Source: Desulfarculus sp.
Lineage (GTDB): Bacteria > Desulfobacterota > Desulfarculia > Desulfarculales > Desulfarculaceae
NCBI GenBank assembly: GCA_003605055.1
Contig: QZKP01000012.1
Location: 1 to 64,000, forward strand
Direction of reading: 5' to 3'
DNA: 64,000 bases
The notes beneath the pieces were generated by a model. The model was not told the origin of the DNA. It worked only from the letters and a program-made list of their open reading frames with translations, and did no database searches. This document shows, piece after piece, positions 1 to 64,000 of this stretch. Each line of letters starts with the position of its first letter. Within the stretch, counting starts at the first letter, position 1. The translations under genes and the position numbers were made by a program.

Positions 1-1
1 C

Positions 2-247
2 AAGCCGGCCGAGCCGGCCGAGCCGCCCAAGCCGCTGCCGCCGCTGACGCCCCAGGCCCAGCGCCTGGCCGCCGAACTGCGCCAGGCCGTGGCGGCGGCC
101 CTCAAGGGCCAGCCCCAGTTGCAGGCGGTGCTGCTCAGCCAGGCGGACAAGGCGGTGGGCCCGGCCTGGGCGCCCACCAAGGAGCTGCTGCAGGGCCTGG
201 CCGGGGAGCCCCTGGTCAAGAGCTACCTGGCCCGGCGCGGCTCCTAG
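2..247 (+). CDS. C-terminal end of an unidentified protein (5' end outside window)
   Basis: An open frame enters from the left edge and ends at TAG 245-247, giving the last 81 residues of a protein. The visible part starts with a Pro/Ala/Glu-rich linker (repeats of the PAEP type) and continues as an Ala/Leu/Gln-rich, probably helical C-terminal segment. No recognisable domain is present. Strong third-position GC bias supports coding. It lies 32 bp upstream of thyX on the same strand and may be co-transcribed with it. Function unknown. Confidence 0.6.
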   Translation, partial: KPAEPAEPPKPLPPLTPQAQRLAAELRQAVAAALKGQPQLQAVLLSQADKAVGPAWAPTKELLQGLAGEPLVKSYLARRGS

Positions 248-279
248 CCGGGCCGAGACCGGCCTTTAGGAGCGGCGGC

Positions 280-969
280 TTGCGGGTCATATCCCCCTGG
301 TTCGAGATTCTCTTCCTGCCCCCGGGGCCGGAGGTGCTGGCCCTGATCGAGCGGGCCGGCCGCACCTGCTACAAGTCCGAGCACCTGATCAGCCACGACT
401 CGGCGGCCGAGTTCGTGCGGCGAATCGTGGCCTCCGGGCACCACAGCGTCATCGAGCACGCCTCGGCCACGGTGCGCTTCGTCTGCGACCGGGGGGTCAG
501 CCACGAACTGGTGCGCCACCGCCTGGCCGCCTACAGCCAGGAGTCCACCCGCTACGCCAACTACTCCCAGGAGCGCTTCGGCAACCAGATCACCGTGATC
601 CGGCCCATGTTCTGGGAAGAGGGCTCGGCGGAGCACCAGGCCTGGCGCCGGGCCATGGAGCAGGCCGAGGCCGCCTACCTGGGGCTGTTGGAATTGGGGG
701 CCAAGCCCCAGGAGGCCCGGGCGGTGCTGCCCAACAGCCTCAAGACAGAGGTGGTGATGACCGCCAACCTCCGGGAGTGGCGCCACGTGCTTAACCTGCG
801 CTGCTCCAAGCCGGCCCATCCCCAGATCCGCCAGCTCATGCTGCCGCTCTTGAGCGAGTTCAGCCGCCGCATTCCGGTGTTCTTCGACGACCTGGCCCAG
901 CAGTACGCCGGGGAGATCCTCCGCTTCGCCGCCGGCCCGGCCGCTCTTTCCCCGCCGCCGGCGGACTGA
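280..969 (+). CDS. thyX: Flavin-dependent thymidylate synthase ThyX
   Basis: Methylates dUMP to dTMP using methylene-tetrahydrofolate and FAD/NAD(P)H; a cytosolic homotetramer in DNA precursor synthesis. The 229-residue length is normal. The ThyX signature is clear: RHR at residues 79-81 followed by the Ser-Gln-Glu-Ser-Thr-Arg-Tyr stretch at 86-92, and SVIEH at 56-60. The start is TTG at 280, preceded by TTTAGGAGCGG, a good ribosome binding site. No ThyA is visible in the window. ThyX is common in anaerobes and leaves THF rather than DHF, which suits an organism with heavy folate C1 flux (fhs, metF nearby). Confidence 0.95.
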   Translation: MRVISPWFEILFLPPGPEVLALIERAGRTCYKSEHLISHDSAAEFVRRIVASGHHSVIEHASATVRFVCDRGVSHELVRHRLAAYSQESTRYANYSQERFGNQITVIRPMFWEEGSAEHQAWRRAMEQAEAAYLGLLELGAKPQEARAVLPNSLKTEVVMTANLREWRHVLNLRCSKPAHPQIRQLMLPLLSEFSRRIPVFFDDLAQQYAGEILRFAAGPAALSPPPAD

Positions 970-1042
970 TCCGCCCGGCCTTTAGCCGCCCATAAAAAAA
1001 GAGGCCCGCGGCCCCGCTGACTGTCCGGATTTTGCCGTCGGC

Positions 1043-1297
1043 TCAGCGCCGGATTATCAAGGCGCTGCCCTGGTCGCGCACCATGGAGGGGTGCTTATCG
1101 CCCTTGAGGGTGGACAGCCCCCATAGTCCCAGAACCAAGGCGGTGAGCATCAGCCCCAGGCCCAGCCAGGTTACGATGCCCCGCGGCACCCGGCCGAAAA
1201 GCAGCGCATGGGCCGCCTTCTTGCACTGGTACACCGCGCCAGGCTGGTGTTCCAGGGACAACTCGCACTGGGCGCCTTCTCTGCCGTAGTAGCGCAT
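1043..1297 (-). CDS. Small single-span membrane protein, unknown function
   Basis: Encodes 84 residues from ATG 1297-1295, with AGGTG placed just upstream; a GTG two codons earlier is the alternative start. The N-terminal half is polar with two Cys residues, followed by one hydrophobic helix (roughly residues 42-62, GIVTWLGLGLMLTALVLGLW) and a short basic tail. No family recognised. It is convergent with thyX and stands alone. It could be a small inner-membrane protein; the evidence is the membrane segment and ribosome binding site only. Confidence 0.5.
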   Translation of the reverse strand: MRYYGREGAQCELSLEHQPGAVYQCKKAAHALLFGRVPRGIVTWLGLGLMLTALVLGLWGLSTLKGDKHPSMVRDQGSALIIRR

Positions 1298-1421
1298 GCT
1301 CACCTGTCGCAGGTGTCAGAGTCTCAATTGCCGGGGCTGTGCTTGTGAATATAAAAGATTATAGTCCTGCCCCAACCCTGGGGCAAGTGCCAAGAACGGC
1401 CCCTGCCCCTAGCCCCAATTT

Positions 1422-1946
1422 TCAGCGCCGCCAGAGGCCGCACAGGGTCTCGCCGGCGTACAAGGTCTTTTCGTGGCGCAGGCTGCGGGGGCGGAAATAG
1501 GGGCCGTAGACCAGCAGGCGCCCGGGCCAGTCCACGGGCAGGCGCGCCTCCAGCCAGTCCAGGGGCTTGTCCGGGTAGATGAACAACAGATCATAAGGGC
1601 GCAGGTCCACCTGGCGGCAGTCGGCGCAAATGAACCGGGCCCGCGCCAGGCCCAGCCCCGCGGCCAGGCGGTCGCCGGCCTGGCACAGCTCGGGGTCGGC
1701 CTCGATGCCCGTGGCCTGGGTGAACAGGGCCGCCAGGAGCACCACCCGGCCGTCGCCGCTGCCCAGGTCCGCGAAGTGGCGGCAGTCCTCCAGGCGCAGC
1801 TTGAGCAGCAGGTCGTAGACCTCCTCGGCCCGGGAGCAGGCCCACATGCCCACCGGCGTGACCTTGTAGGGATCCTCCAGGGTGGCCGTGAAGTCCTTGA
1901 GGGCCCGCACCACCTCGGCCAGGCCCACCGGGGGAGGTACGCTCAT
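1422..1946 (-). CDS. Class I SAM-dependent methyltransferase (substrate unknown)
   Basis: A 174-residue protein with the SAM-binding motif I FADLGSGDGRVVLLAA around residues 57-72 and an acidic residue at the end of strand 2 (IEADPE). It resembles small Rossmann methyltransferases of the DOT1-like or protein-lysine type, but the acceptor is not readable from sequence. The start ATG 1946-1944 overlaps the TGA of the upstream CoA-binding gene (ATGA), so the two are translationally coupled. The open frame continues far upstream of this ATG, but that extension is antisense-like Pro/Arg/Gly composition and overlaps the neighbour. Confidence 0.75.
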   Translation of the reverse strand: MSVPPPVGLAEVVRALKDFTATLEDPYKVTPVGMWACSRAEEVYDLLLKLRLEDCRHFADLGSGDGRVVLLAALFTQATGIEADPELCQAGDRLAAGLGLARARFICADCRQVDLRPYDLLFIYPDKPLDWLEARLPVDWPGRLLVYGPYFRPRSLRHEKTLYAGETLCGLWRR

Positions 1947-2365
1947 GGCAACAGGCGCGCGTGCTCGATCTTCAGGCAGGAGTCCTGCACCACCAGCAGG
2001 CCGGCCTGCTCGGCCACGCGGGCGGCCTGGGCGTTGACCACGCCCTGCTGCATCCAGAGCACCTTGGCGCCCTTGGCCACGGCCTGGGCGGCGATGGGCG
2101 CCAGGTGCTCGGAGCGGCGGAACACGTCCACGATCTCCACCGGCCCGGGGATGGCGGCCAGGTCCGGGTAGCACCGCTCGCCCAGGATGCGCTCCTCTTT
2201 GGGGTTGACCGGGATGATCTGGTAGCCGTGCTGCTGCATGTAGCGGGCCACGTCGTGGCTGGGCCGGGCGGGGTCGGGCGACAGGCCCACCACCGCGATG
2301 CGGCGGCACTCGGCCAGGGCCCGGCGTATCTCGGCGTCGCTGGGATTGAGGACCAAGGGGGGCAT
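1943..2365 (-). CDS. CoA-binding domain protein (YccU family)
   Basis: A 140-residue CoA_binding_2 protein. The Rossmann glycine-rich start IAVVGLSPDPARPSHDVARY (about residues 23-42) and the conserved segments IIPVNP, VDVFRRSE and WMQQGVVN are typical of the YccU/YneT family, which bind CoA or nucleotide and have no established reaction. Length is standard. It is followed immediately by the methyltransferase (4-nt overlap) and preceded 27 bp away by the Cys-rich protein, so the three likely form one leftward operon. Confidence 0.88.
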   Translation of the reverse strand: MPPLVLNPSDAEIRRALAECRRIAVVGLSPDPARPSHDVARYMQQHGYQIIPVNPKEERILGERCYPDLAAIPGPVEIVDVFRRSEHLAPIAAQAVAKGAKVLWMQQGVVNAQAARVAEQAGLLVVQDSCLKIEHARLLP

Positions 2366-2392
2366 GCTGACCTCCTGGCAGGCGGGAGTATT

Positions 2393-3049
2393 CTAGCACG
2401 CACCCCCGGGCGGGGCCAGGCAGGGCGAGGGGCCCAACAGGCCGTGTATCAGGGCCAGCCGCTCCAGGAGCAGGCGGGCCTCCCGGGCGCCGAACGCGCC
2501 CAGGGCCGCGGGCAGCAGGGCCGCGGCCGCCCCCGGCGGCAGGCGCCGGAGCAGAAGGTAGAGGCGCAGGGCCGGCCGGCTGGCCCACGGCAGGGGGGGC
2601 AGGGGGCAGGCCGCGCAGTCGGGCGGGCCCTCGCCGGCCTGCTCCTGCCGGCCGCAGGCCGCGCAGCTCAGGCCGGGAAAGTCGGCCAGGCAGCGCAGGT
2701 GCGCCTCCAGGGCCGCCAGCTCCGGCTGGTCATCGTCCTCCAGCCAGGCGGGCGGCCCCATCCGGGCCAGGAGCCTCTCCAGCAGGCCGGCCGGCAGCCG
2801 ATACAGGGCCTCGCCAACGGCGGACCGATATAAGGTCTGGCCAACGACGGACCGATATAAGGCCTCGCCAGCGGCGGACCGGGCCGGGTCCAAGGCCGCG
2901 CCGCCCAAGGCCAGCAGCTCCAGGCACAAGCTGGCCGGGCCGGGGGCCTGCTCCTGGGCCCGCAGCCAGGCCTCGGGCCCCGGCGGTTGCCACTCCAGGC
3001 GGTCCCGGCCCAGGTCTAGGGTTCGGAGTTGGGGCTCGCGCTGAGACAT
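2393..3049 (-). CDS. Unknown Cys-containing Leu-rich protein with internal 9-residue tandem repeat
   Basis: A 218-residue protein from ATG 3049-3047. A longer open frame exists upstream, but its composition there is not protein-like. Three tandem copies of a 9-residue unit (core VGEALYRSA) occur at about residues 58-84, encoded by an exact 27-bp repeat. A CxxC...CxxC cluster (CAACG ... CAACP, about residues 133-152) could bind zinc. The rest is Leu/Ala-rich and helical. No family recognised; it may be a lineage-specific protein. It lies upstream of the CoA-binding and methyltransferase genes. Confidence 0.5.
   Translation of the reverse strand: MSQREPQLRTLDLGRDRLEWQPPGPEAWLRAQEQAPGPASLCLELLALGGAALDPARSAAGEALYRSVVGQTLYRSAVGEALYRLPAGLLERLLARMGPPAWLEDDDQPELAALEAHLRCLADFPGLSCAACGRQEQAGEGPPDCAACPLPPLPWASRPALRLYLLLRRLPPGAAAALLPAALGAFGAREARLLLERLALIHGLLGPSPCLAPPGGAC
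2798..2878 (-). repeat. Tandem repeat, three 27-bp units, inside the coding region
   Basis: Three consecutive 27-bp units start at 2798, 2825 and 2852; units 2 and 3 differ at only a few positions. They keep frame and encode a repeated 9-residue block in the protein at 2393-3049. Such in-frame minisatellites often vary in copy number between strains by replication slippage. Confidence 0.85.
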
Positions 3050-3158
3050 GGCCGCAGAATAGGGCCGGCGGACGGGGCTGGCCAGGGAGCGGGCGCACAA
3101 AACGGCCGCCATAATTAAAGTAATAGCTTTAATAATGCCAGGGTTTGGGTTGTAGGCG

Positions 3159-4880
3159 TCAGGACGTCGGGCGCATATCTTTGAGCACAAGCTCGATGTG
3201 CGGCCGGCCGAAGTTGGAGACCCGGGGAATGAAGGCCACCTCCAGGCGGGTGCCCACCGGCGGGGCCTGTTCTGCCTGGTTGAAGGCAATAACCGGCAGC
3301 AGGGCCCCGTCCTGGATAAGCTCCATCTTCAGGTGGTTATCCCCCACGATGCGCGTCGCGGACACCTCTGCGCCCGCCGCGGCCAACATGGGCTCCGGGT
3401 TGCCGATGCCGTGCGGGGCCAGGCGGAGCAGGGGCGGGATCATTTCCGGACCCAGTTCGGCCAGGCTCACCTGGGCCTCGATGGCCAGGCGGCTGCCCTG
3501 GCCGGGCGGAGGCAGCTCCTGGGCCGCGGCCTGCTCCAAAGCCCGGGCCAGCTCCGGCAGGCGGCGGCTGGCCAGGGTGGCGCCCGCGGCCAGGGCATGT
3601 CCGCCGTAGCTGTCCAAGAGGGCGGCGTTGGCGGCCAGGGCCCGCTGCAAATGAAAGCCCTCCAGGGAGCGCCCGGAGCCCACCGCCAGGCCTTTTTCCA
3701 TTGAAAACAGCATGCTTGGCCGTCCGGTGCGCTCCAGCAAGCGGCCGGCCACGATGCCCAGCACCCCCCGGTGCCAGCCCTCATGGCCCAGCACCAGGCA
3801 GCGGGCGGCGCGCAAATGTGGGTCGCCGGCGATTACTTCGAGCGCTTGCTCGAAGATGGCCGTCTCCAGGTCCCGGCGCTGGCTGTTGAGCCGGTTCAGG
3901 TCCTGGGCCAGGGCCGCGGCCTGCTCCGGCCCCGGGGCCAGCAGCAGCTCCAGGGCCTGGGCCGGGTGCTCCAGCCGGCCGGCGGCGTTGATGCGCGGGG
4001 CCAGGTAAAAGCCCAGGTCCATGGTGTCCAGGCTGCCGCTGCGCCCGGCGGCCTGGGCCAGGGCCGCCAGGCCGGGCCGGCGGCGCTCGTTGAGCACCTT
4101 GAGCCCCTCGCTGACCAGCACCCGGTTGGCCTCCACCAGCGGCACCACGTCCGCGCAGGTGCCCAGGGCCACCAGGTCCAGGCTGTGGCGCAGGTTGGGC
4201 TCGGGCCGGCCATCGAAGAACCCGGCCCGGCGCAGGCCGGCGCGCAGCCCGGCGGCCAGGTAGAAGCTCACGCCCACGCCGGCCAGGTGCGGGGTCAGGC
4301 CGCAGGCCTCCTGCTTGGGGTTGACCACCGCCGCCGCCGGCACCAGGGGTCCGGGCGGCACCAGGTGGTGGTCCGTGACCACCACGCGCAGGCCCAACTC
4401 GTGGGCGGCGGCCACGCCCTCGTGGTCGGAGATGCCGCAGTCGGCGGTGACCACCACCTTGGCCCCGGCCGCGGCCAGGCGCTGGGCCCGGGCCGGCCGG
4501 AAGCCGTAGCCGTCAAGGAGGCGGTGGGGCAGGTCCCAGACCACCTTGGCCCCGCACTGGCCGAAGAACTCCACCAGCAGCGCCGTGGCCGTGATGCCGT
4601 CCGCGTCGTAGTCGCCGGCCACGCCGATGGTCAGCCCCTGCTCCAGGGCCGGGATCAATACCTCGAGCGCCTGCTCTAGGCCCAGCATGCCCTCGGGCGG
4701 GGGCAGGCGCTCCAGGGAGGGGTCCAGGAAGGCCCGGGCCGCCTCTGGGTTGCTGATGCCGCGATGGCAGAGGAGCTGGCCGGCCAGGGGCGGCAGGCCC
4801 AGGGCCGCGGCCAGGGCCTGGGCCGCGCGGGGCGTGGCCGGCGCGATCTGCCATACAGGCGGTGGGGGAGCGGGGACCAT
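3159..4880 (-). CDS. recJ: Single-stranded-DNA-specific exonuclease RecJ
   Basis: 5'-3' ssDNA exonuclease of RecF-pathway recombination and base-excision/mismatch repair; cytosolic, Mn/Mg dependent. The 573-residue product from ATG 4880-4878 has the DHH motifs in order: GDYDADGITATALL (about residues 82-95, metal ligands), TADCGISD, VVTDHHLVPPG (the DHH motif), then the DHHA1 module with GGHALAAGATL (about residues 421-431) and the C-terminal OB-fold. The frame is open to about 5015, but the ATG at 4880 starts the conserved part. It stands alone on the minus strand. Confidence 0.95.
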   Translation of the reverse strand: MVPAPPPPVWQIAPATPRAAQALAAALGLPPLAGQLLCHRGISNPEAARAFLDPSLERLPPPEGMLGLEQALEVLIPALEQGLTIGVAGDYDADGITATALLVEFFGQCGAKVVWDLPHRLLDGYGFRPARAQRLAAAGAKVVVTADCGISDHEGVAAAHELGLRVVVTDHHLVPPGPLVPAAAVVNPKQEACGLTPHLAGVGVSFYLAAGLRAGLRRAGFFDGRPEPNLRHSLDLVALGTCADVVPLVEANRVLVSEGLKVLNERRRPGLAALAQAAGRSGSLDTMDLGFYLAPRINAAGRLEHPAQALELLLAPGPEQAAALAQDLNRLNSQRRDLETAIFEQALEVIAGDPHLRAARCLVLGHEGWHRGVLGIVAGRLLERTGRPSMLFSMEKGLAVGSGRSLEGFHLQRALAANAALLDSYGGHALAAGATLASRRLPELARALEQAAAQELPPPGQGSRLAIEAQVSLAELGPEMIPPLLRLAPHGIGNPEPMLAAAGAEVSATRIVGDNHLKMELIQDGALLPVIAFNQAEQAPPVGTRLEVAFIPRVSNFGRPHIELVLKDMRPTS

Positions 4881-5137
4881 GTGGGCACTATATATGGGGG
4901 TAGGGGGGGGGTCAAGGGGAAGAGAGCGGCGACGGTGCGGTGTGAGGTTGGCAGAGGGAGCGGAGTGAAAGGCGGCATAGTTTGGGTTGCTGGGTTTTAG
5001 GGCGGGGTCACCCAATCTGACCTACACAACTTTTTTATTGTCTTTTATGTTCAAGCCACCGGGAAAGGGAGGATTGCCACGCCGCGGCGGGAGGGGCCGC
5101 ACGCCGTCACCAGTCGCCCCGGCCGCCGCGCGGGTGG

Positions 5138-5159
5138 CCCAGACAGCTTGCTGTCTGGG
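5138..5159. repeat. REP-like palindrome, left flank of the transposase gene
   Basis: Perfect 10-bp arms CCCAGACAGC / GCTGTCTGGG with a 2-nt centre. With the preceding GGGTGG it forms a 16-bp sequence (GGGTGGCCCAGACAGC, 5132-5147) that recurs exactly, inverted, at 5825-5840 on the other side of the RAYT gene. Confidence 0.85.
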
Positions 5160-5178
5160 TTGCGCAGCAACAAGAGGT

Positions 5179-5691
5179 TTAACCAGGCGTCCCGATCTCC
5201 ACACCCACCGGTTGACCCAATATAAAATGCCGGGCAGAGCTGAATTGCCACTCTTCGGGCCGTTCGACTAACCCTGCCTTAACCGGGTTGTTGTGCATGT
5301 AATTAAGCTTCTCTTGAATCTTGTCATCCGAATAAATGTTGAAGCTGTAGTATCTGCGCTGCCACACTGGGTCATTTATGGACATTTCCTGCAAATAACG
5401 TTCTTGTTTCTCAATCAGGTTTTTCTTGATCCAGAAGGAAGTGAGCCGTTTCCACTGTTTCACGAAGCTACTTATTTGGTTGGCACTAGAAAACCAAACC
5501 AACGCATGCACGTGGTCTGGCATAACCACAAAGCCGAGGCATTTACCCTTATGCTTGCTCAACTGGGAAGTCAGGACGGAAACTACGATCCCCTTGGCGG
5601 CATCGTCATCCAGCAGGCGCCTGCGATTGAAGCAAGAAAAGGTAAGGGGAAAGGCCTGTCCCTCGTAGTCGTAAGCCCCCCGTGCGTCCAT
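5179..5691 (-). CDS. REP-associated tyrosine transposase (RAYT, Y1/HUH family)
   Basis: A 170-residue single-strand transposase of the TnpA-REP type that nicks and moves REP palindromes. The HUH metal motif is seen as MPDHVHALV (about residues 57-65). The catalytic Tyr region is in the C-terminal third, and the family-typical segment YMHNNPVKAGLVERPEEWQF is present (about residues 131-150). The gene is less GC-rich than its neighbours, which suggests transfer. It is flanked by two palindromes in inverted orientation. ATG 5691-5689 has AGGATAG upstream. Probably domesticated or at most self-mobilising; intact as far as can be seen. Confidence 0.9.
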   Translation of the reverse strand: MDARGAYDYEGQAFPLTFSCFNRRRLLDDDAAKGIVVSVLTSQLSKHKGKCLGFVVMPDHVHALVWFSSANQISSFVKQWKRLTSFWIKKNLIEKQERYLQEMSINDPVWQRRYYSFNIYSDDKIQEKLNYMHNNPVKAGLVERPEEWQFSSARHFILGQPVGVEIGTPG

Positions 5692-5811
5692 ATCGCAAGC
5701 TATCCTGCTTCATGAGTGCTTGTCAAATTTCAGGGTGGTGCAGGGGTCACGGCCCCGAAACAAAATTTTATTTATTGCTGACGTCCTACCGGACCTCTTG
5801 TGCCTTCGGCA

Positions 5812-5834
5812 CCCAGACAGCAGAGCTGTCTGGG
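5812..5834. repeat. REP-like palindrome, right flank of the transposase gene
   Basis: Arms CCCAGACAGC / GCTGTCTGGG with a 3-nt centre. Together with CCACCC to the right it is the inverted copy of the left element; 16 of 16 bases match across GCTGTCTGGGCCACCC. It defines the probable right boundary of the RAYT unit. Confidence 0.85.
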
Positions 5835-5873
5835 CCACCCTAGACGCTAGGCTTGTCTGGGGCTGGTTGCCCC

Positions 5874-6212
5874 CTACTCCCCCGCCGGCCTCTGCCTGAG
5901 CGCCTTGACCCTTGCCCGGCGGCGCTTGGACTCCAGGCGGGCGCGGCGGGCGCCGGCGCTGGGCCGGGTGGGCCGCCGGGGCTTGGCCGGGGGGCGGTCG
6001 CGCTCGGCCAGGGCCGCCTGCAGCCGGCGCAGGGCCACCTCGCGGTTCTGGTGCTGGGAGCGGCGCTCCGTGGCCGTGACCACGATGCCGCTGGGCAGGT
6101 GGGTCAGGCGCACCGCGGTCTCCACCTTGTTGCGGTGCTGTCCGCCGGGGCCGGAGGCCCGGAAGAACTCCCAGCTAAGCTCGTGGTCGGGTATGGGGGG
6201 CAGGGGCGCCAT
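5874..6212 (-). CDS. ArfB-like peptidyl-tRNA hydrolase / class I release-factor homologue
   Basis: A 112-residue protein with the release-factor catalytic loop ASGPGGQHRNKVETAV (GGQ at residues 23-25) but no codon-recognition domain, and a very basic C-terminal tail. This is the architecture of ArfB/YaeJ, which enters stalled ribosomes and hydrolyses peptidyl-tRNA. The start ATG 6212-6210 overlaps the folE2 stop as TGATG, giving translational coupling; a start 8 codons earlier is possible but would overlap folE2 more. Substrate assignment is from the family, not tested. Confidence 0.85.
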   Translation of the reverse strand: MAPLPPIPDHELSWEFFRASGPGGQHRNKVETAVRLTHLPSGIVVTATERRSQHQNREVALRRLQAALAERDRPPAKPRRPTRPSAGARRARLESKRRRARVKALRQRPAGE

Positions 6213-6994
6213 CAGGCGCGGCCGCGCTTGTCGCACTCGATGTAGGCGTAGGCCGAGTGGTTGTGGATGGATTCGAAGTTCTCGCTGTCCACCGCGAACC
6301 AGGTGATGTTGGGGTCCTCGCCCAGCTTGCGGCTGACCTCGCGCACCACGTCCTCCACGAACATGGGGTTGTCGTAGGCGCGCTCGGTCACGTACTTCTC
6401 GTCCTCGCGCTTGAGCAGGGAGAACACGTCGCTGGAGGCGGACTCCTCCACCATGGCGATGAGGTCCTCGATCCAGATGAAGCGCTTGAAGCGCACGGCC
6501 AGGCGCACCAGGCCGCGCTGGTTGTGGGCCCCGCTGGCGCTGATCTCCTTGGAGCAGGGGCAGAGGGTGGTCACGGGCACGGCGATCTCCACCACCAGGT
6601 CCATGCCCTCGCTGCCCAGGCTGCCCCGGAAGCGGATGTTGTATTCCATGAGCCCCTGGGACCGGCTGACCGGGGCGGCCTTGCTGATGAAATAGGGGAA
6701 CTCGATCTCGATGTGGGCGCTGGCCGCGTCCAGGCGCTGCTTCATCGCCTCCAGGATGTCGGGCAGGTTGGACAGGTTGATGTTGCTGGAGTAGTGCGAG
6801 AGCAGCTCGATGAAGCGGCTCATGTGGGTGCCCTTGTACAGGTGGGGCAGGTTGACGTACATGTTGATGGAGGCCACCGTCTGCTGGCTGCCGTTGGCCC
6901 GGTCCAGCACGGTGATGGGATAGCGGATGTTCTTCACCCCCACCTTGTCGATGTCTATGTTGCGGTGGTCGGGCTGGTTCTGTACGTCGATCAT
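6212..6994 (-). CDS. folE2: GTP cyclohydrolase FolE2 (type IB)
   Basis: Converts GTP to 7,8-dihydroneopterin triphosphate, the first step of folate (and queuosine) synthesis; metal-flexible, used under zinc limitation or as the only isozyme. The 260-residue length is typical. Family hallmarks are GTHMSRFIELL (about residues 55-65) and the metal-binding CPCSKEIS (Cys145/Cys147). It starts at ATG 6994-6992 and is coupled to the ArfB-like gene. It fits an organism with a high folate demand for the C1 pathway. Confidence 0.95.
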   Translation of the reverse strand: MIDVQNQPDHRNIDIDKVGVKNIRYPITVLDRANGSQQTVASINMYVNLPHLYKGTHMSRFIELLSHYSSNINLSNLPDILEAMKQRLDAASAHIEIEFPYFISKAAPVSRSQGLMEYNIRFRGSLGSEGMDLVVEIAVPVTTLCPCSKEISASGAHNQRGLVRLAVRFKRFIWIEDLIAMVEESASSDVFSLLKREDEKYVTERAYDNPMFVEDVVREVSRKLGEDPNITWFAVDSENFESIHNHSAYAYIECDKRGRA

Positions 6995-7104
6995 GGCGTC
7001 CTTGTCCAGTTAAACCCGGAGCCAGGGAATTATAAGGCGGGGCGCCGGGGTGTACAACCCGCGCGCTCCGCCGGAGGTCACTTCCTTGGCCCGCGCCCGG
7101 GTCT

Positions 7105-8514
7105 CTACCAGCCCCAGGTCAGGTAGCGGTGCATGCTGTTGGCGGCCAGGCGGCCGGCGCCGGCGGCCTTGATCACCGTGGCCGCGCCGGTGACGATGTC
7201 CCCTCCCGCCCAGACCTTGGGCTTCTTGGTCTTGCCGTCCGCGTCGGCCATGATGTAGCCCCACTTGTTGACCTCCAGCCCCGGGGTGGTGCCGGTGATC
7301 AGGGGGTTGGCCCCGGAGCCGATGGCGATGATGGCCAGGTCGCACTCCAGGGTCTTGGTGGCCCCGGGGATGGGCTCCGGGGAGCGGCGGCCCGAGGCGT
7401 CGGGCTCGCCCAGGCGCATCTCCTGCAGCTCCACGGCCTTGAGCCGGTCGTCCTGGTCGCCGATGAAGCGCACCGGGGCGTGCAGGAAGAAGAACTGGAT
7501 TCCCTCGTCCTTGGCGTGGTGGATCTCCTCGCCCCGGGCCGGCAGCTCCTGGTCGCTGCGGCGGTACACGCACTTAACGTCGTCGCAGCCCATGCGCATG
7601 GCGGTGCGCAGCGAGTCCATGGCCACGTTGCCGCCGCCGAAGACGCAGACGTGCTGGCCGCCCACCAGGGGGGTGTCGTACTGGGGGAAGAGGTAGGCCT
7701 TCATCAGGTTGGCCCGGGTCAGGTACTCGTTGGCGCTGTAGACGCCGATGAGGTTTTCGCCGGGCACCCCCACGAAGCGGGGCAGGCCCGCGCCCACGCC
7801 CAGGTACACCGCGTCGAAGCCCTCCTTGCCTAGCAGCTCGTCCACGGTGATGGCCGAGCCCACCACGGCGTTGCACTCCACCTTCACGCCCAGGCGCTGC
7901 AGGAAGTTCACCTCCGCGGCCACGATCTCCTTGGGCAGGCGGAACTCGGGGATGCCGTAGACCAGCACCCCGCCTGGCTTGTGGAAGGCCTCGAAGACGG
8001 TGACTTCGTGGCCCTTACGGATCAGGTCGCCGGCCACGGTCAGGCCGCCCGGGCCGCTGCCCACCACGGCCACCCGCTTGCCGGTCTTCTTGGCGATGGG
8101 CGGCAGGGGGATGTCGCTCTGGCCCCGGGCCCAGTCGGCGGCGAAGCGCTCCAGGTTGCCGATGGCCACCGGCTTGTCCTTCTTGCCCAGGATGCACACG
8201 CCCTCGCACTGGTTCTCCTGGGGGCAGACCCGGCCGCAGACCGCGGGCAGGGAGTTGTACTCCCACAGGTTCATGATGGCCCCCACGAAGTCGCCCTCGT
8301 GGATGCGCTTGACGAAGCTGGGGATGTCCACGTTCACCGGGCAGCCCTCCACGCAGGAGGGCTTCTTGCACTGCAAGCAACGTCCGGCCTCGGTCTGGGC
8401 CAGGATGGCCGTGTAGCCCAGGGGCACCTCCTGGAAGTTGCGGCGGCGTACCTGGGGCTCCTGCTCGGGCATGGGGGTGCGGGGGACTTTTTCCTTCTTA
8501 GCTGTCTCGGCCAT
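7105..8514 (-). CDS. nfnB: NADH-dependent ferredoxin:NADP oxidoreductase subunit B (NfnB) / GltD-type flavoprotein
   Basis: A 469-residue large subunit of the electron-bifurcating NfnAB complex (formerly sulfide dehydrogenase or glutamate synthase small chain). Two N-terminal [4Fe-4S] cysteine sets lie at C46/49/54/58 and C93/97/103/107. An FAD Rossmann motif VVGSGPGGLTV follows at about residue 150, then an NADPH Rossmann motif FGGGNVAMDSLRTA at about 300 and the C-terminal FAD-closing GGDIVTGAATVIKA. The start is ATG 8514-8512; the frame is open further upstream but overlaps nfnA. The gene sits 11 bp after nfnA. NfnAB links ferredoxin, NADH and NADPH pools; no glutamate synthase large subunit is adjacent, which favours Nfn over GltD. 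Confidence 0.9.
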   Translation of the reverse strand: MAETAKKEKVPRTPMPEQEPQVRRRNFQEVPLGYTAILAQTEAGRCLQCKKPSCVEGCPVNVDIPSFVKRIHEGDFVGAIMNLWEYNSLPAVCGRVCPQENQCEGVCILGKKDKPVAIGNLERFAADWARGQSDIPLPPIAKKTGKRVAVVGSGPGGLTVAGDLIRKGHEVTVFEAFHKPGGVLVYGIPEFRLPKEIVAAEVNFLQRLGVKVECNAVVGSAITVDELLGKEGFDAVYLGVGAGLPRFVGVPGENLIGVYSANEYLTRANLMKAYLFPQYDTPLVGGQHVCVFGGGNVAMDSLRTAMRMGCDDVKCVYRRSDQELPARGEEIHHAKDEGIQFFFLHAPVRFIGDQDDRLKAVELQEMRLGEPDASGRRSPEPIPGATKTLECDLAIIAIGSGANPLITGTTPGLEVNKWGYIMADADGKTKKPKVWAGGDIVTGAATVIKAAGAGRLAANSMHRYLTWGW

Positions 8515-8525
8515 GATCCTCCCCC

Positions 8526-9377
8526 TTATCCCTGCGCCTCGCAGGCGCACTTGTGTTGGTAAACCTGCATGGCCTCCTTCTCCTGGGGCAGGTAGGCGAT
8601 CAGGCGCTTGGACAGCCCCTCGAAGTCCACCTGGTGGGCGTCGAATTCCGGCCCGTCCACGCAGGCGAACTTGGTCTGGCCGCCCACCGACACCCGGCAG
8701 CAGCCGCACATGCCGGTGCCGTCCACCATGATGGCGTTGAGGCTGACCATGGTGGGCACGCCGAACTCCTGGGTCACCTTGGCGCAGAACTTCATCATGG
8801 GCACCGGCCCGATGCACACCGCCTCCTTGACCTCGCCGCCCAGCTTGCCCAGTTGCTCCCGCAGCACGTCGGTGACGAAGCCGTGGTGGCCGTAGGAGCC
8901 GTCGTCGGTGCAGACGTATAGCTCGTCGCTGGCGGCGCGCATCTTGTCTTCCAGAATCAAGAGGTCCTTGGTGCGCGCGCCGATGATGGCGATGACCTTG
9001 TTGCCGGCCTGCTTCATGCCCCGGGTGATGGGGTGCAGCACGGCCACGCCGGTGCCGCCGCCCACGCAGATCACGGTGCCCTTCTTCTCGATGGGCGTGG
9101 GCCGGCCCAGGGGCCCGGCGATGTCCATGATGCTGTCCATCACGTTCAGGCTCTTTAAGAGGGCGGTGGTCTTGCCCACCACCTGGTAAATGATGGTGAT
9201 GGTGCCGCGCTGGGGGTTGGTGTCGGCCATGGTCAGGGGGATGCGCTCGCCGGTCTCGTTGACCCGCAGGATGATGAACTGCCCGGGCTTGGCCTTGGCC
9301 GCGATGCGGGGGGCCTCGATCTCGTTGGCCACCACCGTGCCTTGCGCTAGTTCTTGCTTGGACAATATCTGGAACAT
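8526..9377 (-). CDS. nfnA: NfnA, FAD/NAD(H)-binding subunit of the Nfn transhydrogenase
   Basis: A 283-residue protein of the dihydroorotate-dehydrogenase electron-transfer subunit (PyrK) type. It has an N-terminal FAD barrel with IPLTMAD (about residues 50-56), an NAD-binding GGGTGVAVLHPI (about 109-120) and a C-terminal [2Fe-2S] Cys set in GTGMCGCCRVSV followed by FACVDGPEFD. It pairs with NfnB directly downstream. It is divergent from fhs, sharing a 447-bp intergenic region that carries a candidate promoter for each direction. Confidence 0.92.
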   Translation of the reverse strand: MFQILSKQELAQGTVVANEIEAPRIAAKAKPGQFIILRVNETGERIPLTMADTNPQRGTITIIYQVVGKTTALLKSLNVMDSIMDIAGPLGRPTPIEKKGTVICVGGGTGVAVLHPITRGMKQAGNKVIAIIGARTKDLLILEDKMRAASDELYVCTDDGSYGHHGFVTDVLREQLGKLGGEVKEAVCIGPVPMMKFCAKVTQEFGVPTMVSLNAIMVDGTGMCGCCRVSVGGQTKFACVDGPEFDAHQVDFEGLSKRLIAYLPQEKEAMQVYQHKCACEAQG

Positions 9378-9506
9378 AGGACTCTCCGTGGCTCTCTTTG
9401 CCTAAGCCGCGGCCCGAGTTAAACGCCGTGGCCTGATCGGCGAGGCGTTTCCGGGCGCGGCTCTAAAAAATTCCCCGCTCCGGGCTGCACCCGGTGGGAC
9501 GCGAAA

Positions 9507-9535
9507 CACATACCATTGCCAACGGCCCAAGTCAA
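9507..9535 (-). promoter_or_regulatory. Candidate sigma70-type promoter for nfnAB
   Basis: On the minus strand TTGACT and TATGTG are separated by exactly 17 bp. The expected start is about 120 nt upstream of nfnA. The rest of the 447-bp nfnA-fhs gap shows no convincing gene; one open frame on the minus strand has no ribosome binding site and non-protein composition. Confidence 0.45.
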
Positions 9536-9615
9536 AGTTATACGCCGCTTGAGCGCCCCAACCTGCTAAAGGTTTAGGCAAAATAGGCCATTGGGTCGTT
9601 TGTGATGGTATTCTC

Positions 9616-9644
9616 TTGACGGCGGCCCGCAATCGTGCTATTCG
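9616..9644 (+). promoter_or_regulatory. Candidate sigma70-type promoter for fhs
   Basis: TTGACG, 17 bp, TATTCG on the plus strand, about 170 nt upstream of the fhs start. The leader that follows is GC-rich and can fold (for example around CCCGCAGGCGGG near 9756); no known riboswitch is recognised. Confidence 0.4.
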
Positions 9645-9824
9645 CCCCAAGATAATGGAAGTCCCTGGCACCTGCCCCGTGGGGGTGCCTGCGGTTTTCC
9701 CGACCGAGTCCATTGCCAAGGTGTTCATGCCTGGACCGCGTCCAGCCGGGCCGCCCGCAGGCGGGCCTGGGCAGAGGCCGGTCCGAGACACTCATGGTTT
9801 TTTCTTCAAGGAGGAAGTGGAATT

Positions 9825-11597
9825 ATGTCCAAGCTGCCAGACCCCAGGAAAAATCCGGATTACGTAATCGCCGAGGCAGCCGAAGAGTTCATGAAGCCCA
9901 TCAAGGAGATCGCCGGCGATCTGGGCATCACCGACGAGGAGCTTCTGCCCCACGGCCATTACGTGGCCAAGGTGGACTTCAAGAAGGTGCTGGAGCGCCT
10001 GAAGGACCGTCCCGACGGCAAGTATATTGACGTCACCGCCATCACCCCCACCCCCCTGGGCGAGGGCAAGTCCACCTCCACCATGGGCCTGGTGGAAGGT
10101 CTGGGCAAGCGCGGCGTGAACGTAACCGCGGCCATCCGCCAGCCCTCGGGCGGCCCCACCATGAACATCAAGGGCTCGGCCGCCGGCGGCGGCTTGGCCC
10201 AGTGCATCCCGCTGACCCCCTTCAGCCTGGGGCTCACCGGCGACATCAACGCCATCATGAACAGCCACAACCTGGCCATGGTGGCCCTGAACGCCCGCAT
10301 GCAGCACGAGCGCAACTACAACGACGAGCAGCTCAAGCGCCTGTCGGGCCTGCGCCGGCTGGACATCGACCCCACCAACGTGGAGATGGGCTGGATCATT
10401 GACTTCTGCGCCCAAGGCCTGCGCAACATCGTCATGGGCCTGGGCGGCCGCAACGACGGCTTCACCATGCAGTCCAAGTTCGGCATCGCCGTCTCCTCGG
10501 AGATCATGGCCATCCTGGCCGTGGCCAAGGACCTCAAGGACATGCGCGAGCGCATGGGCCGGATCGTGGTGGCCTACGACAAGAGCGGCCAGCCCGTGAC
10601 CACCAAGGACCTGGAGGTGGACGGGGCCATGACCGCCTGGATGGTGGAGGCGCTCAACCCCAACCTGCTGCAGTCCCTGGAAGGCCAGCCGGTGTTCGTG
10701 CACGCCGGCCCCTTCGCCAACATCGCCATCGGCCAGAGCTCCATCATCGCCGACCGCGTGGCCCTGAAACTCAGCGACTACCACGTCACCGAGAGCGGCT
10801 TCGGCGCGGACATCGGCTTCGAGAAGTTCTGGAACCTCAAGTGCCGCTTCAGCGGCCTGAAGCCCAACTGCGCGGTGGTGGTGGCCACCATCCGGGCCCT
10901 GAAGTGCCACGGCGGCGCCCCCATCCCGGTGCCCGGCAAGCCCATGCCCGAAGAGTACAAGGGCGAGAACGTGGGCTGGGTGGAGAAGGGCTGCGCCAAC
11001 CTGGTGCACCACATCAACACCGTCAAGAAGGCCGGCATCAACCCGGTGGTGTGCATCAACGCCTTCTACACAGACACCGACAACGAGATCAAGAAGGTGC
11101 GCGAGCTGGCCGAGGCGGCCGGCGCCCGCGTGGCCCTGTCCCGCCATTGGGAGCACGGCGGCGAAGGCGCCCTGGAGTTCGCCGACGCGGTGATCGACGC
11201 CTGCAATGAGCCCAACGACTTCAAGCTGCTCTACGAGCTGGAGGTGCCCCTGCGCAAGCGCATTGATATGATCGCCACCACGGTCTACGGCGCCGACGGC
11301 GTGGACTACTCGGCCGACGCCCTGGCCAAGGCCAAGAAGATCGAGGCCGACCCCGAGCTGTCCAAGCTGGGCACCTGCATGGTCAAGACCCACCTGTCCC
11401 TGAGCGACAACCCCTCCATCAAGGGCGTGCCCAAGGGCTGGCGGCTGTTCGTGCGCGACATCCTCACCTACGGAGGTGCCGGTTTCGTGGTGCCCGTGGC
11501 CGGCAACATCAGCCTGATGCCCGGCACCGGCTCCAACCCCGCCTACCGCCGGGTGGACGTGGACGTGGAGACCGGCAAGGTCAAGGGCGTGTTTTAA
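9825..11597 (+). CDS. fhs: Formate--tetrahydrofolate ligase
   Basis: ATP-dependent formation of 10-formyl-THF from formate and THF, the first soluble step of the methyl branch of the Wood-Ljungdahl pathway. The 590-residue length is typical. The ATP-binding P-loop [10 protein letters not shown] is at about residues 74-83; TFS-family blocks [14 protein letters not shown] and [11 protein letters not shown] are present. The start is ATG 9825, nine bases after AAGGAGGAAGTGGA. It ends 30 bp before a strong terminator, so it is probably monocistronic. Together with metV, metF and the Hdr genes downstream it shows an operative methyl branch, used in either direction. Confidence 0.97.
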
Positions 11598-11626
11598 GGG
11601 TATTTTTAGCCGCGGGACGCAACACT

Positions 11627-11658
11627 CGCCCGGGGGGCCCGCCCCCCGGGCGTTTAGC
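11627..11658 (+). terminator. Intrinsic terminator after fhs
   Basis: Perfect 11-bp stem CGCCCGGGGGG / CCCCCCGGGCG with a 4-nt loop (CCCG), followed by TTTAGCTT. The U tract is short but the stem is very strong. Confidence 0.8.
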
Positions 11659-11687
11659 TTGCCCCCCTGGTATTTTTACTGTATGGT
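11659..11687 (+). promoter_or_regulatory. Candidate promoter of the hdrA-mvhD-metV-metF operon
   Basis: TTGCCC, 17 bp, TATGGT, placed directly after the fhs terminator. It predicts a leader of about 150 nt before the hdrA start. Confidence 0.4.
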
Positions 11688-11695
11688 CTGCCTTG

Positions 11696-11773
11696 AACCT
11701 TTTTTAGCAAAGGTTGAATCCGCCGCGAAAGTGATTATTAGTACTAAGTAGGGGCCTCAGATAACCTATCTGA
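11696..11773 (+). promoter_or_regulatory. Two dyads in the hdrA leader (possible operators or RNA hairpins)
   Basis: Dyad 1: AACCTTT / AAAGGTT with a 6-nt spacer (11696-11715). Dyad 2: TCAGATA ACC TATCTGA (11757-11773), perfect 7-bp arms followed by AAAAAA. Both lie between the candidate promoter and the start codon in an AT-richer stretch that stands out from the surrounding sequence. The bound factor is unknown. Confidence 0.45.
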
Positions 11774-11844
11774 AAAAATGTATAAAATCTGGCATCCCCA
11801 GCCAGGGCGAATGTGTGGCCCTGTCAACATCGAAGGACGAAGAG

Positions 11845-14800
11845 ATGGCAGCTAAGGATCAGAACAAGGTCGGAGCGGTGATGGTGGTGGGCGCCGGCAT
11901 AGCCGGCGTGCAGGCGTCCTTGGACCTGGCCAACGCGGGCTACTACGTCTACCTGGTGGAGAAGACCAGCGCCATCGGCGGCCGCATGGCTCAACTGGAC
12001 AAGACCTTCCCCACCAACGACTGCGCCATGTGCATCGTCTCCCCCAAGCTGGTGGAGTGCGGCCGCCACCTGAACATCGAGATCATCACCAACGCCGAGG
12101 TACAGGCCATCTCCGGCCAGCCGGGCGACTTCTCGGTGCAGGTGCACCAGGCCCCCCGCTACATAGACATGGGGGCCTGCACCGCCTGCGGCGACTGCAT
12201 CAAGGAATGCCCGGTGGCCCTGCCCAACGAGTTCGACCAGGGGCTCAGCCGGCGCAAGGCCACCTTCAAGCGCTACGCCCAGGCCTACCCCAACGCCTAC
12301 TGCATCACCAAGCTGGACCGGGCCCCCTGCAAGATCGCCTGCCCGGCCAACCTGAACGTGCAGGGCTACGTGCAGATGGCCAAGGTGGGCAAGAACCAGC
12401 AGTCGTTGTCCATCATCATGGAGGACCTGCCCCTGCCCGGCACCATCGGCCGCATCTGCCCGCACCCCTGCGAGTCCAGCTGCCGCCGCCTGGAGGTGGA
12501 CGAGGCCATCGCCATCCGCGACATCAAGCGCTTCGTGGCCGACCAGGTGGGGGTGGAGAACATCCCCCAGCCCGAGGTGGAGCCCCGACCGGAGAAGGTG
12601 GCCATCGTGGGCGCCGGGCCGGCCGGCCTGGCCGCGGCCTACCACCTGGCGCGCAGGGGCGTGAAGTCGGTCATCTTCGAGGCCGGGCCCGTGGCCGGCG
12701 GCGCCCTGGCCACCGGCGTGCCGGGCTATCGCCTGCCGCAGGAGGTGTTGCAGGGCGAGATCGCCAACATCGCCCGCATGGGCGCGGAGATCAGGCTCAA
12801 CACCCCCGTCGGCCAGGAACTGAGCTTCGCCGACCTGCAAAGGGACTACGACGCGGTGTTCCTGGGGGTGGGCGCGGCCCAGAGCTTCAAGCTGGGCGCC
12901 CCCGGCGAGGACCAGAAGAACGTCATCACCGCCCTGGACTACCTGAAGGCGGTGAAGCTGGGCCAGGAGGCCCCCGCCGGCCAACAGGTGGTGGTGGTGG
13001 GCGGCGGCAACGTGGCCGTGGACGCGGCCCGCACCGCGGTGCGCCAGGGCGCGGCCAAGGTCACCATGGTCATGCTGGAGAGCCAAGAGGAGTGCCCGGC
13101 CAGCCCCTGGGAGATCAGCGAGGCCCTGGAGGAGGGCATAGAGTTCATCCACCGCAAGGGCGTGGACGCGGTGACCCCCCAGGGCCTGTCCTTGAAACAG
13201 TGTACCCGGGTCTTTGACGATGATAAGCGCTTCAGCCCCCAGTTCGACGACGCCTGCGAGCTGGTGCAGGTGCCGGCCGACCTGATTATCACCGCCATCG
13301 GCCAGCGCCCGGACCTCTCCTTCCTGGGCGCGGACCACGGCCTGACGCTGACCCGCCGGGGCACCATCGAGGTGGACCCCCTGACCATGGCCACCAACCT
13401 GTCCAAGGTCTTCGCGGGCGGCGACGCGGTCACCGGACCCTGGATCGCCATCGGCGCGGTGGCCGCCGGCCGCGAGGCGGCGGTCAGCATGCTGCGCCTG
13501 TTCGACGGCCAGGACCTGGCCGAGGGCCGCAGCAAGCTGGAGGCCAAGCCCGAGAGCGAGCAGAACTACAACCCCATACCCCCGGATATCGCCGCCGCGC
13601 CCCGGCCCCACATGGCCGCGCGCCAGGCCGCCGAGCGCAAGGCCGACTTCGCCGAGTTCGAGCTGGGGCTCAGCCCCGAGCAGGTGGCGGCCGAGGGCGA
13701 GCGCTGTCTCAACTGCGGGGTCTGCTGCGAGTGCTTCGAGTGCGTGGCGGTCTGCAAGGCCAAGGCCCCGCGGCATGAGGAGCAGCCCGTGGAGCACACC
13801 CTGCAGGTGGGCAGCGTGGTCCTGGCCCCGGGCTTTGACCCCTTCGACCCCAGCAGCTTCGACACCTACTCCTACGCCAACCACCCCAACGTGCTCACGG
13901 CCATGGAGTTCGAGCGCGTGCTCAGCGCCAGCGGCCCCTACCAGGGGCACTTGCAGCGGCCCAGCGACGGGGTGGAGCCCAAGAAGATCGCCTGGCTGCA
14001 GTGCGTGGGCAGCCGCGACGTACACCACTGCGACCACGGCTACTGCTCGGCGGTGTGCTGCATGTACGCCATCAAGGAGGCGGTGATCGCCAAGGAGCAC
14101 TCCAAGGGAGGCCTGGACACCGCTATCTTCTTCATGGACATGCGCACCTACGGCAAGGACTTCGAGAAGTACTACGACCGGGCCCGCAACGAGCACGGCC
14201 TGCGCTTCATCCGCAGCCGGGTGCACACCATAGACCCCATCGCCGGCGACCGCCTGCGCATTGATTACGCCAGCGAGGACGGCGAGGCCCTGTCCGAGGA
14301 ATTCGACATGGTGGTGCTGTCCGTGGGCCTGGAGACCTCGGCCGCGGCCATCGAGACCGCCCAGCGCATGGGCATAGACCTGACCAAGTACAACTTCTCG
14401 GCCACCAGCTCCTTCAAACCGGTGGGCACCAGCAAGGAGGGCATCTTCGCCTGCGGCGCCTTCGCCGGGCCCAAGGACATCCCCCAGTCGGTGATGGAGG
14501 CCAGCGCGGCCGCCTGCGCGGCCAGCATTGACCTGTCCGCCAGCCGGGGCACTCTGACCAAGGAGCTGGTCTATCCCCTGGAAAAGGACGTCAGCGGCGA
14601 GCAGCCCCGCATCGGGGTGTTCGTGTGCAACTGCGGCATCAACATCGCCGGCGTGGTGGACGTGCCCGCGGTGCGGGAATACGCCGGCACCCTGCCCTAC
14701 GTGGAGTTCGTGGACGACAACCTCTTCACCTGCTCCCAGGACACCCAGAACAAGATCAAGGCCAAGATAGAGGAGCACAAACTCAACCGGGTGGTGGTGG

Positions 14801-16263
14801 CCTCCTGCAGCCCGCGCACCCATGAGCCCCTGTTCCAGGAGACCATCCGCGAGGCCGGCCTGAACAAGTACCTCTTCGAGATGGCCAACATCCGCGACCA
14901 GGACTCCTGGGTGCACCAGGGCGAGCCGGAAAAGGCCACCGACAAGGCCAAGGACCTGGTGCGCATGGCCGTGGCCAAGGCCGCCCTGATCGAGCCCCTG
15001 CACCAGGTGGAGCTGCCCCTGACCAAGACCGCCCTGGTGATCGGCGGCGGCGCGGCGGGCATGAACGCGGCCCTGAACCTGGCCGACAGCGGCTACCCGG
15101 TGCACCTGGTGGAGAAGACCGGCGAGTTGGGCGGCAACGCCCGCTACCTGCTCAACACCTGGCAGGGCGAGCTGGTGGCCCCCTACCTGGAAGAGCTCAT
15201 CGCCAAGGTGCGCGGCCACCAGAACGTCACCCTGCACCTGGAGACCGAGCTGACCGCCTTCAAGGGCTTCCTGGGCAACTTCATCAGCGAGCTGACCAGC
15301 CAGGACGGCCAGAGCAAGTCCATCGAGCACGGGGTGGTGGTGCTGGCCACCGGCGGGCAGGAACTGAAGCCCACGGAGTACCTCTACGGCCAGAACGAGG
15401 GGGTGCTCACTTCCCTGGAGTTGGACGCCGTGCTCAAGGCCGACCCGGACGCGCCCAAGGCCTGGGGCGCGGTGGGCTTCATCCAGTGCGTGGGTTCGCG
15501 CGAGCCCCAGCGCCCCTATTGCAGCCGCCTGTGCTGCACCCACTCGGTGGAGAGCGCCATCAAGGTCAAGGAGGCCAACCCCGAGGCCCAGGTGTACATC
15601 CTCTACCGCGACATCCGCACCTACGGGGTGCGCGAGGACCTGTACAAGAAGGCCCGCGAGCTGGGGGTGCTGTTCATCCGCTACAACCTGGAGGACAAGC
15701 CCCAGGTGGAGGCCCAGGGCGGCAAGCTGACCATCACCGCCACCGACCACGTGCTGGGCCGCAAGATCGCCTTTGACCTGGACCGCCTGGTGCTGGCCGC
15801 GGCCATCCTGCCCAACGACGTACACAGGCTGGCCGAGGCCATGAAGACCCCGCTGAACGCCGAGGGCTTCCTCCTGGAGGCCCACGCCAAGCTGCGGCCG
15901 GTGGACTTCGCCAGCGAGGGCATCTACCAGGCCGGCCTGGCCCACTACCCCAAGCCCATGGACGAGGCCATCGCCCAGGCCAACGCCGCCGCCGGCCGGG
16001 CCCTGACCGTGCTGGCCAAGAACCTCATCCGGGTGGGCGGCGTGGTGGCCACCGTGGACCCGGACAAGTGCTCGGTCTGCCTGACCTGCGTGCGCACCTG
16101 CCCCTACGGCGTGCCGGTGATCAAGGACGGCGCGGCCCACATCGAGGTGGCCCAGTGCTACGGCTGCGGAGCCTGCGCCGCCGAGTGCCCGGGCAAGGCC
16201 ATAACCCTGCAACACTTCACCGACGCCCAGATTCTGGCCAAGGAAAAGGCGGCCTTCAGCTAG
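11845..16263 (+). CDS. Giant HdrA-GltD-HdrA fusion flavoprotein (heterodisulfide reductase A type)
   Basis: A 1,472-residue soluble iron-sulfur flavoprotein. Domains in order: HdrA FAD Rossmann GAGIAGVQASLDLA (about 16-29) with the Cys set TFPTNDCAMC and ferredoxin CTACGDCIKECP (112-123); a GltD/NfnB-like insertion with its own Fe-S cysteines (153-213), FAD motif GAGPAGLAAAYHLA (256-269) and NAD(P)H motif GGGNVAVDAARTA (386-398); the cluster CLNCGVCCECFECVAVC (621-637); the rest of HdrA; then a second HdrA with VFVCNCGIN (925), CSPRTHEP, FAD motif GGGAAGMNAALNLA (1067) and YCSRLCCTHS (1225-1234); and a C-terminal 2x[4Fe-4S] ferredoxin (CSVCLTCVRTCP, CYGCGACAAECP). I chose ATG 11845 because AAGGA sits 7 nt upstream; GTG 11815 is the alternative. 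Followed by mvhD, metV and metF, it likely feeds NAD(P)H and ferredoxin electrons to methylene-THF reduction. The order of electron flow is inference. Confidence 0.9.
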   Translation: MAAKDQNKVGAVMVVGAGIAGVQASLDLANAGYYVYLVEKTSAIGGRMAQLDKTFPTNDCAMCIVSPKLVECGRHLNIEIITNAEVQAISGQPGDFSVQVHQAPRYIDMGACTACGDCIKECPVALPNEFDQGLSRRKATFKRYAQAYPNAYCITKLDRAPCKIACPANLNVQGYVQMAKVGKNQQSLSIIMEDLPLPGTIGRICPHPCESSCRRLEVDEAIAIRDIKRFVADQVGVENIPQPEVEPRPEKVAIVGAGPAGLAAAYHLARRGVKSVIFEAGPVAGGALATGVPGYRLPQEVLQGEIANIARMGAEIRLNTPVGQELSFADLQRDYDAVFLGVGAAQSFKLGAPGEDQKNVITALDYLKAVKLGQEAPAGQQVVVVGGGNVAVDAARTAVRQGAAKVTMVMLESQEECPASPWEISEALEEGIEFIHRKGVDAVTPQGLSLKQCTRVFDDDKRFSPQFDDACELVQVPADLIITAIGQRPDLSFLGADHGLTLTRRGTIEVDPLTMATNLSKVFAGGDAVTGPWIAIGAVAAGREAAVSMLRLFDGQDLAEGRSKLEAKPESEQNYNPIPPDIAAAPRPHMAARQAAERKADFAEFELGLSPEQVAAEGERCLNCGVCCECFECVAVCKAKAPRHEEQPVEHTLQVGSVVLAPGFDPFDPSSFDTYSYANHPNVLTAMEFERVLSASGPYQGHLQRPSDGVEPKKIAWLQCVGSRDVHHCDHGYCSAVCCMYAIKEAVIAKEHSKGGLDTAIFFMDMRTYGKDFEKYYDRARNEHGLRFIRSRVHTIDPIAGDRLRIDYASEDGEALSEEFDMVVLSVGLETSAAAIETAQRMGIDLTKYNFSATSSFKPVGTSKEGIFACGAFAGPKDIPQSVMEASAAACAASIDLSASRGTLTKELVYPLEKDVSGEQPRIGVFVCNCGINIAGVVDVPAVREYAGTLPYVEFVDDNLFTCSQDTQNKIKAKIEEHKLNRVVVASCSPRTHEPLFQETIREAGLNKYLFEMANIRDQDSWVHQGEPEKATDKAKDLVRMAVAKAALIEPLHQVELPLTKTALVIGGGAAGMNAALNLADSGYPVHLVEKTGELGGNARYLLNTWQGELVAPYLEELIAKVRGHQNVTLHLETELTAFKGFLGNFISELTSQDGQSKSIEHGVVVLATGGQELKPTEYLYGQNEGVLTSLELDAVLKADPDAPKAWGAVGFIQCVGSREPQRPYCSRLCCTHSVESAIKVKEANPEAQVYILYRDIRTYGVREDLYKKARELGVLFIRYNLEDKPQVEAQGGKLTITATDHVLGRKIAFDLDRLVLAAAILPNDVHRLAEAMKTPLNAEGFLLEAHAKLRPVDFASEGIYQAGLAHYPKPMDEAIAQANAAAGRALTVLAKNLIRVGGVVATVDPDKCSVCLTCVRTCPYGVPVIKDGAAHIEVAQCYGCGACAAECPGKAITLQHFTDAQILAKEKAAFS

Positions 16264-16310
16264 GGAGCGCACCGGCCGCCCGGCGGCTCCGGCTAAGAGG
16301 AGGAGTAGAG

Positions 16311-16736
16311 TTGAGCGCGAGCTTCGAACCGACCATCGTGGCCTTCTGCTGCCAGTATTGAGCGTACTCCGCTGCGGACCTGGCAGGTTCGATGAGATTG
16401 CAGTACCCCGCCAGCGTGCGGGTGATCCAACTGCCCTGCTCGGGAAGGGTGGACATCCTGCACCTGCTCAAGGCCTTTGAGGAAGGCGCCGATGGGGTGT
16501 ACGTGGCCGGCTGCATGGAAGGCGACTGCCACTTCCTAACCGGCAACTTCAAGGCCCGGCGCAAGGTCAATTACGTAAAGAAGGTGCTGGAGCAGTTGGG
16601 CATGGAGCCCGAGCGCATCGAGATGTACAACATGAGCTCGGCCGAGGGGCCCCGCTTCGCCCAGGTGGCCCGGGAGTTCACCCAGCGCATCCAGGAGCTG
16701 GGCCCCAGCCCGGTCAAGGCCGCCCAGGCGGCCTGA
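16311..16736 (+). CDS. mvhD: MvhD/FlpD-type iron-sulfur subunit, selenoprotein with in-frame UGA
   Basis: A 141-residue electron-transfer subunit linking HdrA to a partner. It starts at TTG 16311, 7 nt after AGGAGGAG. Codon 17 is TGA (16359-16361); reading through gives FCCQY-U-AYSAADLAG, matching the family's CC-x-x-C site with selenocysteine in place of the last Cys. Downstream the family blocks LQYPASVRVIQLPCSGRVD, FEEGADGVYVAGCMEGDCHF and a C-terminal helix are intact in the same frame. A short stem-loop 15 nt after the TGA can serve as a SECIS. A naive caller would split this gene at the TGA and call a short product from ATG 16392. Selenoprotein HdrA/MvhD partners are known in deltaproteobacteria. 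Confidence 0.9.
16376..16390 (+). promoter_or_regulatory. Putative bacterial SECIS element of mvhD
   Basis: GGACCT GGC AGGTTC folds into a 6-bp stem (one G-U) with a 3-nt loop, beginning 15 nt after the UGA, inside the expected window for SelB-dependent recoding. It lies in coding sequence, as bacterial SECIS elements do. Confidence 0.6.
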
Positions 16737-16770
16737 GCCGGCGCCCGCCCAGTAGAGGAAGGAAGATCCT

Positions 16771-17439
16771 ATGATCGTAGGTGACAGCAAGCCTCTGGAA
16801 GAGATTCTGGAGATGATCAAGGGCCGGGACAAGGTCCTGGTGCTGGGTTGCCGGGGCTGCGTGACCGTGTGCAACGTGGGCGGCGAGAAGGAGGTGGGCA
16901 TCCTGGCCACCGCTCTGCGCATCGCCCGCAAGAAGGCCGGCCAGCCGCCCACCGTGGACGGGATGACCCTGGAGCGGCAGTGCGACCCCGAGTACATCGA
17001 GGAGCTGGCCGAGGTGGCCGGGGACTACGACGCCATCATCTCCATCGCCTGCGGGGTGGGGCCCCAGTTCGTGGCCGAGCGCTACCCCGAGGCCGCGGTG
17101 TTCCCGGGCATCAACACCACCTTCATCGGCGGGGCCCTGGAGCACGGAGTCTGGGCCGAGCGCTGCCAGAGCTGCGGCAACTGCCTGGTGCACAACTTCG
17201 GCGGGCTCTGCCCCATCGCCCGCTGCAGCAAAAGCCTGATGAACGGCCCCTGCGGGGGCTCGGCCAAGGGCAACTGCGAGATCAGCCCGGAGGTGCCCTG
17301 CGTGTGGCACCAGATCGTGGAAAAGATGGAGAAGATGGGCCGCCTGCAGGAGCTGGAAAAGGTCTGGCCGAACAAGAACTGGCTGACCTCCCGCGACGGC
17401 GGTCCGCGCAAGAGAGTGAGGGAGGACCTTAAGCAATGA
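16771..17439 (+). CDS. metV: MetV, iron-sulfur partner of methylene-THF reductase
   Basis: A 222-residue protein of the MTHFR C-terminal zinc/iron-sulfur family. It shows CRGCVTVC (about residues 27-34), CxxCxxC around CQSCGNCLVHNFGGLCPIARC (132-152) and NGPCGGSAKGNCE (about 159-171). In acetogens MetV forms a core with MetF and carries electrons from an Hdr-type module to the MetF flavin. ATG 16771 has AGAGGAAGGAAG upstream. It overlaps metF by 4 nt (ATGA), so the two are coupled. Confidence 0.92.
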   Translation: MIVGDSKPLEEILEMIKGRDKVLVLGCRGCVTVCNVGGEKEVGILATALRIARKKAGQPPTVDGMTLERQCDPEYIEELAEVAGDYDAIISIACGVGPQFVAERYPEAAVFPGINTTFIGGALEHGVWAERCQSCGNCLVHNFGGLCPIARCSKSLMNGPCGGSAKGNCEISPEVPCVWHQIVEKMEKMGRLQELEKVWPNKNWLTSRDGGPRKRVREDLKQ

Positions 17440-18362
17440 AAGCCGGTAGCAATCTGGAGAAGGTGCTGTCTGCGGGCCACTTCGCGGTCACCGGCGAGCT
17501 GGGTCCGCCCCAAGGCAACAAGGCCGAGGAGGTGCGCCACAAGGCCGCCCACCTCAAGGGCATCGTGGAGTCGGTCAACATCACCGACAACCAGACCGCC
17601 GTGGTGCGCATGTCCTCCTGGGCCGCCTGCAAAATTCTCCTGGAGGAGGGGCTGGAGCCCAACTACCAGATGGTCTGCCGCGACCGCAACCGCCTGGCCC
17701 TGATGAGCGACATCCTGGGCGCCACGGCCCTGGGCATCAAGAACGTACTCTGCCTCTCCGGCGACCACCAGCGCTTTGGCAGCCATCCCGAGTCCAAGAA
17801 CGTCTACGACCTGGACTCCCTGCAGCTCCTGGCCGCCTTCAAGAAGATGCGCGACGAGAAGAAGTTCCTCAACGACAAGGACCTGGAGGGCGCCCCGGAG
17901 ATATTCATCGGCGCCGCCGCCAACCCCTTCGCCGACCCCTTCAGCTTCCGGGTCACCCGCCTGGCCAAGAAGATCGCCGCCGGCGCGGACTTCGTGCAGA
18001 CCCAGTGCATCTACAACATGGACAAGTTCCGCGAGTACATGAAGCAGGCGGTGGACCGGGGCCTGCACGAGAAGGTCTATATCCTGGCCGGCGTCACGCC
18101 CATGAAGTCCGTGGGTATGGCCAACTACATGGCCAAGTTCGTGCCGGGCATGGACGTGCCCGAGGCCGTCATCAAGCGCCTCAAGGGCGTGGACAAGAAG
18201 GACCAGGCCAAAGAAGGCATCAAGATGGCCATCGAGCAGATAGAGGAGTTCAAGGAGATGAAGGGCATCAGCGGCGTGCACGTCATGGCCATCGAGTGGG
18301 AGCACCGGGCCCGGGAGATCATCGAGGGCGCCGGCCTGCTGCCCCGGCCCCAGGTGGACTAG
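17436..18362 (+). CDS. metF: Methylenetetrahydrofolate reductase
   Basis: A 308-residue TIM-barrel flavoprotein interconverting 5,10-methylene-THF and 5-methyl-THF. Typical segments are FAVTGELGPP near the N-terminus, VKSVNITDNQ-like VESVNITDNQTAVVRMS (about 43-59), LCLSGDH (106-112) and DFVQTQCIYNMDKF (about 186-199). It lacks a C-terminal regulatory domain and an NADH site of its own, as in MetVF systems where Hdr-type subunits deliver electrons. The ATGA overlap with metV and the shared operon with hdrA and mvhD support this. Confidence 0.95.
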   Translation: MKAGSNLEKVLSAGHFAVTGELGPPQGNKAEEVRHKAAHLKGIVESVNITDNQTAVVRMSSWAACKILLEEGLEPNYQMVCRDRNRLALMSDILGATALGIKNVLCLSGDHQRFGSHPESKNVYDLDSLQLLAAFKKMRDEKKFLNDKDLEGAPEIFIGAAANPFADPFSFRVTRLAKKIAAGADFVQTQCIYNMDKFREYMKQAVDRGLHEKVYILAGVTPMKSVGMANYMAKFVPGMDVPEAVIKRLKGVDKKDQAKEGIKMAIEQIEEFKEMKGISGVHVMAIEWEHRAREIIEGAGLLPRPQVD

Positions 18363-18393
18363 CCGCCGGCCTGATTCGGCAATACGCATTGCA

Positions 18394-18422
18394 GGGGCGG
18401 GGTTCATCCCCGCCCCTTTTTT
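18394..18422 (+). terminator. Intrinsic terminator of the hdrA-metF operon
   Basis: GGGGCGGGG, 5-nt loop TTCAT, CCCCGCCCC and then six T. Perfect 9-bp stem, 31 bp after the metF stop. Confidence 0.93.
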
Positions 18423-18478
18423 GTGGACGCCAGTGCCGGGGCAGAGATTGCTTCGCTGCGCTCGCATCAAAGACAAGA

Positions 18479-18507
18479 GGGCCGGGGCCTATCCCCGCGC
18501 CCTTTTT
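18479..18507 (+). terminator. Second, tandem terminator-like hairpin
   Basis: GGGCCGGGG / CCCCGCGCCC stem with one bulge and loop CCTAT, followed by TTTTT. A back-up terminator 57 bp after the first one on the same strand. Confidence 0.7.
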
Positions 18508-18554
18508 ATCTTCGGCCCGCCGCCACCCCCGCCGCTCCCCGCGCCCAATAAAAT

Positions 18555-18587
18555 GCGGCCCCGGGGGCGTGGCGTCCCCGGGGCCGC
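18555..18587 (-). terminator. Minus-strand terminator facing the metF terminators
   Basis: Perfect 12-bp stem GCGGCCCCGGGG / CCCCGGGGCCGC with a 9-nt loop. On the minus strand it is followed by ATTTTATT, so it would stop leftward transcripts that read past the riboswitch terminator before they reach metF antisense. Confidence 0.65.
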
Positions 18588-18665
18588 GGGTTCCCCCATG
18601 AGGGCTGGCCCGAGCCCTCACTGGCAGGGGAAGGAGCCGTGTTCCACGGGCCAGGGAGGGCAAAG

Positions 18666-18692
18666 AAAAACCCCAGCCCGAAGGGACTGGGG
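18666..18692 (-). terminator. Intrinsic terminator of the cobalamin riboswitch RNA
   Basis: On the minus strand CCCCAG-TCCC-TTC-GGG-CTGGGG (6+3 bp with a bulged T) is followed by TTTTTC. It lies about 110 nt downstream of the B12 box and is a likely expression-platform or simple end of the RNA. Confidence 0.75.
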
Positions 18693-18800
18693 GATTGCAC
18701 CCTGCTTCTTCATCTCCCAGGGGGACCCGCGGGGGCCGGGGCCGTCACCTGGGGTGCGGACCGCGGCGCCGGTGTCTCGCCGGCCATCGGGTCTCAAGGA

Positions 18801-18963
18801 GGCGGCAGGTCTTCTGGCTCCCGGATCGTCCTACCGGCCGCGCCTTCCCATCCTCGCGGACAGTGGCTATCAGCGGCTTTCGTCCCCGGTTACAGCGGCG
18901 GGACCGCGACGGCTTCGCACCGTCTTCCCTCATAGGCCCGGTCGGGCGCCGTCTCCCGTATGT
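18801..18963 (-). ncRNA. Cobalamin (B12) riboswitch, orphan
   Basis: Read on the minus strand, the conserved parts occur in order: GGGAAG (near 18931), GGTGCGAAGCCGTC (the variable-arm opening), GCGGTCCCGCC, CTGTAACCGGGGACGAAAGCC-type core (given here as CTGTAACCGGGG then ACGAAAGCC), GCCACTG, GGGAAGGC, and the B12 box AGCCAGAAGACCTGCC (18804-18819). It has its own upstream promoter and a downstream terminator. No open frame of reasonable quality follows: the next gene leftward is metF on the opposite strand. Normally such elements precede B12 synthesis or uptake genes; here it may act as a free-standing or antisense regulatory RNA, or be a relic of a lost gene. Confidence 0.93.
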
Positions 18964-18969
18964 AGGCTC

Positions 18970-18998
18970 TACATACTACGGCCGCGGCCGCGGGTCAA
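18970..18998 (-). promoter_or_regulatory. Candidate promoter of the riboswitch RNA
   Basis: Minus-strand TTGACC, 17 bp, TATGTA. The expected start, about 18963, coincides with the 5' end of the aptamer, so the riboswitch is probably transcribed on its own and not from mntP. A dyad GTATGTAG / CTACATAC (18958-18976) overlaps the -10 region and could be an operator. Confidence 0.55.
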
Positions 18999-19011
18999 GC
19001 CCGGATTGCCC

Positions 19012-19557
19012 TCAGGCCAGGACCAGCTTCAGGGCCACGCCCATGAGGACCAGACCGCCGATCAGCCCCAGGCGCCGTCCCAGGCGGCTGGGCAGCAGGC
19101 CGGCCAGCTTCATGGCCGCCAGGGTCATGCCCGCGGCCACGACGCCGATGACCATTGCCGGCAGCAGCACCTCCTGGCCCACCAGGCCCAGGGAGGCGCC
19201 CACGCCCAGGGCGTCTATGCTGGTGGCCAGGGAGAGCGCCGCCAGGGACCAGCCCTTGGTGGGGTCCAGGCGGGCGGCCCGGGCCTGGGCCGGGCCCAGG
19301 CTGTCGGTGATCATCTTGCCGCCGATGAACAGGAGCAGGGCGAAGGCGATCCAAGGCGCGTAGTCCCGGGCGAAGATTGACAGCCGGCCGCCCAGCCACC
19401 AGCCGGCCAGGGGCATGACGAACTGAAAGAGGCCGAAGTGAAAGGAGAGCCGGAACACCTGGCGCGGGGCGCGGTGCACCGCCCCCACGGCCAGGCCCAC
19501 GGCAAAGGCGTCGCAGCCCAGGGCCACGGCCAGGGCCAGCACCTCCAGCAGGGGCAT
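19012..19557 (-). CDS. mntP: Manganese efflux pump MntP
   Basis: A 181-residue inner-membrane exporter with six predicted helices. The two family Asp sites are visible in the paired repeats LGCDAFAVGLAVG (helix 1) and TSIDALGVGASLG (helix 4). It starts at ATG 19557-19555, five bases after the stop of the metallophosphoesterase gene, and ends the leftward operon 20-23 kb. No yybP-ykoY manganese riboswitch is seen before it. Confidence 0.92.
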   Translation of the reverse strand: MPLLEVLALAVALGCDAFAVGLAVGAVHRAPRQVFRLSFHFGLFQFVMPLAGWWLGGRLSIFARDYAPWIAFALLLFIGGKMITDSLGPAQARAARLDPTKGWSLAALSLATSIDALGVGASLGLVGQEVLLPAMVIGVVAAGMTLAAMKLAGLLPSRLGRRLGLIGGLVLMGVALKLVLA

Positions 19558-19561
19558 GGTG

Positions 19562-20704
19562 CTAACGCCCGCCTCGGCCGGACGGCGCGTCGGGCCGCAC
19601 CAGCTCGATCACCGCCACCTCGGGCGGGGCCAGCAGCCGCAGCGGCGGGCCCCAGGTGCCCGTACCCCGGGTGACGTAGAGCCGCGAGCCTTTGCCCAGG
19701 TCGTACAGTCCCTGGAACAGGGGATAGATCAGGCGGGTCAGGTGGTGCATGGGGTACACCTGGCCGCCGTGCACGTGGCCCGAGAGCTGCAATTCGAAGC
19801 GGCCCAGGATTTCCGGGTTGGCCAGGGGGCGGTGGCGCAGAAACAGGGTGTAGAGCCGGGGGTCCAGGCCGGCCAGGGCCTTTTGGTCCCAGGCGGGCAC
19901 TACCTCCCGCGAGGAGAGCACCCCTGCGATGTTCAAGGCCCCCTTCGGGGCCACCCACTGGTTCATGAGCACCTTGAAGCCGGCCGCCTCGTACAGGCCG
20001 AGCGAGGTGTGCAGGCCCACGTACTCCTCGTGGTTGCCGAATACGGCGAACTTGCCCAAGGGCGGCTGCATCGCGCGCATCATGGCCACTAGGCGGGGCG
20101 CGTCCAACAGCGGCCGGTCCCAGGTGTCGCCGGTGTCAATCCATATGTCCGGCCGCGCCGCGTTTAGCACGGTCAGGGCCCGCTGCAGCCGGCCCACGCC
20201 GCCGGCCATGCCCAGGTGCAGGTCGCTGGTCTGGGCGATGACCAGGCGCTCGACCCCCGCGGGCAGCTTGGCCGCGGGGAAGCTCAGGCGCTGCTCGCGC
20301 ACCTGGGTGGCGGACCAGCCGGCGTAGGCGGTGATCAAAAAGGCCGCGGCCAGGGCCAAGGCCAGCGGCGCCCGGGCGCACCAGGGCCAGGAGAAGCCCG
20401 GCCACAGCCAGTGCAGGGGCCAGATGGCCAGGTGGATCAGGGCCAGCACCCCCAGGCACATCAGGGCCATGATCAGATAGCCCATCCACAGGTACCCGCT
20501 CCAGCTCAGCAGCCGGGCGATGGGCGTCAGGCCCGACGCGCCGGCCAGCGCGCTCAGGGCCGGGGCCGTGATCATCAGCGCGAAGAAGAACCACAGCACC
20601 AGGCGCGGGGCCAGGCCGGGCGGCAGCAGGAAGCGCACCAGGGCGTAGAACAGGACGTGCAGCCCCAGGTAGATGGCGAAGAAGATGACCAGAAACAGGC
20701 TCAT
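19562..20704 (-). CDS. Membrane-anchored metallophosphoesterase (YkuE/YaeI-like)
   Basis: A 380-residue protein: four N-terminal membrane helices (residues 1 to about 135), then a calcineurin-like catalytic domain with DLHLGMAGG, IDTGDTWD, FGNHEEYVG and the metal-binding LSGHVHGGQVYP. Family members hydrolyse phosphodiesters such as UDP-diacylglucosamine or lipid phosphates; the substrate here is unknown. Start ATG 20704-20702 overlaps the upstream stop (ATGA). The open frame extends upstream but inside the neighbouring gene. Confidence 0.85.
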   Translation of the reverse strand: MSLFLVIFFAIYLGLHVLFYALVRFLLPPGLAPRLVLWFFFALMITAPALSALAGASGLTPIARLLSWSGYLWMGYLIMALMCLGVLALIHLAIWPLHWLWPGFSWPWCARAPLALALAAAFLITAYAGWSATQVREQRLSFPAAKLPAGVERLVIAQTSDLHLGMAGGVGRLQRALTVLNAARPDIWIDTGDTWDRPLLDAPRLVAMMRAMQPPLGKFAVFGNHEEYVGLHTSLGLYEAAGFKVLMNQWVAPKGALNIAGVLSSREVVPAWDQKALAGLDPRLYTLFLRHRPLANPEILGRFELQLSGHVHGGQVYPMHHLTRLIYPLFQGLYDLGKGSRLYVTRGTGTWGPPLRLLAPPEVAVIELVRPDAPSGRGGR

Positions 20705-21621
20705 GCCCTCTCCCTCCCGCGGCTGCGCTGGGCCAGGGCCCGCAGGGGCAGCAGCGACATGAACAGGGGCAGCATGTACACCGCGGCCAACAGCGGGCAC
20801 TCATGGCCGAAGAAGCGGGCCGCGAACACCACGATGAGCACGTTGTTTACGAAGATCAGACCCACTCCGCCGGCCAGGCTCTGGGCCGGGGCCCGGCTCA
20901 GGCCCACCACCAAGAGCACGGTCAGCAGGCTGGCCGCTCCCAACAGAAAGGCGATGACCACCGCCACCAGCACGTCGTGGGCCTGGCCGCGCAGGAAGCC
21001 GGCGTAGGGCGCGAACACGGCCAGGTTGATCAGAAAGAACAGCACCAGGGTGAGCGGGTACTGCCCGCGCTCCAGGGCCCGGGGCAGGCGGGGCAGAAAA
21101 CGCTTGCTCAGGTAGGCCAGGACCAGGGGCACGAATATCACCAGGGCCAGCAGGCGGAACATGTGGCTGAAGGGTATGTTCAGCTCCGCCCCGTGCAGCA
21201 GGCGCACCAGGCCGGGCAGGCTCACCGGCACCAGCAGGGAGGTGAACACCGTCACCTGCAGGGCCCGGGCCGCGTCCACGCCCAGCATCTGGGCGAAAAA
21301 GGGCGCGGTGACTCCGGCTGAGACCCCGGCCAGGAGCAGCACCGCCAGGGCCCAGCGGGGCGCCAGCCAGGCCGCCAAGGCCCACAGCACCAGGGGCAGC
21401 ACCACCAGTTTGAGCAGGGACCACAGGGCCACCTGGCCCAATTCGGCCGGTCCCAGTTGGGACAGGGACGCGAAGTCTATGCGCAGGAAGCTCAGGTAGA
21501 GGATGAGCATCATCATGTACAAGGTGGCCGGGGTGAAGACCAGGCCCAGGGCCGGGGTGAACACCCCGCCGGCCACGCCGGCGAAGGCCACCACGATCAG
21601 CAGCAGGTCTCGGCCCCGCAC
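20701..21621 (-). CDS. BASS-family (bile acid:Na+ symporter-like) transporter
   Basis: A 306-residue polytopic membrane protein with about 9-10 helices and the Gly/Pro-rich crossover segments of the SBF/BASS fold (LLAGVSAGVTAPFFAQMLG in the first half; AGGVGLIFVNNVLIVVFAARF in the second). The substrate is not readable; related proteins move organic anions. Coupled by ATGA to the metallophosphoesterase and 1 bp from the thioesterase gene. Confidence 0.65.
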   Translation of the reverse strand: MRGRDLLLIVVAFAGVAGGVFTPALGLVFTPATLYMMMLILYLSFLRIDFASLSQLGPAELGQVALWSLLKLVVLPLVLWALAAWLAPRWALAVLLLAGVSAGVTAPFFAQMLGVDAARALQVTVFTSLLVPVSLPGLVRLLHGAELNIPFSHMFRLLALVIFVPLVLAYLSKRFLPRLPRALERGQYPLTLVLFFLINLAVFAPYAGFLRGQAHDVLVAVVIAFLLGAASLLTVLLVVGLSRAPAQSLAGGVGLIFVNNVLIVVFAARFFGHECPLLAAVYMLPLFMSLLPLRALAQRSRGRERA

Positions 21622-21622
21622 C

Positions 21623-22063
21623 CTAGCCGGCCCCCCCGTGGTAGCCCAGGCCCTGGGCCAGGGCCACGGTGCGGCCTCCCTGGTCGCGGATGGTGACCTC
21701 CCACAGGCTCAGGCTGCGCTTGAGGTCCCGGGCCTGGGCCGTGGCCAGGAGCTTGTCTCCGGGCAAGGCCTTGTCCACGAAGTTGATCTGGGCCTGCACG
21801 ATCAGGGCCCGGCGCTCCAGGGTGTTGGCGGCCACGGCCATGGCCTGGTCGGCCAGGGCGTAGAGCGCCGAGCCGTGCACCCGCCCCACCGCGTTCAGGT
21901 GCCGGGCCGCGGGCACCAGGCTCACCACCGCGCGGCCCTCGGCCAGCTCCTCCACCACGATCCCCAGGTCTGTGGCCAAGGGGTCGCCGCCCACCTTGCG
22001 GCGCGCGTAGTCCAGGCGTTCGCTGAGGGGCATGGGCGCTGGTGGTTCTGGGCGGCTGGGCAT
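21623..22063 (-). CDS. Hotdog-fold thioesterase (PaaI/YiiD-like)
   Basis: A 146-residue acyl-CoA thioesterase-like protein. The hotdog signature is RHLNAVGRVHGSALYALADQA (about residues 61-80), with the active-site Asn/Gly region and the central helix. Acyl-CoA substrate unknown. First gene of the leftward run thioesterase / BASS / phosphoesterase / mntP, with 1-5 bp spacing throughout. Confidence 0.8.
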   Translation of the reverse strand: MPSRPEPPAPMPLSERLDYARRKVGGDPLATDLGIVVEELAEGRAVVSLVPAARHLNAVGRVHGSALYALADQAMAVAANTLERRALIVQAQINFVDKALPGDKLLATAQARDLKRSLSLWEVTIRDQGGRTVALAQGLGYHGGAG

Positions 22064-22241
22064 GGGCCTCTCCCTGGCCAGACGGCGAAATCTGCACCAG
22101 TCTATAGGCTGCCCCGGGGCTTGGCAAGGCCGTCCGCCGCGGCCGGCGAGACCATGGTCCGCCAGCTACCCGCGGCCAAGCTGCCGGCGAGACCTGGGTC
22201 CACCGCCGGCCTGAGACCATGGCCGCCGGACCACAAACGCC

Positions 22242-22270
22242 TTGGCGAGGCAAGGGCCGGGACCTATACT
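22242..22270 (+). promoter_or_regulatory. Promoter predicting a leaderless DUF721 mRNA
   Basis: TTGGCG, 17 bp, TATACT. The last base of the -10 box is 22270, so the start site is expected at about 22277, which is the A of the ATG. No Shine-Dalgarno sequence fits between. Confidence 0.6.
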
Positions 22271-22276
22271 GGGGCC

Positions 22277-22720
22277 ATGACCGACCAGCCCACCTCCCTC
22301 AAGGACCTGCTGGCTTGCCTGCTGCCCGGCCGCCTGCCGCCGCCGGCCCTGCTCACGGCCTGGCGCCGGGCCGCCGGCGAGAGCATGGCCCGCCGGGCCC
22401 TGCCGGTGTGCCTGGAGGCGGAGGGGGTGCTGGTGGTGGCGGTCAGCGGCGCGGCCTGGCGTCAGGAACTGGGCCTGGCCGGCCCCGTCCTCTGCGGCCG
22501 GCTGCGGGAGATGGGCTTTGCGGTGCAGCGCCTCAAGCTGGTCGGCGCGCCGTCCCCGGCCCCGCCGTCCGCCCGCCCGGCCCCCCAGCCCGAGCTGAGC
22601 CCTCAGGAGGAGGAGCAGGTGGCCGCCAGCCTGCAAGCCGTGGCCGACCCCGGCCTGCGCCAGGCCCTGCAGGGCCTGCTGCGGGCCGCGCTCAGGGCCC
22701 GCAAAGCTCCCGGTACATAG
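22277..22720 (+). CDS. DUF721 (DciA-like) protein
   Basis: A 147-residue protein with the DUF721 core: WRRAAGESMARRALPVCLEAEGVLVVAVSGAAWRQEL (given in part: about residues 30-66, with the conserved W near 30 and AAWRQEL). DciA-type members help load the replicative helicase DnaB; DUF721 proteins more broadly are of unknown role. The C-terminal third is Pro- and Glu-rich. The last 29 bp overlap the 3' end of the convergent methyltransferase gene. Translation probably starts on a leaderless message. Confidence 0.7.
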   Translation: MTDQPTSLKDLLACLLPGRLPPPALLTAWRRAAGESMARRALPVCLEAEGVLVVAVSGAAWRQELGLAGPVLCGRLREMGFAVQRLKLVGAPSPAPPSARPAPQPELSPQEEEQVAASLQAVADPGLRQALQGLLRAALRARKAPGT

Positions 22721-23438
22721 CCTCCACCTCAGCGGTGTGGCGCTGCCCCTGGCCGTAGAGGATCAGCGGCGGCTCCACCCTGAGCTGCGGCCGTCCGTCC
22801 TTGACCGCCTCGATCAGGGCCAGCTTGGCGGCGGCCCGCTCCCGGCCGTGCACCAGGCGCAGCCGTTTGGGGGCCAGGCGATGGGCCTCCAGGCCGGCCA
22901 GGGCCTGGGGCAGGCGGGCCGGCGGCCAGCACAGGGCCAGCCGGCCGCGGGCGGGCAGCAGCTCGGCCGCCCGCGGCCAGAGGGCCGCCGCCGGCAGGGC
23001 CAGCTCGTGGCGGGCCCGGGCCCGGGAAGGCTGGGGGGGCAGGCGGCCGTGGCCCGGCCGGCCGAAGGGCGGGTTGGCGATGACCAGGGCGCAGGAGCCG
23101 GGCGCGGGCTGGCCCGTGGGCTGGCTCAGGTCGTGCACCAGCACCCGGCCGGCCAGGCCGGCCCGCGTGAAGTTGCGCTCGCAGCAGGCCGCGGCCAGGG
23201 GGTCTATCTCCAGGGCCCAGAAGGGCCCGGCCAGGCCCCGGGCGGCCAGAAGCAGGCAGAGCACCCCGCAGCCGGCCCCCAGGTCGGCCACCGGGCCGGC
23301 CGCGGCCGGCGCAAAGGCGGCCAGGAGCACGCTGTCGATGGAAAAGCGGTAGCCGCTGACCGGCTGCTCCAGGAGGTGGCGGCCCAGGCGGTCCAGGCTG
23401 GTGGCCGCGGCGCCCCCTCTGGCCTGCTCCGCCCCCAC
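22692..23438 (-). CDS. tRNA1(Val) adenine-N6 methyltransferase-like (TrmN6 family)
   Basis: A 248-residue class I methyltransferase with motif I VADLGAGCGVLCLLLA (about residues 49-64), an acidic LEIDPLA and the N6-adenine catalytic tetrapeptide in VIANPPFGRPG (NPPF). N-terminal LLEQPVSGYRFSIDSVLLA is the YfiC/TrmN6 signature. It starts at GTG 23438-23436, 8 bp after the DUF1015 gene. The tRNA target is inferred from the family. Confidence 0.82.
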   Translation of the reverse strand: MGAEQARGGAAATSLDRLGRHLLEQPVSGYRFSIDSVLLAAFAPAAAGPVADLGAGCGVLCLLLAARGLAGPFWALEIDPLAAACCERNFTRAGLAGRVLVHDLSQPTGQPAPGSCALVIANPPFGRPGHGRLPPQPSRARARHELALPAAALWPRAAELLPARGRLALCWPPARLPQALAGLEAHRLAPKRLRLVHGRERAAAKLALIEAVKDGRPQLRVEPPLILYGQGQRHTAEVEAMYRELCGP

Positions 23439-23446
23439 GGGCCGGC

Positions 23447-24805
23447 CTACTGCGGGCAGCCGGCCACCTTCTCGGCCGGGTCCAAGGGGTTGATCACCAG
23501 GCCGGTGAGCACCTTGGGGTAGAAGTAGGTGGCCTTGCGGGGCATGACCAGCCCGGCGGTGGCGATGGCCTGCACCTGCTCCACCTTGGTGGGGTTGAGC
23601 AGGAAGGCCAGACGGGCCTTGCCGTAGCGCACCTTGTCCAGCACGTCGTGCATGTCCGCCAGGTACTGGATGGTGTGCTCCTGGTCGCGGGCGGCGTTGT
23701 CCAGGCCCAGGAGCTTTTCCAGCACCAGGGAGGTGAGCACCACCACGTCCAGCTTGGCCAGGGGGCCCTCCATATCCGGGCCGCCCAGGCTCTCCGCGAC
23801 CCCGGGCTTGAGCGTGAGCAGGTAGCCCGTATCGCTCTCATGGGAGACAAGGCCCAGGCTGTTGCCCCGGGCGTCGGCCTCGGCCAGGGCCTGGGTGATG
23901 CGCCGGCGCACCTCGTCGGGCCGGCCGTGGATGGATATCTCCTGCACGTCGAAGTAGGGCCTGGCCAGGGGCAGGAAGTCCTCGGCGGCGAAGCCCTCCA
24001 GGTGGGGCAGGAGGCGGTGGCAGGCGAAGATGGTCAGGCCCGGGTCGTTCATGGAGCACAAGTAGGTCATGGTGTAGTTGAAGCTGGCCTGGGGCCCGGC
24101 CTGGGGCATCTGCGAGCGCATGTAGTTGCGGTAGTTGATGGCCGTCTCGTAGCGGTGGTGGCCGTCGGCGATGAAGATGATCTTGTCGGCCATCAGCTCC
24201 TGCACCCGGCGGCAGGCCTGGCCGTCGCTGATGCGATAGAGCTTCTGGGGCAGGCCCAGGGGGTCCACGAAGTCCTCGATGGGCTCTGCCTCTCGGGCCG
24301 CGTCCAGGGCGGCCATCACCTGGTTGTCGTCGTCGGGGTACAAGGCGAAGATGGGCGAGATGTTGGCCTGCACCGCCTTGGTGAGCTGGAAGCGGTCCTC
24401 CTTGTGCACGGTGAAGGTCTTCTCGTGGGGCAGCACCTTGCGCTCGGAGACGTCCTCCACCTTGAGCAGGGTGAAGAACCCCCGCCGCACCCGCTGGTGC
24501 CCCTCGGCGTCGGTGTAGGTGGTTTCGCTCAGGTAAAAGGCCGGTTCCCGGTCCCGGCGCAGCACGCCCTGGGCCCGCCAGTTGGCGAAGTGCTGGGCCG
24601 AGCGGGTGTAGCGGTTTTCCTTGGCGCTGTCGCTTTGGCGCTTCTTGTTCAGCTCCACCCGGATGATGTTGTAGGGGGCCGAGGCGTAGTACTCCGCCTG
24701 TTGCTGGGCGTTGATGACGTCGTAGGGCGGCGTGACCACGCTGGTGAGACTGGAGATCTTGCTCTGGTCGTAGCGCAGGGCCCGGAAGGGAGCCACGTCT
24801 GCCAT
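23447..24805 (-). CDS. DUF1015 family protein
   Basis: A 452-residue cytosolic protein of unknown function, full length for the family. Conserved parts are the N-terminal PFRALRYD and VTPPYDVIN, the central ADGHHRYETAINYRNYM (about 204-220) and ILFLLNP-like LAFLLNPTKVEQV. Some relatives sit near serine or C1 genes, but no reaction is established. Start ATG 24805-24803 has AGGACCTTTC upstream. It leads the leftward pair with the TrmN6-like gene. Confidence 0.88.
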   Translation of the reverse strand: MADVAPFRALRYDQSKISSLTSVVTPPYDVINAQQQAEYYASAPYNIIRVELNKKRQSDSAKENRYTRSAQHFANWRAQGVLRRDREPAFYLSETTYTDAEGHQRVRRGFFTLLKVEDVSERKVLPHEKTFTVHKEDRFQLTKAVQANISPIFALYPDDDNQVMAALDAAREAEPIEDFVDPLGLPQKLYRISDGQACRRVQELMADKIIFIADGHHRYETAINYRNYMRSQMPQAGPQASFNYTMTYLCSMNDPGLTIFACHRLLPHLEGFAAEDFLPLARPYFDVQEISIHGRPDEVRRRITQALAEADARGNSLGLVSHESDTGYLLTLKPGVAESLGGPDMEGPLAKLDVVVLTSLVLEKLLGLDNAARDQEHTIQYLADMHDVLDKVRYGKARLAFLLNPTKVEQVQAIATAGLVMPRKATYFYPKVLTGLVINPLDPAEKVAGCPQ

Positions 24806-24927
24806 GAAAGGTCCTCCACAGGATCATGGGTCCGGCGCCCCGCCTAAATGCCGCGGGGCCTGAAGGGTCCTACCTACACCAAACCCTGGTGAGATGCAAG
24901 CCGCGGGAGCCGCCCGGCGCGGCCGCC

Positions 24928-24956
24928 TTGACGGCCCAGCAGCCGGCGGGCATTAT
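24928..24956 (+). promoter_or_regulatory. Weak candidate promoter for the zinc-ribbon gene
   Basis: TTGACG, 17 bp, CATTAT, followed by an AT-rich ATATTATTAC. The 252-bp gap (24806-25057) shows nothing else convincing. Confidence 0.3.
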
Positions 24957-25057
24957 ATTATTACAGGCGCTCGGTGATGTGAAACCAGCCGAAAAAGGGG
25001 CTGCGGTCCGGCGGCCGGGCGCAGGCGCAAATCCTGGCCCTAAAAAAGGAGAACATC

Positions 25058-25261
25058 GTGACCACCCCCCGTCATTGCCCTGGCTTTGAGGAGCTCAAGG
25101 GGCTCAAGGCCTTCACCTGCAAGTGCCCTAATTGCGGCAAGGAGAAGGAGATATTCTCCGACGAGTTTGACAAAGAGCACTTCTGCAAGGGCTGCGGCCA
25201 GAAGATAGACTTCACCAAGTGCTCCCTGGAAGGGGAAGCGGTTACCCACGCCCCCCGCTAG
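25058..25261 (+). CDS. Small zinc-ribbon protein
   Basis: A 67-residue protein with two CxxC-type pairs (CKCPNCGKEKE and CKGCGQKIDF, about residues 22-49), a rubredoxin-like zinc ribbon. It starts at GTG 25058 with AAAAAAGGAGAA directly upstream, a strong ribosome binding site that fixes the start. Short Glu/Asp/Lys-rich linkers. Similar short proteins occur beside redox genes in sulfate reducers; function unknown. Convergent with ftrC across a strong hairpin. Confidence 0.75.
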   Translation: MTTPRHCPGFEELKGLKAFTCKCPNCGKEKEIFSDEFDKEHFCKGCGQKIDFTKCSLEGEAVTHAPR

Positions 25262-25270
25262 CAAAAGATC

Positions 25271-25295
25271 CGGCCGGGCCCCCGGGGCCCGGCCG
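25271..25295. terminator. Long GC palindrome between convergent genes
   Basis: CGGCCGGGCCCC / GGGGCCCGGCCG arms around a single central C, 12 bp each. No U tract follows on either strand, so it may be a transcript-end hairpin only. Confidence 0.45.
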
Positions 25296-25342
25296 TCAGA
25301 CGTCTCGCCCGGGCCGCCCGCCAGGACCTGGACCGCTTTGGG

Positions 25343-25675
25343 CTAAAAGGCCATCTTCTCCGGCGGGCGCCGCTCGGGCACGTACACCACCGGCGTCTGC
25401 CCCTGGTTCCACTCCTGACTCACGTACAGGTTGCAGTAGCAGGAGCCGTACTCGGCCACGTCTGGCTCGCGGTAGGTGCAGGGGCAGATGATGTCCGCGT
25501 CCTTGGCCCGGTCGCCGGAGGCCAGGCGGCAGGGGCAGCACATGTAGCCGTAGCGCTTTTTGTTGATCAACAGCCCTTCCAGCAGGTCCAAGGTGCGCGC
25601 GCGGTCCTGGTTGAAGAAGTAGCCCTTGGGCTCCTGGACCTTGCGGAGCATCTGGTAGAGTTCGGCCGCGGTCAT
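25343..25675 (-). CDS. Ferredoxin:thioredoxin reductase catalytic subunit
   Basis: A 110-residue FTR beta-type protein with the [4Fe-4S] and redox-disulfide motif set CCPCR (about 46-50), CPCT (about 64-67) and CYCNLYV (about 79-85). It passes electrons from reduced ferredoxin to a thioredoxin or glutaredoxin. The upstream glutaredoxin gene overlaps it by 4 nt (ATGA), so the two are likely a dedicated redox pair. No variable subunit is seen, as is common in anaerobes. Confidence 0.88.
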   Translation of the reverse strand: MTAAELYQMLRKVQEPKGYFFNQDRARTLDLLEGLLINKKRYGYMCCPCRLASGDRAKDADIICPCTYREPDVAEYGSCYCNLYVSQEWNQGQTPVVYVPERRPPEKMAF

Positions 25676-25923
25676 AGCCCCAAGGCCTCCTTAATGTCCT
25701 GCTCGCGGTAGCCCACGATCACCTTGTCGCCCACCAAAAGGGTGGGGAAGGAGCAGTTGGGGTTGTACTTCTTGACCTCGGACACCAGCCGGTCGCGCTC
25801 GTCGCCCTGGCAGAGGTCCACCTCCACCACATCGTACTTCACGCCGAGCTCGTCCAGCAGCTTCTTGGTGTTCTTGCAGTGGGAGCAGGTGCTAAGGGCG
25901 TACAGCTTAACCGGCTCGCTCAT
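25672..25923 (-). CDS. Glutaredoxin-like protein, probable FTR partner
   Basis: An 83-residue thioredoxin-fold protein with the redox site STCSHCKN (Cys at about 13 and 16) and the cis-Pro segment CSFPTLLVGD. Length is that of a NrdH/glutaredoxin. Coupled by ATGA overlap to the FTR catalytic subunit, which probably reduces it. ATG 25923-25921 has GGAAAGGAAAG upstream. Confidence 0.85.
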   Translation of the reverse strand: MSEPVKLYALSTCSHCKNTKKLLDELGVKYDVVEVDLCQGDERDRLVSEVKKYNPNCSFPTLLVGDKVIVGYREQDIKEALGL

Positions 25924-26021
25924 GCGGTTCTTTCCTTTCCGAGGGGTGATGCCAGGGGCGGGCCAGCCGCGGACCGCCTCTTTTACAGCTTACCATTTCC
26001 CGCCCCGGCCACAAGGCGCTC

Positions 26022-29000
26022 CTAGGGGTTGAACTCGCGGCCCAGCCAGGCGCTGACCCTGCTCCGGGCGGCCAGCACCAGGGCCAGCAGCGAGGGCACC
26101 AGGAACAGGGTGAAGACCGTGGAGATCAACAGCCCGCCCACCACCACCGAGCCCAGGCCGCGGTACAGCTCGCTGCCCGCGCCCGGGAACAGCACCAGGG
26201 GCAGCATGGCGAACACCGAGGTCAGGGCGCTCATGAAAATGGGCCGGGTGCGCAGGCTCACCGCCTCGCTGATGGCCGCGCGGGCCTCCTGGCCCTCCTC
26301 GCGCATGCCCTGCAGGGTGCGGTGCACGATCAGGATGGCGTTGTTGACCACGATGCCGATGAGGATGATGAAGCCCAGCATGGTCAGCACGTCCAGGGGC
26401 TGGTAGGCGATGGTGCGGTTGACCACCCACAGCCCCAGGAAGCCGCCGGCCGCGGCCAGGGGCACGCTGAACATGATGACCAGGGGGTAAAGGAAGCTCT
26501 CGAACAGGGCGGCCATCAAAAGGAAGGTGATGGCCAGGGCCAGCAGGAAGTTGCCCTGCAGGGCCTGGCGGGTCTTGGTGAGGTCGTCGGCGGTGCCCGA
26601 CAGGCCTATGCCGTAAGGCGGGGCCATCTCCCCGCTCTTGATGAGGGGGGCCACCACCTTGTCCTGCAGGCGCTCCATGGCCTCTTGCAGGGGGAGATTT
26701 TCGGGCGGGTAGATGCGCAGGGTCACCGCCCGCTGGCGCTCGATGTGGTTGATCTGGGTGGGGCCGCCCACCAACTGGGGCGGGGCCACCGAGGCCAGGG
26801 TCACCAGGCGGCCGTCGGGGGTGTTTATCTGCATGCGGCCCAGGTCCTGGGTCTCGCTGACGCTCTGGGGCTGGGCCAAGAGCTTCAGGTCTATGTTGTA
26901 GCCCTCGCGGCGCACCTCGTCTATCTTGGCGCCCTCCACCAGCACGTCCAGGTTGAAGCCGATCTGGGAGGCGTTCAGCCCCACCGCCGCGGCCCGCACC
27001 CGGTCCGGGATGAAGCGCAGCTCGGGCTGGCCCAGGTCCAGGCCCGGGATGGGCCGGATCTGCGAGCCGGGGATGAGCTGCTGTATCTGGCCGAATAAGC
27101 GACCCCCCAGGCGCACCAGACGCTCCAGGTCCGGGCCGCTGAGGTCCAGGTCTATGGTGCGGCCCTGGGCGGCGCCCCGCTGGAACAGGCTGGTCTGTTG
27201 CACGATGGGGATCATGCCCGGTATCTGGGCCAGGGTGCGGCGCATGATGGGGATCAGCTCGCGCGCCCGGGCGTCGTCCCAGGTGGCCAGGCCCATGAAC
27301 ACCTGGGCCCCCCAGCCCACGTAGAAGAAGGCCCGGAAGGCAGGCTCCTGCTTGGCCCCGGCGTTCTGGTAGGGGTCCGGGCCCCAGTGGCCGCGCCACT
27401 CGTTGGTGATCTGCTCGCCGATCTTGGTCAGCTCGGGCACGTTGTAGCCCGGCGGGGGCAGCATGATGCCCAGCACCAGGTTGCGGTTGCCGGTGGGCAG
27501 GTACTCGGCCTTGGGCGCCAGGAACCAGGCCATGCCCAGGGCCAGGGCGGTCATCAGCAGCACCACGGACAGGGCGGCCGGCGCGCTGCCGGCCAGGCGG
27601 TACACGCTGTGGCTGATGAAGGCGCGCACCCCCTCGCCGAAAGCCAACAGCGGCCGCTGCCAGCCCCGCCACTTGGAGCCCCCCGCCTGCGGGCCGCCCC
27701 CGCCGCCCACGATGCGCGCGGCCAGGCAGGGGATCACGGTGATGGAGACCACCAGCGACAGCAGCACCGAGAAGGACACGGCGATGGCGATGTCGGCGAA
27801 GAGCTGGCCGGCCTCCTGCTTGACCCGGAGCACGGGCAGGAACACCGCCACCGTGGTCAGGGTGCTGGCCAGCACCGCTCCCCACACCTGCACCGCGCCC
27901 TGGTAGGCCGCCTCGGGCCGGCTCAGGCCCTTCTGGCGCAGGCGGAAGATGTTCTCCAGCACCACGATGGAGTTGTCCACCACCATGCCCGAGGCGAAGG
28001 CCAGGCCGGCCAGGGAGATGACGTTGATGTTGCGGCCGAAGGCCGACATCATGATGAAGGTGCCGATGAGGCTGACGGGGATGGACAGGGCCACGATGAA
28101 GGTGGCCGAGATGCTGCGCAAAAAGATGAGCAGCACCATGATGGCCAGCCCGCCGCCCACGTAGATGTTGTCGCGCACCAGGTCTATGGCCTGGTAGATG
28201 TACTCGGTCTCGTCGTAGACCAACAGGACCATCAGGCCCAGGGCGTCGAGCACCTCGCGGTTGATGTTGGCGATGGCCCGCTTGAGCCCGGCCATCACCT
28301 CCAGCACGTTGGTGCCGGTCTCGCGCACCGCGTTGAAGGCCAGGGAGGGCTGGCCGAAGTGCATGACCATGGCCTCGGGCTTGGCGTAGCCGATCTGGGT
28401 GCGGCCCAGGTCCTTGATGAACACCGGGGCCCCGGCCTCGTAGGCCACCACCGTATCATCCACCTGGGCCGGCTCCAGGAACTGGCTCTGGGTGCGCACC
28501 TGGTAGCGGCGGCGGCCCTCGTCCAGCCCGCCGGCGCTGACGTTGACGTTATCGCCCAGCAGGGCCTGGCGGATGCGGTCCATGGTCAGGCTGTGGGCGG
28601 CCACGGCCTTGGGGTCCAGCACCACCTGCATCTCCGTGGCCTGGCCGCCGTAAAGGGTGGAGGAGGCCACGCCGGGCACCCGCTCGATCAGGGGCAGCAC
28701 CCGCTCCTCCATGAAGGTGCGCTGCTGGGGCACCTCCGGCGCGCCGGCGCGCTTGGGCAGGAGCACCATCCAGGCGATGGGCGGGGCGTTCTCGCTGGCC
28801 GAGATCAGGATGGGCTTATCCGCGTTGGCCGGGTAGCGGGGCACCTGCTGCAGCTTGTTGTTCACCCGCACCAGGGCCGTGTCCACGTCCGTGCCCACCG
28901 GGAACTCCAGGGTGATGCCGCCCTGGCCGTAGACCGACTCGGAGGTCATGCGCAGCAGGCCCTCGACGCTCTTAAGCTCCTTTTCCTGGCGCTGGATGAC

Positions 29001-29186
29001 CTCCTGCTCGATCTCTTGGGGCGAGGCCCCCTGCCAGGTGGTGCGCACGGTGATCATGGGCCGGTCCACGTCCGGGATGAGTTGCACCGGCACCGCGAAC
29101 AGGGCCAGCAGGCCGAACATAACCAGCAGAATCACCCCCACCGAGACGCTGATGGGGTGCTTGATGGCGGTTTGGACCAGCTTCAC
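26022..29186 (-). CDS. RND efflux permease (AcrB/MMPL, HAE family)
   Basis: A 1,054-residue inner-membrane proton-driven exporter. It has the RND layout: helix 1 (residues 12-32), a large periplasmic domain, helices 2-6, a second periplasmic domain and helices 8-12. Motifs: PDVDRPMITVRTTWQGASPQ (38-57), GMVVDNSIVVLENIF in helix 4 (proton-relay Asp), and IGIVVNNAILIVHR in the second half. Full length. The substrate is unknown. The adaptor gene is 9 bp upstream; no outer-membrane factor is adjacent. Confidence 0.95.
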   Translation of the reverse strand: MKLVQTAIKHPISVSVGVILLVMFGLLALFAVPVQLIPDVDRPMITVRTTWQGASPQEIEQEVIQRQEKELKSVEGLLRMTSESVYGQGGITLEFPVGTDVDTALVRVNNKLQQVPRYPANADKPILISASENAPPIAWMVLLPKRAGAPEVPQQRTFMEERVLPLIERVPGVASSTLYGGQATEMQVVLDPKAVAAHSLTMDRIRQALLGDNVNVSAGGLDEGRRRYQVRTQSQFLEPAQVDDTVVAYEAGAPVFIKDLGRTQIGYAKPEAMVMHFGQPSLAFNAVRETGTNVLEVMAGLKRAIANINREVLDALGLMVLLVYDETEYIYQAIDLVRDNIYVGGGLAIMVLLIFLRSISATFIVALSIPVSLIGTFIMMSAFGRNINVISLAGLAFASGMVVDNSIVVLENIFRLRQKGLSRPEAAYQGAVQVWGAVLASTLTTVAVFLPVLRVKQEAGQLFADIAIAVSFSVLLSLVVSITVIPCLAARIVGGGGGPQAGGSKWRGWQRPLLAFGEGVRAFISHSVYRLAGSAPAALSVVLLMTALALGMAWFLAPKAEYLPTGNRNLVLGIMLPPPGYNVPELTKIGEQITNEWRGHWGPDPYQNAGAKQEPAFRAFFYVGWGAQVFMGLATWDDARARELIPIMRRTLAQIPGMIPIVQQTSLFQRGAAQGRTIDLDLSGPDLERLVRLGGRLFGQIQQLIPGSQIRPIPGLDLGQPELRFIPDRVRAAAVGLNASQIGFNLDVLVEGAKIDEVRREGYNIDLKLLAQPQSVSETQDLGRMQINTPDGRLVTLASVAPPQLVGGPTQINHIERQRAVTLRIYPPENLPLQEAMERLQDKVVAPLIKSGEMAPPYGIGLSGTADDLTKTRQALQGNFLLALAITFLLMAALFESFLYPLVIMFSVPLAAAGGFLGLWVVNRTIAYQPLDVLTMLGFIILIGIVVNNAILIVHRTLQGMREEGQEARAAISEAVSLRTRPIFMSALTSVFAMLPLVLFPGAGSELYRGLGSVVVGGLLISTVFTLFLVPSLLALVLAARSRVSAWLGREFNP

Positions 29187-29195
29187 GGGCGCACC

Positions 29196-30284
29196 CTACT
29201 TGGCGAGGCCGCCGGCCGGCTGCACCCGCACCGGCTGGCCGGGGAACAGGCGCTCATTGCCCGCGGTGACGATGCTCTGGCCCGGTTTGAGCTCGCCGGT
29301 CACCTCCAGCAGGCCGCCGTGGGCGGCCACCACCTTCACCGGCACCGAGGCGGCCTTGCCCTCCTCGACCGCGAAGATGCTGAGGCTGTCCCCGCTCATC
29401 ACCAGGGCGTCCTTGGGGATCAACAGGGCCATATGCTTCTGGCCCGCGGCCAGGGCCACCCGCATGAGCATGCCCGGCTTGATCTCGCCCTGGGGGTTGG
29501 CGATGCGCACCTGCACCGGGAAGGTGCGGCTCTTGTCGTCCCCGCTGGGGATGACGGCCTGGATCTGTCCGCAGAACTCGCGGCCGGGCAGGGCATCGGC
29601 CGTGGCGCAGGAGCGCCCGCCCACGGCCAGGGCCGGCAAATAGCGCTCGGGCACCTTGACCACCACCTTGATGGGGTCCAAGACCGCCAGCTCCAGGACC
29701 GGGCCGCCCTTGGCCACCCACTCCCCGCGCCAGGTCAGGCGCCGGACCACCACCCCGTCGCGGGGGGCGCGGATGCGGGTGTAGGCCAGGTCCAGCTCCA
29801 GCAGGCGCACCCGCTCGCTTTGCTGGTCCACCACCGCCTTCTGCCGGTCCACCGCGGTCTGGGCGTCCTCCAGGGCCTTGCGCGGCACCGCCTGGCGCTT
29901 GCTCAAGACCTTGTTGCGCTCCAGGTCGCGGCGGAGCTGGGCCAGCACGGCCCGGCCCTCGGCCAGCACGGCCCGGCCCTCGGCCAGCTGGGGCTCCAGG
30001 CGGCTGGCGTCCAGGCGCACCAGCACCTGGCTCTGCTTGACCACCTGGCCCTCTTCCACCTGGCCCTGGGCCACCAGGCCCTCCACCCGCGAGGCCACCA
30101 CCACCTTGCGGTGGGCTTCGGCGGTGCCGGTGAGGGTGACGATGGTCTCCACCTGTTTTTGCAGCACCTGGCCCACCTGCACCAGGGCCGGCGGCGGCCC
30201 GCCGGAGGATGGCTTGGCCGCGGCCGGAGCGGCCAGGGCCAGCAGGGCGGCCAGGGTCAGGGCCAGCGGGAAGCGGGGGGGCAT
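29196..30284 (-). CDS. RND periplasmic adaptor (membrane fusion protein)
   Basis: A 362-residue MFP/HlyD-like protein from ATG 30284-30282 (CAGGAGAG 4 nt upstream); an upstream in-frame extension is not supported. A signal peptide (residues 1-23, ending AAPAAAK) is followed by a lipoyl-like domain, an alpha-hairpin coiled coil containing a duplicated LAEGRAV heptad, and the beta-barrel. It bridges the permease to an outer-membrane channel. Confidence 0.92.
   Translation of the reverse strand: MPPRFPLALTLAALLALAAPAAAKPSSGGPPPALVQVGQVLQKQVETIVTLTGTAEAHRKVVVASRVEGLVAQGQVEEGQVVKQSQVLVRLDASRLEPQLAEGRAVLAEGRAVLAQLRRDLERNKVLSKRQAVPRKALEDAQTAVDRQKAVVDQQSERVRLLELDLAYTRIRAPRDGVVVRRLTWRGEWVAKGGPVLELAVLDPIKVVVKVPERYLPALAVGGRSCATADALPGREFCGQIQAVIPSGDDKSRTFPVQVRIANPQGEIKPGMLMRVALAAGQKHMALLIPKDALVMSGDSLSIFAVEEGKAASVPVKVVAAHGGLLEVTGELKPGQSIVTAGNERLFPGQPVRVQPAGGLAK
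29940..29981 (-). repeat. 21-bp tandem duplication in the adaptor coiled coil
   Basis: Two exact consecutive 21-bp copies (29940-29960 and 29961-29981) duplicate one heptad (LAEGRAV) of the alpha-hairpin, lengthening the hairpin by two turns in register. Confidence 0.85.
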
Positions 30285-30309
30285 GGGTCTCTCCTGGCGT
30301 GCGGCGGGG

Positions 30310-30825
30310 TCAGATGATCTGGGCTCCGAAGACGCGGCGCATGCGCTGCAAGGCGGCTTGGGCCTGGTCCGGGTCAAAGTCGGCCACCGCCGCCCGGGGC
30401 ACCCGCGCCGGGATGTCGCGGCTGGACAGGCCGGCCACGGTTTCCATCACGCAGATGTGGGTACACACGCCCACCACCGTGGCCTCCTCTACTTCCTCGC
30501 GGGTCAGCACCTGGTCCAGCTCGGTGTCGAAGAAGGGGTCCAGGCGGCGCTTGCTGAGCACCACCTCCCCGGGACGGGGGGCCAGCTCCTCCACGATTTG
30601 GGCGCCGGGGCTGCCGGCCACCGCATGCGGCGGGAAGCGGGCGAACTCCTTGTCGTCCGGGTCGTGGGCGTCGCAGACATAGACCACCAGCTCGCCGGCG
30701 GCCCGGGCCCGGGCCAGCTCCGCTTGGATGGCCGGGATGATCTCCAGGGCGCCGGGCACGAACAGGGGCGCGCCCGGCCGCACGAAGTCGTTGAGCATGT
30801 CCACGATGATCAGGGCGCGGCGCAT
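30310..30825 (-). CDS. Isochorismatase-like cysteine hydrolase (nicotinamidase-type)
   Basis: A 171-residue cytosolic hydrolase. The catalytic triad is visible as IVDMLNDF (Asp9), the mid-chain Lys of VLSKRRLDPFF, and the nucleophile in VVGVCTHICVMET (first Cys, about residue 116). The metal site DAHDPDDKEF fits nicotinamidases, but substrate choice within the family cannot be read. I chose ATG 30825 because GGGAGG sits 8 nt upstream; a GTG six codons earlier is the alternative. Confidence 0.85.
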   Translation of the reverse strand: MRRALIIVDMLNDFVRPGAPLFVPGALEIIPAIQAELARARAAGELVVYVCDAHDPDDKEFARFPPHAVAGSPGAQIVEELAPRPGEVVLSKRRLDPFFDTELDQVLTREEVEEATVVGVCTHICVMETVAGLSSRDIPARVPRAAVADFDPDQAQAALQRMRRVFGAQII

Positions 30826-30889
30826 GATGAACCTCCCAGTCACGAGAGGCTATTCTAGCGGCTAGGGCCCGAGCCCACAAGGACAGGCG

Positions 30890-31013
30890 CCCGGCTTTGC
30901 CAGCCGCCGGCATACTGCGTTGCCGGCTTCGCTCGCGCCTCGATGTAGTTTCAGCTACACCTGCGGCGCTCGCTTGCCGGACGCCTTGTCTGCCGGCGGC
31001 TGGCTGTGCCGGG
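30890..31013. repeat. Long imperfect intergenic hairpin (124 bp)
   Basis: Two arms of about 58 nt (30890-30948 and 30955-31013) fold around the loop TTTCAG. Outer ends CCCGGC/GCCGGG, then CAGCCGCCGGCA / TGCCGGCGGCTG, and inner GATGTAG / CTACACC-type pairs. It resembles the long intergenic hairpins repeated in many proteobacterial genomes. The 291-bp gap 30826-31116 holds nothing else recognised. Confidence 0.7.
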
Positions 31014-31116
31014 CCAGAGTGCAAAGGGTGCCCGGCAAATTGTAATGGTCTTCCCTAACCGCCGCGCGGATAAGGGCTAGATAACAATATTGCCCGGCCT
31101 TCATGAAATATCCGGG

Positions 31117-31770
31117 CTAATATTTCCAGCCCATGATGCCCAGGCCGTAGATGTTCATCACGATGGCCACGGCGTATATCACGCTCACGAAGGTAATTTT
31201 GCTGCGCAGGGCCTTGAGGCTGATCACGATCAGGGCGGCTACGAAGAAGTGCAGGTAGCCGAACAGGAAGATCAGCCAGAGCCCGCCGAAGCTCAGCTTC
31301 CAGAAGGAATACTCCCAGACCAAGAGGCCGCCCTTGTTGAGCAGGCACTCCACGAACACGCAGAAGGCGCTGTAGCCGATGGCCCAGAACCAGCGGTTGG
31401 GAATGCCCAGTATCTTCTCCTGGGGGTCGTCGGAGATGGTCTGGTAGTAGATGACCCCCAGGATGATGAACATGAACATGATCTCGATGTTCCAGCCCAC
31501 CATGGTGCGCAGGGCGGTGGGGCCGGGGGCGGTCCATAGGGCCGAGCGCTGGCTGAAGTGCAGTATCCAGCCGTTGACGGTCTCGTTGACGAAGTCCATG
31601 CCGAAGATGGTCAGGCCGGCCAAGACGGCGTTCCAGTCACCGGAGCGCCGGGCCTTTTTCACCTGGGCGCTGTAGATGTAGAAGGTGTAGGCCAGCAGGG
31701 GAATCACGTACCACTGAAGCATGCTCAGGTCGCGCAGCCCTTGCAGGGCCTGTTGGGATGCCGCGGTCAT
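31117..31770 (-). CDS. Polytopic membrane protein, unknown
   Basis: A 217-residue protein with about six hydrophobic helices (first at residues 17-32, last at the C-terminus). A charged loop between helices 1 and 2 contains Lys-Lys-Ala-Arg-Arg. Conserved-looking polar residues sit in helices (DFVNETVNGWILHF, WNIEIMFMFI). No family recognised. It starts at ATG 31770-31768 with AAGGAGGG upstream; the frame is open further but unlike protein. The DUF2238 gene is 50 bp upstream on the same strand. Confidence 0.65.
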   Translation of the reverse strand: MTAASQQALQGLRDLSMLQWYVIPLLAYTFYIYSAQVKKARRSGDWNAVLAGLTIFGMDFVNETVNGWILHFSQRSALWTAPGPTALRTMVGWNIEIMFMFIILGVIYYQTISDDPQEKILGIPNRWFWAIGYSAFCVFVECLLNKGGLLVWEYSFWKLSFGGLWLIFLFGYLHFFVAALIVISLKALRSKITFVSVIYAVAIVMNIYGLGIMGWKY

Positions 31771-31820
31771 GGTATTGCCCTCCTTATATGGTTGGCGGGA
31801 ACGGGTTCGGTGGGCAGGCC

Positions 31821-32447
31821 TTATCTGGCCAAGCCGGCCGGCAACTGGGCGATCTGCCGGTCGTGCAGCCGCGAGAGCGAGAGCAGGGCCAACAACGCGC
31901 CCAGCAGGCACAGGGCCATGTCGCTCTGGGTGTCCCAGACGTAGCCCTGGGTGCCCAGGAAGTCCTCGGCGGCCGTACCGGTGAAAATCGCCACCCACCA
32001 CTCGATCAGCTCGTAAAAGGCGCTCAGGGCCAGGCAGATGCTCACCACGATCAACGACAGCCAGCCCCGCCGGGCGATCACCCGGTTGCGGATCAGGATC
32101 TCGCGTGCCACCAGGGCCGGCACAAAGCCCTGGGCCAGGTGCCCCAGCTTGTCGTAGTGGTTGCGGCCCAGGTGCAGGGCCTGGTCCAGCCAGTCGAACA
32201 GGGGCATGCGGGCGTAGGTGTAGTGGCCGCCGATCACCAGGATGATGGCGTGAATCCAGACCAAGAGATACACCAAACGGGTGAAGCGGAAGCGCCGGTA
32301 GGTGGCGGCCAGGGCGATGAGGCCCATGATGGCCGGGGCCACCTCCAGATACCAGGTGAAGCGGTCATAGGGCCGGATGCCCGACCAGATGAGGATCAAG
32401 AAAAAGCTGATCAGATAGAACAGCGCCTGCTTGCCGGTCCGGTCCAT
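31821..32447 (-). CDS. DUF2238/YjdF family membrane protein
   Basis: A 208-residue protein with about six membrane helices. Family marks are YDKLGHLAQGFVPALVAREI (about 98-117), SAFYELIEWWVA (about 142-153) and LGTQGYVWDTQSDM (about 164-177), with conserved His, Glu and Asp in the membrane region. Function unknown for the family. Likely co-transcribed with the downstream membrane protein. Confidence 0.85.
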   Translation of the reverse strand: MDRTGKQALFYLISFFLILIWSGIRPYDRFTWYLEVAPAIMGLIALAATYRRFRFTRLVYLLVWIHAIILVIGGHYTYARMPLFDWLDQALHLGRNHYDKLGHLAQGFVPALVAREILIRNRVIARRGWLSLIVVSICLALSAFYELIEWWVAIFTGTAAEDFLGTQGYVWDTQSDMALCLLGALLALLSLSRLHDRQIAQLPAGLAR

Positions 32448-32678
32448 GGTCGCCCCCCCCGCTGCTGCGTTTGCCGCCTCGGCCCGCCGGGAACGCTAAG
32501 GCCCCGCGCCCGGCCCGAGGCCCCATATTGCCAAAAAAATGGCCGGCCGGGGAAGGGGAAATCGAGCGAGGCGGGGGCGCGGGGCGGGGTTGCTTGCGGC
32601 GCTGGGGGTGGTGTGCTAATCATTGGCTAGGCTTAGGGGCCTGGCCCCCGGCCGCAACCTAAATTCCGGAGGTGAGCC

Positions 32679-33482
32679 ATGCTGCGCGCCCCTGCCGTGG
32701 CCGGCCGCTTTTACCCCGGCCACCCCCAAGAGCTGCGGGCCATGATAGAGGGCTTCCTGGAGCCCGCGGCCCAGCCGGCCGGGGCCCTGGCCGCGGTCTG
32801 CCCCCATGCCGGCTATATTTTCTCCGGCGCGGTGGCCGGCAAGGTGCTCAGCCGGGTGCAGATACCCCGGCGGGTGCTGGTCATGGGTCCCAACCACCAG
32901 GGTCTGGGCCAGCGGGCGGCGCTGATGAGCCGGGGCGCCTGGCAGACCCCCCTGGGCGCGGTGCAGTTGGACGCCAAACTGGGCACTGAGATACTTTCCC
33001 GCAGCGCGTTGGCGGCGGAAGATAGTCTGGCCCATCAGTACGAGCATTCGCTGGAAGTGCAGGTGCCGATCTTGCAGTGTTTGCGTGAAGATTTTCTGCT
33101 CACGCCGCTGTGCCTGTCCCTGCTCTCCTTTGCCGAGTGCGAGCAACTGGGCCGGGACATCGCTGGGGCCATCCAGGCCTTGGGAGAGCCGGTGCTCATG
33201 GTGGCCAGCACGGACATGACGCACTATGAATCGGCCCAGCAGGCTCAGGCCAAGGATTCCAAGGCCCTAGAGGCCATACTGGCCCTGGACCCCCAGGGCC
33301 TGTACCGCACGGTGACCGGCCTGCGCATCAGCATGTGCGGGGTGCTGCCCACCACCGTGGCCCTGGCGGCGGCCCTGGAGCTGGGCGCCACCGCCGCTGA
33401 GCTGGTGGCCTACACCAACAGCGGGGCGGTGACCGGCGACACCCGCGAGGTGGTGGCCTACGCCGGGCTGATAATAAAGTAA
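32679..33482 (+). CDS. amrB: AmmeMemoRadiSam system protein B (MEMO1 family)
   Basis: A 267-residue MEMO-family protein. Conserved His/Asp/Cys sites: VCPHAGYIFSGAV (about 43-55), GPNHQGLG (70-77), HQYEHSLEVQVPIL (113-126), ASTDMTHYE (172-180) and CGVLPTTVAL (about 220-229). MEMO proteins are related to extradiol dioxygenases; the bacterial system couples them to AMMECR1 and a radical SAM protein, neither of which is in this window. ATG 32679 has TCCGGAGGTGAGCC upstream. It is 58 bp before gltX. Confidence 0.9.
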   Translation: MLRAPAVAGRFYPGHPQELRAMIEGFLEPAAQPAGALAAVCPHAGYIFSGAVAGKVLSRVQIPRRVLVMGPNHQGLGQRAALMSRGAWQTPLGAVQLDAKLGTEILSRSALAAEDSLAHQYEHSLEVQVPILQCLREDFLLTPLCLSLLSFAECEQLGRDIAGAIQALGEPVLMVASTDMTHYESAQQAQAKDSKALEAILALDPQGLYRTVTGLRISMCGVLPTTVALAAALELGATAAELVAYTNSGAVTGDTREVVAYAGLIIK

Positions 33483-33540
33483 ATACTTCATCCACCACGG
33501 CCCGCCTGGCGGGCTCACCTGACAGCTACGGGAAAGATTC

Positions 33541-34956
33541 ATGGCCCAGACCGACGACCACACCCCCAAAGTGCGCACCCGCTTCCCGCCCTCGCCCACG
33601 GGCGCCCTGCATTTGGGCGGCGCCAGAACCGCCCTGTTCAACTGGCTTTTCTCCCGCCACCACCACGGCGATTTCGTCCTGCGCCTGGAGGACACCGACC
33701 GCCAGCGCAGCAAGGAAGAGCACGTGCGGGGCATCCTGCAGGCCATGGAGTGGCTGGGCCTGGACTATGACGAGGGCCCCTTTTTTCAGAGCCAGCGTTT
33801 CGAGCGCTATTGCCAGGCGGTGGAGCAATTGCTACAAAGCGGCCGCGCCTATTGGTGCCACTGCTCCCCGGAAATCTTGGAGCAAAAGCGCGAACAGGCC
33901 ATGGCCGCCAAGGCCAAGCCCATGTACGACGGCGCCTGCCGGGAGCAGGGCCTGGGCCCGGCGCCCGGGGCCGTGGTGCGCTACAAGGGCCCCCGCAGCG
34001 GCAACACGGTGTACAACGACCTGGTCAAGGGGCCCATAAGCTTTGACAACGCCGAGCTGGACGACCTGGTGATCCTGCGCAGCGACGGCTCGCCCACCTA
34101 CCACCTGGCGGTGGTGGTGGACGACATAGACATGAACATCAGCCACGTGATCCGCGGCGACGACCACGTGAACAACACCCCGCGCCAGATACTGCTCTAC
34201 CAGGCCCTGGACGCGCCGCTGCCTTTGTTCGCCCACGTGCCCATGATCCTGGGCCCGGACAAGACCAAGCTGAGCAAACGCCACGGCGCCACGGCGGTGA
34301 TGGACTACCGCGACCTGGGCTATCTGCCCGAGGCCATGCTCAACGCCCTGGCCCGCCTGGGCTGGTCCCACGGCGACCAGGAGATGTTCAGCCGCCAGGA
34401 GCTGATTGACTACTTCGACCTGGACGCGGTGGGCCGCAGCGCGGCGGTGTTCGACCAGGACAAACTGCTGCGTATGAACCAGCGTTACATCCAGGCCGCG
34501 GAGGCGAGCCGTCTGGCCGAGCTGGTGCGGCCCTTTCTGGCCCCGCGCGGGGTGGAGCGCCCGGACCCGGAGCTGCTGTCCGCCTGCCTGCCCGAACTGA
34601 CCCCCCGGGCCAAGACCCTGCTGGAACTGTCCGAGTGGGCCGAGCCTTTCCTCAAGGAAGAGCCGGCCATGGACCCGGCCGCCGCCCAGAAGTTCCTGGG
34701 GCCGGCCCAGGCGCCGGTGCTGGAGCGGGTGCTGGCCCTGGTGCAGGAGCTGGGTAGCGCGCCCCAGGCCATGGAGGAGGCCTTCCAGGGGCTGACCCAG
34801 GAGCTGGGCCTGAAAATGAAGGACGTGGCCCAGCCGGTGCGCGTGGCGCTCATGGGCCGCACCTTCAGCCCGGGCATTTTCGAGGTGATGGCCATCCTGG
34901 GGCCGGAGCGGATTAAGGCCAGGCTTAAGAGGGCCTTGGACCTGGCCAGGGAATGA
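33541..34956 (+). CDS. gltX: Glutamyl-tRNA synthetase
   Basis: A 471-residue class I synthetase. The HIGH-type motif is PPSPTGALHLGGARTALFNW (residues 17-36) and the KMSKS-type motif DKTKLSKRHGAT (about 240-251). It charges tRNA-Glu; in many bacteria without GlnRS it also misacylates tRNA-Gln for GatCAB amidation. The tRNA-Gln and tRNA-Glu genes lie directly downstream. Start ATG 33541 follows GGGAAAGATTC. Confidence 0.97.
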   Translation: MAQTDDHTPKVRTRFPPSPTGALHLGGARTALFNWLFSRHHHGDFVLRLEDTDRQRSKEEHVRGILQAMEWLGLDYDEGPFFQSQRFERYCQAVEQLLQSGRAYWCHCSPEILEQKREQAMAAKAKPMYDGACREQGLGPAPGAVVRYKGPRSGNTVYNDLVKGPISFDNAELDDLVILRSDGSPTYHLAVVVDDIDMNISHVIRGDDHVNNTPRQILLYQALDAPLPLFAHVPMILGPDKTKLSKRHGATAVMDYRDLGYLPEAMLNALARLGWSHGDQEMFSRQELIDYFDLDAVGRSAAVFDQDKLLRMNQRYIQAAEASRLAELVRPFLAPRGVERPDPELLSACLPELTPRAKTLLELSEWAEPFLKEEPAMDPAAAQKFLGPAQAPVLERVLALVQELGSAPQAMEEAFQGLTQELGLKMKDVAQPVRVALMGRTFSPGIFEVMAILGPERIKARLKRALDLARE

Positions 34957-34975
34957 TAAATCTGGTAAAAAGCCC

Positions 34976-35002
34976 TTGACGCCGCTGGCCCAAGGCTATA
35001 AA
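34976..35002 (+). promoter_or_regulatory. Promoter of the tRNA-Gln / tRNA-Glu genes
   Basis: TTGACG and TATAAA with a short 15-bp spacer, 17 nt before the first tRNA. It lies just after the gltX stop. Confidence 0.6.
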
Positions 35003-35018
35003 TCAGTCCATGCAGTGC

Positions 35019-35092
<74 letters not shown>

Positions 35093-35109
35093 TAAATATG
35101 TTTGCGCGC

Positions 35110-35185
35110 GGTCCCATCGTCTAGTGGCCTAGGATATCGGCCTCTCACGCCGAAGACACGGGTTCGAACCCCGTTGGGACTGCCA
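35110..35185 (+). tRNA. tRNA-Glu (anticodon CTC), prophage integration target
   Basis: Acceptor GGTCCCA / TGGGACT (1-72 pair G-U), anticodon loop CTCTCAC with CTC, T-loop TTCGAAC, discriminator G and encoded CCA. 76 nt. The phage integrase gene starts its stop codon only 8 bp beyond the CCA. Confidence 0.93.
35150..35185. other. Presumed attL overlap in tRNA-Glu 3' half
   Basis: The prophage genes begin immediately after this tRNA and the int gene points to it, the classical layout for tRNA-targeting tyrosine integrases. The identity segment should include the T-arm and CCA. The partner attR is outside the window, so the exact core is not known. Confidence 0.6.
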
Positions 35186-35192
35186 AATTAAT

Positions 35193-36338
35193 TCAAGGGG
35201 TTGGCTGCTCGGCCGGCCCCTTGTTTTCTTCTTCTGAGACGTTTTTCGAGACGATCTGCTGGACGTTTGCCCAGGTCAGCAGATCCAACGCGCCCGTGGT
35301 GTCGCTGTAGTTCCCCTCCAAGTAAAGCTCCGTGGTGGTTTGGCGGCGCTGGCGCAGCACCTGCTGCACCTTTTTAATCCCCACCTTCTGCAGATCGTTT
35401 AAATACTTTGCAGCGGTGTGGCGGATGTCGTGGAAGCCAAAGAGGTCGACCCCCGCCCGCCGGCACAGGCCGCCGCTCTCCTTGTAGGTGCCGTCTTTCC
35501 TCCGGCGCCGATAGCCCACCAGGACCCGGTGCGCACGCTGCTCTCCCCGCCAGTTGTTGCCGTGCTCGTCAGGCTGGTAGCAGGCGGGGAAAAGGTGCGG
35601 GCTGCCCTTGTCCCTGGTGCGCCATAACTCCTTGAGCAGCGACAGCAGGTCATCGTTGATCCAAAGGCGCTCGTAGCGCATGGAGCCATCGCGGGTCTTG
35701 CGGGTGCCTAGCCTGATCCAGCGATGCTCCAGATTCACGTCCTCGTCCCAGCGCAGCCGTAGTATCTCCCCTTTGCGGGCGGCGGTGTGCCAGCAGGCGG
35801 CCACCAGCGCCCGCTCCGGCATGGCCGCGGCCATGATCACCTTGAAAATGTCACCGATGGGCAGCAGCCGCCGCGTCTTTTTCTGGTGAGACTTACGCTC
35901 GATCACAGCCGTCGGATCGTGCAGGATGCCATAATGGCGGGCCAGCCAGCGATAAAACGACCTGATGTTTTTGAGATCCTTGTTGGCTGCGTGGTTGGAT
36001 GCTTCGCGGGCTCGCTGATTGAGCAGTTGCAGGATGTCGGGCGGGGTTACGGCCTCGGGCTCCGCATTGCCCACATGTGCCAGGAGTCGCTCAAGCGAGC
36101 CGCGTTTTTCATAGTAGGTCTTAGAGGTGCGGTTGATCTGTACTTCATCAAGATGCAGCTCAACCAGGGACAACAATCCTGATGTGCCGCTGGGCAATGT
36201 TCGGCCGGCGCGCCGCTTTTTTTCGGCCGCGCACCACGCCTTGGCCTGCGCCTTGTAGGGGAAGGTCGGGCCGTAGACCTTCTCCCCGCGCACCTCCACC
36301 CGCGTGCGCCACCCGTATTTGGTCCGCCAGGTGGGCAC
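35193..36338 (-). CDS. int: Phage tyrosine-recombinase integrase
   Basis: A 381-residue integrase catalysing insertion at tRNA-Glu. N-terminal arm-binding region (residues 1-45), core-binding SAM-like domain (about 58-150), catalytic domain with Arg in HTAARKGEILRLRW (about 186-199), the box GFHDIRHTAAKYL (about 301-313) and the Tyr nucleophile in TTTELYLEGNY (about 334-344). It starts at GTG 36338 with GAGGCGCTTA upstream. Its first 60 codons overlap the excisionase-like frame. Confidence 0.95.
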   Translation of the reverse strand: MPTWRTKYGWRTRVEVRGEKVYGPTFPYKAQAKAWCAAEKKRRAGRTLPSGTSGLLSLVELHLDEVQINRTSKTYYEKRGSLERLLAHVGNAEPEAVTPPDILQLLNQRAREASNHAANKDLKNIRSFYRWLARHYGILHDPTAVIERKSHQKKTRRLLPIGDIFKVIMAAAMPERALVAACWHTAARKGEILRLRWDEDVNLEHRWIRLGTRKTRDGSMRYERLWINDDLLSLLKELWRTRDKGSPHLFPACYQPDEHGNNWRGEQRAHRVLVGYRRRRKDGTYKESGGLCRRAGVDLFGFHDIRHTAAKYLNDLQKVGIKKVQQVLRQRRQTTTELYLEGNYSDTTGALDLLTWANVQQIVSKNVSEEENKGPAEQPTP

Positions 36339-36498
36339 TAAGCGCCTCGGCGGTGGTGCGCCAGGAGCCGCCCACCTTGGCGGCGGGGAGCCTGCCTTCG
36401 CGCATAAGGCGGCGCACCGTCTCCGGGTGCACCCGGAGCAACGAGGCTGCCTCCTCGGGGGTCAGTACGGTCGGAAAGTTGAAAACAGATTCGCCCAC
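36160..36498 (-). CDS. Excisionase-like helix-turn-helix protein overlapping int
   Basis: A 112-residue frame from GTG 36498-36496. Residues 11-55 form a MerR/Xis-type winged helix (LTPEEAASLLRVHPETVRRL, then GRLPAAKVGGSWRTT). The remaining half overlaps the int start in another frame for 179 bp and has Arg/Gly/Ala-rich composition, so the functional part may be only the first 55-60 residues. It is the expected partner of Int for prophage excision. Its start codon lies inside a 27-bp dyad. Confidence 0.7.
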   Translation of the reverse strand: MGESVFNFPTVLTPEEAASLLRVHPETVRRLMREGRLPAAKVGGSWRTTAEALSAHLADQIRVAHAGGGARGEGLRPDLPLQGAGQGVVRGRKKAARRPNIAQRHIRIVVPG

Positions 36499-36520
36499 AA
36501 CCGAGATTCCCGGTTGCGGG
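36494..36520. promoter_or_regulatory. Dyad operator at the start of the xis-like gene
   Basis: CCCACAACCG, 7-bp spacer AGATTCC, CGGTTGCGGG: 10-bp arms with one mismatch, covering the GTG start and the ribosome-binding region of the excisionase-like gene. It could be an operator for autoregulation, an arm-type Int/Xis site or an mRNA hairpin hiding the start. Confidence 0.5.
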
Positions 36521-36581
36521 CGGAGCGAACGTAAGCTGGATCAACGGTAACTGCTCCCGGGGGGAATTGTCAAGGGGGCGC

Positions 36582-36974
36582 TCACTCTTCCTCAGGAACA
36601 AACTTAGTGTCGCCGATGATCTTCACGGACTTAGCGACGGCCTCAAACCGCTTGATGTATTTCTGCAGGTCGGCGAGCGAGGCCCTTCCATCCCACTGTT
36701 TTACCGGGATGCTCGGATGCTGCTCGACGTACCTGATTATGTCATCCGCCGTCTCGCCCACCATGGCCTTGTCGGCCGCAAAGATAGTAACTAATAAAAC
36801 TGGTTCCTGTTGGGGGCCCACCGCGCCAAGGCGGAAACTGATCCCCAACGGGAAATAGTTGCTGGGCACCCCCAAATCCTTGGCCCATTCATGAATCTCG
36901 CTTGTGTGCCAATCAATGGAAACGGTCCCTTGGGCATCGCCGTACTGCGTGTCCGCGGTATTAATCGGCATCAT
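36582..36974 (-). CDS. Unknown 130-residue cytosolic protein, third gene of an ATGA-linked cassette
   Basis: Soluble, no Cys, mixed alpha/beta by composition, with FPLGISFRLGAVGPQQEPVL in the middle and an acidic C-terminus (FVPEEE). No family recognised. It starts at ATG 36974 inside AAAAGGGAGGGGAATGATG, overlapping the stop of the 39-residue membrane gene. Less GC-rich than the phage structural genes. Its position between int and the repressor, on the lysogenic strand, suggests expression in the lysogen and a possible superinfection-exclusion or conversion role (inference). Confidence 0.7.
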   Translation of the reverse strand: MMPINTADTQYGDAQGTVSIDWHTSEIHEWAKDLGVPSNYFPLGISFRLGAVGPQQEPVLLVTIFAADKAMVGETADDIIRYVEQHPSIPVKQWDGRASLADLQKYIKRFEAVAKSVKIIGDTKFVPEEE

Positions 36975-37090
36975 TCCCCTCCCTTTTCCCTGTAGGTTAG
37001 CAACTCCCGCCCCTCCCCCAGCCGCAGGGCCAGGCCGAGCAGGCCGGCGGCCGCGGCCACGCAGGCCAGGACCAGCAGGCGGCGGATCAT
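36971..37090 (-). CDS. 39-residue membrane miniprotein, second gene of the cassette
   Basis: ATG 37090-37088 to TGA 36973-36971. The sequence starts MIRRLLVLACVAAAAGLLGL: a basic N-terminus and one hydrophobic helix of about 18 residues, then a charged tail (RLGEGRELLTYREKGGE). Its start overlaps the stop of the lipoprotein-like gene and its stop overlaps the start of the next gene, both as ATGA. Such exact double coupling argues that this is a real gene although it is very short. Confidence 0.65.
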   Translation of the reverse strand: MIRRLLVLACVAAAAGLLGLALRLGEGRELLTYREKGGE

Positions 37091-38130
37091 TGGGCAGCCT
37101 TTTGTATTTTAAAAACCGCCGGCACGTTGAACTTATTCCATCTCTTTTCCGTCTTGCCGTCGCGCATCTTCACCTCGAAAAAAGAAAGACGGCCGGGGAA
37201 AGAAAAGCCCACCGACCAAGACTTGACCTTTCCGGCCATGATGGCTGCGTGGCCGCGTGCGAAACCCACAAAATCCAGGAGGAGCGACTCGCGCAAAACA
37301 TGATCTCGCGGCCGGGCCGGCACGATAGAGGCAGACCAGGTAGAACCCCTTACAACCCTCAACGATTTAAGCCTGTACGGCGTGGGCGGTTCCCGGGGGC
37401 CGGAGTAGTCAGCCGGGTACCGAGACACTTTGAATCGGGCCAGGAACCCACAGTCCGAATCATACATCGAGTAAAAATAAGGGTTCCCCTTCTCCTCGCC
37501 TTTGAAGTAAAGAGCCAATATCCAACATTTAGCCCTGCCGTCCTTGCCCTCCAGCCTAAGCCGTAAATATTCGAAGAACTGCTCCAGCAGCTTTTCATCG
37601 GGCTTACCGGCAGACGGGCGCGGAATCACAACCTCCACCTGCCACCACTGGCCAGGCTCGACTTTACTTTTTGTTATCTCATAAGGGAGGGGCGGATCCG
37701 CGGGTCCGAAAAAACCGGGGGGATAATTCATCGGCACCCATTGAAATTCGCGCCTCCCCTTTTCCCAATGTACGAGAGCAAACGACCCCTGCTTCCCGGA
37801 GTTCGGCAGAAAAAAGCGCACCCACCAGCGCTCGACCGCCCCTACTTTGTTTTTCTTTTGGGTGGCGATGTAGTCGGCAAGGCGATCAAGGGGGGCCTGG
37901 TTTATGGCGTTGCCCGGCGGGGTCTCAACCTGAACGTCTATCTGCCACTTATATGGCGGCAAATCAAACTGCTCGATTATTTTGTAGGCCAACGGCGGTT
38001 TGTCGTCGCCGGGCGAGCAAGCGACCAGGAGCATGGCCGCCCCCGCCGCCGCCACCCAAAACATTATGCCCGGGCGTCCCAACTGGCGGCCCCTTTTACT
38101 GCCGCACTCCTTGCATTTTTTAATCGCCAC
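37087..38130 (-). CDS. Membrane-anchored protein with three tandem approximately 100-residue repeats, first gene of the cassette
   Basis: 347 residues. It opens with a CKECG motif (residues 6-10), then one hydrophobic segment (21-37) ending LLVACS, which looks like a lipobox. Three repeats follow (about 44-145, 146-246, 247-347). Each begins PPLAYKI / PPLPYEI / PPTPYRL, has a Trp near position 15, a W...F pair near 60, and ends near a YPP(F/Y)-G-P element (less clear in the third). No family recognised. Probably exported or periplasm-facing and made in the lysogen; an exclusion or host-surface role is inference. Confidence 0.75.
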   Translation of the reverse strand: MAIKKCKECGSKRGRQLGRPGIMFWVAAAGAAMLLVACSPGDDKPPLAYKIIEQFDLPPYKWQIDVQVETPPGNAINQAPLDRLADYIATQKKNKVGAVERWWVRFFLPNSGKQGSFALVHWEKGRREFQWVPMNYPPGFFGPADPPLPYEITKSKVEPGQWWQVEVVIPRPSAGKPDEKLLEQFFEYLRLRLEGKDGRAKCWILALYFKGEEKGNPYFYSMYDSDCGFLARFKVSRYPADYSGPREPPTPYRLKSLRVVRGSTWSASIVPARPRDHVLRESLLLDFVGFARGHAAIMAGKVKSWSVGFSFPGRLSFFEVKMRDGKTEKRWNKFNVPAVFKIQKAAQ

Positions 38131-38180
38131 GCTCCCCCCTTTCCCTCACGCCCGCCCCCGCTCGGCGAGCCATTCGCTGA

Positions 38181-38810
38181 TCAAGACGAGTTGGCCTGGG
38201 GCTCCCGCTCCTTTTTTACGCCCCTGCCCCCGGCCCCCTCTGTTTTTTGCCCGCCGTCTTCATGCACTCGGCTGGCCTCTGGCTCGGAGCGGGACCTCCG
38301 ATAGCTGGCGGCAACCACCCGCAGCACCCGGTCCACGTCCACCGGGCCGCCGAGCCCCAGGGCCGCGTGGATCTCTTCAACAAGCCTGAGATGGTCCGGC
38401 CCCAGCCCCAGGGTCATTAGCTGGCGCTGCAGGCGCTCCACCTGCTCTTCCAGGTCCAATGCCCGCCGGGCCTGCTGGGTGCTGCTTTGGCTGGCCGCGT
38501 TGTGCTGGATGGTCAGGGCGTCAATGCGGGTCAAGGCGTCGCCCAGCTCCTTTCGCAGCCGCGCCGTGTCGGCCGGGTCAGAGGCCGGCGGGGCCTCGGG
38601 TTTGCGGCCGGTTAGGAGCCAATCTATGGGCACGCCGGCCATAGCCATGCGAGCCAGGTGCTTACCGCTGGGCAGCGACTTGCCATCCAGCCAGGGCTTC
38701 ACCGAGCCCGAGACCACCCCGCATTTTTTGGCAAACACCGTCCACTTGCCCTGATAATTCTCAGCAATAAACTGCTTTAGGCGCAGGGCAACTGCCCGAA
38801 ATAATTTCAT
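38181..38810 (-). CDS. CI-like prophage repressor (XRE-type HTH with coiled coil)
   Basis: 209 residues. An N-terminal helix-turn-helix (about 22-62: VFAKKCGVVSGSVKPWLDGK, then IDWLLTG) precedes a long helical coiled-coil region (about 80-130) and a charged low-complexity C-terminus. It lacks a recognisable LexA-type Ser/Lys protease domain, so induction by RecA-stimulated self-cleavage is not evident. It is divergent from the early gene at 38913 across a control region with repeated GGAA-type half-sites. Confidence 0.75.
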   Translation of the reverse strand: MKLFRAVALRLKQFIAENYQGKWTVFAKKCGVVSGSVKPWLDGKSLPSGKHLARMAMAGVPIDWLLTGRKPEAPPASDPADTARLRKELGDALTRIDALTIQHNAASQSSTQQARRALDLEEQVERLQRQLMTLGLGPDHLRLVEEIHAALGLGGPVDVDRVLRVVAASYRRSRSEPEASRVHEDGGQKTEGAGGRGVKKEREPQANSS

Positions 38811-38814
38811 ATCG

Positions 38815-38864
38815 GAAGTTTCTTGAGTTATATCAACTTTCCCCTTGACAAAAACTGAGATTTC
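38815..38864. promoter_or_regulatory. Candidate repressor operators in the divergent control region
   Basis: Three similar half-sites: GGAAGTTTC (plus strand, 38816-38824), GGAAAGTTG (minus strand, about 38834-38842) and GGAAATCTC (minus strand, about 38857-38865). The third lies within the spacer of the rightward early promoter, where a bound repressor would block it. Confidence 0.4.
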
Positions 38865-38874
38865 CGACTATTCT
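38845..38874 (+). promoter_or_regulatory. Rightward early promoter of the prophage
   Basis: Consensus TTGACA, 18-bp spacer, TATTCT. Predicted start at about 38881, 32 nt before the first rightward gene. The divergent repressor gene and the GGAA half-sites make this the likely PR equivalent. Confidence 0.75.
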
Positions 38875-38912
38875 CACCAGCAGCTACAGCAACCAAGCCT
38901 ACCGGAGAGAAG

Positions 38913-39317
38913 ATGTTCTCAAAACAAGCTCCAGCCGCCGCGCAGACAAACCCAGAGCAATCCGCCCTCGGCGCTCGGGCGGCTGATACTCCCCCCCACC
39001 TGGACGATAGTAGCCTCTGCGCAACGCCCGAGTCAATCCTCGCCCAGATCGGCACCCTCCTCCCCCTGCTGGGCGTATCTCCCACCCGCCGGATCATGGC
39101 CCTCATGCTCCTGAACCCCAACATCGAACGGCCCTCATATCCCGGCCTGGCCAACCTGATCGGCCGCCACCGGGTGTACGTGCACGACGTGTGCACCGAG
39201 AAGATTTATGCCCCCCCCACCCGCGAGGCGGTGGCCGCCGCCCTGCACGTGCAGCCCGATCAGATATGGACGCCTGATCCCCATGCCCCCCATGGTGCCG
39301 CGTCCGAGGGGGCCTGA
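38913..39317 (+). CDS. Ner/Cro-like early regulator
   Basis: 134 residues; first gene from the early promoter, with CCGGAGAGAAG before ATG 38913. The C-terminal half resembles a Ner-type lambda-repressor-like fold: NLIGRHRVYVHDVCTEKIYA followed by REAVAAALHVQPDQIW (about residues 75-120). The N-terminal 35 residues are low complexity. Probably tunes the switch opposite the CI-like repressor; inferred from position and the HTH-like segment. Confidence 0.6.
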   Translation: MFSKQAPAAAQTNPEQSALGARAADTPPHLDDSSLCATPESILAQIGTLLPLLGVSPTRRIMALMLLNPNIERPSYPGLANLIGRHRVYVHDVCTEKIYAPPTREAVAAALHVQPDQIWTPDPHAPHGAASEGA

Positions 39318-39346
39318 AAACTCAAACTGCCCGCGGAGATTCGCGC

Positions 39347-39829
39347 ATGACCTCAAGCACCGAGATCGCCGAGCTGCTCAACGAGATACTGATCACCCAC
39401 GCCCAGGGCGAGAAGGTGGTGCACCGGGTGGCCGTGGCTGCCGGCGTAAGCGAGCGCACGATCTACGACACCACCTCTGGCCGGCTCAATGCCAGCGTGG
39501 AGGTGATCAAGGCCGCGTTCCTGGTCGTCCAGGACCCGCGGCTGCGCAAGCTGCTGGAGCCCGAGGGCTGGCGGCTGGCGCCGGCCGACCAGGTGCCGCC
39601 GCCGGCCAGCGACCTGGCCAGCGAGACCGCGGACGTGATCCTGGCCGCCTCCGACAGCCTCAAGGAGGCGCGCCGGGCCATGGCCGACGGCCGGGTGAGC
39701 CGGCCCGAGGACGCGGCCCTGCGCCGGGCCCTGGAGCGGGTGCGGCGCGAGACCGACGAGGTGGAGGCGCTTTTGGACAGGGCGCGGGGCGCGGGCGGCA
39801 GCCTGCGCCCCGCTGTTGGCGAGGACTAA
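39347..39829 (+). CDS. CII-like phage regulatory protein
   Basis: 160 residues with an N-terminal helix-turn-helix like the phage CII family (ILITHAQGEKVVHRVAVAAG, then SERTIYDTTSGRLNASVEVI, about residues 14-54). The C-terminal part is Ala/Glu/Arg-rich and helical. Second gene of the rightward early operon, the usual CII position. Confidence 0.65.
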   Translation: MTSSTEIAELLNEILITHAQGEKVVHRVAVAAGVSERTIYDTTSGRLNASVEVIKAAFLVVQDPRLRKLLEPEGWRLAPADQVPPPASDLASETADVILAASDSLKEARRAMADGRVSRPEDAALRRALERVRRETDEVEALLDRARGAGGSLRPAVGED

Positions 39830-39915
39830 CACAGGGCGCGGGCGGGGCGGACGTAAGCAAGCCAACCCACCCAAGCCGAAACCGGGCTTGAAGGAGCCCA
39901 AGACAGGAGAAGGAG

Positions 39916-40170
39916 ATGGCGGACTACGAACAGATGGCGCAGGAACTGGGGTCCAAGCTGACCCCGCAGATCGCCGAGGCCGGCAAGGACATGCTGGGCG
40001 CTGGCATCCAGGAGCTCTACGAGAAGGCCAAGGGCACGGCGAACGAGTGGGACGACCTGGGCGTCAAAGCCCTGGCGGCCGTGCTGGGCGTGGAGCTGAC
40101 GGAGCCGGCCCCGGCCGCCGACGCCGCGCCCGAGACGCCCGCGGCCGAAGCCCCGGCCGCCGAGGTCTAA
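39916..40170 (+). CDS. Small acidic phage protein, unknown
   Basis: 84 residues; helical N-terminal two thirds (EQMAQELGSKLTPQIAEAGK) and an Ala/Pro/Glu-rich tail. ATG 39916 follows AGGAGAAGGAG, a very strong ribosome binding site that predicts high expression. No family recognised. Followed by a long hairpin. Confidence 0.6.
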   Translation: MADYEQMAQELGSKLTPQIAEAGKDMLGAGIQELYEKAKGTANEWDDLGVKALAAVLGVELTEPAPAADAAPETPAAEAPAAEV

Positions 40171-40180
40171 CCGTCAACCA

Positions 40181-40219
40181 GGGCCCGGGCGGGGCGGCCT
40201 GCCCCTCCCGCCCGGGCCC
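40181..40219 (+). terminator. Strong hairpin between early genes
   Basis: Perfect 13-bp stem GGGCCCGGGCGGG / CCCGCCCGGGCCC with a 13-nt loop, followed by CAACAATC and no U tract. It may be a partial terminator or an mRNA-stabilising 3' end. Confidence 0.5.
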
Positions 40220-40240
40220 CAACAATCAAGCGAGGGAGCC

Positions 40241-40621
40241 ATGCCGGAAATTCAGTTCCCCGAAGATCCCAGCCCCAGGTCATTTCCGCCCCTGGACAGG
40301 TACCCTTTCCGGCCATTGCCCATGGACCGGCGCGGCCGGCCCCTCCTCTCGGGCATACCCGGTCTGCTCTTCTACGAGATCATCTGCGCCGACGACGAGG
40401 AATTTTACGTCGCGGCCGAATCGCTGGACGAGGCCCTGGCCATAATCCACCAGGCCAAGCCCCAAGGCATCCAGCACGTGGCAACCGCGCGCCTGCTGCC
40501 CCACAACCACATCTTTGTACGCCACCCCGCCGACCATATCGACTTGCCTTCCAGCCCAGTGACCGCGAGCCAGCTCGTGCGCCAGTGGGGCGGCAAGGGC
40601 ATCACCGGCAACGACCTCTAG
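40241..40621 (+). CDS. Unknown 126-residue phage protein
   Basis: A Pro-rich N-terminus (residues 1-45) and an alpha/beta C-terminal part beginning FYEIICADDEEFYVAAESLD, with AIIHQAKPQGIQHVATARLL. No family recognised. ATG 40241 has GCGAGGGAGCC upstream. It lies 9 bp before the sliding-clamp gene and may be a partner, which is inference from spacing only. Confidence 0.6.
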   Translation: MPEIQFPEDPSPRSFPPLDRYPFRPLPMDRRGRPLLSGIPGLLFYEIICADDEEFYVAAESLDEALAIIHQAKPQGIQHVATARLLPHNHIFVRHPADHIDLPSSPVTASQLVRQWGGKGITGNDL

Positions 40622-40630
40622 GAGCCGCGC

Positions 40631-41761
40631 ATGAAAGCCACCGTTTCCAGCAAGGACCTGGCCCGGCTGCTGGCCACCGCCAAGGGGCTGGTGGAACGCA
40701 AGGCAGAGCAGCCGGCCCTGCGCAACGTGCTGCTTCAAGCCGAAGGCACGGAGGTCAGGCTGCGGGCCACGGACTTAGAGACCACTTATATCGGCGCCTG
40801 CGCGGCCATGGTGGACGAGGCCGGCGAGCTCTGTCTACCGGCCCATAAGTTAGCCGAAGCAGCCAAAGCCCTGCCCGCAGAAAACGCCCACCTGACGGCC
40901 GAAGGCCCGGACCTGGTAATAGAGGCCGCCAAACTTCGTTATCTCTTGCGCGGCTTGGACCCTGTGGACTTTCCGGCCGCGCTCGAAGACGATACGCGCG
41001 CCGTGCCCTTGGAGGCGCAGGCCCTGGCCGGAGCCCTAAACCGGGTGATCTTCGCCGCCGCCAAGGAAGACACCCGCTACAACCTGGCGGGCGTGCGCCT
41101 GGAGGTGCGCGAGGACAACGCGGACCTGCTCCTGCGCATGGTGGCCACCAACGGCCACGTGCTCTGCCTGTGCGACCTGGACCTAGACCCGGCCGACAAC
41201 GCCATGGCCCTGCTGGAGGAGTTCAAGGCCGGGGCCCTGCTGCCCAACCGGGCGGCCAAGGCCATGCTGGGCATGCTGCCCAAGGAAGGCGAGGTGACCC
41301 TGGGCCTGGGCCGCGATTGGACCACGCTCCGGGTCAACGGCGATCTGCTCCGGGTGCGCAACCCGGAGTGCGATTTCCCCGATTACGACAAGGTGATCCC
41401 CAGCCGGCCGCCGCTCCAGGCCATCGTGCCCCGCCAAAAACTGGTCCAGGTGGCCAAGCGGGTGGCCCTGATCGAGGGCGGCCGGGAGCGGCGGCTGACC
41501 CTGAAGTTTTCCGAAGGGCTGCTGGAGCTCAGCGCGGCCAACCCCGACCTGGGCGAGGCCCGCGAGCACCTGGAGATCGAGTGGCCCCGCGGCGAAATGA
41601 CCCTGGGCCTGAACGCCCGTTATCTGTTGGACGTATGCGGGGCTCTGAGCAGCGAGGAGATCAGCCTGGGGATCAAGGACGAACACTCGCAGGTGACCAT
41701 CGCCGCCGACAGCGAGGGGGACAGCCGGTTCCTGGGCATTATCATGCCCATGAGGTTGTAA
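40631..41761 (+). CDS. Phage-encoded DNA polymerase III beta sliding clamp (DnaN-like)
   Basis: 376 residues, full length for DnaN, with the three-fold clamp repeat. Marks: ALRNVLLQAEGTEVRLRATD (about 30-49), FAAAKEDTRYNLAGVRLEV (about 138-156), VATNGHVL (about 170-177) and the canonical C-terminal end FLGIIMPMRL that forms the clamp-binding pocket. It would encircle DNA and recruit polymerase. Phage-borne beta clamps are unusual because most lambdoid phages use the host clamp. ATG 40631 follows GGAGCCGC. Confidence 0.9.
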   Translation: MKATVSSKDLARLLATAKGLVERKAEQPALRNVLLQAEGTEVRLRATDLETTYIGACAAMVDEAGELCLPAHKLAEAAKALPAENAHLTAEGPDLVIEAAKLRYLLRGLDPVDFPAALEDDTRAVPLEAQALAGALNRVIFAAAKEDTRYNLAGVRLEVREDNADLLLRMVATNGHVLCLCDLDLDPADNAMALLEEFKAGALLPNRAAKAMLGMLPKEGEVTLGLGRDWTTLRVNGDLLRVRNPECDFPDYDKVIPSRPPLQAIVPRQKLVQVAKRVALIEGGRERRLTLKFSEGLLELSAANPDLGEAREHLEIEWPRGEMTLGLNARYLLDVCGALSSEEISLGIKDEHSQVTIAADSEGDSRFLGIIMPMRL

Positions 41762-41766
41762 CAGCC

Positions 41767-41853
41767 ATGAGCCGCGCCACAGAGACAGTTTTCTACCTAT
41801 TGGCCCTGCTGGCCGGCCTGGCCTGCGCCTGGGCCGGGCCGCTGGGAAGGTGA
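41767..41853 (+). CDS. 28-residue hydrophobic miniprotein
   Basis: ATG 41767 to TGA 41851-41853, 5 bp after the clamp stop. One helix (VFYLLALLAGLACAWAG). The GTG of the next frame overlaps its stop. Very short, so support rests on the tight packing. Confidence 0.4.
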   Translation: MSRATETVFYLLALLAGLACAWAGPLGR

Positions 41854-41855
41854 GC

Positions 41856-42149
41856 ATGGATACTCCTTCGCTTTGGCCTCAGTCCAATGTGGAACAGTGG
41901 GGAGGCAACGGCCTCCGGCGGCTGTTCCGGCAGTTCGACCGGCTCACCGCAGCCAGCCTGGAGATCGAGGCCGAGGCCCTGCGCCTTTTCCCCACCCAGG
42001 ACAGCATCCTTCATTCCGAGCGGGCCGAGGTCGAGCCCGGGCGGGAGGTGGAGATCCTGGCCCCGCGGGCGGCGTTCCTGGCCTTTGTGCTGCGCCACGA
42101 GGCCGCGCTGGCCCGGCGGCAAAAGGAGGCCCGATGCGCGCGTTCGTAG
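41856..42149 (+). CDS. Unknown 97-residue phage protein
   Basis: A helical, charged protein (RLFRQFDRLTAASLEIEAEA; FLAFVLRHEAALARRQKE). ATG 41856 follows GGAAGGTGAGC; a GTG two codons earlier is possible. No family recognised. It overlaps the next gene by 16 bp. Confidence 0.55.
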   Translation: MDTPSLWPQSNVEQWGGNGLRRLFRQFDRLTAASLEIEAEALRLFPTQDSILHSERAEVEPGREVEILAPRAAFLAFVLRHEAALARRQKEARCARS

Positions 42150-42502
42150 CCCTGCAAACACCGCCGCCGGCGCCCAAGGTATTCCGCTGCTACCATTGCC
42201 CGGCCACGGCGGTGACCAACAACGGCCGGCCGCCGGTCACCTGGCGCCGGCCCTGGAGCGGCCGCATCGCACTCGGTCAAGACGAGCCCCTGGCCTGCCC
42301 GGCTTGCCAGGAGCGGACGCGGCCGCAACCCAAATCGTCTCCCTCCGCCCGGGCCGGGCGTCTCGACCGCGCCCCGGCGTGCCCAAGCTCCGTGCCGGCC
42401 GAGGCCCATCGGGCTGCAAATCCCAACCCGGGATCGCCTGGCTCACACCCCCACACGGCCGCCGGGCCGGGCGCAACGGAGCAAGCCCGGCGGTCTTTTT
42501 AG
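42134..42502 (+). CDS. Small protein with an N-terminal zinc-ribbon-like Cys pair set
   Basis: 122 residues, with CYHCP (about 19-23) and CPACQERT (about 55-62), suggesting a zinc ribbon, then a disordered Pro/Ser/Arg-rich tail. ATG 42134 follows AAAAGGAGGCCCG. No family recognised; the tail composition makes the true 3' end less certain. Confidence 0.45.
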   Translation: MRAFVALQTPPPAPKVFRCYHCPATAVTNNGRPPVTWRRPWSGRIALGQDEPLACPACQERTRPQPKSSPSARAGRLDRAPACPSSVPAEAHRAANPNPGSPGSHPHTAAGPGATEQARRSF

Positions 42503-42513
42503 GAGGAGCGGCG

Positions 42514-42753
42514 ATGCGATACTTGCTGGATACCTGCCCAGTCTGCGGCAAAGCGCACGCCGCCAATGCGGCGGGGGCGTTGCGAATAAGCATCGTGGTG
42601 CAGGGCAAGCCCGCCGACGCGCTGACAAGCGACACCATCCCCGTGTCGCCCATCGCCCGCAAGTGCCTGCCCGGCGCGGTGCTGCTGGTCCGGGAGCACC
42701 TGATCCCCGGCCTGCTGGAGATGCTGGGCGCGGAGGAGGAGGGGCAGGAATGA
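42514..42753 (+). CDS. Small CxxC protein, unknown
   Basis: 79 residues beginning MRYLLDTCPVCGKAH; a later Cys (ARKCLPG) may complete a metal site. ATG 42514 follows TTTTTAGGAGGAGCGGCG, a strong site that fixes the start. Overlaps the next gene by 4 nt (ATGA). Confidence 0.6.
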   Translation: MRYLLDTCPVCGKAHAANAAGALRISIVVQGKPADALTSDTIPVSPIARKCLPGAVLLVREHLIPGLLEMLGAEEEGQE

Positions 42754-42935
42754 GCGGCGACACGGAGATGAAATTCCCCGCTGGCATGTTCAAGGGCCGG
42801 TCGGTGGAAGACTGTCCGGGTTGGTACCTGCGGCGGGTGGCCGAGAACTGGAAAGAGCGCACCGAGCAGGACAAGGCGCTGATGCGGGCCGTCAACACGG
42901 AGTTGGAATTCAGGGAAAGGCACGGGGAGCCATGA
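42750..42935 (+). CDS. DUF3820-like small protein
   Basis: 61 residues. FPAGMFKGRSVEDCPGWYLR (about 9-28) matches the compact F-G-K-x-K-G ... P-x-x-Y-L-x pattern of DUF3820-type phage proteins, function unknown. ATG 42750 overlaps the previous stop. Confidence 0.6.
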   Translation: MSGDTEMKFPAGMFKGRSVEDCPGWYLRRVAENWKERTEQDKALMRAVNTELEFRERHGEP

Positions 42936-42973
42936 GCGGTGTTGACCTGATCGCGGCAGAGCGGCAGCCATGA
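42932..42973 (+). pseudogene. 13-codon remnant of an AERQRQ-type phage protein
   Basis: ATG 42932 to TGA 42971 reads MSGVDLIAAERQP. This is the N-terminus usual for phage proteins that begin (x)G(I/V)(D/E)LIAAERQRQ and continue for about 100 residues. Here it stops after 13 codons at the ATG of the next gene. It looks like a deletion relic kept as a ribosome-binding leader for the next gene. Confidence 0.5.
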
Positions 42974-43245
42974 GCGGCTACCTCGTGTTTCCCCCCCGCA
43001 CGCGCCTCTGGTGGTGGAAGCGCCGCGATCAGGTGCTGGAGGCGCTGCTCTTCGCTCTCACGGCCGCGGCCATCTGGGCGGCCAACGCGCCGGAGCACCG
43101 GCTGCTGGGCAGCGTCCTGGGGCTGATCTCCGCGCCGTTGTGGGTGTGGTTCACGGCTCGCGACGGCCGCTGGTTCTTGGCTGCGGCCAGCGTGGTCTGC
43201 GGCGCGGCCTGGGCGCGGGGACTGGCCGAGCTGATCTGGAGTTGA
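42970..43245 (+). CDS. Small membrane protein of the early region
   Basis: 91 residues, with two or three hydrophobic helices (VLEALLFALTAAAIWAA; LLGSVLGLISAPLWVWF; FLAAASVVCGAAWARGLAEL) and a Trp/Arg-rich cytosolic N-terminus. Overlaps the remnant above by ATGA. Unknown function. Confidence 0.6.
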   Translation: MSGYLVFPPRTRLWWWKRRDQVLEALLFALTAAAIWAANAPEHRLLGSVLGLISAPLWVWFTARDGRWFLAAASVVCGAAWARGLAELIWS

Positions 43246-43249
43246 CGGC

Positions 43250-43495
43250 GTGAGCACGTCCCACGACGATCTAGGGGCGCTGGCGGTGCGGCGGGCGCGG
43301 CAGGCCCGCGCGGCCGAGGCGCTGATCCGGGACTTCGGCGGCGGGGCCACCCTGCGCCAGGTGGCGGAGCGGGCCCGGCGGCAGAGCGCGCGGCTCAACG
43401 CCCGCTGCCTGCGCATGCGCCAGGCCGCCGAGTGCGGCCCCCGGCCCAGCGAGCAGCGGCTGAACCTGGACGAGCTGCTGGGGGCGGGGGCGTGA
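43250..43495 (+). CDS. Small basic helical protein
   Basis: 81 residues, Arg/Ala-rich, possibly a DNA-binding helical protein (GGGATLRQVAERARRQSARL, about 27-46, could be a helix-turn-helix). Start GTG 43250. Abuts the next gene with no gap. Confidence 0.5.
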   Translation: MSTSHDDLGALAVRRARQARAAEALIRDFGGGATLRQVAERARRQSARLNARCLRMRQAAECGPRPSEQRLNLDELLGAGA

Positions 43496-44299
43496 GTGGA
43501 GGCGCTGCTCACGCACCAGTGCCGCCGGCGCGAGGGAGTGCGGCTCACGGCCAGCGGCTGCGCCGCGCGGCTGAAGCGGCTGGCGGGCGTGGATCTGCAC
43601 CGGGTGCGAACCGGGGACGAGGCGCTGCTGGAAATCGCGCTGCAATGCGGCGACTGCCCAGGGCCGGCGCCCCTGGAGGAGCCGGTGACGGTCACCGGCC
43701 TGGCCGGGCCCGCGCCGCGCAGGAAAAAGGGAGGCTCCAAGGTGCCTGACATCTGCCGGACCAAGGGCTGTGGCCGCTTCCAGGCCGTGGACGACGCGGG
43801 CAGGCCGCTGGGCTATTGCGCGGACTGCCTGAAAAAGCAGGAGGGCGCGCCGCCGCCCGCGCCCGCGCCCAAAAAGGAGAAGCCGGTGAGAGAGAAACCC
43901 CCTGAGGCCGCGCTCCTGTGCCCGCACTGCGGCCAGCGGCCCCAGACCAAAGACAAGAACGGCAAGTGGGCGGGCCGCTGCACCCCCTGCTCCCGGGAAA
44001 ACGCCAAGCAGATGAGCACGCCGGAGGCCCACGCCAAGGGCGTGGCCACGCGGGCGGCCAAGCTGGCGCGGGCGCGACAGGAGGGCGTGCTGGAGGGCCT
44101 GCGCCTGGGAAAGCGGCAGGCTGAGGCGGTGATCCATGACCGGCTGGGGGAGGCCCTGCACATGCGGCGGGACGAGCTGGCCATGCTGCTGGCGGAGCCA
44201 GAGGTCAGCGCCACCGACCTGCGGCGGGGCATCGTGGATATGATCGCCGCCCTGGACGCGGCGGCCACGGCCGGGGCGCTGCCGGGGTGGGAAGGGTAG
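43496..44299 (+). CDS. Multi-zinc-ribbon phage protein
   Basis: 267 residues from GTG 43496. Three Cys clusters: a CxxC near residue 60 (QCGDCPG), CRTKGCGRF ... YCADCLKK (about 87-115) and LCPHCGQRP ... CTPCSRENA (about 140-168). The C-terminal 100 residues are helical. Looks like a nucleic-acid-binding zinc protein; no family recognised. Next gene starts 4 bp after its stop. Confidence 0.6.
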   Translation: MEALLTHQCRRREGVRLTASGCAARLKRLAGVDLHRVRTGDEALLEIALQCGDCPGPAPLEEPVTVTGLAGPAPRRKKGGSKVPDICRTKGCGRFQAVDDAGRPLGYCADCLKKQEGAPPPAPAPKKEKPVREKPPEAALLCPHCGQRPQTKDKNGKWAGRCTPCSRENAKQMSTPEAHAKGVATRAAKLARARQEGVLEGLRLGKRQAEAVIHDRLGEALHMRRDELAMLLAEPEVSATDLRRGIVDMIAALDAAATAGALPGWEG

Positions 44300-44303
44300 C
44301 GGG

Positions 44304-45089
44304 GTGAGCGTGATCTACGAGCCAAGGGGCCGGGCCAGGGAATACGCGCCCCTGGCCTGCAACCTGTACGTGGGCTGCGCCCACGGCTGCACCTATTGCT
44401 GGGCGGCCGCCTTCGCGGTGAAACAGGGGCTGGTCCAGAGCCGCGCCGAGTTCCACGCCAGCCCACGCCCGCGTCTGGGAGTGCTCAAAAATTTCGCCCG
44501 CGAGGCCGAGGCGCTGGGGGCGGCCAAGGACCAGCGGCCGGTGCAGCTCTGCTTTACCACCGACCCCTGCCAGCCCATCGAGGCCGAGCACCATCTGACC
44601 CGCGACGCCCTGCGGATCATGGCCGAGAACGGACTGCGCGCCCAGGTGCTCACCAAGGGCGACGCGGCGGGACTGGGCACCATCAACAAGCTGGCCTGGC
44701 GGCCGGACAACCTGTTCGGCGCGAGCCTGTGCTCGTTGGGCGGCGAGGGCCTGGAGGAGTGGGAGCCGGGGGCCATCAGCCCGGTGCGCCGGGTCGCCGG
44801 TCTAGCCAAGGCCAAGGACCTGGGCCTAACCACCTGGGTGAGCCTGGAGCCCACCATCTGGCCGGCGCGCAGCCTGAATCTGATCCGGGTGCTGGACGAG
44901 CGCGTGGACTGCTTTGCCGTGGGCAAGCTGAACTACGGCCAGCCGCCGGAGCCGGTGAACTGGGCCGAATACCGCGAGGCGGCCGTGGCGCTGCTGGAAG
45001 CCCAAGGGCGGGAGCGGGTGCACAGCCCCGGCGACACGCGCCCCGGAGAGCGGACGTACCTGATCAAGCACGATCTGGAGGCGGCATGA
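44304..45089 (+). CDS. Radical SAM protein (SPL/SplB-like group)
   Basis: 261 residues. The radical SAM cluster motif is CAHGCTYCWA (about residues 25-34), set after YAPLACNLYVG, as in the small Spl-like radical SAM proteins. Later blocks CFTTDPCQPIE (about 83-93), QVLTKGDA (about 113-120) and WVSLEPTI (about 173-180) match the TIM-barrel strands of this group. Known relatives repair spore photoproduct, but this subgroup is broad and the substrate is unknown. Its presence in an early phage operon hints at DNA modification or repair. It is coupled to the next gene by ATGA. Confidence 0.8.
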   Translation: MSVIYEPRGRAREYAPLACNLYVGCAHGCTYCWAAAFAVKQGLVQSRAEFHASPRPRLGVLKNFAREAEALGAAKDQRPVQLCFTTDPCQPIEAEHHLTRDALRIMAENGLRAQVLTKGDAAGLGTINKLAWRPDNLFGASLCSLGGEGLEEWEPGAISPVRRVAGLAKAKDLGLTTWVSLEPTIWPARSLNLIRVLDERVDCFAVGKLNYGQPPEPVNWAEYREAAVALLEAQGRERVHSPGDTRPGERTYLIKHDLEAA

Positions 45090-45196
45090 TACGGCTGTTG
45101 ATCGCGGGCGCGGCGCTGCTGACGGCGGCGGCGACCCTGGGCATGGCCCTGGCCTGGTGGGCGGCCACGGCCAGAATAGAAGCGGCATTTCGGTAG
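45086..45196 (+). CDS. 36-residue membrane miniprotein
   Basis: ATG 45086 overlaps the radical SAM stop; stop TAG 45194-45196. One helix (LLIAGAALLTAAATLGMALA). Unknown; possibly an Rz/spanin-like or regulatory peptide but without supporting neighbours. Confidence 0.5.
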   Translation: MIRLLIAGAALLTAAATLGMALAWWAATARIEAAFR

Positions 45197-45240
45197 ATCG
45201 GCAGGGGAGTTTCGGTAGGAGATAGGAGAAAGGAGACAAA

Positions 45241-45426
45241 ATGACTTTTGAGGAATATCTGAAAAAACACCACGATCTAAAAATCATCGATCACGCCCTG
45301 CGGGCAGCAGTCGACGAAAAAGGTCAGGTGACATTTTATATCCATCCCGCAGATCGCGATGGCGACACCTTGGATTTTTTGGTCCAAGGCAACACCCTTT
45401 GGGCTAACCCCAACGTACGCTATTAG
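45241..45426 (+). CDS. Unknown 61-residue phage protein
   Basis: Lys/Asp-rich soluble protein (FEEYLKKHHDLKIIDHALRA; FYIHPADRDGDTLDFLVQGN). GAAAGGAGACAAA precedes ATG 45241. Less GC-rich than its neighbours, like the next gene. No family recognised. Confidence 0.6.
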   Translation: MTFEEYLKKHHDLKIIDHALRAAVDEKGQVTFYIHPADRDGDTLDFLVQGNTLWANPNVRY

Positions 45427-45435
45427 GAGGCCAGC

Positions 45436-45633
45436 ATGGATACGGGAGCCGGAAGATTCAAACCAGTCGTTTCTATGGAGCAATGGGGAGAGCTGCAAGG
45501 GATGCACCCCAATCACGGAGGGACGTTTCGGGTCGGCGAAGAGCTGGAGATCAAAGGGTCGCGATTCAGAGTGAAAAAAATCAAGCCCAAGGAATTGGTG
45601 CTGAAGCTTTTACCCAAAGACCCAGGCAACTAA
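45436..45633 (+). CDS. Unknown 65-residue phage protein
   Basis: MEQWGELQGMHPNHGGTFRV with a basic C-terminus (RFRVKKIKPKELVLKLL) that looks like a small beta-barrel. TTAGGAGGCCAGC precedes ATG 45436. Same lower-GC block as the previous gene, suggesting joint acquisition. Confidence 0.6.
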   Translation: MDTGAGRFKPVVSMEQWGELQGMHPNHGGTFRVGEELEIKGSRFRVKKIKPKELVLKLLPKDPGN

Positions 45634-45694
45634 CCACAAACCCGGCCCAACCCTTGCACCTGAGCGGGGTCAAACCATAGCAGGAGGCTGCAAA

Positions 45695-46240
45695 ATGCGG
45701 ACCATGACCAAGCACCGGCTGTGGATAATCGGCTGGACAGCGGTGGGGCTGGTGTCCCTGCTGCTGCTGGCCCAGGGCGCGCGCGGCAAGGAGATCAGGT
45801 ACACGGCCGCCGTCATCGCCGCGCACGACGCGGACACCTACACCCGCTGGGACGAGGAGCTGGGCGGGGTGCCGCTGCGCCTGGCCTGCGCGGACGCGCC
45901 GGAGAAGCCCACCCCGCGACGGACGCTCCAGCCCGGCGCCAATCAGGCCGCCAGGTTCGCGGCCCGGCTGGTGCTGGGCGAGAAGGTGCTGGCGGCGCAC
46001 GTGGGCGGCAGCTACAGGCGCGAGATCGTTCACGTCGCGCTGCCCGACGGCCGCGACCTGGCCGCGGTGCTGGTGCGCGCGGGCTGGGCCTGGGCCGAGG
46101 TGAAGTACCCCTACTGCCGGGCCAAGGCCGCGGAGCTGCTGCGCCTGGAGGCCGAGGCGCGGGCGGCCAAGCGCGGGCTCTGGGGCCTGCCGGGCAAACC
46201 GGTGCGGCCCTGCCGCTGGCGAGGGAAGGAGTGCGAATGA
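45695..46240 (+). CDS. Secreted thermonuclease-family (SNase-like) nuclease
   Basis: 181 residues with a signal peptide (1-31: MTKHRLWIIGW ... AQGARG) and a staphylococcal-nuclease fold: AHDADTYTRW (about 42-51), LRLACADAPEKPTP (about 60-73), ARLVLGEKV (about 89-97) and the C-terminal AEARAAKRGLWG. It would act outside the cytosol. Coupled to the next gene by ATGA. Confidence 0.85.
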   Translation: MRTMTKHRLWIIGWTAVGLVSLLLLAQGARGKEIRYTAAVIAAHDADTYTRWDEELGGVPLRLACADAPEKPTPRRTLQPGANQAARFAARLVLGEKVLAAHVGGSYRREIVHVALPDGRDLAAVLVRAGWAWAEVKYPYCRAKAAELLRLEAEARAAKRGLWGLPGKPVRPCRWRGKECE

Positions 46241-46605
46241 GCCTAACCTTTGCCGATGCGATAGCCCGGCGCAAACTGAGTGCGCCTCCCGAATGGGAGG
46301 GCTGCACCTACAAATGGATGGACGGAACGCGGGACTTGATTATCTCAGGCAGCGTTCCTCGCCGCCTGATTCGCGGTCCCAACAAAGGTCAAAAGCGGTG
46401 GGCCAGGCCCTTGCAGACGGCCGTGGTGACGCGAGAGGAAATAGAGACGGAGGCCCAAAGGTACGAGGCGGAGACCGGAAACTGCTCCAAGTGCGAGGGA
46501 AAAGGCAAAGTCTTCCGAGAGTGGAGTATCGAGACCGGCACCCGCTACGCGCCCTGCCCCAAATGCCAGGGAACCGGCAAAGCCAAGGGCGAGCCCCAGC
46601 CATGA
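46237..46605 (+). CDS. Protein with DnaJ-type CxxCxGxG zinc motif
   Basis: 122 residues; two motifs CSKCEGKGK (about 83-91) and CPKCQGTGK (about 107-115) make one DnaJ-like zinc unit. The N-terminal part resembles no known domain. Overlaps both neighbours by 4 nt. Confidence 0.65.
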   Translation: MSLTFADAIARRKLSAPPEWEGCTYKWMDGTRDLIISGSVPRRLIRGPNKGQKRWARPLQTAVVTREEIETEAQRYEAETGNCSKCEGKGKVFREWSIETGTRYAPCPKCQGTGKAKGEPQP

Positions 46606-47459
46606 GCATGCCCTGCTTCGCGGTGTGGGCGCCCTGGGGCAGCTTGATCATGGCCGGCGCCAAGGACGTGGAGAACCGGCGCCGGCCGGCGCCCGCCCGG
46701 TACACGCTGCCCCTGGAGGTGCTGGTGTACCAGGGGGCGCGGTGGGACCACACCCTGGAGATGGGCCGATTCGTGGACCTGCTGGGCGGCCAAGCGCAGG
46801 TGGCCGAGTTGTTGGCCAGGGCCTGGCAGCGCGAGCGCATCCTGGGCTGGGACCTGATAGCCCTGTGGCTGGGCCTGCAAATAGACCTGGCCCGGCGGGC
46901 CATCCTGGGCACGGTCAAGATCACCGGCTGCCGGCAGGACAGCAAGAGCCGATGGGCCGCGCCTGGCGCTTGGCACTGGGAGCTTGCCGATCCTAAACCC
47001 TTTGATCGGCCGGTGACCTACCTGGCCGGCCGCCGGGCCAATTCGTTTTTTCTGGCCCCCAGCCCCAACGAGCACGAATTATTCAAGCCCCACGACGGCC
47101 GCACGCGCCGGGTGGACGTGCGGGTGGAGTGCCCGGACGTGATGATCACCCAGCCGGGGCGGTGGGGGAATCCTTTCAGGACTAGGAGAGTTGATAGCCG
47201 CTGGGCCGTAGAGCAATGGGACAGAGATTTTGGGCAGTGGGTTGATTTACGTAATCGATATCTGAAGCCCTACGGCCCTTGCGATACCAAGGCCGCGGCG
47301 CTGGGGGCGTGCATCAAGGCCTATGAATCATGGTTACGGTCAAACGGCCAGCTCATGGCCCGCCTGCCCGAGCTGAAAGGCAAGCGCCTGGGCTGCTACT
47401 GCCGGGCTGACCAGCCCTGCCATGGCGACGTGCTGGTGCGGCTGGCGGAGGAGACGTGA
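46602..47459 (+). CDS. ASCH-like / DUF4326 fusion protein
   Basis: 285 residues. N-terminal ASCH-type start FAVWAPWGSLIMAGAKDVEN (about 6-25) with YQGARWDH, a fold that binds modified nucleosides or RNA. C-terminal DUF4326 (about 175-285): CPDVMITQPGRWGNPFR, YESWLRS, LKGKRLGCYCRADQPCHGDV with the conserved Cys/His set. Fusion of the two suggests a role in modified-nucleotide metabolism; that is inference. Confidence 0.75.
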   Translation: MSMPCFAVWAPWGSLIMAGAKDVENRRRPAPARYTLPLEVLVYQGARWDHTLEMGRFVDLLGGQAQVAELLARAWQRERILGWDLIALWLGLQIDLARRAILGTVKITGCRQDSKSRWAAPGAWHWELADPKPFDRPVTYLAGRRANSFFLAPSPNEHELFKPHDGRTRRVDVRVECPDVMITQPGRWGNPFRTRRVDSRWAVEQWDRDFGQWVDLRNRYLKPYGPCDTKAAALGACIKAYESWLRSNGQLMARLPELKGKRLGCYCRADQPCHGDVLVRLAEET

Positions 47460-47671
47460 ACCGATCTGAGATTTACCGGGCCCTGGGCTATGAGTCCTGC
47501 CCGCAGCGGGAGGAGTGCGCCGGCTGCGGCTGGGCCCGGCAGGACGGGCAAACCCGCAAGTGGCGCTGCTTCCGGCCCCGGGCCCTGGCGCTGAACGGAG
47601 ACGAGCTGCTGATGGTGAGCGCGCGGGGCTGGTGCCCGGCGTGGATCAAAAACGCAGAGGCGGCGGCGTGA
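47456..47671 (+). CDS. Small Cys-rich phage protein
   Basis: 71 residues with CPQREECAGCGW (about 15-26), a later Cys in WRCFRP and one in GWCPAW, probably binding one zinc. GTGA overlaps with both neighbours. Unknown. Confidence 0.55.
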   Translation: MNRSEIYRALGYESCPQREECAGCGWARQDGQTRKWRCFRPRALALNGDELLMVSARGWCPAWIKNAEAAA

Positions 47672-48237
47672 TCCTGATAGACGCCCAGGGGCACATAGCC
47701 AGCACCGACAGCGCCGAGGAGCTACACGCCTTCGCTGCCCGTCTGGGCCTGCGCCGGGAGTGGTACCAGGGCGGCAGGCACCCTCACTACGATCTGACCA
47801 CCGAGCGGGCCCGGCAACGGGCACTGGCCGCCGGCGCGGTCCTCGTCATGCCGACGCTTCTGGCGGTCTGGGCCTGGTGGAGCCGGCGCGAACCAACTGC
47901 GCCGATTTTGGTGGCCCTGGGCCGCTGGCGCATGGACCTGGGCGACGAGGCCGCGCTACAGGGGCAGATCGCCCATGCCCTGAAGGCCGCGGGTCTGCCC
48001 TTCACGCGCGAGGCCCAGCTTTCCCCCCGGGACCGGATTGATTTCATGGTGGGGCCGGTGGGCATGGAGGTCAAGATCAAGGGCGGGCCCGCGGAGATAA
48101 AGCGCCAGTGCGCCCGCTACTGCGAGACGGGTCGCATCGGGGCTCTGATCCTGGCCACCCGCCGGCGCATCGGCCTGCCGGCCGAGATCGCGGGCGTGCC
48201 CTGCCTGGAGCTGAACCTGTCGGAGGCGTGGATGTGA
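47668..48237 (+). CDS. DUF4031 protein with a nuclease-like C-terminal domain
   Basis: 189 residues from GTG 47668. The N-terminal two thirds contain the DUF4031 pattern LGLRREWYQGG ... HPHYDLTTERARQRALAAGA (about 28-60). The C-terminal part has a PD-(D/E)xK-like core: RDRIDFMVGPVGMEVKIKGG (D...E.K) followed by AEIKRQCARYCETGRIGALI, as in VRR/Hjc-type nucleases. A phage nuclease acting beside the helicase that follows (GTGA overlap) is plausible. Confidence 0.65.
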   Translation: MILIDAQGHIASTDSAEELHAFAARLGLRREWYQGGRHPHYDLTTERARQRALAAGAVLVMPTLLAVWAWWSRREPTAPILVALGRWRMDLGDEAALQGQIAHALKAAGLPFTREAQLSPRDRIDFMVGPVGMEVKIKGGPAEIKRQCARYCETGRIGALILATRRRIGLPAEIAGVPCLELNLSEAWM

Positions 48238-49925
48238 GGACCTACGGGGATCTGGTCTTCTGGTGGGGCAATATCCACCAAGACGGCGAGCGCTGGTGGA
48301 TCATCCGCGAGCTGGAGCCCCAGGTCTGCATCCGCCTCAAGCACGTTTTTCAGGGCATAGCCAAGGGCCGCACGGCGCCCTTCCGATTGCCCGACACCCT
48401 GGCCGCGGCCGCGGACCTGGCCTGGTTCGTGAGCCGCTACCCCCTGCGCATGAGCGAGGGCGACCGCGCCCGCCTGGAACAGCGCCAGCAGCGGTTTTGG
48501 GCCGACCAGGAGGAGATGGCGCAGATACTCAGCCCCGACTACCAGCCCCAGGGCGAGTGGCGCTTGCGGCCCGGCGAGGCGCTGCGGCCCTACCAAGCCC
48601 GCACCGTGGCCCTGCTGCGCAAAAACCGGGCCCTGCTCTGCGCCGACGAGCTGGGCCTGGGCAAGACCTACACCGGCCTGGCCGCCGCCGCCCACCCCGA
48701 CGCGCTGCCCGCCCTGGTGGTGGCCGAGCCGCACCTGCAAAATCAGTGGGCCCGCCGGGCCATGGCTTTCGCCGGCCTGAACAGCCATATCATCCGCAAG
48801 TCCAAGCCCTACCCGCTGCCCCCCAAGGATCTGTTCATCATCACCTATCACAAGCTGGCCGGCTGGGTGGACGTTTTCGCGGCCAAGCCGCCGGGGCTGC
48901 TAATCCTGGAGGAGGCCCAATCGCTGCGCAAGGGCGACACTACCAACAAGGGCCTGGCGGCCCGGGCCGTCGCCGCGGGCGGCCGCTACGTCCTGGGGCT
49001 CACAGCCACGCCCATCTACAACTACGGCGTGGAGATTTACAACCTGCTGGACATCATGCGGCCGGGCTGCCTGGGCCGGCGGGAGGACTTTGAGCGGGAG
49101 TGGGTGGGCAACGGACGAAAGGGCCTGGTGCGCGATCCCAGGGCCCTGGGCGCCTTTCTGCGCGAGGCGCACCTGATGCTGCGCCACACCCGCAAGGAGG
49201 TGGGGCGGCAGTTGCCGCCGGTCAATGTGATCCTGGAGACGGTGGACCACGACAGCCGGCCGCTGCGAGACGTGGAGGCGCTGGCCGAGCGCCTGGCCGC
49301 CGCCACCCTGCGTGGCAGCTTCACCGAACGCGGCGAGGCGTCCCGGCAATTCGACATGTTGCTGCGCCAGGCCACGGGCCTGGCCAAGGCGCCCCATGTG
49401 GCCCAATACGCGCGCCTGTTCGCCGAGAGCGGCGAGCCCGTGCTCCTGGCCGGCTGGCACCGCGCGGTCTACGAGGTCTGGCTAAAGGCCTTGGCTGACC
49501 TCAACCCGGTGCTCTACACGGGCAGCGAGTCGCCGGCCCAGAAAGAGGCCAGCGTGCGCGAGTTCATGGGGGGCCGCAGCCAGGTGATGATTATGTCCCT
49601 GCGCTCGGGCATCGGACTGGACGTGCTGCAGGGGCGCTGCAGCACCGTGGTCTTCGGCGAGTTGGACTGGAGCCCCAAGGTGCACGAGCAATTGATCGGT
49701 CGGGTGCACCGCGACGGCCAGCGAAACCCGGTGATGGCCGTGTACCTGACCAGCGAGGAGGGCTCCGACCCCACCATGATCGAGGTGCTGGGGGTCAAGG
49801 CCCACCAGGCCCAGGGCGTGACCGACCCGCTGCTGGCGGCCCAGCCCGTGCATAGCGATCCGGCGCGGGTCAAGGCCCTGGCCCGGGACTACCTGGCCCG
49901 GCGCGGCCAAAGGAGGGCGGCATGA
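48234..49925 (+). CDS. SNF2-type superfamily II helicase
   Basis: 563 residues. Helicase motifs: RPYQARTVALL (about 120-130), Walker A-type ADELGLGKTYTGLAAA (about 140-155), VAEPHLQNQWARRA (motif Ia), LLILEEAQSL (DEAQ-like Walker B), GLTATPIYN (motif III), and C-terminal MSLRSGIGLDVLQG and LIGRVHRDGQRN (motif VI). dsDNA translocase or helicase in phage replication/recombination. It starts at GTG 48234. It follows the nuclease-like gene with a 4-nt overlap. Confidence 0.9.
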   Translation: MRTYGDLVFWWGNIHQDGERWWIIRELEPQVCIRLKHVFQGIAKGRTAPFRLPDTLAAAADLAWFVSRYPLRMSEGDRARLEQRQQRFWADQEEMAQILSPDYQPQGEWRLRPGEALRPYQARTVALLRKNRALLCADELGLGKTYTGLAAAAHPDALPALVVAEPHLQNQWARRAMAFAGLNSHIIRKSKPYPLPPKDLFIITYHKLAGWVDVFAAKPPGLLILEEAQSLRKGDTTNKGLAARAVAAGGRYVLGLTATPIYNYGVEIYNLLDIMRPGCLGRREDFEREWVGNGRKGLVRDPRALGAFLREAHLMLRHTRKEVGRQLPPVNVILETVDHDSRPLRDVEALAERLAAATLRGSFTERGEASRQFDMLLRQATGLAKAPHVAQYARLFAESGEPVLLAGWHRAVYEVWLKALADLNPVLYTGSESPAQKEASVREFMGGRSQVMIMSLRSGIGLDVLQGRCSTVVFGELDWSPKVHEQLIGRVHRDGQRNPVMAVYLTSEEGSDPTMIEVLGVKAHQAQGVTDPLLAAQPVHSDPARVKALARDYLARRGQRRAA

Positions 49926-50101
49926 TTGAGCCCGGCGCGACCCTGGACAAGGCGCGGGCGCTGATCACCGGAGAGCGCCACCGGGCCTACGGCCCGCCCG
50001 CCCAGGCCCTGGGGGCCGTGGCCGACGCCTGGCGCGCCTACTGGGCCGCCAAGGGCCTGCACGTGCCCTTTTCGGCCGCAATTGGCGAAGGCATCATCTA
50101 G
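49922..50101 (+). CDS. Short DUF6378-like protein, probably truncated
   Basis: 59 residues. LDKARALITGERHRAYGPPAQALGAVADAWRAYW (in part, residues 9-42) matches the N-terminal half of phage DUF6378 proteins, which normally go on with an acidic helix and a Lys/Arg pair. Here it ends after ...FSAAIGEGII. Either a short variant or a 3' truncation. ATGA overlap with the helicase gene. Confidence 0.5.
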   Translation: MIEPGATLDKARALITGERHRAYGPPAQALGAVADAWRAYWAAKGLHVPFSAAIGEGII

Positions 50102-50113
50102 GCGGAGGGGCGC

Positions 50114-51004
50114 GTGTCGGGCTACTCGCAGATCAACGGCGGCCAGGTTTGGTACGAGTTGGCCAAGGCCGAGGTCAACTCGGACGCCCGTAGCCTGTTC
50201 TTTTTCTTGCTGGCGCCAGCCACCGAGCGCCCCACGGCGGGGCTCCGGCGTTTCCTGCCCAGCGAGCCCCTGTCCTTCATGCCGGACTGGTCGCTGGAGA
50301 CGGCCCAGGAGGCGCTTAGGGCCCTAGAGAGGGCCGATCTGGTGCGATACGACCCCAAGGCCGCGCTAATCTTTGTCCCCTTCCTCTTGGTGATGCAACC
50401 CTGCAAGGGGCCCAACGCAGTCAACGGAGCGGCCAGCGCCATAGAGAATTACCCGGACTCGCCCGTGCTGGCCGGCGCCCTGGAGCATCTGGCCCAGGCC
50501 GCGCGGGAGGCCGCGGCCAACGCCCGGGAGCGCGCCGATGGCGACGCCAAGAAAAAGGAGTCCGCGGAGCGCTCGGCCGAGCAAATGGAGGACCTGGCCC
50601 GGTCCCTGACCGCGCGCCTGAGCCGTGTGGGCCAGGGCGAGTTGCCCCTGCAACCCCCTGCCAAGGGGCTTGCAAGCCCCTCTCTAGGGGATGCCAAGGG
50701 GCTTCAAAGGGGCTCGGAAACCCCTTCAAAGGGGCTTGGCCCGGCGGCCGAAAACAAAACCGGAAGCCCCTCCGAAGCCCCTTCGGAAGCCCCTCCGAAG
50801 GGGGTGCCAAGGGGCTTGCGAAGCCCCTTCGAAGGGGCTTCTCGCGTAACGCGCGCGCGTGCGCGACCCGATCCCGAACCCGAGCCCGAAGAAAAAGAGT
50901 CCCCCCGAAAGCCCCCCCCACGCGGCGGACCGCCCAGCCGGCTGGGCAGCGTCCTGGGAAGGTTGGGAATGGGCAAAGGCAAAGACCCAGGAGGCAATCC
51001 GTGA
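50114..51004 (+). CDS. Phage replication initiator (lambda O-like) carrying the origin
   Basis: 296 residues from GTG 50114-50116, preceded by GGCGGAGGGGCGC. N-terminal domain (1-110) has a winged-helix look (AKAEVNSDARSLFFFLLAPA; DWSLETAQEALRALERADLV). The middle (about 180-240) is a low-complexity stretch encoded by an array of AAGGGGCTT-type repeats, the arrangement of lambda O with ori inside the gene. The C-terminus is basic. Followed with GTGA overlap by a DnaC-like loader, as O is by P. Confidence 0.75.
   Translation: MSGYSQINGGQVWYELAKAEVNSDARSLFFFLLAPATERPTAGLRRFLPSEPLSFMPDWSLETAQEALRALERADLVRYDPKAALIFVPFLLVMQPCKGPNAVNGAASAIENYPDSPVLAGALEHLAQAAREAAANARERADGDAKKKESAERSAEQMEDLARSLTARLSRVGQGELPLQPPAKGLASPSLGDAKGLQRGSETPSKGLGPAAENKTGSPSEAPSEAPPKGVPRGLRSPFEGASRVTRARARPDPEPEPEEKESPRKPPPRGGPPSRLGSVLGRLGMGKGKDPGGNP
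50663..50840. other. Predicted phage replication origin: 13 iterons AAGGGGCTT / AAGCCCCTT
   Basis: Exact 9-mers start at 50663, 50696, 50729, 50775, 50809, 50821 and 50832. One-mismatch copies start at 50674, 50707, 50718, 50764, 50787 and 50798. Both orientations occur and several form back-to-back palindromes (for example 50821-50840). An A-rich patch (GAAAACAAAACC, 50750-50761) lies near the centre and could be the unwinding site. The array is within the replication-protein gene. Confidence 0.75.
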
Positions 51005-51849
51005 ACGCACAAAGCGCCATGCTAGGGCCAGAGGCCAGCCAAGAGAGGCCGCCTTGCCCTTCCTGCCCCCCGGAGATCACCGAAGGCATCTGCCGGCGGT
51101 GCGGCGGGGTCACCAAGCCATGGGTCTATTACGCCCAAGTCATGGGCGGGTGGCGCTGGGTAGAGCCGCCCGAGCTTTGCGAGCGATGCAGCGCCCAGGC
51201 CGAGCGCCGGGCCGAGGCCATAGAGCGCCGCGACGCCTACGCCGACCTGGTGGCCAAGGCCGGACTGCCCACCGAAGCCAGCGAGTGGACGTTCGCCAAG
51301 GCGGCCGCGGCCGCGGCCCGGCTCAAGACGGGCGAGGACCTGGCGGCCTGGCAGCGCGCTTGGGAGCAGGCGCGGTGCTGGCAGTCCGACAGCTTCGGCC
51401 TGCTGCTGCAGGGCCCCACGGGCACGGGCAAGACCGTGCTGGCCGTGTGCGCGCTCAAGGGCTGGCTCTGGCGGCGGCAGGCTCCGGGGCTGTACGTCTC
51501 GGCGCCGGCGGTCAACGCGGCCCTGGGCGCCAAGCGCCGGCCCGAGCGCAAGGCCTGGGCGCGGGAGGCGCTGGAGGCGGGTCAGGCCGCGGGCCTGGTG
51601 GTGGTGGACGACTTCGCGGTGGAGCGGCTCCTGGCCGAGGCGCAGCGGGCGCTGGTGGCCCTGGTGGACCGGCGCCGGGCGGACGGCCGGCCCACGCTGC
51701 TGGTCACCAACGCCGACCGGGAGCAGATCGCCGCCCGCTTCCGGCGCGCGGATCCGCACGGCCGGCTGGCCGACCGCCTGGCCGACTACTGCCCCACGGT
51801 GCTGGTGGAGGGCGAGAGCTTCCGCCGGCTGATGGCAGGGGGCGCGTGA
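51001..51849 (+). CDS. DnaC-like helicase loader / phage P equivalent
   Basis: 282 residues. N-terminal zinc ribbon (CPSCP ... CRRCGG, about 18-35; CERCSAQ near 62), then an AAA+ ATPase with Walker A LLQGPTGTGKTVL (about 134-146), Walker B VVVDDFAVERL (about 200-210) and sensor VTNADREQ. It would load the host DnaB onto the phage origin. GTG 51001 overlaps the end of the initiator gene. Confidence 0.88.
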   Translation: MNAQSAMLGPEASQERPPCPSCPPEITEGICRRCGGVTKPWVYYAQVMGGWRWVEPPELCERCSAQAERRAEAIERRDAYADLVAKAGLPTEASEWTFAKAAAAAARLKTGEDLAAWQRAWEQARCWQSDSFGLLLQGPTGTGKTVLAVCALKGWLWRRQAPGLYVSAPAVNAALGAKRRPERKAWAREALEAGQAAGLVVVDDFAVERLLAEAQRALVALVDRRRADGRPTLLVTNADREQIAARFRRADPHGRLADRLADYCPTVLVEGESFRRLMAGGA

Positions 51850-52220
51850 TGGCGAGGTTTCGCGCTGCCGGCCGACACTACAGGCCGCCCTGGTCTGCTA
51901 CGGCCGCCAGCATGCTCTGGTACAGCCAACAATTGCGCCGGCTAAAGCGACAGGTTGAACCGCAGCTTGAAGTCGGGGTGTTGGGCGACATAGTGCGCCA
52001 AAACCAAGGGGTGACGGCCGCCCGCGCCAAGGAGCTTCTTGACTCACTCCTGGCCGAGGCAGCCCGGAAAGAGGCGGCAGCTCGGAGGTTGCTGCGCACC
52101 ACGCCGCTGCGGCGGGGCTGGGTGCGGTGCCGGCGCGTGGCGGACTCTCCCGGCGGCCCCGTGGCCGACACAGACGAACTGCGCCGGGCCCTGTACGCCC
52201 CCCCCAAGGGGCGGCCATGA
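51849..52220 (+). CDS. Unknown 123-residue phage protein
   Basis: Basic helical protein (LWYSQQLRRLKRQVEPQLEV; AKELLDSLLAEAARKEAAAR). TGATG junction with the loader gene. No family recognised; position suggests an early replication or regulatory role. Confidence 0.55.
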   Translation: MARFRAAGRHYRPPWSATAASMLWYSQQLRRLKRQVEPQLEVGVLGDIVRQNQGVTAARAKELLDSLLAEAARKEAAARRLLRTTPLRRGWVRCRRVADSPGGPVADTDELRRALYAPPKGRP

Positions 52221-52645
52221 ACGTGGTGATAAATCCCTTCCCCCGCGAGGTGGCCGACGCGGTGGTGGACCTGTTGGAGCGCTGGTTGGAGTGGCGGTCC
52301 CTGCAGGGCGTGATCAGCTCCATCCGCCTGCCGGACCCGGACCTGGTCTATCGCATCACCGGGCACGGCGAAGTGGCCAGCCGGCGGTTCATCCTGGCCC
52401 CCTGCACCGCGCCCAGAGACCCAGGCCGCATGTTCGACTTCAACCTGGCGTTCCTGGACCTGGAGCCGGACCAGCAGCTTTATATCCTGGCCTGGCTATC
52501 ACGCAAGGAGGACCCATGGCTCGAGGGCAAGAGCTGGAGCAGCTTGCTAAGCTCGTTGGACATGACCCGGTGGCAGTTCGCAAAGCTGCTCATCGGCGCC
52601 TTGCAGGCGCTGGCGGGGATATGCCGGGAGAGGAGGCTCATATGA
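52217..52645 (+). CDS. Unknown 142-residue phage protein
   Basis: Soluble alpha/beta protein (PFPREVADAVVDLLERWLEW; FDFNLAFLDLEPDQQLYILA) with a C-terminal HTH-like stretch (LLSSLDMTRWQFAKLLIGAL). ATGA overlap with both neighbours. No family recognised. Confidence 0.6.
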   Translation: MNVVINPFPREVADAVVDLLERWLEWRSLQGVISSIRLPDPDLVYRITGHGEVASRRFILAPCTAPRDPGRMFDFNLAFLDLEPDQQLYILAWLSRKEDPWLEGKSWSSLLSSLDMTRWQFAKLLIGALQALAGICRERRLI

Positions 52646-52857
52646 GGCCCGAGCGGGTGGACTTCCTCTCCGGCTGGACGGCCATTGCCGTTGAGTTGGG
52701 CGTCTGCGAGAGGACCGTCCGGCGCTGGCATCAGAGGTACGGCCTGCCCGTGGAGTTCCTGGGCAATAACCCCACCACCACGCGGGCTAAGCTGCAGGCC
52801 TGGGCCGACCACCCCAACTCGCGCAAGGGCGGTAGGAAGAAGGGCAGGGATGCTTAG
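52642..52857 (+). CDS. Small helix-turn-helix protein
   Basis: 71 residues; LSGWTAIAVELGVCERTVRR (about 9-28) is a clear HTH of the terminase-small/MerR type, with a basic GRKKGRD tail. ATG 52642 has AGAGGAGGCTC upstream and overlaps the previous stop. Possibly the late-gene regulator, or a small terminase-like protein at an unusual position. Confidence 0.65.
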   Translation: MRPERVDFLSGWTAIAVELGVCERTVRRWHQRYGLPVEFLGNNPTTTRAKLQAWADHPNSRKGGRKKGRDA

Positions 52858-53149
52858 CAAGCTGTTCATGCTGCTGGCGGCCGCGCTGTTGGTGGGGTTG
52901 GCCGTGGCCAACCTGGGGGCCAATACCATCGCCGCCATCGTCGTGTTGTGGTGGCTGCTGGGCTGCCTGGTCACCCGGTGGGCCTGGGCCGTGTTCGTGG
53001 GCCAGGACAGGAGCAGCGCCTGGAAGTGGGGATGGGCCGTGGCCCTGGGGGGCGCCTGGCCTCTCTGGGCGACGCTGGCCGCCCTGGCGCTGGCCGGGGA
53101 AGCGGCCTCCGCGGGCGACGAGGGTGCGGGAAAGGGCGGGTGTCCGTAA
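52850..53149 (+). CDS. Phage membrane protein, three helices (possible holin)
   Basis: 99 residues. Helices at about 4-24, 26-47 and 61-83, short loops and a polar C-terminus: the size and topology of a class I holin. No endolysin is adjacent, so the assignment is open. Its stop codon lies in the first of five 10-bp repeats. Confidence 0.5.
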   Translation: MLSKLFMLLAAALLVGLAVANLGANTIAAIVVLWWLLGCLVTRWAWAVFVGQDRSSAWKWGWAVALGGAWPLWATLAALALAGEAASAGDEGAGKGGCP

Positions 53150-53190
53150 TTGTCCGCGTTTGTCCGCAAATGTCCGCACTAGTCCGTTGA
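53141..53190. repeat. Five tandem 10-bp repeats, TGTCCGnnnn
   Basis: Units TGTCCGTAAT, TGTCCGCGTT, TGTCCGCAAA, TGTCCGCACT and AGTCCGTTGA follow each other without gaps. The 6-bp core recurs every 10 bp, about one helical turn, so one protein could bind all five on the same face of DNA. Unit 1 carries the stop codon of the preceding gene. Confidence 0.85.
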
Positions 53191-53191
53191 C

Positions 53192-53211
53192 TAGGGGGGT
53201 GCACCCCCCTA
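53192..53211. promoter_or_regulatory. 20-bp perfect palindrome downstream of the 10-bp repeats
   Basis: TAGGGGGGTGCACCCCCCTA. It overlaps the TTGACT at 53187-53192; an AT-rich TATGTACAAT lies at 53215-53224. The -35/-10 spacing (22 bp or more) is too long for an unaided promoter, which fits an activator-dependent promoter. Confidence 0.5.
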
Positions 53212-53241
53212 AGATATGTACAATCTCAACGTTGTGTGCAC

Positions 53242-53270
53242 GGCGGGCCCGGAGCCCGCCGCTTCCTTTT
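53242..53270 (+). terminator. Terminator-like hairpin before the GpZ-like gene
   Basis: GGCGGGC, loop CCGGA, GCCCGCC, then GCTTCCTTTT. It lies about 100 bp before the gene at 53362 and may require antitermination. Confidence 0.65.
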
Positions 53271-53361
53271 CGGCGCAGGGGGTGTGCACCATGATCCCGC
53301 GGGCCAAAACCCGCCACGCCCAATCCGCGCAGGAGGGGCCGCTTCGGCGGCCTTTTGCTTT

Positions 53362-53976
53362 ATGGCCTACCTGGTCCTAGAGCCGGGCAAGTTCGACGAG
53401 GTAGCGGCTAAGCTGAGCCGGGTCGCCGGCGGCCTGGCAAAGGTCCTAGAGTCTGGCTTGCACCGCACCTCCAAGGGGATGGCCACCGACACGGCCCGCG
53501 CCGGCCGCGAGATATACAACATCAAGCACGGGCAAATCATCCGCGACCTACGGAAGATATTCCCCAAGATTGCCCGGGGTGACTTCTCTACTGGCGTGGA
53601 CATCGCTCGCAAGGCGCGGAGGCTATCGCTGATGGGCTACTCGCCCCGGCCCAGCAAGCCGGTGAGCAAGGGCGGCACCCGGCCAAGGCAGGGGCCTACG
53701 GTGCTGATCCGCAAGGACCGCGGCCGCAAGGCGGTCAAGGGCGCCTTCATCGCCAGTCCCAAGACAGCCGACGGCACCGAGCCCAGCGGCTATGTCATGT
53801 TCAAACGCAAGGGCAAGGCCCGGACGCCGATCAAAAAGCTAACCGGCCCGGGCGTGATCAGCATTCTCAAGCGAGAGCAAGTGAGGCAGCGGGTATCGGG
53901 CAACGCCCTGGAGCGGCTGCACAAGCAGCTTGACTACGGGACCGAGCGGCTGCTGCAGCGCGCGGGACTAGCGTAA
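53362..53976 (+). CDS. Minor tail protein Z-like (GpZ family)
   Basis: 204 residues, basic. Early region KFDEVAAKLSRVAGGLAKVL, later VLIRKDRGRKAVKGAFIAS and VMFKRKGKARTPIKKLTGPG follow the pattern of lambda gpZ, which connects the tail tube. In lambda the gene is after the capsid genes; here it is isolated upstream of the terminase between two control regions. ATG 53362; the frame extends upstream but through the terminator. Confidence 0.6.
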   Translation: MAYLVLEPGKFDEVAAKLSRVAGGLAKVLESGLHRTSKGMATDTARAGREIYNIKHGQIIRDLRKIFPKIARGDFSTGVDIARKARRLSLMGYSPRPSKPVSKGGTRPRQGPTVLIRKDRGRKAVKGAFIASPKTADGTEPSGYVMFKRKGKARTPIKKLTGPGVISILKREQVRQRVSGNALERLHKQLDYGTERLLQRAGLA

Positions 53977-53993
53977 GAGCCAATGCACTCGGG

Positions 53994-54013
53994 CGCCTGC
54001 ATAAAAGCAGGCG
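53994..54013. promoter_or_regulatory. Hairpin CGCCTGC-ATAAAA-GCAGGCG
   Basis: 7-bp perfect arms, no U tract, 18 bp after the GpZ-like stop. It may stabilise the 3' end of that message. Confidence 0.4.
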
Positions 54014-54016
54014 ATC

Positions 54017-54045
54017 GTTGACACCCCCCTGCGGATGGTGTCAAC
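54017..54045. promoter_or_regulatory. Inverted repeat GTTGACACC / GGTGTCAAC (operator or cos-type site)
   Basis: 9-bp perfect arms, 11-bp spacer. One of the clustered GTTGAC motifs of this region. Confidence 0.55.
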
Positions 54046-54208
54046 CCGGGCCTACTCGCGTCCGCGAAGGTCCAGCCGAGCCCACAACATGCCAGCGAAC
54101 AGGCAATAATTTAAACCTCTTATAACCATCCAGACAATTGATCGCGCCGCCTCAAGGTACTACCAAGGGGGGTACCCCAAACGGGTCGGACGCGAATCGC
54201 AATAAATC

Positions 54209-54260
54209 GTCAACTAATGGGATCAAATTGGGGTTGACAGTTGACGCCCTAGCGTCAACC
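54209..54260. promoter_or_regulatory. Cluster of four GTTGAC/GTCAAC motifs with nested dyads
   Basis: Motif starts at 54209, 54233, 54240 and 54254. GTTGACGC CCTA GCGTCAAC is a perfect 8-bp dyad (54240-54259), and GGTTGAC/GTCAACC (54232-54238 / 54254-54260) is a second pairing. The stretch from 54108 to 54130 nearby is unusually AT-rich for this genome and could hold a promoter. Confidence 0.55.
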
Positions 54261-54300
54261 AGGTTCACGGAAGGAAGCCGTATTTTTTCGGGAAGTTACG

Positions 54301-54336
54301 GGCGGCCCGGTCAACCGGGGCCGCCTTCCTTTTTTA
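54301..54336 (+). terminator. Intrinsic terminator in the non-coding region before the ParB-like gene
   Basis: GGCGGCCCGG / CCGGGGCCGCC around TCAA, followed by TTCCTTTTTT. Strong. It ends any transcript from the region to the left, so the ParB-like gene needs readthrough or its own promoter. No gene is seen between 53977 and 54477 apart from these signals. Confidence 0.85.
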
Positions 54337-54357
54337 CCGGCAACCACAAGGAGAGAC

Positions 54358-54451
54358 GAGGGTTGCTGAGCGGGGATGACGCCCCCGCCCAGCGACCGGA
54401 TGGTGCGAGCATCCGACCAGGCTAACGCCCAACCCTCCTGCCCTGCAGGGC
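54358..54451 (+). ncRNA. Candidate structured RNA in the leader of the ParB-Mom operon
   Basis: The sequence folds into a closed multi-helix unit: P1 GAGGGTTG (54358-54365) with CAACCCTC (54430-54437); P2 CTG-A-GCGGGG (54366-54375) with CCCCGC-C-CAG (54383-54392); P3 CGGATG (54397-54402) with CATCCG (54410-54415); and a following hairpin GCCCTGCAGGGC (54440-54451). All helices are perfect or have one mismatch. It ends 26 nt before the ATG at 54478. It matches no known riboswitch or ribozyme that I recognise. Confidence 0.5.
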
Positions 54452-54477
54452 GGGGGTAGCTTAGCACGGAGAGTCGG

Positions 54478-55119
54478 ATGAAGGCACTGACCATCGAGCA
54501 GTGGCCGCTGGAGCGGCTGCGCCCCTACGCCCGCGACCTGACCAAACAAGACGACGCCACCGTGGCCCGCATGGCCGACCTGGTCCGCACCTATGGCATG
54601 CGCCTGCCCCTGCTGGCCACCAGCGACGGCTGGATCATCGACGGCAAGCTGCGCCTTAAGGCGGTCGTTACCTTGACCGGCGACGAGGTGGAGCGCCTGG
54701 GGCTGGCCACACTGCCGGTGATCCCGGCCGATGACCTGCGCCCCGAGGAGGTCCGGGCCCTGCGCCTGGCCCTCAAGCGCTCGGCATCCTGGGCGCCCTG
54801 GGACAAAGAGGCGCTGGCCGAGGAGCTGCTGGATCTGGAGGCGCTTGACGTTGACCTGAGCCTCACCGGCTTTGACGAGGAGGAGCTACGGGCCCTGCTG
54901 GGCGACGTGGCCGCCACCGATCTGCCCACGCTTCCCAGTGGCGACAAGGACCCGTTTCAGCAGATGGTCTTCACCCTGCACGACCAACAGGCCGAGCGGG
55001 TGAAGGAGGCGCTGTCGGTCTCCAAAGGCATGGGGCACTTTGACCAGGAGCTGAACCGCAACTCCAACGGCAACGCCCTGGCGCGGGTCTGCGACAGCTT
55101 CCTGGCGGCCCATGCCTAG
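54478..55119 (+). CDS. ParB/Srx-domain phage protein
   Basis: 213 residues. N-terminal ParB-like fold: WPLERLRPYARDLTKQDDATV (in part, about 9-28) then LLATSDGWIIDGKLRLKAVV (in part, about 44-62), the GxxR-type nucleotide-binding segment, and VIPADDLRPEEVRALRLALK. The C-terminal part is acidic. ParB-like proteins next to DNA-modification enzymes are common in phages. It overlaps the Mom-like gene by 8 nt, so they are co-translated. ATG 54478 follows GGAGAGTCGG. Confidence 0.82.
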   Translation: MKALTIEQWPLERLRPYARDLTKQDDATVARMADLVRTYGMRLPLLATSDGWIIDGKLRLKAVVTLTGDEVERLGLATLPVIPADDLRPEEVRALRLALKRSASWAPWDKEALAEELLDLEALDVDLSLTGFDEEELRALLGDVAATDLPTLPSGDKDPFQQMVFTLHDQQAERVKEALSVSKGMGHFDQELNRNSNGNALARVCDSFLAAHA

Positions 55120-55840
55120 CGCCAAGGACATAAGGGTGGCCCCCATCGCCGCCCGCGACGCCAACCGCGTGGTGCAGCGCTGCCACTACAGCGGCAAGGT
55201 GGTGCAGAACAGCCAGCTCCATCTGGGGGTGTTCCTGGCCGGCCGCCTCGAGGGCGCCATGCAGTTCGGCCCCTCCTTGGACAAGCGCAAGCTGCAGGGG
55301 CTGGTGCGGGACACGCCCTGGAACGGCTTCATCGAGCTCAACCGCATGGCCTTCGGCGAGCGGCTGCCGCGCAACAGCGAAAGCCGCGCCCTGGGCGTGG
55401 CCCTGCGGATGCTTAGGAAGCACTACCCGCACCTGCAGTGGGTGGTCTCCTTCGCCGATGGGATGCAGTGCGGCGACGGCACCATCTACCGCGCCGCCGG
55501 CTTTGCCCTCACCGGCTACAGCCAGGGCAGCATGTGGCGGCTGCCGCCGGACCTGGTGCCCCTGAACGGCGGCCCGGTGGCCCACCTGCTCAAGGTGCAG
55601 GACAAAACCAGCCGCCTCTCGCGGGAGATTCTGCGGCGCACCAAAGGAAAGAACATCGGCATCAAAAAATACGTGGAGCTTTTCGGCGGGGAGGTCCTGC
55701 CCGGCTACCAGTTCCGCTACCTCTACTTTTTGGACCCCACCGCCCGCCGCCGACTGACGGTCCCAGTCCTGCCCTTCAGCACCATCGCCGGGCTGGGCGC
55801 GGGCATGTACCGAGGAGAAAAGGTTGAGCGTGGGAAGTAG
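55112..55840 (+). CDS. Mom-like DNA-modification protein (GNAT-type fold)
   Basis: 242 residues. Segments fit the Mu Mom family: HYSGKVVQNSQLHLGVFLAG (about 24-43), MQFGPSLDKRKL (about 50-61), ELNRMAFGERLPRNSESRAL (about 76-95), RMLRKHYPHLQWVVSFADGM and IYRAAGFALTGY (about 125-138). Mom installs a methylcarbamoyl-type group on adenine N6 to hide phage DNA from restriction enzymes. The family call rests on these blocks; activity is not shown. Upstream ParB-like gene is coupled. Confidence 0.75.
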   Translation: MPSAKDIRVAPIAARDANRVVQRCHYSGKVVQNSQLHLGVFLAGRLEGAMQFGPSLDKRKLQGLVRDTPWNGFIELNRMAFGERLPRNSESRALGVALRMLRKHYPHLQWVVSFADGMQCGDGTIYRAAGFALTGYSQGSMWRLPPDLVPLNGGPVAHLLKVQDKTSRLSREILRRTKGKNIGIKKYVELFGGEVLPGYQFRYLYFLDPTARRRLTVPVLPFSTIAGLGAGMYRGEKVERGK

Positions 55841-55908
55841 GCGATGGGCCCTGCCCGGGCCACAGCGGCGGCGCGACACCGACCCTCACGCTCCAAAAGG
55901 ACACTCCC

Positions 55909-56457
55909 TTGCCCGAGCTGATCATCCAGGCTGAATACGCGCGCCGCAGGGGCGTCTCCCGGGCTGCGGTCTCCAAGTGGGTCAAGCGGGGCCTGGTCCC
56001 CGTGGACCAGGAAACGGGCAAGATCAACCCCGAGGCGGCCGATGCCGCCCTGGACGCCAACCGCGACCCGTCCCGCACCCCGCCCCGCCCCCCCGGGCCC
56101 AAGCAGGTCCGGGTGCCGGGCGAGGGCGAGCTCAAGCCCCGCGAGCTGACGGACCTGACCAAGGCCCGGACCGTCCGCGAGGCCGTCAAGGCCCAGCGCG
56201 AAAAGTTCGAGCTGGACAAGGAAACGGGCAAGCTGGTCAGGCGCCAGGAGGTCGAGGACGCCGCCTTCCTGGCCGTCCGCACCCTCCGCGACCAGCTCCG
56301 CGGCATGCCGGCCAAGCTGGCCCCCCGGCTGGCCCTGGCCGACACCCCGGCCAAGGCGGCCGAGATACTCGAGGCGGAGATAACCGAACACCTGGAGGGC
56401 CTCAGCGCCAAGTTCCAAAAGCTGGCCCGCCAGCAGCCGGCCCATGATTCTAGCTGA
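55909..56457 (+). CDS. Terminase small subunit (Nu1-like)
   Basis: 182 residues from TTG 55909, after AAAAGGACACTCCC. N-terminal winged HTH (IIQAEYARRRGVSRAAVSKW, about 5-24) for binding the packaging site, then a Pro-rich linker and a helical C-terminus that would contact the large subunit. It overlaps the large-subunit gene by 14 bp. Confidence 0.85.
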   Translation: MPELIIQAEYARRRGVSRAAVSKWVKRGLVPVDQETGKINPEAADAALDANRDPSRTPPRPPGPKQVRVPGEGELKPRELTDLTKARTVREAVKAQREKFELDKETGKLVRRQEVEDAAFLAVRTLRDQLRGMPAKLAPRLALADTPAKAAEILEAEITEHLEGLSAKFQKLARQQPAHDSS

Positions 56458-58339
56458 GACCATCGCCCGGGCCATCGCGCCCCCGGCCAAGACCACCGTC
56501 AGCCAATGGGCGGACCGACACCGCGTCCTGGCGGGCCCCGCCGTGGCCGAGTCCGGCCGCTGGCGGACCTCCCGCGTGGAGTACACGCGGGAGATCATGG
56601 ACTGCTTCAGCGACCCGGCCGTGGAGACGGTCTCCTGGATGGCCGCCTCCCAGGTGGGCAAGTCTGAGCTCATCCTGAACGTCGCCGGCTACTTCGTGCA
56701 CGTGGATCCCTGCCCGATGCTCATCGTGCAGGACACGCTGCCCAGCGCGCGGGACTTCAGCCAGTCGCGCCTCGCGCCCATGATCGAGGAGACGCCTTGC
56801 CTGCGGGCCAAGGTGGCCGAGCCCAAGGGGCGCGACCCGGACAACACCCTGCTGCGCAAGACCTACGCCGGCGGCCAGATATCCCTGGCCAGCGCCCAGA
56901 GCCCGGGCGACCTTTCCGGCCGTCCGCGGCGGGTGGTGCTGGCCGACGAGCTGGGCCGCTACGAGGACACGCGCGAGGGCGACCCCGTGGCCCTCATGCG
57001 GCGGCGCACCAGCAACTTCTGGAACCGCAAGTTGGGCTTTTTAAGCTCGCCGGCGGACAAGGGCACCTGCCGCATAGAAGGGCAGTTCCTGGAAGGCGAC
57101 CGGCGGCGCTTCCATGTGCCCTGCCCGCACTGCGGCCGCGAGCAGGTCCTCAGGCACCCCAACGTGGTCTGGGACAAGCTCGAGGACGAGAACGGCAACC
57201 CGGTCCGCGACGAGAACGGCAAGCTGATCCACCTGCCGGAGACGGCGCGCTACGCCTGCGAAGCCTGCGGCTCCCTGTGGGGCGACGCCGAGCGGGACCG
57301 GGCCGTGCGCCGCGGCCGCTGGGTGGCGGAGCGGCCCTTCAAGGGCCACGCCAGCTTCCACTTGAACGCGCTCTACAGCCCCTGGGTGCCCCTGGCCAAG
57401 TACGCCGACGAGTTCCTGAAGGCCAAGAAGCTGCCCGGCACGCTCAAGGTCTTCGTCAACACCTTCATGGCCGAGACCTGGGAGGACGCCGGCGAGTCGG
57501 TGGACGAGGACGAGATCTACCGCCGCGCCGTGTCGGAAGCCTGGGAGCCCAAGCCCGCCATCCCCGCCCAGGTGGCGGTCATCACCGCCGCGGTGGACCA
57601 GCAGGAGAACCGCCTGGAGGTGGAGGTGATCGGCTGGGGCCGCGACGAGGAGGCCTGGTCCCTGCTCTGGGTCCAGATCTACGGCGACCCCCTCCTGCCC
57701 GAGGTTTGGGCGCGGGCCGACAGCGTTTTGCTAGGCAAATTCACCACCGCCGACGGCCGCGAGTTGGGCATCCGCGCGGCGGGGGTGGACACCGGCGGCC
57801 CGGCCGGCGGCCCCGAGATGGCCTACGCCTTTTGCAAGAGCCGCTGGTTCCGGCGGGTCTGGGCCCTCAAGGGCAAGGCCCGCGGCCTGGGCGTGGAGGT
57901 GTGGCCGCCGCGCTTCAGCAAGCGCAACAAGGGCAACGTGCCCCTGTTCGTGGTCAACGTGGACGAGGCCAAGCTGGTGGTCACCGAGCGCCTCAAGATC
58001 GAGGCCAGGGGCCCCGGCTATTGCCACTTCCCCAAGGACCGGCCCAGCGGCTACTTCCGCATGTTCGGGGCGGAGAGGCTGGTCACCAAGTACCAGCGCG
58101 GGTTCCCCGTGAAACGCTGGCACCGCGCCAGCGGCCGGCCCAACGAGGCCCTGGACCTCTGGGGCTACAACTACGCGGTGCTCTGCGGCCTGCGCCGCCA
58201 GGGCTTCGACCTCAACCGGGAGTGCGACCGCATCGTCGCTCGCCGCTCGGCGGACCCGGCCGAGGGCCGGCCCGCCGCCGTGCGGCCCCTGCACGCGCCC
58301 GGCGCGTCCATGGCCCAGCCGGCCGACCCGTACCTCTAG
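56444..58339 (+). CDS. Terminase large subunit (GpA family)
   Basis: 631 residues. ATPase: adenine-binding WADRHRVLAG, Walker A AASQVGKSELI (about 67-77), Walker B RRVVLADELGRYE (about 161-173) and a zinc-like CPHCG ... CEACGS pair (about 225-280). The nuclease half has VITAAVDQQENRLEVEV (catalytic Asp, about 379-395). It packages DNA into the head by ATP-driven translocation and cuts at cos. Order with gpW and portal matches lambda. Confidence 0.93.
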   Translation: MILAETIARAIAPPAKTTVSQWADRHRVLAGPAVAESGRWRTSRVEYTREIMDCFSDPAVETVSWMAASQVGKSELILNVAGYFVHVDPCPMLIVQDTLPSARDFSQSRLAPMIEETPCLRAKVAEPKGRDPDNTLLRKTYAGGQISLASAQSPGDLSGRPRRVVLADELGRYEDTREGDPVALMRRRTSNFWNRKLGFLSSPADKGTCRIEGQFLEGDRRRFHVPCPHCGREQVLRHPNVVWDKLEDENGNPVRDENGKLIHLPETARYACEACGSLWGDAERDRAVRRGRWVAERPFKGHASFHLNALYSPWVPLAKYADEFLKAKKLPGTLKVFVNTFMAETWEDAGESVDEDEIYRRAVSEAWEPKPAIPAQVAVITAAVDQQENRLEVEVIGWGRDEEAWSLLWVQIYGDPLLPEVWARADSVLLGKFTTADGRELGIRAAGVDTGGPAGGPEMAYAFCKSRWFRRVWALKGKARGLGVEVWPPRFSKRNKGNVPLFVVNVDEAKLVVTERLKIEARGPGYCHFPKDRPSGYFRMFGAERLVTKYQRGFPVKRWHRASGRPNEALDLWGYNYAVLCGLRRQGFDLNRECDRIVARRSADPAEGRPAAVRPLHAPGASMAQPADPYL

Positions 58340-58348
58340 GGAGCAAAC

Positions 58349-58573
58349 ATGGCAGACCTGGCCACCCTGAAGAGCCGCCTGGCCGAGGCCGAGGAGGCGC
58401 TGCACCTGCTCATGCTCGGGCAGCAGGAGGTGTCCGTGGGCTACGGCGACAAGCAGGTCGCCTACAGCCGCGCGGACCTCCCGCGCCTGGAGGCCTACGT
58501 CCGCAACCTGGAGGACCAGATCGCCCGGCGCGAGGGGACCGGCGGCCGCCGGCCCATCTTGGTGGAGTTCTGA
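58349..58573 (+). CDS. gpW-like head-tail joining protein
   Basis: 74 residues; small alpha/beta protein of the lambda gpW kind (LKSRLAEAEEALHLLMLGQQ, then VSVGYGDKQVAYSRADLPRL). Located between terminase and portal, the lambda position. TGATG coupling with the portal gene. Confidence 0.88.
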   Translation: MADLATLKSRLAEAEEALHLLMLGQQEVSVGYGDKQVAYSRADLPRLEAYVRNLEDQIARREGTGGRRPILVEF

Positions 58574-60219
58574 TGGACGACCTGGTGCGCAAATACCCCT
58601 TTGCCGGCGCGGCGGCGGTGGCGGCCGAGTTCAAGCTCAAGGCCGTGGCCCACGAGGCCGCCTCCTACGTGGACCGGGCCCTGTCCTCCTGGACGCCGCC
58701 GGCCGGCTCGGCCGACAGCGACCTGCTGCCCGAGCTGGGGGCCCTGCTGCCCCGCAGCCGCGACCTGGTGCGCAACTACCCCCTGGCCGCGGGCTTCATC
58801 CGCACCGTCCTGGACAGCGTGGTGGGCGCGGGCCTGCGCATCTCGGCCATGCCCGACTACCGCGCCCTGGGCCGGGACCGGGAGTGGGCCGAGGAGTGGT
58901 CCCGGCGGGTGGAGGCCCTGTGGCGCACCGCCACCGAAACGCCGGACATAGACGCCAGCCGCACCCAGACCATGGGCGAGATGGCCGGCCTGGCCTTCCG
59001 GCAATACCTGGAAAACGGCGCCGCCGTGGCCCTGCCCAAGTGGGACGCAACCGGCCGGCGGGGCGCGCGCTTCAAGACCTACTTTCAGCTCGTGGAGGCC
59101 GACCGCCTCTGCAACCCCAACGGCATGCCCGACAGCGAGACGCTGCGCGGCGGGGTGGAGATAGACGCCGAGGGCGCGCCGGTGGCCTACCAGATCCGCA
59201 ACGCCCACCCCGGCGACGACGCCTATCTCCTGGGCGCCGGGGTTTGGGCCCGAGGGCGGCAGATGCGCTCGGCCCCGGGCGGCGTCCTGCTGGGCGCGGC
59301 CCTGCGCATGTGGGGCGGGGAGTGGACGCGCGTGCCGGCGCGCACGGCCTGGGGCCGCCGCCGGGTGATCCACGCCTACGACAAGGAGCGCCCCGGCCAA
59401 AGCCGCGGCAAGCCCTTCATGGCCGCGGTCATGACCCGCTTCCGCATGCTGGACCACTACCAGAAGACCGAGCTCAAGGCGGCCATCGTCAATGCCATGA
59501 TCGCCGCTTTCATCGTCACCCCGCTGCAATCCGAAGACCTGGTGCAGCTCCTGGGCGGCGACCCCAAGGACATCGCCGCGGCCATCGAGCAGCGCCGGGC
59601 CCACAGCATCCCCCTGCAGGGCGGCGCGGTCTATCACCTGCACCCGGGCGAGGACATCAAGGGCTTCAATCCCACCCGTCCCGGCGGCACCTATCCCGCC
59701 TACGTGGACAACCTGGTGGGCGAGATCGCCCAGGCCCTGGGCATGAGCCCGGAGATGTTCAAGAAGGAGTTCTCCAAGAGCAACTTCGCCTCCGCGCGCA
59801 TGTCCCTGCTGGAGACCTGGCGTTTTTTCCTGGGCCGCCGCGCCTGGCTGGCCGCCCAGTGGTACCAGCCCTGCTACGAGCTGCTCCTGGAGGAGTGGGT
59901 CAGCGACGGACTGGTGGACACGCCGCCCGAGGAGTTCTACGCCAACCGCACCGCCTACAGCCGCTCCCGCTGGATCGGCCCCGGCCGCGGCTGGGTGGAC
60001 CCGGTCAAGGAGGCCACCGGCGCCAAGATACGCCTGGCCCTGGGGCTCTCCACCCTGCAGAAGGAGTGCGCCGAGCAGGGCGACGACTACGAGGAGATCG
60101 TGGACCAGGCCGTTTATGAGCGCCGGCTGCTGGCCGAGCGCGGCCTGCCGCTGCCCGACGGCCAGGTCTCGGTGCAGATCGTGGACGGCGGCGACGAGCA
60201 GACCGGCAAGGAGGACTAA
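58573..60219 (+). CDS. Portal protein (lambda gpB family)
   Basis: 548 residues. Lambda-portal blocks: LVRNYPLAAGFIRTVLDSVV (about 57-76), GLRISAMPDY, ENGAAVALPKWD (about 150-161), QLVEADRLCNPNG and ALGMSPEMFKKEFSKSNFAS (about 390-410). It forms the dodecameric ring through which DNA enters. It is complete; the reading frame through the terminase gene in another frame is spurious. Confidence 0.93.
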   Translation: MDDLVRKYPFAGAAAVAAEFKLKAVAHEAASYVDRALSSWTPPAGSADSDLLPELGALLPRSRDLVRNYPLAAGFIRTVLDSVVGAGLRISAMPDYRALGRDREWAEEWSRRVEALWRTATETPDIDASRTQTMGEMAGLAFRQYLENGAAVALPKWDATGRRGARFKTYFQLVEADRLCNPNGMPDSETLRGGVEIDAEGAPVAYQIRNAHPGDDAYLLGAGVWARGRQMRSAPGGVLLGAALRMWGGEWTRVPARTAWGRRRVIHAYDKERPGQSRGKPFMAAVMTRFRMLDHYQKTELKAAIVNAMIAAFIVTPLQSEDLVQLLGGDPKDIAAAIEQRRAHSIPLQGGAVYHLHPGEDIKGFNPTRPGGTYPAYVDNLVGEIAQALGMSPEMFKKEFSKSNFASARMSLLETWRFFLGRRAWLAAQWYQPCYELLLEEWVSDGLVDTPPEEFYANRTAYSRSRWIGPGRGWVDPVKEATGAKIRLALGLSTLQKECAEQGDDYEEIVDQAVYERRLLAERGLPLPDGQVSVQIVDGGDEQTGKED

Positions 60220-60224
60220 GCCCG

Positions 60225-61550
60225 ATGAAGCTTCCCTTTCTCTTGGCGCGCGCCTTCAACGCCCCCCTGATGATCGAGCCCCGCAAGCTGGCGAGCATCA
60301 CCGCCGTGCTGGGCGAGCGCTTCGGCCTGGATTTCAGGGGGCCGGCGGACTGGCCCGGCGCCGCGCCGGCCTTGGAGGCCCAGGCCGGCGGGGGAGAGCG
60401 CAAGACTCGCGCGGGCCTGCGCCTCACCCCGGAGGGCGTGGCCGTGCTGCCCATCACCGGGCCCCTGGTCCACCGCCGCATGCCCATGGACGCTGAGAGC
60501 GGCGGCCCCACCGCCTACAAATCCCTCGCCTTCCAGCTCAAGGACGCAGTGGAAGACCCCGGGGTGCGCGCCATTCTCTTGGAGGTGGACAGCCCCGGCG
60601 GCGAGGCGGGCGGCGTCTTCCAGCTCGCGGATTGGATTTACCAGGCCCGCCAGACCAAGCCCATCTGGGCCATCGCCAACGAGGGCGCCTACTCCGCCGC
60701 CTACGCCCTGGCCAGCGCCGCCAGCCGCCTGCTGCTGCCCGCCACCGCCGGCGTGGGCTCCATCGGGGTTTTTTGGCAGCACATGAGTCAGGTCAAGTTC
60801 GATCAGGCCGTGGGCCTGGAATACCTGGTGATCCAAGCCGGCGCCCGCAAGAACGACTTCAACCCCCACTTCGAGGTGGACTCCGAGGCCGTCGCCTGGG
60901 CCCAGGCCGAGGTGGAGCGCACCTACGGCGTCTTCGTGGCCGCCGTGGCCCGCAACCGGAGCCTGGACGAGCAGGCCGTGCGGGACACCGAGGCGGGCCT
61001 GATCTTCGGCCCGGCCGCCGTGGAGGCGGGCCTGGCCGACGGCATCGCCGGCCTGGACCAGGCCCTGGCCGATCTCACCGATTACGCCACCAACCGGCTG
61101 GGCGGCGCACAGGGCGTTAGCCCGGCCGCCGGACCCACCGTAACCCGAAAGGAGGAGGCAGACATGACTGCCGAAGTCCAGAAGCCGGCGGCCGCGGCGT
61201 CCAACACCCCGGCCCCCGAAACCCAGGCCCAGGCCCAAGCGGCGCGGGACGAGGCCGTGCAGGCCGAGCGCCAGCGCGTCGCGGCCATCCTGGCCCTGCC
61301 CGAGGCCAAGGGCCGCGAAGCCCTGGCCCAGGAGCTGGTGTCCCAGGGCGCCAGCGTGGAGGCGGCCCAGAAGCTCCTGGCCGCCGCGCCCGCGCAGGCC
61401 GCGGAGACCCCCCTGGACCGCGCCATGCGCGGCGTCCCCAACCCCAGCGTGGGCGCCGGCGGCGGCGCGGAGGAGGGGCGGCCGCCCCGCCTCGCGGCCG
61501 TGATGGCCCGCCGCCTGGGCCTAACCCTTGACGGCAAGGAGGTGCGCTAA
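60225..61550 (+). CDS. S49/SppA-type prohead protease (lambda gpC-like)
   Basis: 441 residues. The SppA core has VLPITGPLVHR (about 75-85), LLEVDSPGGEAGGVFQLADW (about 119-138), AIANEGAYSAAYALASAAS (catalytic Ser, about 149-167) and SIGVFWQHMSQ (about 180-190). It processes the head scaffold. The C-terminal 128 residues are also encoded by a nested gene. Confidence 0.92.
   Translation: MKLPFLLARAFNAPLMIEPRKLASITAVLGERFGLDFRGPADWPGAAPALEAQAGGGERKTRAGLRLTPEGVAVLPITGPLVHRRMPMDAESGGPTAYKSLAFQLKDAVEDPGVRAILLEVDSPGGEAGGVFQLADWIYQARQTKPIWAIANEGAYSAAYALASAASRLLLPATAGVGSIGVFWQHMSQVKFDQAVGLEYLVIQAGARKNDFNPHFEVDSEAVAWAQAEVERTYGVFVAAVARNRSLDEQAVRDTEAGLIFGPAAVEAGLADGIAGLDQALADLTDYATNRLGGAQGVSPAAGPTVTRKEEADMTAEVQKPAAAASNTPAPETQAQAQAARDEAVQAERQRVAAILALPEAKGREALAQELVSQGASVEAAQKLLAAAPAQAAETPLDRAMRGVPNPSVGAGGGAEEGRPPRLAAVMARRLGLTLDGKEVR
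61164..61550 (+). CDS. Nested scaffold protein (lambda Nu3-like)
   Basis: 128 residues in the same frame as the protease C-terminus. ATG 61164 follows AAAGGAGGAGGCAGAC, a strong ribosome binding site inside the protease gene. The product is Ala/Gln/Glu-rich and helical (about residues 20-75), as scaffold proteins are. Lambda makes Nu3 in the same way from gene C. Confidence 0.75.
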   Translation: MTAEVQKPAAAASNTPAPETQAQAQAARDEAVQAERQRVAAILALPEAKGREALAQELVSQGASVEAAQKLLAAAPAQAAETPLDRAMRGVPNPSVGAGGGAEEGRPPRLAAVMARRLGLTLDGKEVR

Positions 61551-62509
61551 TGACCGCGCTAAACGAGGCCCTGAACATCGGCGCCCTGCTCCTGCAGGAG
61601 GCCGAGCTGCGCCGCAGCCGTGAGGCCGTCACCCTCCTGGCCGGCTCCGGCGCTGCGCGGGAGCTGGTCTGCGGCCAGGTCCTGGGCAAGATCACCCACG
61701 GCGCCGCCGCCGCCGAGGCCGACGCGGGCAACACCGGCGACGGCGCCATGGGCGCCATCACCCTGGGCGCCCTGGCCGAGATAGGCGACTACAAGCTCAA
61801 GTGCCTAGTGGCCGGCTCGCCCACCCCCGGCGTGGCCACCGAGGACCACGCCGGCAACACCGGCGACGGCGCCATGGGCGCCATCACCGTGGGGGACCAG
61901 GCCCAGGTGGGCGACTACGTGCTCACCTGCATCGAGGCCGCGGCCAACGCCGGCGTGTTCCAGGTGGTGGCCCCCAACGGCTACCGGCTGCCCGACCTCA
62001 CCGTGGGCGTGGCCTACGCCGGCGATCACCTGAGCATGACCCTGGCCGACGGCGACAACGACTTCATCGTGGGCGACAAGTTCACCATCACCGTGGCCCC
62101 GGTGGACGCCAACGTGGGCCTGTTCCAGGTGGTGAGCCCCAGCGGCTACGTGCTGCCCCCGCTCACCGTGGGCGTGGCCTACGCCGGCGATCACCTGAAC
62201 ATGACCCTGGCCGACGGCGACACGGACTTCGCGGTGGGCGACCTGATCACCATCACCGTGGCCGCCGGCTCCGGCAAGTGGGCGCCCCTGACCCCGGCCG
62301 CGGTGGACGGCTCGCAAAACGCGGCCGGCGTCCTGCTGTTCCCGGTCACCGTGCCCGACGGCGCGGACAAGCTCGGCGTGGCCCTGGTGGCCGACGCCGT
62401 GGTGCGCCTGGGCGCCCTGACCTGGCCGGACGGCATCACCGCCGGCCAGAAGGCGGCCGCCCTGGCCCAGCTCAAGGCCCTGGGCATCGCGGCCCGGGAG
62501 GAGGTGTAA
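61550..62509 (+). CDS. Head decoration protein (gpD-like) with inserted tandem repeats
   Basis: 319 residues, about three times lambda gpD. N-terminal (1-45) and C-terminal (about 240-319: NAAGVLLFPVTVPDGADKLG) parts resemble gpD-type decoration proteins. Between them lie two pairs of repeats: GNTGDGAMGAIT-(L/V)G (about 60 and 102) and a longer unit FQVV(A/S)P-GY-LP-LTVGVAYAGDHL-MTLADGD (about 138-187 and 184-232). The insertion may project from the capsid surface. TAATG coupling with the protease gene. Confidence 0.75.
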   Translation: MTALNEALNIGALLLQEAELRRSREAVTLLAGSGAARELVCGQVLGKITHGAAAAEADAGNTGDGAMGAITLGALAEIGDYKLKCLVAGSPTPGVATEDHAGNTGDGAMGAITVGDQAQVGDYVLTCIEAAANAGVFQVVAPNGYRLPDLTVGVAYAGDHLSMTLADGDNDFIVGDKFTITVAPVDANVGLFQVVSPSGYVLPPLTVGVAYAGDHLNMTLADGDTDFAVGDLITITVAAGSGKWAPLTPAAVDGSQNAAGVLLFPVTVPDGADKLGVALVADAVVRLGALTWPDGITAGQKAAALAQLKALGIAAREEV

Positions 62510-62511
62510 CC

Positions 62512-63534
62512 ATGCCCGACAACATCCTCGACATCTTCAACCAGGACGCCTTCTCCACCCTGGAGATGACCGCGGCCATCAACCTGGTGCCCAACATGTA
62601 CGGCCGCCTGAACCAGCTCAACCTCTTCCCGGCCAAGCCGGTGTCCACCACCGACGTGGCCATCGAGATGCGGGCCGGCACCCTCAACCTGGTGCCCAGC
62701 ACCCTGCGCGGCGCGCCCGGCACCCCCAACCTGCGCGCCACCCGCAGCGTGCGCAAGTTCACCGTCCCCCACCTGGCCCTGGACGACTCCATCAAGGCGG
62801 ACGAGATCCAAAACGTCCGCGCCTTCGGCTCCAGCAGCCGCCTGCTGGGGGTGATGGAAAAGGTGGCCGAGGTGCAGGACGAGATGGCCCGCAAGCTGTT
62901 CATCACCCTGGAGTTCCTGCGCAACGGCGCGCTGGCCGGCGCGGTCCTGGACGCCAACGGCGACACCATCCTGGACCTGTTCTCCGAATTCGGCGTCAGC
63001 CAGAAGACGGAGAACTTCAAGCTGGCCACCGAGGGCGAGAAGATCGTCACGCACATCAACGCGGTCAAGCGGCACATCGCCCAGAACCTCCTGGGCGACA
63101 TGATGACCAACATCCGCGCCCTGTGCTCCCCCGGCTTCTGGGACGCCTTCATCACTCAGGCGGACGTGGAGCAGGCCTACAAGCTCTACCAGGGCGGCGC
63201 CAACCCCCTGCGCGACGACGTGCGCGCCGGCTTCCCCTTCCAGGGCGTCATCTGGGAGGAGTACCTGGGCCAAGCCACCACGGCCGACGGCACCACCAAG
63301 GTCTTCATCCCGGCCAACAGCGCCCTGTTCTTCCCCGAGGGCACCACCGCCACCTTCGCCACCTACTTCGCGCCGGCGGACTACATGGAGACGGTGAACA
63401 CCCCCGGCCTGCCCATCTACAGCAAGCTGGGCCGGCGGGACACCTACGACAAGGCCCAGCCCATCGAGGCCCAGAGCAACCCTCTGCCCATCTGCATGCG
63501 GCCGGCGGTGCTGGTCAAGGGCACCAAGGCCTAA
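62512..63534 (+). CDS. Major capsid protein (gpE family)
   Basis: 340 residues, normal for lambda gpE-like capsids: ILDIFNQDAFSTLEMTAAIN (about 5-24), LFPAKPVSTTDVAIE (about 42-56), RKFTVPHLALDDSIKADEIQ (in part), and C-terminal GLPIYSKLGRRDTYDKAQPIE. Forms the icosahedral shell. ATG 62512 follows GGGAGGAGGTGTAACC. Confidence 0.95.
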   Translation: MPDNILDIFNQDAFSTLEMTAAINLVPNMYGRLNQLNLFPAKPVSTTDVAIEMRAGTLNLVPSTLRGAPGTPNLRATRSVRKFTVPHLALDDSIKADEIQNVRAFGSSSRLLGVMEKVAEVQDEMARKLFITLEFLRNGALAGAVLDANGDTILDLFSEFGVSQKTENFKLATEGEKIVTHINAVKRHIAQNLLGDMMTNIRALCSPGFWDAFITQADVEQAYKLYQGGANPLRDDVRAGFPFQGVIWEEYLGQATTADGTTKVFIPANSALFFPEGTTATFATYFAPADYMETVNTPGLPIYSKLGRRDTYDKAQPIEAQSNPLPICMRPAVLVKGTKA

Positions 63535-63560
63535 GCCCAAGCCGCTAAAGCGCTGACCCA

Positions 63561-63594
63561 GGGGCCGGCCTCCTCCGCGGGGCCGGCCCCTTTT
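63561..63594 (+). terminator. Terminator or attenuator after the capsid gene
   Basis: GGGGCCGGCC / GGCCGGCCCC, 10-bp perfect stem with a 10-nt loop, then TTTT. It separates capsid from the tail-joining genes and may lower their expression. Confidence 0.75.
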
Positions 63595-63606
63595 CCTGGA
63601 GCCGTC

Positions 63607-63960
63607 GTGGTTGACTTCGCCCGCACCGCCCTGCGCGCCGCGCTGAAGGCCTTCGGCAAGGACTGGGACTACTACGCCCCCGGCCAGGACGAGCCCGCGG
63701 CCACCATCACCGGCGTCTTTAACCAGGCCCACGAAGTGGTGGAGTTGGAGGGCGAAGTGCCGGTGAACACCACCGCCCCCAGCATGCTGGCGGCCCTGGC
63801 CGGCGCCAACGTGGGCCCGGGCCTCAAGCCCTTCCCCGCGGGCCTGGCCCCGGAAAAGGGCGGCCGTTTCCTGGTGGACGGCGTGCTCTACTCAATCGTT
63901 GACCGCCACCCCGACGGCCAGGGCGGCATGCTGCTCTTGCTGCACGAGGTGACCGCGTGA
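63607..63960 (+). CDS. Head-tail joining protein (lambda gpFII-like)
   Basis: 117 residues, the exact lambda FII length. DFARTALRAALKAFG start, then ATITGVFNQAHEVVELEGEV and RFLVDGVLYSIVDRHPDGQG follow the FII beta-barrel pattern. GTG 63607 with CTGGAGCCGTC upstream. Confidence 0.7.
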   Translation: MVDFARTALRAALKAFGKDWDYYAPGQDEPAATITGVFNQAHEVVELEGEVPVNTTAPSMLAALAGANVGPGLKPFPAGLAPEKGGRFLVDGVLYSIVDRHPDGQGGMLLLLHEVTA

Positions 63961-64000
63961 TCACGCCGCCCCGCACCCTGATCCGCCGCGAGGTGGTGAA
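63957..64000 (+). CDS. Start of the next phage gene (truncated by the window edge)
   Basis: GTG 63957 overlaps the previous stop (GTGA). Only 14 codons are visible (ITPPRTLIRREVV), typical of a minor tail protein gene by position. No assignment possible. Confidence 0.45.
   Translation, partial: MITPPRTLIRREVV

Follow-up and report, generated by a model that had tools for sequence, protein, structure and literature searches.

A free-standing cobalamin riboswitch with a conserved non-coding 3' domain, very probably a regulatory RNA, in Desulfarculaceae

The window analysed here, a 64,000-nucleotide stretch of Desulfarculus sp. contig QZKP01000012.1, carries on its minus strand, between mntP and metF, a cobalamin riboswitch that is followed not by a gene but by a conserved non-coding 3' domain with a terminator of its own. 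The same unit recurs in five species of a single family, and on this ground we judge it, from sequence, to be very probably a B12-controlled regulatory RNA rather than what remains of a lost gene. The locus is likely, in our view, to be a gene standing on its own whose product is a riboswitch-controlled RNA; this RNA would act in trans, be switched at its first terminator (T1), and work most plausibly by pairing with Shine-Dalgarno sequences.

Organization of the unit

The order on the minus strand of the window is mntP, the TTGACC element, a weak -10, the aptamer, T1, a 24-nt linker, a 47-nt domain, and the second terminator (T2). The features are as follows.

19012-19557, minus: mntP (putative manganese efflux pump; PF02659), co-directional upstream neighbour, outside the unit
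18993-18998, minus: TTGACC, -35 element of the promoter belonging to the RNA itself, from sequence; TTGAC occupies this position in each of the five copies
18970-18975, minus: -10-like TATGTA, weak (3 of 6 consensus positions), spaced 17 nt from the -35
18787-18968, minus: cobalamin aptamer RF00174, full length (1-189), 116.7 bits, E 1.4e-28
18804-18818, minus: B12 box GCCAGAAGACCTGCC, intact, from sequence
18768-18785, minus: P13-type hairpin GGCCGGCGAGACACCGGC 3' of the aptamer, from sequence and named by analogy
18716-18720, minus: CUGGG, candidate antiterminator arm, able to pair with CCCAG of T1
18662-18692, minus: intrinsic terminator T1 (expression platform), stem 18692-18671, CCCCAGTCCCTTCGGGCTGGGG-TTTTTCTTT, hairpin -17.9 kcal/mol
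18638-18661, minus: variable linker from T1 to the 3' domain, length and sequence not conserved
18591-18637, minus: conserved 3' domain, GCUCCUUCCCC, hairpin, GGGGGAA; 47 nt, models R1 to R3, with covariation
18606-18613, minus: octaloop UCGGGCCA, GGGCC invariant in all five copies
18547-18587, minus: intrinsic terminator T2, the unit's 3' end; hairpin and T run in all five copies
17436-18362, plus: metF (MTHFR; PF02219), convergent neighbour, outside the unit
16771-17439: gene for an MTHFR C-terminal domain (PF12225), adjoining metF

A first-pass annotation of this region, made from the sequence without database searches, had described a complete B12 aptamer with its B12 box and an intrinsic terminator behind it, and both descriptions hold: the aptamer scores far above the RF00174 gathering score of 31.5 bits, and T1 stands where the terminator was placed. 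The second terminator that it put at 18555-18587 is T2 (stem 18587-18555, -32.9 kcal/mol; -23 to -33 kcal/mol over the copies). It was also right that metF adjoins on the other strand, about 185 nt beyond the unit's end as measured to the metF stop codon, and that no plausible gene precedes it; mntP went unnamed there. Between T1 and metF there is no plausible or conserved reading frame, the T1-T2 interval of about 80 nt is non-coding, and no co-directional gene lies 3' of T2, so that the transcription unit ends at its own terminator without a coding gene. The riboswitch had been bounded at 18666-18998 and the sequence behind it treated as a gap with nothing in it; the T1-T2 domain found there, mostly outside those bounds, is the conserved cargo.

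The promoter proposed earlier, TTGACC-17-TATGTA, stands in part. TTGAC precedes the aptamer in every copy; TATGTA is weak and was not reported by the promoter scan, and its counterparts are TAAGAT in G010 and TATAAA in G019. A perfect 8-bp inverted repeat, GTATGTAG-AGC-CTACATAC, spans the -10 and the start of the aptamer at 18958-18976 and could be an operator; it is not seen in G010.

Five copies in the family

RF00174 was searched in 20 Desulfarculaceae genomes and the DNA behind the matches was read. Most matches precede a co-directional gene; five do not, and those five share further structure, with the order TTGAC promoter, aptamer, T1, 3' domain, T2, and convergent gene in every case. 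Besides the window, they come from one congener (G010) and three other genera. The copies and their flanking genes (upstream / facing) are:

G000 (window): mntP / metF
G010 (congener), C402:13227-13409: mntP / 2-hydroxyacid dehydrogenase of a phosphonate-transport-like cluster
G019, C45:17945-18193: smpB / glutamate-synthase-like gene
G001, C1:426420-426607: endonuclease/phosphatase family / protein without a Pfam match
G011, C11:80922-81110: TPP-dependent oxidoreductase / iron-dependent-repressor-family protein

The search of related genomes that the first-pass annotation had recommended, for promoter, aptamer and terminator conserved with no gene downstream, thus finds all three kept in five species. 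Between G000 and G010 the homologous segment starts at the promoter and stops at the end of T2. Of the genus's eight genomes six lack the unit, and in five congeners (G004, G005, G007, G008, G009) metF and mntP face each other with no trace of it between them. On a tree of metF and acsC the five unit-bearing genomes are scattered, so the unit was probably present in the family ancestor and lost several times, or has moved; a tree of 92 aptamers does not resolve, and the five copies are not grouped in it as one clade.

The ordinary RF00174 riboswitches of the family have the same aptamer and the same type of platform (GGGTGCA-TCCCCC, then a terminator), but a co-directional gene follows and the 3' domain and T2 are missing, for example before TonB-receptor-like genes. 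The genes behind them, classed by resemblance of their translations, are TonB-receptor-like, periplasmic-binding-protein-like, cobyrinate-synthase-like, ThiC-like, or encode small membrane proteins. Several riboswitch loci of the family have features of their own. Tandem cobalamin riboswitches, one of terminator type and then one near the start codon, precede a TonB-receptor-like gene in the window's genome (L061, G000 C25:8877-8405), with counterparts in G004, G005, G007, G008, G009, and G010. L102 (G019 C49) and L339 (G003 C10) are riboswitches with a conserved small membrane protein, about 70 aa long, encoded behind them. In L345 (G015 C32:5883-6066; genome 54% complete) a cobalamin riboswitch and terminator are met after about 280 nt by a convergent gene, and the 3' domain is missing. 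L074 (G004 C1:2706737-2706932, minus) is a riboswitch relic that keeps its aptamer, with terminator and gene gone and convergent reading frames behind; in G005 and G009 the counterpart riboswitches stand before a ThiC-like gene.

The conserved 3' domain

Downstream of T1, after a linker that ranges from about 20 to 65 nt and shows no conservation across the copies, lies a domain composed of a pyrimidine-rich CUCCU(U/C)CC strand and of outer and inner stems with an octaloop NNGGGCCN, followed by T2. All six pairs of the inner stem are changed on both sides in compensatory fashion, and 96.7% of cells are paired; none of 500 shuffles reaches the observed covariation, and slid partners pair at 53% at most.

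Models were built from two (R1), three (R2), and five (R3) copies. R1, searched against 63 genomes, recovered the G019 copy (E 2.5e-10). With filters off, the best sites of R2 were the G001 copy (34.6 bits) and the G011 copy (23.8 bits), in the right place and on the right strand, this being a ranking within their own loci, which had been picked by eye; neither the R1 nor the R2 result is circular. R3, over 80 genomes, scored the five copies at 41.8-57.1 bits and the next site at 26.4 bits, a ranking that is partly circular since its top five are the model's own source sequences. A phylum-wide search with R2 matched, apart from the window, only G+C-rich terminators, and a scan of named genomes anchored on mntP gave no new copy by R1 in the 35 of 80 loci searched. 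No Rfam 15 family matches the domain at its gathering score, the only matches being sub-threshold ones by E-value, and neither Rfam 15 nor the open-access literature searched yielded an earlier description of this RNA.

Predicted switching and mode of action

In all five copies CUGGG, CCCAG, and the 3' arm of T1 follow in the same order, the T1 3' arm being CUGGG, or CCGGGG in G019. This order permits either the antiterminator or T1 and never both, and from these mutually exclusive pairings we predict that B12 governs the length of the transcript. Transcription would start at the TTGAC promoter just behind mntP. With cobalamin plentiful, the bound aptamer would let T1 form, giving an RNA of about 300 nt; with cobalamin scarce, the CCCAG arm of T1 would pair with the upstream CUGGG, and read-through to T2 would give an RNA of about 410 nt that carries the conserved 3' domain. 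That the domain would be made at low B12 is suggested by analogy with two Listeria RNAs, Rli55 and AspocR, in which B12 leads to early termination and the long RNA arises in its absence (PMC8079631). In Gram-negative species, cobalamin riboswitches with a transcriptional mode of action have been documented (PMC12121620).

The 3' domain would then act in trans. Its CUCCU..CCC strand is complementary to Shine-Dalgarno sequences, and the likeliest mode would be pairing with the Shine-Dalgarno regions of mRNAs that serve a purpose only while B12 is available. Hfq was not found in eight genomes of the family, which makes base pairing a less typical mechanism here, though a possible one.

Targets were sought as perfect complements, GGGAAGGAGN{2,9}ATG, and no specific signal emerged. 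In the RNA-bearing genomes, corrinoid proteins, named by resemblance, make up 4 of about 22 plausible genes (acsC twice, acsD, and an MtaC-like gene), and GGGAAGGAG-ATG sites include acsC. The acsC candidate failed the comparative test: its site recurs in the RNA-less genomes G002, G003, G007, G008, G012, G016, and G017, acsC of the RNA-bearing G019 lacks it, and the anti-Shine-Dalgarno match to acsC occurs just as often in species that do not have the RNA. These sites are accordingly no evidence for a target. A bolder form of the proposal, namely a new Hfq-independent family of trans-acting RNAs in Desulfarculaceae that at low B12 blocks translation of corrinoid-dependent proteins through their Shine-Dalgarno sequences (for example AcsC/AcsD, the corrinoid iron-sulfur protein of the Wood-Ljungdahl pathway), is in our judgement doubtful.

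Two observations concern the corrinoid protein genes themselves. The start regions of acsC (L244-L258) keep a strong Shine-Dalgarno sequence, GGGAAGGAG, across much of the family, whether the RNA is present or not. In G011 a cobalamin riboswitch (L338, C28:4550-4776) lies directly 5' of a gene resembling acsD, for the small subunit of CFeSP; in Desulfarculaceae, then, a B12 riboswitch seems to control even a corrinoid protein.

Comparison with known systems

The nearest precedents for the unit are EutX/Rli55 and AspocR, from which it differs in the 3' domain. EutX of Enterococcus faecalis and Rli55 of Listeria monocytogenes have a free-standing B12 riboswitch that yields, with B12, a short form ending at the riboswitch and, without it, a longer non-coding RNA with a conserved 3' element (PMC8079631). 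The Desulfarculaceae unit is likewise a free-standing B12 riboswitch with a conserved non-coding 3' element, and its predicted lengths of about 300 and 410 nt compare with about 200 and 450 nt for Rli55. It belongs to another phylum, however, has no eut operon nearby, and in place of the dual hexaloop ANTAR site (A1, G4) has one hairpin with the NNGGGCCN loop plus the CUCCU strand; with that site absent and A at position 1 in two of the five copies, the unit does not look like a EutX/Rli55 homologue. AspocR of L. monocytogenes is a non-coding RNA that a B12 riboswitch controls by premature termination (PMC8079631), but it is a 1,400-nt antisense to pocR, whereas the RNA described here is a short one that stops at T2 and faces no conserved gene on the other strand; the reading as an AspocR-type antisense RNA was rejected.

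Alternative readings

A less likely reading, to be taken seriously all the same, keeps the B12-controlled RNA and has its 3' domain sequester a protein through the GGGCC-loop hairpin, with no mRNA pairing, much as EutX/Rli55 sequesters the ANTAR protein EutV. The best-conserved part of the domain is indeed a hairpin with a compensatory stem and a fixed loop, as is typical of a protein site, and pairing of the outer loop bases (U-A in G000 and G019, U-G in G011) would reduce the loop to a hexaloop, NGGGCC, whose fourth base is G. In EutV, G4 is the sole base-specific contact with the ANTAR hexaloop (PMC8934654). ANTAR sites also have A at position 1, however, which only two of the five copies have; there is no second conserved hexaloop downstream and no eut operon adjacent.

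The remaining readings fare worse. That the unit is a relic, a B12 riboswitch drifting after deletion of its gene, as the first-pass annotation had offered as its alternative, is improbable: true relics exist in the genus, but the one at G004 C1:2706737 has no terminator, whereas promoter, switching arms, T1, covarying 3' domain, and T2 have all been kept in five copies from four genera, and the variable linker shows drift where the region is free to drift. Slightly less probable still is a small peptide or protein encoded between T1 and T2 under ordinary riboswitch control; small genes do follow some B12 riboswitches of the family (G019 C49, G003 C10), but the copies have no reading frame in common, their linkers differ in length from about 20 to about 65 nt and their start codons are not shared, and conservation tracks base pairs rather than codons. 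Least credible is an antisense regulator of the convergent neighbour, proposed earlier for the metF 3' end and akin to AspocR on pocR, for although the window's unit is directed towards metF and a transcript running past T2 would enter that gene's 3' end, T2 is very strong, the unit stops well before the metF stop codon is reached, and no two of the five species have the same facing gene.

Since the facing gene differs among species, the tie to the corrinoid-linked metF operon, to which significance had been attached, is most likely an accident of position. The initial interpretation therefore keeps its B12-sensing non-coding RNA, now in five conserved copies, and loses both the relic and the antisense regulator.

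Significance

A riboswitch without a gene is not necessarily a relic. The B12-riboswitch-controlled non-coding RNAs that we found described are all from Firmicutes (Enterococcus and Listeria), and a conserved example in Desulfobacterota with an unrelated 3' domain would mean that the wiring of a riboswitch to a non-coding RNA arose more than once. The unit offers a directly testable B12 circuit in organisms with a carbon metabolism that depends on corrinoid proteins.
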